Positions 1 through 19,387 of a DNA stretch of 19,387 nucleotides are shown here, one piece after another; the stretch's first letter is position 1; each line of letters opens with the position of its first letter. The position numbers and the translations under genes are program-made. The DNA comes from Deltaproteobacteria bacterium RIFOXYA12_FULL_61_11. GTDB taxonomy: Bacteria > Bdellovibrionota_F > JAHFAK01 > YA12-FULL-61-11. A model generated the notes under the pieces. The model made no database searches, had not been told where the DNA came from, and worked only from the letters and a program-made list of their open reading frames with translations. The stretch spans positions 866 through 20,252 of the forward strand of contig MGSU01000021.1 of NCBI GenBank assembly GCA_001799195.1. The letters are read 5' to 3'.

Positions 1-2
1 TC

Positions 3-611
3 TCCCTGCAACTCCTCGACGAACCCGTGGCCGACGCCGATGCTCCCCCCGCCATACCCGTGGCGACCCCGGCGATAACCATGGCTGGCCTCGAGGCCAA
101 CCCCTCGCTCCTGCGGAAGCCGGTCGCGCTCAAGCTGACCCCCGAGGGCGGCGGCGTGATGATCCTCGACGACATCCACGAGCTCACCGAGAACACGGAC
201 CAAGAACGGCTCAAGGCCCGGCTCAAGGTCTTCACCCCGGACGGCACCCCGGTGCCCTACTTCGCCGGCGACGCCTACTACCTGGACCTCTTGGAACCCC
301 AGGACGGCATGGTCACGACCTATCTGGACTTCGGCATCGAGGGTCAGGGCTACGTCTACGTCCTCTCCTCGTCCGTGCCCAAGGCCGACGCCTCGTACCA
401 GCCGGACGCCCAGGACTACCATCTCGACATCTACGAACCGGACGGAACCTGGCTGGTCCGGACCGACGGAGTGGCCGCCGACAAGCTGACCGTGGACCTC
501 TGGCGCAACCTCAAGACCTTGAACTACGAGATGATCGTAGGGAAGAACGGTCGCACGGAGCCCTCGGTGAGCGAGTGGATACCTCCCACGCCGCCCGGTA
601 CCGAAGAATGA
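3..611 (+). CDS. Unidentified protein, C-terminal part (5'-truncated by window edge)
   Basis: The reading frame is open to the left edge, so the GTG at 27 is probably internal and the gene begins outside the window. About 200 C-terminal residues are visible. There is no signal peptide or membrane segment in this part. It is acidic and rich in Tyr, Asp and Pro, with beta-type patterning such as GYVYVLSSS, YHLDIYEPDG and TWLVRTDGV. The end is a Trp/Pro-rich tail (DLWRNLKTLNYE, then GRTEPSVSEWIPP). This suggests the last module of a larger beta-rich protein, possibly a repeat or propeller type, but I cannot name a family and assign no function. It ends with TGA, followed seven bases later by a strong hairpin terminator, so it closes its transcription unit. 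Its frame has the same GC-rich codon use as its neighbours. Confidence 0.8.
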   Translation, partial: SLQLLDEPVADADAPPAIPVATPAITMAGLEANPSLLRKPVALKLTPEGGGVMILDDIHELTENTDQERLKARLKVFTPDGTPVPYFAGDAYYLDLLEPQDGMVTTYLDFGIEGQGYVYVLSSSVPKADASYQPDAQDYHLDIYEPDGTWLVRTDGVAADKLTVDLWRNLKTLNYEMIVGKNGRTEPSVSEWIPPTPPGTEE

Positions 612-617
612 CCACAC

Positions 618-652
618 GCAGGGCCGGGGCAACCCGGCCCTGCTACCTGTTT
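618..652 (+). terminator. Rho-independent terminator with GCAA tetraloop
   Basis: A perfect 11-bp stem (618-628 pairs with 633-643) closes on a GCAA loop of the stable GNRA class and is followed by a U-rich tract, TACCTGTTTT. It begins seven bases after the stop of the upstream gene and ends just before the ribosome binding site of the next lipoprotein gene. The T tract is imperfect. The lipoprotein gene would need its own promoter, or partial read-through. Confidence 0.8.
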
Positions 653-670
653 TGCTGAGGACCTCTGTCG

Positions 671-3421
671 ATGAAATGCCTGTTATTGCTCCTACCTCTC
701 CTCTTCATATTGGCCTGCGAGGACGCTGCCGAAGACGCCCCTGACGCTTCACCCACCGCTCTCGAGGACGACACCCCAGAGCGCCGCAACCTGCACGAAC
801 ACGACTTCCACAAGGACTCGGAGCTGCGAGCGAGCCTCGGCGACCTGGTAGTCCTGCACCTCGAACGCGAGGGAACCCACGAGGGCGACAGCGGCGGAGA
901 AGGCATTGACCACATCCCGTACACCTTCCACCGCGACGTGCAACACACGGTCTGCTTCTCCGGAGAGGAAGAGGACGGGCATCACGCGATCCTCCGAGAC
1001 GAGACCGGCGACGAGGTTCTCGCCGTGAAGGCCGGAGGCTGCACCACGGTGACCTTGCCGGCCGGCAAGTACCTCAAGGAAGTCCACCACGGCGACAGCT
1101 CCGATGACGCTTCCCACCGAGTAGTCTTCGTGCAATCCGGGCTCTCCCGTCGGCATTTCGAGCACCATCCGGTCGAGGAAACCCCCGACCCGGCCACCCG
1201 TTTCAAAGAACTGCGCGAGATCATGGCCGAGCGCTACCCGACGGTAAAACCTCTCCGCCAAACTCCTGGCGTCTGCGCGGCCAGCGAGAACCGGCCTGCA
1301 AACGCCCTTAACCTCAAGACCGGCGAAGTCGCCGTGTTCCTGGCCAACACCGGGTCGGGAACCGGAGCAACCCCGTGCAAACCGGCGTCCGGCACCATCA
1401 AGGTCTATAAAGGGGGCTGCGACCAGGTCGGAGCACAACTCGCAGGCGTGTCCGTCGGCCCGCGCACCCAGGTCGTGGTCTTCGACACCGGGAATTATTC
1501 CGGCAGACTCCAGTCCTACCGCTCCGAGAGCGTCAACGACGCGGCGACCTTCTGCTTCTCCGCCGACCATATCACGAGCGCTCAACCCTCCCTCGCGGTC
1601 TCGACCATCCGCACTACCGACGAGGTCACCTGCAAGGTCGAGAGATCCGGCCATTATTGTATCTGCGGCTATGGACCCTGCTATCTCGGTTGTCGGGTCC
1701 AGGAGGCGAACAACGAGACGGTCTGGGGTAACCACACCGACATCTTCGTTCCCGGTACAACTGTTGTGACCAATCCCGGCGAGGTCTTGCTGATCGGGAA
1801 CGAGCTCGATGCGCACTGCTGTGCCTCGGCGCATGTGCTCAAGGAGAGCTGCGCCGATCTGTCGCTCATCGCCTGGGACGAGAAAGCGACCGGTTTGGTC
1901 CTGGGCTCGGCCAACACCTTCGCCATCGCCTACGACGATGCCCGGTTCCGAGGAGCCCGGCACACCCAGGTCGACGCCGCGGGCTGGGTCCCGGGGCACT
2001 GGGATCCGGTGACCAATGCTTATGTACTCTTGTCGAAGAACCCGGCCGACACCATCAACGTCGAGGCCGGCAAGGTCTCGTCGATCAGCGTTTACACCAC
2101 GGAGCACTACAGCCAGGTCACCACGATCGACACCCATGCCTGCTCCAACTGTAATTTGCGAGGGGTGGACTTCAGCAACAAGAACCTCAACAATGTCATT
2201 CTCTTCAACGCTGACCTGACCGGCGCCGACCTCACCAATACCCAACTCGAGGGGGCCGATCTCCGCCACGCCATCCTGAAGGGAGTGAAAGCCAGCAACG
2301 CCAATTTCAACGGCGCCCTGCTCGACTACGCCACCATAGGCCTGACCGACGACGAAGCCAGGACCATGGCCCCTGCGAATTTCTCGGGCGCCTTCATGAA
2401 GAACGCCCGACTCTACAACGTCAATGCCCGGGGGGTGAATTTCCAGAATGCCCACTTCTACGACGACGGCAGCCTGTCGGCCACGCTGGCAAAAGCCCAG
2501 TTGGACAAGGCCGATTTCTCGGGCGCGGTCCTGGTCGGCACCACCTTCGACGAAGTAACCAGCATGAGCGGCGCGAAGTTCAACAACGCGGTGCTGATCA
2601 ATGCCTTTTTCAAGAAGGTCCAGCTCGGCGACAACAACGGCAACAATCAAGTGTCCTTCACCGGCGCTCAACTCTACGGTACGAATTTCTCGAACACCTC
2701 CCTCGATTTTTCGGACCTTACCAATGCCAAGGTCGCCTTCTTTGCCAACACGGCCATGGTCACCAAGATCACGAGGTTCGACTCCGTGAACCGTCGCTAT
2801 GTCACCATGGGCGAGGCGGTCAGTTACAACGCCAACTACCCGTCTCTCTTGCCCTTGACCACCGGCAATACCACCTGTCCCGACGGTGGGCGGGGTATCT
2901 GCGACGGCAACGGCGGGGAGAGTTATGCGAGTTGTCCCCAGGATTGCACGCAGAACCTCTCCTGTACCCGTCACCAGAACTGCATCTCGAAAACCTGGAC
3001 CGATTCCTATTACGTGGGCCGCTGGCAATGCAATTCGGGCCTCTGCTCCATGTGCAAGACCGGGAATCAGTCCTACAACTGCCAATGCGGGGACACGATC
3101 TGCAATATCGAACTCGGAGAATCGCCCCTGACTTGTCCGGATGATTGCGCGGGAAGTCACTTTCAGTATGATTTCGACGAGTGTGGCCACCCCTCCCACT
3201 GCGTCACGAAACCCTGGCCCTCCTCCCTCAGCGGGAAGTACGGACGCTGGACCTGTCCGATGGACGGCGCCGGCTACGGCACCTGTACCGCGGTAGAGTC
3301 CAATTCATGCGGTGACGACCTGTGCGATATGAACGGCCGATGGATGCCCAAGGATGTGCCGGCCTATGTCGGCTACCGCGTCAGCACCGGCCAGACCCTC
3401 GGCGGCTGTGGCTGCGACTGA
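671..3421 (+). CDS. Lipoprotein with pentapeptide repeats and Cys-rich C-terminal repeats
   Basis: This is a 916-residue exported protein. Residues 1-16 form a type II signal (MK, a Leu run, then ILAC with Cys16), so it is predicted to be lipid-anchored. Two beta-type segments (around 265-285 and 415-435, with FDTGNYSG and YDDARFRGA) weakly resemble crystallin-like or Ig-like folds. Residues 491-690 are pentapeptide repeats of the A(D/N)LxG type, for example ADLTGADL and EGADLRHA, which form a right-handed beta-helix; the array is interrupted near 555-570 and 595-610. Residues 736-915 hold Cys-rich units: CGDxxC...GES...CPxDC type (736-759, 806-826, and a degenerate copy from 880) alternating with a CxxHxxCxxKxW...GRWxC module (765-795 and 838-872). 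A GAGGA ribosome site lies 5' of the ATG. The function is unknown; a disulfide-stabilised surface or adhesion role is an inference from the extracytoplasmic repeats. Confidence 0.88.
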   Translation: MKCLLLLLPLLFILACEDAAEDAPDASPTALEDDTPERRNLHEHDFHKDSELRASLGDLVVLHLEREGTHEGDSGGEGIDHIPYTFHRDVQHTVCFSGEEEDGHHAILRDETGDEVLAVKAGGCTTVTLPAGKYLKEVHHGDSSDDASHRVVFVQSGLSRRHFEHHPVEETPDPATRFKELREIMAERYPTVKPLRQTPGVCAASENRPANALNLKTGEVAVFLANTGSGTGATPCKPASGTIKVYKGGCDQVGAQLAGVSVGPRTQVVVFDTGNYSGRLQSYRSESVNDAATFCFSADHITSAQPSLAVSTIRTTDEVTCKVERSGHYCICGYGPCYLGCRVQEANNETVWGNHTDIFVPGTTVVTNPGEVLLIGNELDAHCCASAHVLKESCADLSLIAWDEKATGLVLGSANTFAIAYDDARFRGARHTQVDAAGWVPGHWDPVTNAYVLLSKNPADTINVEAGKVSSISVYTTEHYSQVTTIDTHACSNCNLRGVDFSNKNLNNVILFNADLTGADLTNTQLEGADLRHAILKGVKASNANFNGALLDYATIGLTDDEARTMAPANFSGAFMKNARLYNVNARGVNFQNAHFYDDGSLSATLAKAQLDKADFSGAVLVGTTFDEVTSMSGAKFNNAVLINAFFKKVQLGDNNGNNQVSFTGAQLYGTNFSNTSLDFSDLTNAKVAFFANTAMVTKITRFDSVNRRYVTMGEAVSYNANYPSLLPLTTGNTTCPDGGRGICDGNGGESYASCPQDCTQNLSCTRHQNCISKTWTDSYYVGRWQCNSGLCSMCKTGNQSYNCQCGDTICNIELGESPLTCPDDCAGSHFQYDFDECGHPSHCVTKPWPSSLSGKYGRWTCPMDGAGYGTCTAVESNSCGDDLCDMNGRWMPKDVPAYVGYRVSTGQTLGGCGCD

Positions 3422-3459
3422 ATAGTGCTACGGGGAGGTGCCCACGGGAGGTCGCGGGC

Positions 3460-5931
3460 TCAGGGTAGGTCCACGCCACGGGCCAAGATCTGGTACACCT
3501 CATTCCCATCGAGGTCGTCCTGCCAGGCCACGACCAGGGTCTTGCCGGCCAAAGCGACCGACGGGCTGAGCTGCTGACCGGCGCTCTGCAGGTTGACCGT
3601 CCAGCGAGCTTGCCACTCGGAGCCGTCGGCGCGAAAGGCCTTGGCGTGGATCTGGGAGGTCCCGTTACCGTCGCCATCGTCTTGCCAGGCCACGACGAAG
3701 GAACCATCGGTGCCGGCCGCAAGGCTTGGTGCAGCATGGGTGCCCGCTCCAGCGACCACGGCGAAATCCGAGAACCTGGCCGTGCCGTCGGCGTTGAACC
3801 CGCGTGCTAAGAGGTTGGAGTTGCCGTCCTTGTCCTGATCGTCCTCCCAGACCACCACGAAATGGCCGGCCTGATCCAAGCTCAGAGAAGGACGGTACTG
3901 TTGGCCCGTGTCCACGCTGTTGACCACGATCTTGGGGAATCGTTCCTTTCCTGCAGAATCGAACCCCCGGGCGTGGATCTGGTAATAACCGTTGCCGTCG
4001 GTATCGTCCTGCCAAGCCACGACAAACGCGCCGCTGGCGTCCAGGGCCACGGTAGGTTCGAGGTGCTGTCCAGCGGTATCGGTGTGGCCGCTGCGGTCCG
4101 GAAAAAGCGGCGAGCCGTCGGCGTTGAAGCCCCGCACGAGAATCTGTGCGCCATTTCCTCCGGCGACGTCCTCCCATGCAACCACGAAGCGACCATCGGA
4201 ACTCATGCCGATGGCCGGGTTGCGCTGCTGACCCGAGGCCTCGCTGTTCACGGTAAAGACCGGGAGGCGCTCGCTCCCGTCAGCGTGGAACCCTCTGGCC
4301 TTGACCTGGAAAACGCCGTTCCCGTCGGTGTCGTCCTCCCAGACCACGACCGCCCGGCCGTCGCGGTCCACGGCCACGGCAGGATGACGCTGCTGCCCGT
4401 TCTGGTTACCGTTGATCACCTGGGCCGGAAATTTCTGGCACCCCCCGGCAAGAAAGCCCCGGAGGAAGATATCGCGGTTGCCGGCGCCGTCGGCCTTCGA
4501 GGAGTCATCCTCCCAGACCGCGACAAAATCGCCGTTCTCGGCCATGGCCACTGCGGGCCTCTCTTGTTGACCTTCTCCCACGCTGTTGACCGTTCGGTCG
4601 AGAAACGAGCGCCGGCCGAGGTCCTCGCGAACGAACGGTTTCGTCCAGAGTGGCTCATAGGTGAAGGAGAAAGCGTGATCCGGAGCCAGGGGATCGGAAG
4701 GATAATCGTCGTTGCCCTGCTTGTTCAGTTCGCTGCAGAACAGGACCGGATGTCCGCCCGGGAAGACCGAGGTGTTGCCGTCCTCGACCGAGAAGGTACG
4801 CGCCTGGACCTGGCCGACCGCAGGATCGAAGACGAGTTGGCGCAGCCACCCGTTCCCGGTGTACGTGCCGGCCTTGCAGTGGTCGTTGCACTGGTCCGGG
4901 CTCTTCGCGTTACAGGCCGCCTCGGCCTGGTAGTCCACGACCAGTTGTTGCACCGTGTTCCCGGCATTGCCCGTTCTCGGTGCGTGGGCCGATTCGTTGA
5001 CGTGGCCGGACACGACCAGGAAGATGGAGCTGTAACGGCTGACGAATTCATCCCAAACCGTCTCGCCGGCCGCTCCCACAGTACCGTAATCGGGATTGGG
5101 GCACCCTTCGGCATACGCTCCACCTTTAGTTAGATAACAATGGGTTGCGACGATGACTCGCCGGTCGGGATGTCGAGCAAGGAGGTCCTCGGCCAGGCAG
5201 AGCGTATCTTTGCGCGGAGCATACTCGAGGCTCAGCACCAGGAACTTCTGCGCGCCGTTTTCGAACAGCGTGTAATTGTTGACATTACTCGAGCCCAGCG
5301 ATCCACCGAACCACGCACGTCCGGAGAAGCGGGAGGCGGGGAAGTGGCTGTCGAAGAAGGTTCTGCTCCGGAAGGACGCCGAGGATTTTCCAAGGTAATC
5401 GTGATTCCCCGGCACCACGCTGTAGGGCAGGTCGGCTTGATCGAGGATGCGGTGCGCAGCAGAGGCTATTTCCCACTGCTCTGGTTCATTGCTGCCGGTG
5501 ATGTCGCCGAGATGCACGGCCATGAGGATGTTCTCGGTCTCCCGGTGATCTCGGATCCAACGCATCTGTTTCCAATAGGTATTTTCCTCGCCGTTCCCTT
5601 GTTTCGAGGTGTAGTACTGGGTGTCGGGCACCAAGACGATCGAGAAGGGAACGAGGTCCGCTGCCGTCGGCACCACGGTCCCGGGGGTGGGTCCATCCGG
5701 CTGGCCGGGGTCCCCAGGGGGAGGATTCTGCGGGAAGATAGTCCCTCCCTGCTGCAATCCGCTTCGATCCCCCTGGGAAGAGGGGTCGAAGGCCGAAGCA
5801 TCCCTGGTGCCAGTATTCTCGTGACCGCAACCGAGAAGACCCGGAACTAGTAGTGTCATCAACACGATGAGGAGTTGCCTGCCGCCGGTCCCACTCCCAG
5901 ACCACGGAAGGGGAGCAGCGTGTATCCCCAT
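3460..5931 (-). CDS. Lipoprotein calcineurin-like metallophosphoesterase with seven-repeat beta-propeller
   Basis: The chosen ATG gives 823 residues, placing a hydrophobic segment and lipobox (LLGC, Cys35) at the N-terminus. The frame stays open upstream to a GTG at 6078 and no strong ribosome site marks any start, so the start is uncertain. A Pro/Gly-rich linker (50-90) leads to a metallophosphoesterase domain (about 95-400) with the metal-site signatures PDTQ (D103), LGD (D143), GNHD (175-178), ATHC (H264) and GH (310); Gln105 replaces the usual His of DxH. Residues 457-823 are seven repeats of about 55 residues ending in GQQ, each with a WED/WQD acidic loop such as DDTDGNG. The strand before repeat 1 (DRTVNSVGEGQQ) matches the strand missing from the truncated repeat 7, as in propeller closure. 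The enzyme should hydrolyse phosphate esters outside the cytoplasm; the substrate is unknown. It converges with the upstream lipoprotein gene, 38 bp away. Confidence 0.88.
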   Translation of the reverse strand: MGIHAAPLPWSGSGTGGRQLLIVLMTLLVPGLLGCGHENTGTRDASAFDPSSQGDRSGLQQGGTIFPQNPPPGDPGQPDGPTPGTVVPTAADLVPFSIVLVPDTQYYTSKQGNGEENTYWKQMRWIRDHRETENILMAVHLGDITGSNEPEQWEIASAAHRILDQADLPYSVVPGNHDYLGKSSASFRSRTFFDSHFPASRFSGRAWFGGSLGSSNVNNYTLFENGAQKFLVLSLEYAPRKDTLCLAEDLLARHPDRRVIVATHCYLTKGGAYAEGCPNPDYGTVGAAGETVWDEFVSRYSSIFLVVSGHVNESAHAPRTGNAGNTVQQLVVDYQAEAACNAKSPDQCNDHCKAGTYTGNGWLRQLVFDPAVGQVQARTFSVEDGNTSVFPGGHPVLFCSELNKQGNDDYPSDPLAPDHAFSFTYEPLWTKPFVREDLGRRSFLDRTVNSVGEGQQERPAVAMAENGDFVAVWEDDSSKADGAGNRDIFLRGFLAGGCQKFPAQVINGNQNGQQRHPAVAVDRDGRAVVVWEDDTDGNGVFQVKARGFHADGSERLPVFTVNSEASGQQRNPAIGMSSDGRFVVAWEDVAGGNGAQILVRGFNADGSPLFPDRSGHTDTAGQHLEPTVALDASGAFVVAWQDDTDGNGYYQIHARGFDSAGKERFPKIVVNSVDTGQQYRPSLSLDQAGHFVVVWEDDQDKDGNSNLLARGFNADGTARFSDFAVVAGAGTHAAPSLAAGTDGSFVVAWQDDGDGNGTSQIHAKAFRADGSEWQARWTVNLQSAGQQLSPSVALAGKTLVVAWQDDLDGNEVYQILARGVDLP

Positions 5932-6135
5932 GGGTGCGCCATCCATGCTAGGTCGCGTCCTCTGCAACACCGGCGAGCTACTCCTCCGAAGAAGAACTGC
6001 CAGTTCCATGGTACACGCCCGCCCCATGCTTGACCATCCACGTATTCTCTCCTCGAAAACTCTTCCCCACAGGTCCACGACCGCACCCGGCAGAGAGCAC
6101 GACTAGGGGAGCCCGCCTGCCAAGGCAACAACAAG

Positions 6136-6239
6136 AGATAACGCAACACGTTGGGTTTTTAACCAATACCATATTTATATTGACAATACCATTAGAATTC
6201 TGTAATCAGTCAACTCGTAATTGGAACGTTGCGTTATCT
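6136..6239. repeat. Perfect 12-bp inverted repeat flanking an AT-rich promoter
   Basis: AGATAACGCAAC at 6136-6147 is the exact reverse complement of GTTGCGTTATCT at 6228-6239. The arms lie 80 bases apart and bracket the AT-rich stretch with the promoter hexamers; the right arm ends seven bases before the GGAGG ribosome site of the gene at 6256. A paired operator that binds a regulator, or loops, is the likeliest reading. The ends of a very short mobile element are possible, but no target duplication is evident. Confidence 0.55.
6180..6206 (+). promoter_or_regulatory. Sigma-70-like promoter for the twin-hairpin protein gene
   Basis: TTGACA at 6180-6185 matches the -35 consensus exactly. TGTAAT at 6201-6206 matches five of six bases of the -10 element, but the spacer is only 15 bp, which is short. 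The element lies between the arms of the 12-bp inverted repeat and about 50 bp before the ATG at 6256. Confidence 0.45.
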
Positions 6240-6255
6240 ACTCGTGGAGGAAACG

Positions 6256-6807
6256 ATGAAGACCTTGTGCATAGCCCTGATGATGTCCCTGGTCGGAGCC
6301 CTCTCCGCTCAGGCAACTGACAAGAGCTGTAAAGACCTGGAACAGGACATCGCCGCACTCGAACGCGGGATCGCCAGTATGACCAGCGCCTACGAGCAGG
6401 CCAACGCCCTGTACCTCGAGATGTGCTTCAGCCACGGCGGTCACGGCAGCCCTCAGTGCACCCAGATGATGCTTGGCCTCAACGAACTGCGCAAGGACAT
6501 CGCCATGGACGAGCAGAGGCTCGCCGAGCTGCGCAAGACCCACGCCGGGCAGTGCACCATGAGCCCCGAGGAGTGCGAGACCCTTTCGGCCAGCATCGAG
6601 CGGCTCGGCCAGGATATCGAGGCCCAGGAACGGGCCATCGACTCGCTGCACCAGTTCTTCGCCGAGCTGTGCCTCAGCCACGGCCAGCTCATGACCCCGC
6701 AGTGCCAAGCCATGTCACGCAACCTGTCCGAGATGATGGTCGCCTCGCAGCGCCTCCAGGAGAAGCGCGCGGGCTTGACCGCGACCTTCGAAGAGCAGTG
6801 CCGCTGA
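6256..6807 (+). CDS. Exported twin helical-hairpin protein with duplicated C-x31-C-x10-C-x31-C units
   Basis: The ATG at 6256 is chosen because GGAGG lies five bases upstream and it opens a clean signal peptide (MK, then a hydrophobic stretch ending ALSAQA around residue 20); an in-frame start at 6229 would spoil this. The 183-residue product is almost entirely helical, rich in Glu, Gln, Leu and Ala with heptad-like patterning. Its cysteines fall at 25, 57, 68, 100 and at 107, 139, 150, 182: spacings of 32, 11 and 32 in both halves, with the halves offset by exactly 82 residues. The loops also match (MCFSHG...PQC and LCLSHG...PQC). Each half is best read as an antiparallel helical hairpin locked by two disulfides in an oxidising compartment. 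I do not recognise the family; a periplasmic binding, inhibitor or structural role is possible. It converges with the B3/B4 gene, with 19 bp between stops. Confidence 0.85.
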   Translation: MKTLCIALMMSLVGALSAQATDKSCKDLEQDIAALERGIASMTSAYEQANALYLEMCFSHGGHGSPQCTQMMLGLNELRKDIAMDEQRLAELRKTHAGQCTMSPEECETLSASIERLGQDIEAQERAIDSLHQFFAELCLSHGQLMTPQCQAMSRNLSEMMVASQRLQEKRAGLTATFEEQCR

Positions 6808-6826
6808 CCCTCCCCGCTCCGCGTCC

Positions 6827-7480
6827 TCACCCCACGCTCAACTCGATTGCTTCCGCCTCGGCGTAAAGCCGCAGGACTCCGACGAGACGTTCACCCCATC
6901 CACGCAACGCCTCAGCGCTGATCCTATCCTGAGGGGCATAGATGACGGCCAGGGCCGAGGTGGTCTCGGCCGTGACCTTGCCCGCCATGGCATCTTTGAC
7001 CGGGGTGCCGAGCGGCACTTCGCCGGCACAGGTACAGATCAGACCACCGAGGTCGAGTTCCTGGCCCGAGGGATTGAACACGTAGCGCTCGCCCTCGCGG
7101 CCGAAACGGAAAACGACCTCGCCGCCGAAGCGTGCACCATCCAGCATGGTGATGGGCAAGCCGCTCTCCAAGGACACGAGGTTATTGCAGTCAACCAGGG
7201 CGGTGAGGAAGGGAAACCTTCCTTCGCGGGCGGCCTGGGCCAAGTACTCGCTGGCCGGCTTGCCTCGGCCCGAGGGGTGGTACCCACCGCGGCGGAGCAG
7301 AGCTCGGACCCCTCGGCGCAGTTCCTCTGGGGGAAAGTCCTCCACGGTCCTCTTCTGGACCAGGGCCGTCAGTTCTGCGGTCAGTGCGGCCGGAGAGGGG
7401 CCTTCGACGACCCGCCCGACCTCCACCACCGCGACCCGCAGACCCTGCCCGTACAACTCGTTGACGATAGACCTCTCCAT
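6827..7480 (-). CDS. Solo B3/B4 (PheT-type) domain protein
   Basis: This 217-residue cytosolic protein resembles the B3/B4 domain of the phenylalanyl-tRNA synthetase beta subunit, which in the full enzyme edits mischarged Tyr-tRNA(Phe); stand-alone copies (COG3382 type) occur widely. Family-like features are the helical start with RGVRALLRRGGYHPSGRGKPA, then LVDCNNLVSLESGLPI, GGEVVFRFGREGERY and GTPVKDAMAGKVTAETTSA. The ATG at 7480 is chosen over the GTG at 7486 because AGGAGG ends seven bases before the ATG and abuts the GTG. It is the last gene of a three-gene minus-strand set, 52 bp after the VanX-type gene. The molecular role of solo B3/B4 proteins is not settled; tRNA or aminoacyl binding is inferred from the family. 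Confidence 0.85.
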   Translation of the reverse strand: MERSIVNELYGQGLRVAVVEVGRVVEGPSPAALTAELTALVQKRTVEDFPPEELRRGVRALLRRGGYHPSGRGKPASEYLAQAAREGRFPFLTALVDCNNLVSLESGLPITMLDGARFGGEVVFRFGREGERYVFNPSGQELDLGGLICTCAGEVPLGTPVKDAMAGKVTAETTSALAVIYAPQDRISAEALRGWGERLVGVLRLYAEAEAIELSVG

Positions 7481-7532
7481 CCCCACACCTCCTCGCTACC
7501 TCGCAACGCCCCTCCGGCAGGGACACCCTCCC

Positions 7533-8276
7533 TCAGCGCACCGGGACGTCGAACCCTTTGTCCGGATAGGGTTCTCGCTTCAGGGAATAGTGCCACCATT
7601 CCTTCTTGTAGTTCTCGAAGCCATGCTGTTCCATCAGGGTCAGGAGCAGCAGGCGCAAGGCGCGCTGGTTTGGACCGACAAGACAGCTTTCTGTCGTGGC
7701 CGCTGGGTGCAGGCAGTCGTAGCCGGTCCCCAGGTCGAGCGAACCGTCCGCTGCTCTCCCCGAGGGCGGCGCGGTACAGTCTCCCCCGGCGCTTCCCGCT
7801 TGGGTAGGACCGGGAGGGAGGGGGACCAAGGTCAGGTCCACGGTGCTTCCCCGGGAATGCGCCGATCGGTGCGCGAAATACCCCTGCCGGAACAACTCCT
7901 CCCGCGGCACCGTCGGATGATACTCGGGGTTGAGTCTTGCCCCTTCCTTCTCTTGTGCCCAGCGCGAGAAATCCCGCACCGCCCGCTCCGGCCGGTAGCA
8001 ATCGTAGACCTTCAACCCCAGCCCGTAGGGCCGAAGCGCGGCCTGAACCCCGGCCAAGGCTTCCACCGCGGCACGGGTAAGGAGGCAACGATTGACCTCG
8101 TACCCGTCAACCGGCCGACCGAGCAGGTTGCGGCTCCCCGCGTAGCGCAGCTCCACCACCAACCCCGGTAACGCGGCACCTGCATCGACGAAATCCTTGG
8201 GTAAAGTCTCTGAACCGAAAACCGGACCGACGATCGCGGACAGGAGCAGCCAGAGCACGGTCAGGGCGTTCTTCAT
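7533..8276 (-). CDS. VanX/DdpX-type D-Ala-D-Ala dipeptidase (peptidase M15D)
   Basis: The 247-residue protein has an N-terminal signal peptide (MKNALTV, hydrophobic core, cleavage near VFG-S), so it acts in the periplasm. The zinc dipeptidase signatures are present: NRCLL, YDCYRP with Arg95, SAHSRGSTVD giving zinc ligands His140 and Asp147, and EWWH with catalytic Glu226 and ligand His229. The seven-residue His-Asp and three-residue Glu-His spacings are those of VanX. The family cleaves D-Ala-D-Ala, in peptidoglycan turnover or vancomycin resistance. No vanHA-type ligase or dehydrogenase is nearby, so turnover is more likely than resistance. Residues 156-200 carry a Gly/Cys-containing segment (Cys167, 188 and 198) at the usual variable loop. 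A GAGG site precedes the ATG at a proper distance. The frame stays open well upstream, but that stretch overlaps the neighbouring gene and has no sensible coding character. It lies 10 bp after the membrane-protein gene. Confidence 0.9.
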   Translation of the reverse strand: MKNALTVLWLLLSAIVGPVFGSETLPKDFVDAGAALPGLVVELRYAGSRNLLGRPVDGYEVNRCLLTRAAVEALAGVQAALRPYGLGLKVYDCYRPERAVRDFSRWAQEKEGARLNPEYHPTVPREELFRQGYFAHRSAHSRGSTVDLTLVPLPPGPTQAGSAGGDCTAPPSGRAADGSLDLGTGYDCLHPAATTESCLVGPNQRALRLLLLTLMEQHGFENYKKEWWHYSLKREPYPDKGFDVPVR

Positions 8277-8286
8277 CGGAACCTCG

Positions 8287-8895
8287 CTAACGGCCCGGTT
8301 CACGTCCGGGAGAGGCGAAGAGGAAAACCCCGGGCACCACCACGGTGAACCACAGAATGGAGAAGAAGGCCAGGAAGCGCAGGGGAGCGCGCCGGTAGTC
8401 GGTCGCCGCTCGATCTTCGGGAGCCAAGATGATCCGGCCCTCGCTTCCTGGAGCGGCTTCGGGGGTTCCACCGTCGACCAGGACCAAGCGGTAGCGATGC
8501 GCGGCCCGTAAGGCCAGCTTCCCCAGCACCTCCTGCCGCGCGTCCCCCGAGGCCCGATCGGCCCGCGCTCCGTCGAACTGCCCGCTTGCCACCGTACGGC
8601 CCTGCTCCTCGAGGTAGAAGGCGAGCAGTGAGCTACGGGTGGCAGAGGGTTCAGGTTCGAAAACCAACGTATAGCTCCCGGTCCAAGCCGGCTCGAACAT
8701 ACGCTCCCGGGTAGCCCCCGCGGCAGGCCCGGGTCCTTGGCATCGCGAAGCCTCGAGGACGTGTTCCCGTGCGCGGTAGTGATACCCAATCAACCCCGCG
8801 CAGGCCGACCAGACGAACCCGGCCATGGCCAAGGCTCCGGCGAACCGGCGACCTTCGAGCTGGCGCAGGTGCCCCGTGGCTCCCCACCTTCGCAA
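8287..8895 (-). CDS. Two-TM membrane protein of unknown function
   Basis: With the TTG at 8895 the product is 202 residues: a short basic N-terminus (RRWGATGHLRQLEGRR), a transmembrane segment (about 18-40, MAGFVWSACAGLIGYHY), an extracytoplasmic region of about 120 residues, and a second transmembrane segment near the C-terminus (FLAFFSILWFTVVVPGVFLF) followed by a short Arg-rich tail. The TTG is favoured because AGAGGGGGG lies just upstream; a TTG at 8961 and an ATG at 8826 are alternatives. The middle region has beta-like patterning (YTLVFEPEP, RYRLVLVDGG). I do not recognise the family. It is first in the set with the VanX-type dipeptidase and the B3/B4 protein, with 10 bp to the former, so an envelope role alongside the periplasmic peptidase is plausible. 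A hairpin sits immediately 5' of the ribosome site. Confidence 0.72.
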   Translation of the reverse strand: MRRWGATGHLRQLEGRRFAGALAMAGFVWSACAGLIGYHYRAREHVLEASRCQGPGPAAGATRERMFEPAWTGSYTLVFEPEPSATRSSLLAFYLEEQGRTVASGQFDGARADRASGDARQEVLGKLALRAAHRYRLVLVDGGTPEAAPGSEGRIILAPEDRAATDYRRAPLRFLAFFSILWFTVVVPGVFLFASPGREPGR

Positions 8896-8906
8896 TCCGC
8901 CCCCCT

Positions 8907-8942
8907 CTGCCAAGATCCTTCCCGAAAGAACGATCCTGGCAG
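8907..8942 (-). promoter_or_regulatory. Leader hairpin abutting the ribosome site of the membrane-protein gene
   Basis: CTGCCAAGATC (8907-8917) pairs with GATCCTGGCAG (8932-8942), ten of eleven positions, around a 14-base loop that has a further short TTC/GAA pairing. On the minus strand the 3' arm runs directly into AGAGGGGGG, the ribosome site of the TTG start at 8895. This could be an operator or a translational control hairpin. No T run follows, so it is not a terminator. Confidence 0.4.
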
Positions 8943-9180
8943 ATTGCCCCTTTCGATGCAACCCGCTCTTGCATGGCTGTTGGCTTGGCGGATCAGTGGG
9001 ACGTGGCAGATCGGATGTTTGCAGAGAACACCGGAGCAGGCGGGAGTCGTGGGAATGTCCTCTCTTTGCCGCTTTGGTTTTCCTCGAATGGGCCGGTAAG
9101 AACCGGGTCTCCTGACGGCCACGCTCAATCGGTCAAAACAGTATGTAGGCATCATGAGGTTGGTAGAACGAGAGCGAAGT

Positions 9181-9213
9181 ATGAAAATCCGGTGGACGGC
9201 GTCGAATTTTCAT
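9181..9213. promoter_or_regulatory. Inverted repeat (11-11-11) upstream of the AAA/DUF4143 gene
   Basis: ATGAAAATCCG at 9181-9191 and CGAATTTTCAT at 9203-9213 are reverse complements at ten of eleven positions, with an 11-base spacer. The dyad ends 14 bases before the ATG at 9228, where a bound regulator would block transcription or ribosome loading. Autoregulation by the ATPase, which contains a winged-helix-like segment, is a possible but untested reading. Confidence 0.45.
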
Positions 9214-9227
9214 GCGATGGTGATGCT

Positions 9228-10400
9228 ATGAACCGTCCAGGCTATCTCGAGCGCATCGCGCGAGCCTTCGACCTCCACCCAGTGGTGACTGTGCTCGGCC
9301 CCCGTCAGAGCGGTAAGACCACCCTGGCCCGCCAGTATGCCGCGCAATGCGCTGACTTTGCGGCCGCGACCAACCACTTTGACCTCGAAGACCCTCAGGA
9401 CCTGGCCCGGCTGGCCGAACCAAAACTTGCCCTGCAGGGACTGCGCGGTCTGGTGCTCATCGACGAGGTCCAACGCACCCCGGAGCTGTTCCCCTTGCTC
9501 CGGGTGCTGGTCGACCGTCCCGACAACCCAGCTCGTTTTCTGATCCTTGGCAGTGCCTCGCGCGACCTCATCCACCAGTCCTCAGAAAGCCTAGCCGGCC
9601 GGATTGGCCACCTCGAGGTCCGACCCTTCTGTGTCGGCGAGGTCGGACTCGACCAACTCGAGCGGCTCTGGCTGCGCGGCGGTTTCCCCCGGGCCTTCCT
9701 GGCCGAGAGCGAGGTCAAGGTCTTCAAGTGGTTGGAGGACTACACCCTCACCTTCCTCGAACGGGACCTCCCCCAGCTCGGTTTTCGCATCCCGGCCCGC
9801 TCGTTGCGGCGTTTCTGGATGATGCTGACCCACGTCCACGGCAACGTGCTGAACAGCTCGGAGCTGGCGCGCTCGTTCGGCACCTCGGACACGACCATCC
9901 GGCGCTACCTCGACCTGCTCGAGGGAACCTTCATGCTGCGGCTCCTGCCGCCGTGGCACGAGAACCTCGGCAAGCGCCAGGTCAAGGCACCCAAAGTCTA
10001 CTTCCGTGACAGCGGGTTATTGCACTGCCTGCTCGGCATCCAGCGCGAGGATCAGCTCAGGACCCACCTCAAGCTGGGGGCCTCGTGGGAGGGTTTCGCC
10101 CTGGAAGAGGTGATACGCGCCGCGGGTGCCAAGGACGGCGAGGTCTATTTTTGGGGGGTGCACCAGCAGGGCGAACTGGACCTGCTCCTCTTCGCCGATG
10201 GACGGAGGCTGGGCTACGAATTCAAGTACACAGACCGCCCAACCATGACCAGGGCGCTACAGCAAGCGATCGACCTGCTCGGCCTCGAAACCCTGACCGT
10301 CATCCACCCGGGCGACAAAGAGTTTCCCCTGGCCGAGCGGGCGGCGGCGGTGCCGCTCGGTCTGGTACTCGAGCGGCTCCATCGCGTCGGGGCTTCATGA
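9228..10400 (+). CDS. AAA ATPase with DUF4143 (PD-(D/E)xK-like C-terminus)
   Basis: This 390-residue cytosolic protein belongs to the stand-alone AAA/DUF4143 family (COG1373 type). Walker A is GPRQSGKT (24-31), Walker B GLVLIDE (74-80), and a sensor-like LILGSAS lies at 105-111. The family signature RGGFPRAF is at 150-157. Residues 196-235 look like a winged helix (SSELARSFGTSDTTIRRY). The C-terminus carries GELDLLL (D318) and YEFKYT (E331, K333) with Glu293/294 upstream, the spacing of a PD-(D/E)xK nuclease core. The ATG at 9228 places the typical family N-terminus (YLERIARAFDLHPVVTVLGP) correctly; its ribosome site is weak, and longer in-frame starts add unrelated residues. The family's role is unresolved; it is often a lone accessory gene. 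It converges with the DUF2934 gene, 56 bp apart. Confidence 0.9.
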   Translation: MNRPGYLERIARAFDLHPVVTVLGPRQSGKTTLARQYAAQCADFAAATNHFDLEDPQDLARLAEPKLALQGLRGLVLIDEVQRTPELFPLLRVLVDRPDNPARFLILGSASRDLIHQSSESLAGRIGHLEVRPFCVGEVGLDQLERLWLRGGFPRAFLAESEVKVFKWLEDYTLTFLERDLPQLGFRIPARSLRRFWMMLTHVHGNVLNSSELARSFGTSDTTIRRYLDLLEGTFMLRLLPPWHENLGKRQVKAPKVYFRDSGLLHCLLGIQREDQLRTHLKLGASWEGFALEEVIRAAGAKDGEVYFWGVHQQGELDLLLFADGRRLGYEFKYTDRPTMTRALQQAIDLLGLETLTVIHPGDKEFPLAERAAAVPLGLVLERLHRVGAS

Positions 10401-10456
10401 CTCAAGCATAGAGGGCAGAGGCTTTCACGTTTTTCGACCCTAACCCGACTATCGAG

Positions 10457-10696
10457 TTATTCCGAGGTCAACCTGGAGCGGATCTCCCGTTCGGCCACCA
10501 ACCAGTCTTCCAGGGGATCGCCGCCTTCGAAGTTGCGCTTCAAGGCCTGGTAATAGGCCGCCTCGGCCACCATCTTCTGGCGATCCTCGGGTTCCTGGTT
10601 CGGCTTCATGTAGGCTATGAGATTTATTTTCAATGGGTTAATCATAGAGGTGACCGTGGATTCGAAACCGTTCTTCTGTCGCTGTGGTCGTGCCAT
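10457..10696 (-). CDS. DUF2934 small protein
   Basis: The ATG at 10696 has GAGGGAG about eight bases upstream and gives a 79-residue protein. Residues 32-75 match the DUF2934 pattern: a helix with EDRQKMVAEAAYYQALKRNF, then GGDPLEDWLVAEREI, that is, an A-x-Y-x-x-A...G-x-x-L-E-D-W-x-x-A-E motif. The first 30 residues are basic and variable. The function of DUF2934 is unknown; members are short, soluble and common in delta-proteobacteria and rhizobia. It lies 211 bp after the diguanylate cyclase on the same strand, so it may be the tail of that operon or have its own promoter. The frame stays open upstream into the cyclase gene, but that part is Cys/Arg-rich shadow sequence. Confidence 0.8.
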   Translation of the reverse strand: MARPQRQKNGFESTVTSMINPLKINLIAYMKPNQEPEDRQKMVAEAAYYQALKRNFEGGDPLEDWLVAEREIRSRLTSE

Positions 10697-10879
10697 GAGA
10701 ATTCTCCCTCGGTTGATCATAAGACCGTCGCCCTGTGCATAGATCAGGCCGTTCATGACAACGACGGTCAACACCTCCGCAACCTGCTGATTGAAAAAAA
10801 CACCCTCGCCTTCCCGGGCGGCCTCGGGCCCTTGTCCTCCGCGATTTCTGCGATCAAAGTGATGGAAAGGAACTCTATT

Positions 10880-10911
10880 CTGATCGGCACGGCAGCGTGC
10901 GGGGCGATCAG
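10880..10911 (-). other. Strong hairpin spanning the diguanylate cyclase stop codon
   Basis: CTGATCG (10880-10886) pairs with CGATCAG (10905-10911) and GCACG (10887-10891) with CGTGC (10896-10900) around a GCAG loop, leaving a four-G bulge. The TGA stop of the cyclase (10908-10910) lies in one arm. On the minus strand the hairpin is followed by AATAGAGTTCC, which is not a T run, so it is more likely an mRNA end-stabilising or pause element than a classical terminator. Confidence 0.45.
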
Positions 10912-11825
10912 AGCACGGTAGGCACGGTACTGAAGGCAACCCGGTTCTTCCCCGCCCGTTTTGCGCGATAGAGGGCTCGATCCGCATGCTCGATCAGCTC
11001 GTGGGGTGAGGAGACGGAGTGGTCACAGATGGCAACCCCCAGGCTGATGGTGATAGGCAGGTCGCCAACACCAAGTTCCATGGCCTTCACCCGGATGCGT
11101 TCCGCGATGGTCCCGACTTCCACGGCACTGCTGGTGAAGGGGAGGACCACGACGAACTCCTCTCCTCCGAAGCGGCAGCAAATATCGGAGTCCCTGACCT
11201 GTTGTTTCAGCACCTTGGCGAGGTCAATCAGGATCTGGTCCCCGGCTTGGTGCCCGTACCGGTCGTTGACTGCCTTGAAGTCGTCGATGTCCAGGAGAAT
11301 GATGGAAACCCCGGCCCCGTAACGGCGGTGACTGCGGAATTCCAGCTCGAGGAGCTCGTAGAAGCTGGTGTGGTTGTACAGCCCGGTCATCCTGTCGCGC
11401 ATGGCATTCTTCGCGATCTCCACGAGATTCTCTTCGGAAATGACCGTGGGAGAAATGAAATCCTTGTTGATGTTCGAGAAAAAATCCAGGGTGGCCACGG
11501 TGATGCGGATGTTCCGTTTGAGGATCTCCGAGAGCAGGTGTTTGTGCTTGAGGACTTTCCCCCACAAGGTCTCGGCGATCTCTGGTGCGAAGTAGTGGTG
11601 AGAGATCGCATAGAACAAATCGGAGTAGAACAGTAAGCCTCGTACGGTTTGTTGCTCGTTGATTTCTCTCTTTTCTTCCTCGGTCATCGACCTGTCCCCG
11701 GCAAAGGCGGAAACGAGTTCCACGCTCATGCCCTCGGGCGTCGTGGTCCGGCGCAACCGATCGATGTTGCATTCATCGTTCGGCTTGCGAGGGGACCGTT
11801 CGTCTTTATCCTTCGAGGTGCTCAT
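10908..11825 (-). CDS. GGDEF diguanylate cyclase
   Basis: This 305-residue soluble protein makes c-di-GMP from two GTP. The GGDEF domain starts at DRMTGLYNH (about 144-152), has the metal-binding LLDIDDFKAVND, and the active site GGEEF at 220-224. The inhibitory site RDSD (211-214) sits five residues before it, so product feedback should be intact. Residues 60-135 form a helical region (FYSDLFYAISHHYF, EIAETLWGKVLKHKHLL, TLDFFSNI) of unknown type that probably holds the sensing or dimerising function; there is no membrane segment. The first 55 residues are charged and disordered-looking. The ATG overlaps the end of the pirin-like gene by 20 bases and GAGGG lies upstream, so translation is probably coupled. 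It is the third gene of the leftward radical SAM operon. Confidence 0.94.
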   Translation of the reverse strand: MSTSKDKDERSPRKPNDECNIDRLRRTTTPEGMSVELVSAFAGDRSMTEEEKREINEQQTVRGLLFYSDLFYAISHHYFAPEIAETLWGKVLKHKHLLSEILKRNIRITVATLDFFSNINKDFISPTVISEENLVEIAKNAMRDRMTGLYNHTSFYELLELEFRSHRRYGAGVSIILLDIDDFKAVNDRYGHQAGDQILIDLAKVLKQQVRDSDICCRFGGEEFVVVLPFTSSAVEVGTIAERIRVKAMELGVGDLPITISLGVAICDHSVSSPHELIEHADRALYRAKRAGKNRVAFSTVPTVL

Positions 11826-12759
11826 GGGCCCTCTTCGGACATACTACGGTCATGAGACCATGACCTTGGATGAGTACGAGGAGAATGCTCGGGTCGATTT
11901 CTCCGATCGGATCCACCTCGGGTTCCTCTCCGTGGAGGTGGTGCAGGATACTGGTCTGGGGGTGGTTCTTCCTCTCCAGGAAAACCTCGGGAGTGACCGG
12001 ACCCTGGGGTTCCGTGTGACACGTGTGCCCGGTCATCGTTTTCCAGGGGCTGGAAGATGCAAGGCCCACGTCGATGAGCAACAACTCGGTGGGGCCTTTG
12101 GCTGTCAGTGAGACCAAGGGTTCATTGACGAAGCAGATCCCATCCCCTTGGGTCAGGACGAGGTCATGCACGATCACCGTGCCGAGCACGATATACAGCC
12201 AGGCGTTCCGGCTCGGCGCGAGCTCATGCATGAGGTGGTGGCCCGACTCGAGGATGGCCGAGTAAACGACGGCATCCTGGTGGATACACAGCGAGCCCTT
12301 GCGTCCGTCCTGGGAAGCGATCGCGCAGAGGAGATTCTTGCGTTGGGCTGCCGTGAAACGTTTCAGTTCGTGAGCCCGCTCGATCCCGACCTGGGAGGGC
12401 AACAGGGAGATCCGGAACAGGTGTACCCCATCGGAGCGGGACACACTCGTCTCCTTGCATTCGATGCCGACGCCGGTGGACAGGTGCTGGAACTCGCCCG
12501 CTTCGATAACCCCGGAAGTACCCGTGGAGTCTTTCTGGGACAGGGAGCCCTGATAGACATAGGTAATCGTTTCGGACTCTTCTTCGGGCGTTGAGCCGGT
12601 GCTTTCTCCCGGGCTCAGCTTCATTTCGTCGAAGGCCAGCAAGGAACTGATACCATCGGAGATAGGTCCCCGATGATCCTGGGCAAAGAACGAATGCCAG
12701 AGTTCCTGGTTCCCTTGTTGGACATGGCGGCGCTGGTTGTTCCGGAGCACGGTAAGCAT
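11806..12759 (-). CDS. Pirin-like bicupin protein lacking the usual metal ligands
   Basis: This 317-residue cytosolic protein follows the YhhW/pirin fold: ITYVYQGSLSQKDSTGTSG, VIEAGEFQHLSTGVGI, VHLFRISLLPSQVGI, then a second cupin with GRKGSLCIHQDAVVY and GPTELLLIDVGL (to about residue 232). Against E. coli YhhW, aligned from memory, the ligands His57, His59, His101 and Glu103 become Thr57, Glu59, Cys101 and Glu103, so canonical Fe binding and quercetinase activity are probably lost; a different metal site using Glu59, Cys101 and Glu103 cannot be excluded. Residues about 233-317 are an extension absent from YhhW, with His-rich HHLHGEE and hydrophobic ILLVLIQGHGLMTVV. The ATG overlaps the radical SAM stop as TAATG, with AAGAGG upstream, and its own 3' end overlaps the cyclase start. 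The role is unknown; a sensor or scaffold is possible. Confidence 0.88.
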   Translation of the reverse strand: MLTVLRNNQRRHVQQGNQELWHSFFAQDHRGPISDGISSLLAFDEMKLSPGESTGSTPEEESETITYVYQGSLSQKDSTGTSGVIEAGEFQHLSTGVGIECKETSVSRSDGVHLFRISLLPSQVGIERAHELKRFTAAQRKNLLCAIASQDGRKGSLCIHQDAVVYSAILESGHHLMHELAPSRNAWLYIVLGTVIVHDLVLTQGDGICFVNEPLVSLTAKGPTELLLIDVGLASSSPWKTMTGHTCHTEPQGPVTPEVFLERKNHPQTSILHHLHGEEPEVDPIGEIDPSILLVLIQGHGLMTVVCPKRAHEHLEG

Positions 12760-14435
12760 TAGTTCGGACCTCTTGAGATGCCGGGCTGTTCGGACCGGGG
12801 AGTAGATCGGGAGTACGAGGCTGTTCGCTCGTCCGTGGCCGGAACCTCCACCAGGTTAGCGGCGGCAGAAGCGGGACGGAGAGGTTCCCGCTCGAACCCG
12901 AACGTCTCGGGAACCGCCTCCCGTTCGAGTTCCGCAAGAGCCTGCCTGAGCCGGGGTACCACGTGCTCGCGCGTGTAAATAATGAGGTGCTCGCCCTGGA
13001 CCGCATGGACGATGGCCTGCCTAACCTGCCTGCGGCCCTTTGGTAACGCTTTGGCCAGCAGCCGCCAGAAATACCCGCGACGTTGACTGAGGATACCGAT
13101 GTGCCAGAGCGCACCCAGCAAGGCTCTCACCTCGCTGAAGGTCGAGGGGCGCGTCCCGGAGAGGTTCCCCACGCGGTCGAGGTAGGCCTCGCAGCGGCCG
13201 TAGAACTCCTTCGGCGAGCACTGCCACTCGAGGAAGGCCCCATACCCCCGCAGCAGCGTCGCTTCATCCATCCTGGGGGTGAAGTTCGGGCGGGTGAACG
13301 GGTCTCCGGTCGAACGGTGGCGCACGCGGCCCTCGGCTTGGAGCCGGCGCCAGAGCGCTGTTCCGGGCAGCGCCGTCAGGATGCCCACCATGGCGAGCGG
13401 CATGGGTTGCCGGGAGAGGAAGTCCCGTTGCATGGCGAAAATCTCGGGGCCATCGCTGTCGAACCCGACGATGAAACCGCCCATGACCTCGATGCCCGCT
13501 CGGGTGATCGTAGCAACGGCCTCCGACAGATCGAACCGGAGGTTCTGGTGCTTGTTGGCCTGTTCGAGGGCCGCGAGCGAGGGGGTTTCGAGGCCGAGGA
13601 AGACGGCCGAGAACCCGGCCTCCACCAGATCGTGCAGGAGTTGAGGATCTGCCGCCAGGTCGACACTCGCCTCGGTATAGAGCTCGAAGGGGTAGGCACG
13701 TTCGATTTGCCAATCGCGCAGCAGGGGTAGGAGGCGTTTGACCGCGGGTTTATTGCCGATGAAGTTGTCATCCACGAAAAAGATCGTGCCCCGGTAACCC
13801 ATGCGGTAGATGGCGTCGAGCTCATCGAGGACTTGCAGGGAGGTCTTCACTCTCGGCTTGCGGCCGAAGATCTCGACGATGTCGCAGAACTCGCATTGGA
13901 ACGGGCAACCCCGGGAGTACTGCACGCTCAACGAGGCATACGCCGACCTTTCGAGGAGGTCGAAACGCGGAACGGGCACGGTCGTCAGATCGGGGAAGTT
14001 CGTGGGGGGGTCGAGGACCCTCCCCTTCCCGGGTCCTTGCGTCAAGGCCCACAACAACTCCTCGATCCTACCTTCGGCCTCACCCCGGAACACGACCTCC
14101 GCCTCGAGGAACAGCTCCGGGCTCGTCGTGGGAGCCGGGCCACCGACTGCCACGGGTACCGCCCGGGCATGGGCGCATGCGATGATCTCGTGCAGCGACT
14201 CTTGTTGGATAAGGAGTCCTCCCGTGAAGACCACCTCGGCCCAGCGGAGGTCCTCGTCGGTGAGTTCTCGCAGATTGAGGTCGATCAGCCGCAAGGACCA
14301 GTGTTTCGGCAGCAGCGCCGCGATCGTGAGCAGGCCGAGCGGGGGCAAGGACGCGCGTTTGCCGATGAGGCGCAGACCATACTGGAACCCCCAGTAGGTG
14401 ACGGGAAAGCGGGGATAGACGAGCAAAACGTTCAT
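12759..14435 (-). CDS. B12-binding-type radical SAM enzyme, DUF4070 / HpnP-like
   Basis: The 558-residue protein has an N-terminal cobalamin-binding-type Rossmann domain (1-130: MNVLLVYPRFPVTYW, PPLGLLTIAALLP, RLIDLNLREL, VAVGGPAPT), then a radical SAM core with CPFQCEFC (Cys177, Cys181, Cys184) that binds the 4Fe-4S cluster. The following FCDIVEIFGRKPR, FFVDDNFIGNK and GFIVGFDSD, and the C-terminal helical region (about 400-500), fit the DUF4070 group that includes hopanoid C-2 methylase HpnP. It probably methylates or rearranges an unactivated carbon of a lipid or secondary metabolite; the substrate is not deducible. The last 40 residues are low-complexity. AAAGGA precedes the ATG. It heads a three-gene set coupled by overlaps and is preceded by a sigma-54 promoter. 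No hopanoid cyclase gene is in view. Confidence 0.9.
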   Translation of the reverse strand: MNVLLVYPRFPVTYWGFQYGLRLIGKRASLPPLGLLTIAALLPKHWSLRLIDLNLRELTDEDLRWAEVVFTGGLLIQQESLHEIIACAHARAVPVAVGGPAPTTSPELFLEAEVVFRGEAEGRIEELLWALTQGPGKGRVLDPPTNFPDLTTVPVPRFDLLERSAYASLSVQYSRGCPFQCEFCDIVEIFGRKPRVKTSLQVLDELDAIYRMGYRGTIFFVDDNFIGNKPAVKRLLPLLRDWQIERAYPFELYTEASVDLAADPQLLHDLVEAGFSAVFLGLETPSLAALEQANKHQNLRFDLSEAVATITRAGIEVMGGFIVGFDSDGPEIFAMQRDFLSRQPMPLAMVGILTALPGTALWRRLQAEGRVRHRSTGDPFTRPNFTPRMDEATLLRGYGAFLEWQCSPKEFYGRCEAYLDRVGNLSGTRPSTFSEVRALLGALWHIGILSQRRGYFWRLLAKALPKGRRQVRQAIVHAVQGEHLIIYTREHVVPRLRQALAELEREAVPETFGFEREPLRPASAAANLVEVPATDERTASYSRSTPRSEQPGISRGPN

Positions 14436-14527
14436 CGCGTGGGTCCTTTGTTTTCCGGCTTCGAGCCTGGGTAGGAACGAGAGAACAAGAACCCGGCACA
14501 GCGCGTTGCGGAATCAAACATGCTGCA

Positions 14528-14543
14528 AGCAAAATGTAAGCCA
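14528..14543 (-). promoter_or_regulatory. Sigma-54 (-24/-12) promoter for the radical SAM-pirin-GGDEF operon
   Basis: On the minus strand this reads TGGCTTACATTTTGCT. It has the invariant GG and GC dinucleotides ten bases apart and matches the conserved parts of TGGCAC-N5-TTGCW (TGGC and TTGCT). A start about 12 bases downstream (near 14517) gives a leader of about 80 bases to the ATG at 14435. A sigma-54 activator gene lies directly divergent, which supports a functional promoter. Confidence 0.75.
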
Positions 14544-14592
14544 AAAATAAATATCCCCAATAATCCCAATAGACAAATGATATTAACCATTC

Positions 14593-14602
14593 CCAGCGCT
14601 GG
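14593..14602. promoter_or_regulatory. Candidate activator-binding palindrome
   Basis: CCAGCGCTGG is a perfect 10-bp palindrome about 50 bp upstream of the sigma-54 -24 element, separated from it by an AT-rich, probably bendable stretch (14544-14590). That is where an enhancer site of a sigma-54 activator could lie, although usual sites are 80-200 bp away and paired. CGATCA at 14609-14614 and TGATCG at 14639-14644 form a weaker second dyad. Confidence 0.4.
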
Positions 14603-14653
14603 TATTGCCGATCAAAACGAGCTAGCGTCTTTTCATTCTGATCGAGGTATACG

Positions 14654-16333
14654 ATGCGTGTTGAAGAACTCCATCAGAAGGAGCTTCTCGAGTTGGATCC
14701 CGCCGGGGGCCTCCTCCGTTTCGCCGGGCAACGGGTCATCCTCATCGACGCCGTGGCCATGGGGCTCCTCCGTCACTATCTCGTGCATAACTTCGGCCTG
14801 CATGCAGCGCGCGCGGTTCTCACCCAGTTCGGTTTCGCTCATGGCTGGAGAATGGCGGCGGCCTTGCAAAAGGGCTACAAGTGGGACAACAACACAGACT
14901 GGCGCCGGGCGGGCACCCTCGTCTATTCCCTCGAGGGTCTCTTCCTCGCCCAACCCGGCAATGACGACCTCCTCTCGAAAGAAGGGGCGATGCTGCTCGC
15001 TTCCTACGAGGCAGAGCAACACCTCCTGCACTTCGGCCGTTCGGACTCGGCGGTCTGTTGGACCATCTGCGGCCTCATGAGCGGCTACGTCAGTCACACC
15101 GAGGGGGAGGAGATCTACGTTCTCGAAGACCGCTGCTTGGGCCTCGGACATGCGGCCTGCCACCTCCTGGGGCGCACGCGTGCAGAATGGGGCGAGGAAC
15201 ATGCAGGAGAGTTGGCCTACTTCGATGCCTTGCGTTTACAGGAGTGCCTCGAGGTTTCCCTCAGCAGGGTTACCGAGAGCTTGAAAATCGCGGAGGACAA
15301 GCTCCGGGCCCATAAAAAGGTCCTGGTCAGAGTGCTGAAGGACCAGGTGGATCCCCTGGGGCTCATCGCCAAGAGCCCCAAGATGCGGAACGTGGTGGAT
15401 CTCGCCCGCCGGGTGGCGAAGGTGGATGCCACCGTGCTCATCACCGGCGAGAGCGGCGCGGGGAAAGAACGCATTGCGAGGCTCGTCCATGACGAGTCCC
15501 CGCGGGCTTCCGGACCGTTCGTCGCGGTCAACTGCGCGGCGATCACCGAGACCCTGCTCGAGAGCGAGCTGTTCGGTCACGCGCGGGGGGCGTTCACCGG
15601 CGCGTCTTCCGATCGTCCCGGGTTGTTCGAGGCCGCCAACCATGGAACTCTGTTGTTGGACGAGATCGGAGAGGTGTCGCCGGGTATGCAGGTCAAGCTC
15701 CTCCGGGTACTCCAAGAACGCGAAATACGTCGGGTGGGGGAGAACAAGAGCCGGGCGGTGGATGTGCGGCTTCTCGCGGCCACCAACCGCGATCTCGCCC
15801 ACAGGGTCGCTGAAAACACCTTCCGGCAAGACCTCTATTACCGCCTCAAGGTCGTGGAGCTGAACGTGCCGTCGTTGCGGGACCGCAGGGACGACATCTT
15901 GCCGCTCGCCCGTCTCCTGCTTGCAAACGCGGCCGCGCGGATGGATCGTACGATCTCGGGCTTCTCCCCGAATACCGCGGATCAGCTCTTGCGGTACGAC
16001 TGGCCGGGCAACGTTCGCGAACTCGAGAACGCCCTGGAACGGGCCGTCGCCCTGGCGTGCGGCACGCGCGTGGAACTCGAGGATCTGCCCGAGGAGGTAC
16101 GGCAGGTGTGCGCGAAACCGGTGGTCACTACCGGCTCCGTACGAACGCTCGACGAGATGGAGAAGGACTACATCCTCGCCGTACTGGACCTCAACGGCGG
16201 GAACCAGACGCGCACCTCGCAACAGCTCGGCATAGGTTCGGCAACCCTCTACCGGAAGCTCAAGAAGTATGAGACCCTCGGTGAGGTGTTGCCCGAGAAA
16301 GGTGCTACTATGGTGCCGAAACCGGAAGCGTGA
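14654..16333 (+). CDS. XylR/DmpR-type sigma-54-dependent transcriptional activator
   Basis: The 559-residue activator has a complete three-part architecture. Residues about 15-180 are the XylR_N plus V4R ligand-sensing region, with the typical [31 protein letters not shown] and EWG; such domains bind small hydrophobic or aromatic effectors. A helical B-linker (about 190-230) follows. The AAA core has Walker A GESGAGKE (265-272), the sigma-54 contact loop GAFTGA (312-317), Walker [10 protein letters not shown] (332-340) and the [13 protein letters not shown] box (448-460). Residues about 496-540 are a Fis-type helix-turn-helix ([20 protein letters not shown]). It should activate sigma-54 promoters when its ligand binds. 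A GAGGT site lies before the ATG. It is divergent from the radical SAM gene with a sigma-54 promoter between them, and 12 bp upstream of a second radical SAM gene on its own strand. Confidence 0.95.
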
Positions 16334-16345
16334 GCGAGGCCCGGG

Positions 16346-17827
16346 ATGAAGATCGACGATTTCCTGCCGGCGCAGGTCGAGCGTTTGGCCAGGGAAAAGC
16401 GTCCGGTCGCCCTGCACGCCGACCTCGACCTGCTGTTGGTCAATCCCCCGCCCTGGATGCCCCTCACCCCGCCGCTCGGATGCGTGGCTTTGGCCGGCTA
16501 TCTGCTCGACCGAGGGCTCGGGGTCCAGGTCCTGGACCTCAACCTCGAACTCCTCTTGCAGCATCCCGAGCTGGCGACGCTGTGGCGCATGGAACAAGCC
16601 GCCGCGTGGGCCGAGGCCGAGCGCTCGGCGCAGCTCTTTTCGCGCCTTGCCCCTGCCGTGGAGGCGTGGGCGAGAGCGATTGTGCAGGCTGCTCCGCGCT
16701 GCCTGGGCTTCTCGGTCATGGGCGGGAAGCAACGCTTCGTGCGCGCCTTCCTGACTCAACTCTTAGAACTCGGCTATGAAGGCGGCGTGCTCTTCGGCGG
16801 GCCTGCCTGCATCAACTACGGTCTGCGGCAAGAGTTGGCCGCGCCGCTCGGGCGGCACGAACGGGTCGCCTTCGTGCTCGGCGAGGGAGAGGGAGCCGCG
16901 CTGCGCTTCCTCGACTCTCTGCGGAAGGGTAGGCCCGTCTCTACCGGCGAGGGCTTGTTGCTGCTCGGAGACGAATCCCCGGACCTGCGCCTGCCGACCG
17001 GCCACCTCCCCCTGGACGACCTGCCCCGGCCGCGCTTCGACCTCGTGCCCTCGCACGGCTACCTGACCGAGGCCCTGCCTCTGGAATGGAGCCGGGGTTG
17101 CGTCGGACGCTGCGCTTTCTGCGACGTGGCCACGATGTGGGGTGGCTTCCGGATCAAGTCGGCCGGGAAGCGGTTGGCCGAGCTCGAACACCTCGTCGGG
17201 ACGACCGGCACCACCGTGTTTACGCCGGCCGATCCTGCCCTGAACAGCGCCCGCCGACCGCTCTTGGAGCTCTGTCGAGCCCTCGTCGCCAGAGGTCTTG
17301 CGGTCACCTGGTCGGGACATGCGGTCGTCTCGAAGCTCTACACGGCCGAGGATTACCGGCTCATGCGCAGCGCGGGGTGCCGCCACCTGGAGTTCGGTGT
17401 GGAGAGCGGTTCGGACCGCGTGCTCGCGGCCATGGGGAAACATCGTACAGTCGCGGAAGCCGAACAAACCCTGCGGCTGTGTCACGAGTCGGGCATCCAC
17501 ACCACCCTCTATCTGATCGTCGGGTTCCCCGGCGAAGACCGCGACGACCTCGAGGCCAGCGCGGCCTTCCTCCGGCGCAACCGAGCCTGGATCGACTCGG
17601 TGCGGTCCGTCAATGCCCTCTATCTCCAGCGAGAGACCCCGCTCTGGGAGCGTCGAGGCAGCCTCGGTCTGGAGTTCGGCGGCGCCGAGAGCCACGAGGG
17701 ACATCACTGGAGCGTCGGCTCCAATACGTTGGAAGAAAGGCAGTATCGGGTGCGCCGGCTCCTCGAGGTGATCGACGAACTCGGTATCCCCTATCATCTC
17801 GCCGCGGGGCTGGACGAGTTCTCCTGA
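16346..17827 (+). CDS. Second B12-binding-type radical SAM enzyme
   Basis: The 493-residue protein starts 12 bp after the activator gene and is probably co-transcribed. Residues 25-190 are a cobalamin-binding-type domain (LDLLLVNPPPW, PPLGCVALAGYLLDRG, VQVLDLNLELL, VLFGGPACI, GEGEGAALRFLDSL), including a longer helical insertion at 70-115. The radical SAM cluster motif is CVGRCAFC (Cys252, Cys256, Cys259), followed by CRHLEFGVESGSDRVL and TLYLIVGFPGEDRDDLE, which are typical of the core barrel. There is no DUF4070-like tail, so it is not a recent duplicate of the radical SAM gene at 12759-14435. The reaction is unknown: methylation, methylthiolation or ring chemistry on a lipid or secondary metabolite are the family options. 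Its last 34 bases overlap the convergent phosphatase gene. Confidence 0.92.
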   Translation: MKIDDFLPAQVERLAREKRPVALHADLDLLLVNPPPWMPLTPPLGCVALAGYLLDRGLGVQVLDLNLELLLQHPELATLWRMEQAAAWAEAERSAQLFSRLAPAVEAWARAIVQAAPRCLGFSVMGGKQRFVRAFLTQLLELGYEGGVLFGGPACINYGLRQELAAPLGRHERVAFVLGEGEGAALRFLDSLRKGRPVSTGEGLLLLGDESPDLRLPTGHLPLDDLPRPRFDLVPSHGYLTEALPLEWSRGCVGRCAFCDVATMWGGFRIKSAGKRLAELEHLVGTTGTTVFTPADPALNSARRPLLELCRALVARGLAVTWSGHAVVSKLYTAEDYRLMRSAGCRHLEFGVESGSDRVLAAMGKHRTVAEAEQTLRLCHESGIHTTLYLIVGFPGEDRDDLEASAAFLRRNRAWIDSVRSVNALYLQRETPLWERRGSLGLEFGGAESHEGHHWSVGSNTLEERQYRVRRLLEVIDELGIPYHLAAGLDEFS

Positions 17828-18285
17828 CCTGGCCCCCGGGCGGCGATCAGGCCGTCCACGGCCCGGGAGATGATCGTGTAACAAGCCCGGTAGTGGAAAC
17901 TGCTCAAACCAAAGGGATCGGCGATGAAGGGTTCGGTCAGGACCCCCGGGGGCGCGTAGGAGCCGAGCAACTCGACCCGGCCCGAGAGTTCCGGGACCGC
18001 GGCGAGCAAAGCCGCGACGTGCTGCTCTTCCATACACAGGTAGAGCCCGGTCAGGTCCACGGTTGCTGCAAGGAAGGGTTGGGCGAGGTGCGTGGACAGG
18101 TCGACCCCGAACTCGGCCGCGACCTGCAACGCCGTGGCCGGTACTTCCAGACCGTGGTCGGCCTGGGTGCCGCAGGAAGCGACCGAGAGGTTGTTGCAGG
18201 TGGTCCCCAGGCGCAGGCGAGCATAGGCACCGGCGAAGGGACTGCGACAGATGTTCCCGGTGCAGACGAAGTGCCAGACGGTCAC
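17794..18285 (-). CDS. Low-molecular-weight protein tyrosine phosphatase-type protein
   Basis: The 163-residue protein carries the phosphatase loop VCTGNICRSP at the N-terminus, with nucleophile Cys8 and Arg14 in the C-x5-R-S arrangement, and the general-acid loop DPFG (Asp123). Length and layout are those of LMW-PTP; the arsenate reductase relatives share the fold, but the asparagine/isoleucine loop and the DP motif favour the phosphatase. The GTG at 18285 overlaps the aminotransferase stop as GTGA, so the two are translationally coupled; the frame open further upstream is the shadow of the aminotransferase gene. Substrates could be tyrosine- or arginine-phosphoproteins or a small phosphate ester. 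The last 15 residues (GPGQENSSSPAAR) are low-complexity and coded in the stretch that overlaps the convergent radical SAM gene. Confidence 0.9.
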   Translation of the reverse strand: MTVWHFVCTGNICRSPFAGAYARLRLGTTCNNLSVASCGTQADHGLEVPATALQVAAEFGVDLSTHLAQPFLAATVDLTGLYLCMEEQHVAALLAAVPELSGRVELLGSYAPPGVLTEPFIADPFGLSSFHYRACYTIISRAVDGLIAARGPGQENSSSPAAR

Positions 18286-19387
18286 GCGCCCGCCGCGACC
18301 AAGGCCTGCTCGAGGATGGCCAGGGCCTCGTCGAGCTCGGCCGGCGTCACCACGAGCGGAGGGGTCAACCGCAACACGCTCTTGCCGCATCCGAGCAGGA
18401 TCAACCCGCGCTTCAATGCCGCTGCAATGACTCTGTCCCTGAGGGCAACGTCGGGTTTCCGATCGGCCCCGGCCACGAACTCGATGCCTATCAGTAAGCC
18501 GAGCCCGCGGAGGTCTCCTACCCCCTTGCAGTTCGAGAGGATCCGGCGCAGACCCGCGAGGAGATAGTCTCCCATCCTGGCGGCATGGTCGACCAGACCT
18601 TCCTCGAGCAGGGCCAGGGTTTCCACCGCGGCGGCGCAGGCCACCGGATTGCCCCCGAAGGTCGAGGCGTGGGAGCCCTTGTCCCAGCACATCAGCTCGG
18701 GAGGGGCGAGCAGGGCTCCGAGCGGCAGGCCCGAGGCCAGGCCCTTGCCCACGGCGACGAGGTCGGGGCGGAAGCCGAAGTGCTCGCTGGCCAGCATTTT
18801 GCCGCTGCGGCCCATGCCCGTCTGGATCTCATCGGCCACGAGCAGGATGCCGTGCTTCTGGCAGAGCTCGGTGAGACCGTCGAAGAACTTCTTCGGCGGG
18901 ATGATATAGCCGCCCTCACCCTGGACCGGTTCGAGGAACAATGCCCCGACTTCCTCGGGTGGTACGGACGCGGTGAAGAGGGTTTCCTCGATGAAGCGCA
19001 CGCACTCGATATTGCAGTGATCGACCGTCTTGCCGTACGCGCAGCGATAGCAATTGGCATAGGGAACATGGCTGACGCCCGGTACCAGGGGAAAGAAGCG
19101 CCGCTGCTGGACCAATTTGCTGGCCGTGAGCGACAGGGCGCCCATGGTGCGTCCGTGGAAGGCGGAGTAGAAGGCCAGCATTCGGGGCCGGCCCGTCACC
19201 CAGCGCACCAGCTTGAAGGCCGCCTCGATGGCCTCGGTACCCGAATTGGTCAGGTACACCAGGCACGGTTTACCGGAGGGATGCAGGGTCGAGAGTTTGT
19301 TGCAGACCCCGCTGAAGGAGGCAAAACCGGTCGTCGTGCCCGGGAGATGGAGGAAGCGGTCGACCTGCTCATGCACGGCGCGGAGTA
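18282..19387 (-). CDS. Class III PLP-dependent aminotransferase (N-terminus beyond window)
   Basis: The frame is open at the window edge, so the N-terminal part (probably 60-100 residues) is missing. About 367 residues are visible. Class III features are YLTNSGTEAIEAAFKL (cofactor phosphate site), FHGRTMGALS, EPVQGEGGYIIPP, LLVADEIQTGMGRSG with the pyridine-nitrogen Asp, the Schiff-base Lys in AVGKGLASGLPLGA, and STFGGNPVACAAA. The NCYRCAYGK...DHCNIEC segment is seen in archaeal-type aminotransferases and amino-acid epimerases of this class, so GABA/ornithine transaminase or a racemase-like activity are all possible; the substrate cannot be fixed. It is co-transcribed with the phosphatase through a four-base stop/start overlap. 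Confidence 0.9.
   Translation of the reverse strand, partial: LRAVHEQVDRFLHLPGTTTGFASFSGVCNKLSTLHPSGKPCLVYLTNSGTEAIEAAFKLVRWVTGRPRMLAFYSAFHGRTMGALSLTASKLVQQRRFFPLVPGVSHVPYANCYRCAYGKTVDHCNIECVRFIEETLFTASVPPEEVGALFLEPVQGEGGYIIPPKKFFDGLTELCQKHGILLVADEIQTGMGRSGKMLASEHFGFRPDLVAVGKGLASGLPLGALLAPPELMCWDKGSHASTFGGNPVACAAAVETLALLEEGLVDHAARMGDYLLAGLRRILSNCKGVGDLRGLGLLIGIEFVAGADRKPDVALRDRVIAAALKRGLILLGCGKSVLRLTPPLVVTPAELDEALAILEQALVAAGA

Follow-up and report, generated by a model that had tools for sequence, protein, structure and literature searches.

Sigma-54-dependent activators such as DmpR, XylR, MopR, PoxR and PheR respond to phenol and toluene and control catabolic genes, and the His and Trp residues that anchor the phenol hydroxyl have been named (PMC10715001). 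Trp134 is the phenol anchor in MopR, PoxR and DmpR. HpnP and its relatives are of interest for their product 2-methylhopane, which is interpreted as a fossil marker. The function of the early HpnP relatives is an open question in the literature, and deltaproteobacterial homologues without a cyclase have been argued not to be hopanoid enzymes (PMC10697835).

Here we analysed a stretch of 19,387 nucleotides from Deltaproteobacteria bacterium RIFOXYA12_FULL_61_11, which will be referred to as the window. It carries an activator gene of the XylR/DmpR type flanked by genes for two radical SAM enzymes, a pirin and a GGDEF protein. An activator-driven set of stress and envelope genes, including rSAM1 and a metal-less pirin and occurring in several distantly related bacteria, seems to have been undescribed so far. 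The papers searched for pirin together with sigma-54 and radical SAM describe no such system, in agreement with an earlier sequence-only reading, which knew of none with this combination; nor does the literature searched on DUF4398 and V4R describe a matching regulon.

Gene arrangement and predicted sigma-54 element

ORF positions and Pfam searches confirmed all five genes where the sequence-only reading had placed them (Table 1), together with the TAATG formed by the rSAM1 stop and the pirin start, the 20 bp overlap of pirin and GGDEF, and the 12 bp gap between activator and rSAM2. Its description of two B12-type radical SAM enzymes holds for rSAM1, for which Pfam reports B12-binding, Radical_SAM and DUF4070 domains, but not firmly for rSAM2, whose B12 domain scores 17 bits and lies under the Pfam cut-off.

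Table 1. Positions of genes and predicted regulatory sites in the window
Feature	Positions	Strand	Remarks
GGDEF gene, diguanylate cyclase	10908-11825	-	GGEEF active site and RxxD inhibitory site in the translation
Pirin gene	11806-12759	-	Pirin and Pirin_C_2 bicupin, ~85 additional C-terminal residues
rSAM1 gene, HpnP-like	12759-14435	-	B12-binding, radical SAM CxxxCxxC, DUF4070
Activator gene, XylR/DmpR-type sigma-54	14654-16333	+	XylR_N and V4R sensor, AAA+ with GAFTGA, Fis-type HTH
rSAM2 gene, second radical SAM enzyme	16346-17827	+	Pfam; B12 domain weak
-24/-12 sigma-54 promoter TGGCTTACATTTTGCT	14528-14543	-	faces rSAM1; 67 bp from activator sites
Candidate activator site, promoter-proximal, ATCAAAACGAG	14611-14621	.	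consensus ATCA-N3-TGAT
Candidate activator site, second of pair, TTCATTCTGAT	14632-14642	.	directly 5′ of the activator's own ATG

The -24/-12 promoter proposed to face rSAM1-pirin-GGDEF has a perfect GG-N10-GC, and no other stretch of the window matches TGGCNYN5TTGCW exactly. Upstream of it lies a twin ATCA-N3-TGAT site absent from the earlier reading, the two copies being spaced 21 bp start to start and each imperfect with respect to the consensus (6/8 and 7/8). None of 300 dinucleotide shuffles equalled the composite element of promoter and twin site, and shuffles likewise failed to match the element of most closer relatives of the activator whose upstream DNA could be read. It recurs beside activator relatives in other phyla and before further genes of the own genome; in the activator relatives the gaps between UAS and promoter cluster at 65-67 bp, others being about one turn longer (75-78). 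Scanning the activator and pirin loci, 618 kb altogether, yielded ~35 matches, whereas the reversed sequence gave none; the background was 0 in 246 kb of the own genome and 2 in 896 kb of other genomes, both of the lowest score. Six relatives (L156, L160, L161, L191, L192 and L197) had no such element 5′ of their own activator gene. The predicted sigma-54 control of rSAM1-pirin-GGDEF by the adjacent activator, as previously proposed, is supported by the promoter, the twin site, their conservation and the presence of RpoN in the genome. The protein binding the twin sites is presumably the activator itself.

Recurrence of the genes in other genomes

The claim that the five genes form one conserved unit was not borne out. 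Neither the GGDEF protein, the N-terminal half of which is lineage-specific, nor an rSAM2 ortholog was found in any of the 26 other activator-bearing genomes, and a conserved five-gene cluster was rejected; the rSAM-pirin-GGDEF trio as such was found nowhere else. What recurs of the proposed neighbourhood is the rSAM1-pirin pair and the link between activator and pirin. Both GGDEF and rSAM2 have been added in this lineage, and since they are not conserved, the coupling of a radical SAM modification to c-di-GMP would be a local combination within a wider stress and envelope regulon.

In genome G533, the genes for rSAM1 (68% identity) and for a metal-less pirin (46% identity) share a 4 bp overlap as in the window; rSAM1 itself is preceded by just one half site (UAS score 9), the better pair being located further upstream, ahead of SOD-Usp. 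In G481, the pirin and activator genes are divergent, with rSAM1 (70%, partial) ~9.5 kb away; pirin and rSAM1 each lie behind a separate element. These closer rSAM1 orthologs, reached through the pirin, do accompany pirin, whereas neighbourhoods of rSAM1 in 80 named genomes and a first wide survey showed no adjoining pirin or activator. Pirin and site were also absent for rSAM1 relatives (50-58%) in six genomes where no activator ortholog was detected, as well as at the loci of other relatives, so that rSAM1 can apparently work without either. Plasmid searches with rSAM1 returned just HpnP-like proteins without informative context, plus one HpnP-type sequence.

The neighbours of the activator vary widely between genomes. 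This variation, together with the restriction of the trio to the window, might be explained by the divergent rSAM1 being the sole real target, with pirin and GGDEF as chance downstream passengers and the rest of the regulon unrelated. The distribution of the pirins makes this explanation unlikely. Six pirins lacking the HHHE metal site form one clade with a support of 100/100; all six occur in genomes carrying this activator, and none was found outside activator-bearing genomes. The composite element is close upstream in four of them (window, G481, G451 and G533:C76), and for a fifth (G533:C18) rSAM1 is preceded by a half site and a consensus -24/-12 box. The retained overlap of rSAM1 and pirin in G533 likewise argues against mere passengers. 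Less favourable is G051, where the element lies 2.6 kb upstream of the pirin.

Sensor, pirin and radical SAM enzymes

Pfam matches of the activator comprise XylR_N (3e-23), V4R (1.5e-5), Sigma54_activat (2e-71) and HTH_8. The zinc ligands C135, E158, C161 and C169 are intact and invariant across 33 homologue rows. Both phenol anchors of MopR are altered, His106 corresponding to Y91 and Trp134 to L114, and the His/Trp dyad is thus missing; a Tyr at the His106 position is also present in XylR (PMC7264223). The small-molecule signal of the earlier reading may thus act through a retained sensor fold and zinc site, but on a sensor with Leu in place of the phenol-anchoring Trp. The pirin of the window aligned with 1tq5 over 229 residues (E 2e-38), indicating by sequence alone a bicupin fold, with the pirin-like protein YhaK (2vec) as a more distant match. 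The altered metal site noted before was verified, the ligands H,H,H,E of YhhW being replaced by T,E,C,E, and quercetinase activity is not expected.

Genes located behind further copies of the element encode OmpA/DUF4398 lipoproteins, PRC-barrel, SOD/Usp, YceI and CsbD proteins and ice-binding adhesins. In the own genome, where the regulon was covered in part, sites precede a coiled-coil and DUF4398 operon and a PEGA/DUF11 protein (C134) as well as PRC-barrel genes (C335); DUF4398/OmpA genes behind such sites were also found in G533, G051 and G448. Because of these gene types, the annotation of the neighbouring genes points to a stress and envelope regulon rather than to aromatic breakdown.

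Homology of the sensor to PoxR, MopR and DmpR (E 1e-18 to 1e-15) would nevertheless be compatible with an aromatic-compound regulon: a phenol or a compound resembling a quinone would be the signal for the activator, and the pirin would contribute to the degradation of this compound as a dioxygenase of the quercetinase type. Two distant activator relatives fit such a role, L200 adjoining a canonical pirin and Fe-ADH/homogentisate dioxygenase and L157 a phenol-degradation-type outer-membrane protein. However, the equivalent of the hydroxyl-anchoring Trp134 is Leu not only in the window but in almost all of the ≥50% clade, the metal ligands of the pirin are gone, and no catabolic gene was found behind the sites detected in the own genome, which renders this explanation improbable.

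It is very unlikely that the activator responds to a ribosomally synthesised peptide (RiPP) that both radical SAM enzymes modify: the radical SAM part of rSAM2 matches RiPP C-methyltransferase profiles (1e-26, well below cut-off), but the gene set contained no recognisable precursor peptide, transporter or protease, and rSAM2 is not conserved with the other genes. The protein rSAM1 shows 34% identity to an HpnP-type protein of Methylobacterium bullatum, which we take to be HpnP from the genus content and the known sequence alone, and in the tree falls into a clade separate from that single HpnP-type sequence. Although rSAM1 has all three domains of HpnP and HpnP-like proteins (B12, radical SAM, DUF4070; PMC10697835), its function as a hopanoid C-2 methylase (HpnP) in an operon remodelling membrane hopanoids under stress was set aside as highly improbable in view of this separate clade and of the lack of a squalene-hopene cyclase match in the own 87%-complete genome and in G481. 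Judged by its sequence, rSAM1 is HpnP-like but probably not HpnP.

Proposed regulon and comparison with known systems

On balance, we consider it probable that the activator, with a phenol-sensor fold and a zinc site, drives a stress and envelope regulon via the twin site, with rSAM1 and the metal-less pirin as its core. The activator would be a one-component sigma-54 enhancer-binding protein regulating stress and cell-envelope genes, not aromatic catabolism. Once its sensor is engaged by a ligand, it would assemble on the twin ATCA-N3-TGAT at 14611-14642 and, by spending ATP, bring RNA polymerase-sigma54 into the open state at the -24/-12 promoter, at a distance of 67 bp, resulting in a single transcript of rSAM1, pirin and GGDEF. 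As the twin site is located in the activator's own leader, the bound activator probably limits its own expression too, as XylR does. Within the operon, rSAM1 and the metal-less pirin would form the conserved working unit, and their genes are predicted to be translationally coupled; the pirin may bind the B12 radical enzyme as a partner without catalytic activity or act as its carrier, and rSAM1 may alkylate a component of the envelope, perhaps a lipid. The GGDEF protein (domain match 1e-43, GGEEF motif intact with RxxD upstream) is predicted to have diguanylate cyclase activity and would supply a c-di-GMP output in this lineage only. Only tentatively do we suggest a horizontally spread sigma-54 regulon of at least three phyla, in which a re-purposed activator of the phenol-sensor type governs envelope and stress genes together with a module of two proteins, an HpnP-like enzyme and a metal-less pirin as its non-catalytic partner.

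Such a regulon would provide a concrete case with a testable DNA element for a class of sensors so far familiar almost exclusively from the degradation of aromatics. It would supply a partner gene and an inducing system for one branch of the HpnP-like B12 enzymes, which are uncharacterised, and a pirin clade free of metal ligands and tied to one regulator would represent a clean case for non-enzymatic cupin roles.

Compared to YhhW-type pirins (PDB 1tq5, 6uts), the window pirin shares the bicupin sequence but keeps only the Glu of the metal site (HHHE to TECE). With HpnP and HpnP-like proteins (PMC10697835), rSAM1 has in common the B12-binding, radical SAM and DUF4070 domains and the occurrence of relatives without hopene cyclase in Deltaproteobacteria; it differs by its position in a separate Myxococcota/Deltaproteobacteria clade that does not include the one HpnP-type sequence, and by lying behind a predicted sigma-54 element, coupled to a pirin gene. 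The activator resembles DmpR, XylR, MopR, PoxR and PheR in its domain order XylR_N-V4R-AAA+-Fis HTH, its four zinc ligands and the palindromic sites 5′ of a divergent -24/-12 promoter. In contrast to these regulators with their catabolic targets, it is predicted to act on stress, envelope and B12 radical SAM genes, the phenol anchor Trp134 is Leu, and the ATCA-N3-TGAT twins are placed 21 bp apart and merely 67 bp from the promoter.

Promoter and putative twin activator sites

The five genes were confirmed with the strands and overlaps previously proposed, and RpoN is encoded in the same genome (4.64 Mb, 87% complete, 342 contigs). The first radical SAM enzyme of the operon, rSAM1, carries B12-binding, radical SAM and DUF4070 domains, the pirin carries Pirin and Pirin_C_2, and the activator XylR_N, V4R, sigma-54 AAA+ and Fis-type HTH domains. 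The translated GGDEF protein contains GGEEF and an RxxD site; in rSAM2, encoded behind the activator, the radical SAM domain was clear and the B12 domain stayed under the Pfam cut-off. The genome gave 38 matches to a B12 radical SAM query, unusually many (contigs C279, C22, C16, C336 and others).

Features of the window
Feature	Position	Strand	Sequence or remark
Lipoprotein-like protein	671-3421	+	916 residues, pentapeptide-type repeats
GGDEF gene	10908-11825	-	
Pirin gene	11806-12759	-	
C-terminal pirin extension	11809-12063	-	last ~85 residues, missing from nearly all relatives
rSAM1 gene	12759-14435	-	
Sigma-54 -24/-12 box	intergenic 14436-14653	-	TGGCTTACATTTTGCT; sole exact sigma-54 match in window
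Activator site copy nearer promoter	14611-14621		ATCAAAACGAG
Second activator site copy	14632-14642		TTCATTCTGAT
Activator gene	14654-16333	+	
rSAM2 gene	16346-17827	+	
Low-molecular-weight phosphotyrosine phosphatase-like gene (plain reading)	17794-18286	-	convergent with rSAM2 (overlap ~34 bp); overlaps class-III aminotransferase gene

The -24/-12 promoter noticed in the sequence-only reading was recovered, and comparing the upstream regions of activator relatives added a palindrome (consensus ATCA-N3-TGAT) that occurs in two copies ~21 bp apart near the activator start codon, a constant distance away from a divergent -24/-12 box. The gap between the twin sites and the -24 box is 67 bp in the window; in most closer relatives it is 65-67 bp or longer by about one turn. 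Scored as one element, the composite site of the window was equalled by none of 300 dinucleotide shuffles, as was the case for most closer relatives with enough upstream sequence. Scanning the activator and pirin loci yielded ~35 sites in 618 kb, a figure that includes double counts from overlapping loci and, as these loci were picked for the activator or its neighbours, does not represent a genome-wide rate; the reversed sequence yielded none. Background scans found no element in 246 kb of the window's genome; 896 kb of other genomes contained two, both scoring at the minimum. Judged from sequence, sigma-54 regulation of the operon is well supported, and co-occurrence together with site position supports the window activator as the putative binder of the twin sites.

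Conservation of the activator and the metal-less pirins

Activator orthologs were found at 78% (genome G375), 73% (G051), 64% (G366) and lower identities. Since their neighbours vary between genomes, the five genes do not form a conserved cluster; the genomes compared included only one of the window's class. Neither rSAM2 nor the N-terminal sequence of the GGDEF protein turned up in any of the other 26 activator-bearing genomes searched. The activator gene of G481 has a pirin gene directly divergent from it (51% identity to the window pirin); ~9.5 kb away, that genome encodes an rSAM1 ortholog, 70% identical across the 83 residues present on the contig, with a twin site and a -24/-12 box of its own. 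At locus L233 of G533, the end of the rSAM1 ortholog (68%, to 8037) overlaps the start of the pirin (46%, from 8034) by 4 bp, which resembles the TAATG overlap of the window. Two activator copies lie close together at L195 (G448) and L192 (G475).

The altered metal site of the window pirin was likewise evident in an alignment of 64 pirin rows with YhhW (1tq5), which covered the stronger pirin matches, those returned as loci. Against the reference ligands HHHE, the window pirin has TECE, and clear departures occurred in six rows altogether: also G481 (YNRE), two in G533 (RRHE and HRRE), G051 (YRHD) and G451 (HAHE). The row of L122, with HHHQ, was counted as canonical. The six form one clade with support of 100/100, in a run whose bootstrap had not fully settled. 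All five genomes concerned carry the activator, which is rare: it was found in 16 of 386 genomes drawn widely and in 21 of 235 from the phylum of G375, which takes in MAGs labelled Deltaproteobacteria (L245 and L250 matching the named loci L025 and L027). Four of the six metal-less pirins have the composite site a short distance upstream (window, via rSAM1; G481; G451; contig C76 of G533). On contig C18 of G533 a consensus -24/-12 box and a half site precede rSAM1, and in G051 the element is found 2.6 kb upstream of the pirin on the same strand, ahead of DUF4398-OmpA genes. Among 59 canonical rows, the site occurred within 1.5 kb at one activator-adjacent locus only (overlapping copies L200 and L205). 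Codon-position GC suggests that the C-terminal extension of the window pirin is coding.

Sensor domain and rSAM1 family

Alignment with MopR showed the four zinc ligands kept in the window activator and all other homologue rows. His106 of MopR is replaced by Tyr91 and Trp134 by Leu114 (residue roles: PMC10715001, PMC7264223); XylR also has Tyr at the former position (PMC7264223). Because Leu, in a few members Val, is typical of the close clade at the Trp134 position, its ligand is probably not a simple phenol. In the branch at 39-46% identity the Trp is mostly kept. A distant branch keeping this phenol-anchoring Trp (L200:5575-8660 and L234) adjoins canonical pirins, accompanied by YceI or a fused Fe-ADH/homogentisate dioxygenase gene.

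The rSAM1 family has hundreds of members. Within it, rSAM1 clusters among Myxococcota/Deltaproteobacteria sequences (nested clades supported at 0.87-0.95 by FastTree, the pairing with the G533 ortholog at 1.0), apart from a Methylobacterium bullatum sequence (34%) that we take to be HpnP, the hopanoid C-2 methylase, by genus content, so that the separation of rSAM1 from HpnP is tentative. The HpnP content of that genus is described in PMC12583986. Deltaproteobacterial homologues are reported to occur without hopene cyclase and to have no assigned function (PMC10697835), and no hopene cyclase was found in the window's genome (87% complete) or in G481.

Probable wider regulon and proposed mechanism

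Elsewhere in the window's genome, elements precede a coiled-coil and DUF4398 lipoprotein operon and a PEGA/DUF11 surface protein (both contig 134) and a PRC-barrel gene pair (contig 335). In other genomes they precede genes for DUF4398/OmpA, SOD-Usp, a RelA/SpoT-domain protein, YHS/P-type metal ATPase, DUF3309-MlaE, ice-binding adhesins, SnoaL-GST and giant glycosyltransferase-like proteins, the last presumably cyclic-glucan synthases. Such very large proteins recur beside the activator or behind its sites (L231 and L191 of G451, L193 of G412, L238 of G051). In a more distant activator branch the genes behind the divergent promoter encode YceI; in G481, CsbD comes after the pirin. Because of these annotations, we infer a stress/envelope regulon.

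In the mechanism we propose, ligand-controlled sigma-54 activation would switch on an operon whose core would be rSAM1 and the metal-less pirin, placed within the stress/envelope regulon, with GGDEF as a probable local addition; the biochemical roles of the operon proteins are guesses. The original observation held up and emerged stronger than written, and its interpretation half right, sigma-54 control being upheld and the conserved five-gene cluster given up. The system would represent a regulator of known class with an unusual output that is apparently undescribed.

Follow-up and report, generated by a model that had tools for sequence, protein, structure and literature searches.

YhhW-type pirins with an eroded metal site, linked to a XylR_N-V4R sigma-54 activator

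The window, a stretch of 19,387 nucleotides of DNA from Deltaproteobacteria bacterium RIFOXYA12_FULL_61_11 (contig MGSU01000021.1), encodes a pirin-family bicupin in which three of the four metal ligands are replaced. This protein belongs to a small clade of pirins, all of which have damaged metal sites. The explanation that best accounts for the whole, and that we consider likely, is that the clade pirins are kept under selection, belong to a sigma-54 regulon and serve as ligand- or protein-binding partners without a metal. Because the ligands are lost and the small family is apparently switched on by a neighboring sigma-54 regulator, the window pirin is probably a metal-free partner in a stress response rather than an enzyme or a partner of a cyclase.

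Fold and metal-site residues of the window pirin

The pirin gene and the parts of it that are discussed here are the following.

11806..12759, minus strand: pirin-family bicupin of 317 amino acids with an eroded metal site (Pfam, YhhW alignment, Foldseek)
12589..12591, minus strand: codon ACG of Thr57, at the position of YhhW His57 (codon reading, YhhW alignment)
12583..12585, minus strand: codon GAA of Glu59, at the position of YhhW His59 (codon reading, YhhW alignment)
12457..12459, minus strand: codon TGC of Cys101, at the position of YhhW His101 (codon reading, YhhW alignment)
12451..12453, minus strand: codon of Glu103, the sole ligand kept (YhhW alignment)
11809..12063, minus strand: C-terminal extension, residues 233-317, 85 amino acids after residue 232 (GC pattern, Pfam, structure model)

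Two Pfam domains were assigned to the pirin ORF: Pirin (PF02678) on residues 10-116 (E 1.3e-13; 51.3 bits against a cut-off of 26.1) and Pirin_C_2 (PF17954) on residues 147-231 (E 3e-21; 75.9 bits against a cut-off of 22.9). Its top relative in the PDB by sequence was Escherichia coli YhhW (1tq5; E 1.9e-38), with residues 4-142 aligned without gaps, and the same entry was the top Foldseek match of the predicted fold (E 1.3e-16). The structure model, which was built from three sequences, had a mean pLDDT of 50.8 and a pTM of 0.55; with this modest quality, it supports the predicted fold and not the side-chain geometry. The pirin ORF is a genuine YhhW-type two-barrel protein, and it shares its two-barrel fold and both Pfam domains with YhhW (1tq5, 6uts), which is of the quercetin 2,3-dioxygenase type.

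YhhW has a metal site formed by His57, His59, His101, and Glu103, and entry 6uts holds its complex with Ni(II). In the pairwise alignment with 1tq5, these residues correspond to Thr57, Glu59, Cys101, and Glu103 of the pirin ORF. The earlier note had proposed this assignment, and it was confirmed by the gap-free 1tq5 alignment and by a MAFFT alignment with ~68 homologues, where the ligand columns were identical. The three-His/one-Glu site of the YhhW-type metal-dependent pirins and quercetinases is absent from the pirin ORF. Unlike in YhhW, not only three of the four ligands but also most of the conserved positions of the N-terminal pocket are replaced.

The C-terminal extension of about 85 residues, which had also been proposed before, was of the expected length. 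It does not appear to be a functional module, as the relatives of the pirin ORF end at 217-275 amino acids and the extension is predicted to be disordered in the structure model (pLDDT 21-30). No Pfam family matched it. The GC content at third codon positions was 0.68 in the extension and 0.76 in the remaining pirin gene, and the codon-position GC pattern was similar, so the extension reads as coding. It is a lineage-specific tail, predicted to be disordered.

A clade of pirins with damaged sites under purifying selection

The searches gathered ~70 homologues. The clade found among pirins has 11 members, the pirin ORF and ten more from nine other genomes. None of the 11 has the full ligand set or a His at position 59. 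In the alignment columns of 57 ordinary pirins, His at 57, 59, and 101 is invariant; duplicates, fragments, rows on very long branches, rows in which other pirin types matched over a short stretch, and the divergent L093 (HHQL) were excluded from this comparison.

The closest relative of the pirin ORF is encoded by a Bradymonadales metagenome-assembled genome (51% identity) and has Tyr/Asn/Arg/Glu at the four ligand positions; we take the Bradymonadales group to belong to the phylum Myxococcota in GTDB naming. The two copies in genome G535 (46% identity) have Arg/Arg/His/Glu and His/Arg/Arg/Glu, the clade pirin of G051 (42%) has Tyr/Arg/His/Asp, and that of G453 (36%) has His/Ala/His/Glu. A profile search with these six members added five more, from the phylum to which the Bradymonadales genome belongs, with His/Arg/Tyr/Glu, Leu/Asp/His/Glu, Glu/Arg/Tyr/Glu (twice), and Gln/Thr/His/Val. 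Identical sets within the clade occur only in two species of one genus. Across the 11 members, position 57 is Thr, Tyr, Arg, His, Leu, Glu, or Gln, position 59 is Glu, Asn, Arg, Ala, Asp, or Thr (Arg in six members), and position 101 is Cys, Arg, His, or Tyr. Glu103 is kept in nine members, and the other two have Asp and Val. No homologue found carries Thr/Glu/Cys/Glu, which therefore did not turn out to be a shared set, and since the sites are all damaged, the common trait is the loss of the site. Thr/Glu/Cys/Glu as a conserved new metal set was likewise rejected because the ligand positions vary across the clade.

In the maximum-likelihood tree, a branch with 100/100 support sets the first six clade members apart from all other sequences, and they lie next to the YhhW group. 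The five later members were placed by profile score, with a best value of 9e-95 compared to 3e-65 for the best ordinary pirin, and by their 45-59% identity to clade members over the matched stretch. A search of genome contigs with the single pirin protein as query gave no match, and the same kind of search with a two-row alignment as query recovered the Bradymonadales relative. Viral contigs yielded one ordinary pirin and no other match. Among the matches listed in the plasmid searches, the relatives were at most 33.6% identical.

The change is not confined to the ligands. When the 11 clade members were compared with the 57 ordinary pirins, the clade mostly lacked W17, H22, F26, Y29, R41, N44, F54, M62, H75, S102, Q116, and W118, which are near-invariant in the ordinary pirins, whereas C145, H175, and D199 were near-constant gains of the clade. 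The loss of the ligands together with some 12 canonical N-terminal positions indicates that the N-terminal pocket region was remodeled as a whole. The earlier statement that the motifs around the site are well kept thus holds for framework residues (G71, G80, G88, Q91, S107, P121) and fails for the 12 other near-invariant positions, which are mostly lost in the clade. By its sequences, the clade is a distinct group of YhhW-type pirins from which the mononuclear metal site has disappeared, along with most of the conserved pocket in the N-terminal barrel.

The dN/dS ratio was ~0.05 between G730 and G762, which are of the same genus (a rough figure, as dS is near saturation), 0.37 between the two G535 paralogues, and 0.29 between the pirin ORF and the Bradymonadales protein. 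These ratios indicate that the clade pirin genes are under purifying selection despite the loss of the site. The earlier claim of substitution rather than decay is borne out by ten relatives without the full set, the 100/100 support for the six-member clade, and this selection. No close homologue in the 11-member clade has the standard ligands, and the suggestion of a repurposed pirin is supported by the clade-wide loss of the site in a maintained gene.

The sigma-54 activator, the putative promoter, and the candidate regulon

The pirin gene is the second gene of an operon with the order B12/radical SAM, pirin, GGDEF. The operon, its divergent neighbor, and the elements between them are as follows.

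14654..16333, plus strand: sigma-54 activator with XylR_N, V4R, AAA+, and HTH_8 domains, divergent from the operon (Pfam, residue alignment)
12759..14435, minus strand: B12-binding/radical SAM/DUF4070 protein, first gene of the operon, overlapping the pirin gene by 1 nt (ORF list, Pfam, neighborhoods)
10908..11825, minus strand: GGDEF diguanylate cyclase with intact RxxD and GGEEF motifs, overlapping the pirin gene by 20 nt (ORF list, Pfam)
14528..14544, minus strand: -24/-12 sigma-54-type element TTGGCTTACATTTTGCT, ~93 nt upstream of the ATG of the radical SAM gene and directed toward the operon (motif score)
14632..14642, minus strand: enhancer-like site 1, ATCAGAATGAA, ATCA-N3-TGAT with one mismatch (motif comparison)
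14611..14621, minus strand: enhancer-like site 2, CTCGTTTTGAT, with two mismatches, 21 bp from site 1 (motif comparison)

Other genes of the window were also noted. A second radical SAM protein (16346-17827) follows the activator on the same strand. A DUF2934 protein (10457-10987) follows the GGDEF gene and overlaps it by 80 nt, so its start as listed is probably too early. For the ORF at 7533-8789, which encodes a D-Ala-D-Ala dipeptidase (Peptidase_M15) domain, the listed start is probably too far upstream.

Judged from gene linkage, the conserved partner of the clade pirin is the XylR_N-V4R sigma-54 activator and not the GGDEF cyclase. The activator is linked to a clade pirin in seven genomes (G000, G483, G763, G730, G453, G535, and G051), at distances from immediately divergent up to 50 kb on one contig; it lies 9 kb away in G453, 14 kb away in G535, and on the same 53-kb contig in G051. 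No activator was detected at E 1e-40 in the draft genomes G639, G762, and G668, where a clade pirin is present; in two of these three, the pirin is on a contig of <5 kb. Ordinary pirins with the full site are divergent from a like activator, with a sigma-54 site between the two genes, in G676, G724, G754, G756, and G593, and an ordinary pirin lies near a like activator in G621 and G457. Since the ordinary pirins share the divergent activator and the promoter, this pairing is older than the loss of the metal site. In G457, an ordinary pirin gene (L103, 6343-7038) that lies ~2 kb from a XylR_N-V4R regulator is interrupted by in-frame stops, which reflect either a broken gene or an assembly error.

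Like DmpR, MopR, and XylR, the window activator has the XylR_N, V4R, AAA+, and HTH_8 domains and the zinc ligands; the Cys/Glu/Cys/Cys set of DmpR/MopR is kept in all 14 activators compared. In contrast to DmpR/MopR, it has Tyr in place of the phenol-positioning His100 (XylR itself has Tyr) and Leu in place of the strictly conserved Trp128, two residues whose roles in the aromatic pocket of DmpR/MopR-type sensors are described (PMC7264223). The phenol-positioning pair is thus absent, and the effector of the window activator is probably not phenol. Trp128 is replaced by Leu or Val in all seven activators linked to clade pirins, whereas His100 and Trp128 are both kept in the seven near ordinary pirins. 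In their trees, the two kinds of activator separate along one branch, as do the two kinds of pirin. The coincidence between Trp128 and the metal site therefore amounts to about one evolutionary event, not 14. Activators without Trp128 also occur in genomes without any pirin match (G377, G394, G450, and G477), so the regulator can do without the pirin. Activator sensor domains up to 76% identical were found in several phyla.

The candidate promoter TTGGCTTACATTTTGCT scored 13.2 of 15.1, and sites this good occur ~0.01 times per 150 nt on one strand. Sigma-54 sites were also found before other clade pirin operons, and both the promoter and the enhancer motifs return upstream of most of the further pirin operons that were compared. 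The inverted repeat ATCA-N3-TGAT, with at most one mismatch, was present in 12 of 14 upstream regions, compared to a mean of 0.95 and a maximum of 4 in 500 rounds of shuffling, with the motif having been defined from the same 14 regions. Its copies often form pairs at a spacing of 20-22 bp and for the most part lie 80-125 bp upstream of where the -12 element ends; the putative pair of the window has a spacing of 21 bp, as in G377 and G639. The motif is likewise combined with a sigma-54 site immediately upstream of the G453 clade pirin, in a region that did not contribute to the definition of the motif. Whole-genome counts of this combined pattern were noisy and separated the genomes poorly (62 hits in the 14 genomes that have the regulator and 32 in the 12 that lack it). 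The sequence TTGATCAATTGATCAA, which we take to be the UAS consensus of the DmpR type, was rejected, as the upstream regions do not fit it.

Within the window's own genome, an enhancer-like site with a -24/-12 pattern was observed at L161 (1501-2522), L164 (1-1446), and L159 (1-1591). The genes after the pattern encode a coiled-coil protein and a DUF4398 lipoprotein, an alpha/beta hydrolase and an FMN reductase, and a collagen-repeat lipoprotein, respectively. By their upstream patterns, these genes are probable further members of the regulon. Genes for DUF4398 and OmpA/DUF4398 lipoproteins precede the clade pirin on the same strand in G051, G639, G730, and G762. The co-regulated genes likely include those for OmpA/DUF4398 lipoproteins, CsbD, the alpha/beta hydrolase with FMN reductase, and a CBS protein.

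Proposed role and alternatives

From the sequence features above, we infer that the pirin ORF would carry no metal in vivo and would lack dioxygenase activity, and that the radical SAM-pirin operon would be activated by the divergent XylR_N-V4R activator. In such a regulon, which would be of the stress type, the activator would bind the paired ATCA-N3-TGAT sites and fire the -24/-12 promoter of the operon. The pirin would then act without a metal by binding a ligand or a protein, and weak metal binding is possible in those clade members that retain two or three ligands (HRRE, HAHE). Speculatively, such binding would modulate the response or feed back on the regulator. By analogy with YhaK beside YhaJ, the most plausible role of the pirin would be that of a feedback modulator of the stress response or of its regulator.

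The E. coli protein YhaK (2vec), a redox-sensitive bicupin, is the closest known parallel to the clade pirin. Its His ligands are also replaced (Arg/Tyr/Tyr/Glu by alignment), and its gene, too, is divergent from a regulator gene. The regulators differ, as YhaJ is LysR-type and the one described here is a sigma-54 activator. YhaK falls outside the clade in the tree, although on a very long branch (3.45 changes per column). Its Cys122, reportedly the reactive cysteine, aligns with Gly125 of the pirin ORF and is not conserved. The divergent yhaK and yhaJ genes adjoin each other and are tied to the breakdown of aromatic or quinol-like compounds; once yhaK is deleted, dinitrotoluene, hydroquinone, and catechol induce the YhaJ target yqjF much more strongly, and the roles proposed for YhaK are those of a YhaJ co-factor or of a participant in removing the inducer (PMC5031710). 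In the literature covered, which included few subscription papers, no account was found of a metal-free pirin subfamily or of sigma-54-controlled pirins.

Several other explanations were weighed against that of a metal-free partner. A sequencing or assembly error might be suspected in a draft genome of 342 contigs from a poorly sampled class, but the reading frame is intact and independent genomes show a like loss in a supported clade; the relatives refute this explanation, which is next to impossible. It is quite unlikely that a rebuilt acidic or thiolate set (Glu59 or Glu60/Glu61, Cys101, and Glu103) binds a metal and makes the pirin a metalloprotein with a new specificity. Glu59, Glu60, Glu61, Glu63, Cys101, and Glu103 do all lie in the segments that bear the site, and Glu103 is widely kept in the clade. 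However, no relative has this set, positions 57, 59, and 101 vary widely, the frequent Arg59 is ill-suited to a cation site, and the conserved neighbors of the site are lost as well. Alternatively, the N-terminal barrel could be decaying, with only the C-terminal barrel (Pirin_C_2) still useful and the gene heading for loss. The C-terminal half, which holds the clade-specific C145, H175, and D199, did change more slowly in all three dN/dS comparisons, and the ligand substitutions differ from lineage to lineage. The ratios of the N-terminal barrel nevertheless remained below 1 (0.06, 0.43, and 0.36), and all 11 members have an open frame and an intact set of framework residues, which makes continuing decay unlikely.

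Two further explanations start from the overlapping genes of the operon. The earlier note had suggested that the pirin might work with the coupled cyclase, as its sensor or its partner. The intact GGEEF and RxxD motifs of the cyclase and the 20-nt overlap, which makes co-translation probable, are consistent with this, but the GGDEF gene adjoins the pirin gene in the window alone: no adjacent GGDEF gene was found at the other clade-pirin loci examined, and the G535 locus L096 has only a different, membrane GGDEF ~1.9 kb downstream. Cyclase partnership was thus rejected as the main reading and is improbable. The 1-nt overlap with the B12/radical SAM gene could instead point to an accessory protein of that enzyme. 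This gene order is kept in G535, where a 68% identical radical SAM orthologue lies directly upstream of the clade pirin, 24 nt apart (L096). G535 has two paralogous radical SAM-pirin units (L095, 18653-19662, and L096, 7417-9738). Before the second paralogue, what is left of the radical SAM gene is a decayed remnant, whereas the pirin gene and its promoter have been retained; the remnant also bears witness to the gene order. On the other hand, no radical SAM gene of the same kind was found beside the clade pirin in eight genomes (G483, G051, G639, G730, G762, G763, G668, and G453); G483 and G453 have no homologue at E 1e-60, and G051 has a weaker one elsewhere in the genome. We doubt, therefore, that the pirin is an accessory of the radical SAM enzyme.

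Within the preferred explanation of a metal-free partner, an evolutionary course may be sketched tentatively, although we would not count on it. In the ancestral circuit, an aromatic-sensing sigma-54 activator would have driven a metal-dependent pirin that destroyed the inducer; in the present clade, regulator and pirin would have changed jointly, the one losing its aromatic-pocket Trp and the other its metal, and the former enzyme would have become a ligand-binding co-sensor or a feedback protein acting on its own regulator, in parallel to YhaK/YhaJ in enterobacteria.

Many bacterial pirins are called quercetin 2,3-dioxygenase by homology, and this name is very probably wrong for the clade. 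The clade ties pirins to a defined regulator, an enhancer motif, and candidate co-regulated stress genes, and these links make the role of metal-free pirins directly testable. The presence of metal-free pirins beside regulators in two unrelated settings, the clade described here and YhaK/YhaJ, suggests that such pirins may have a general role as regulatory partners.
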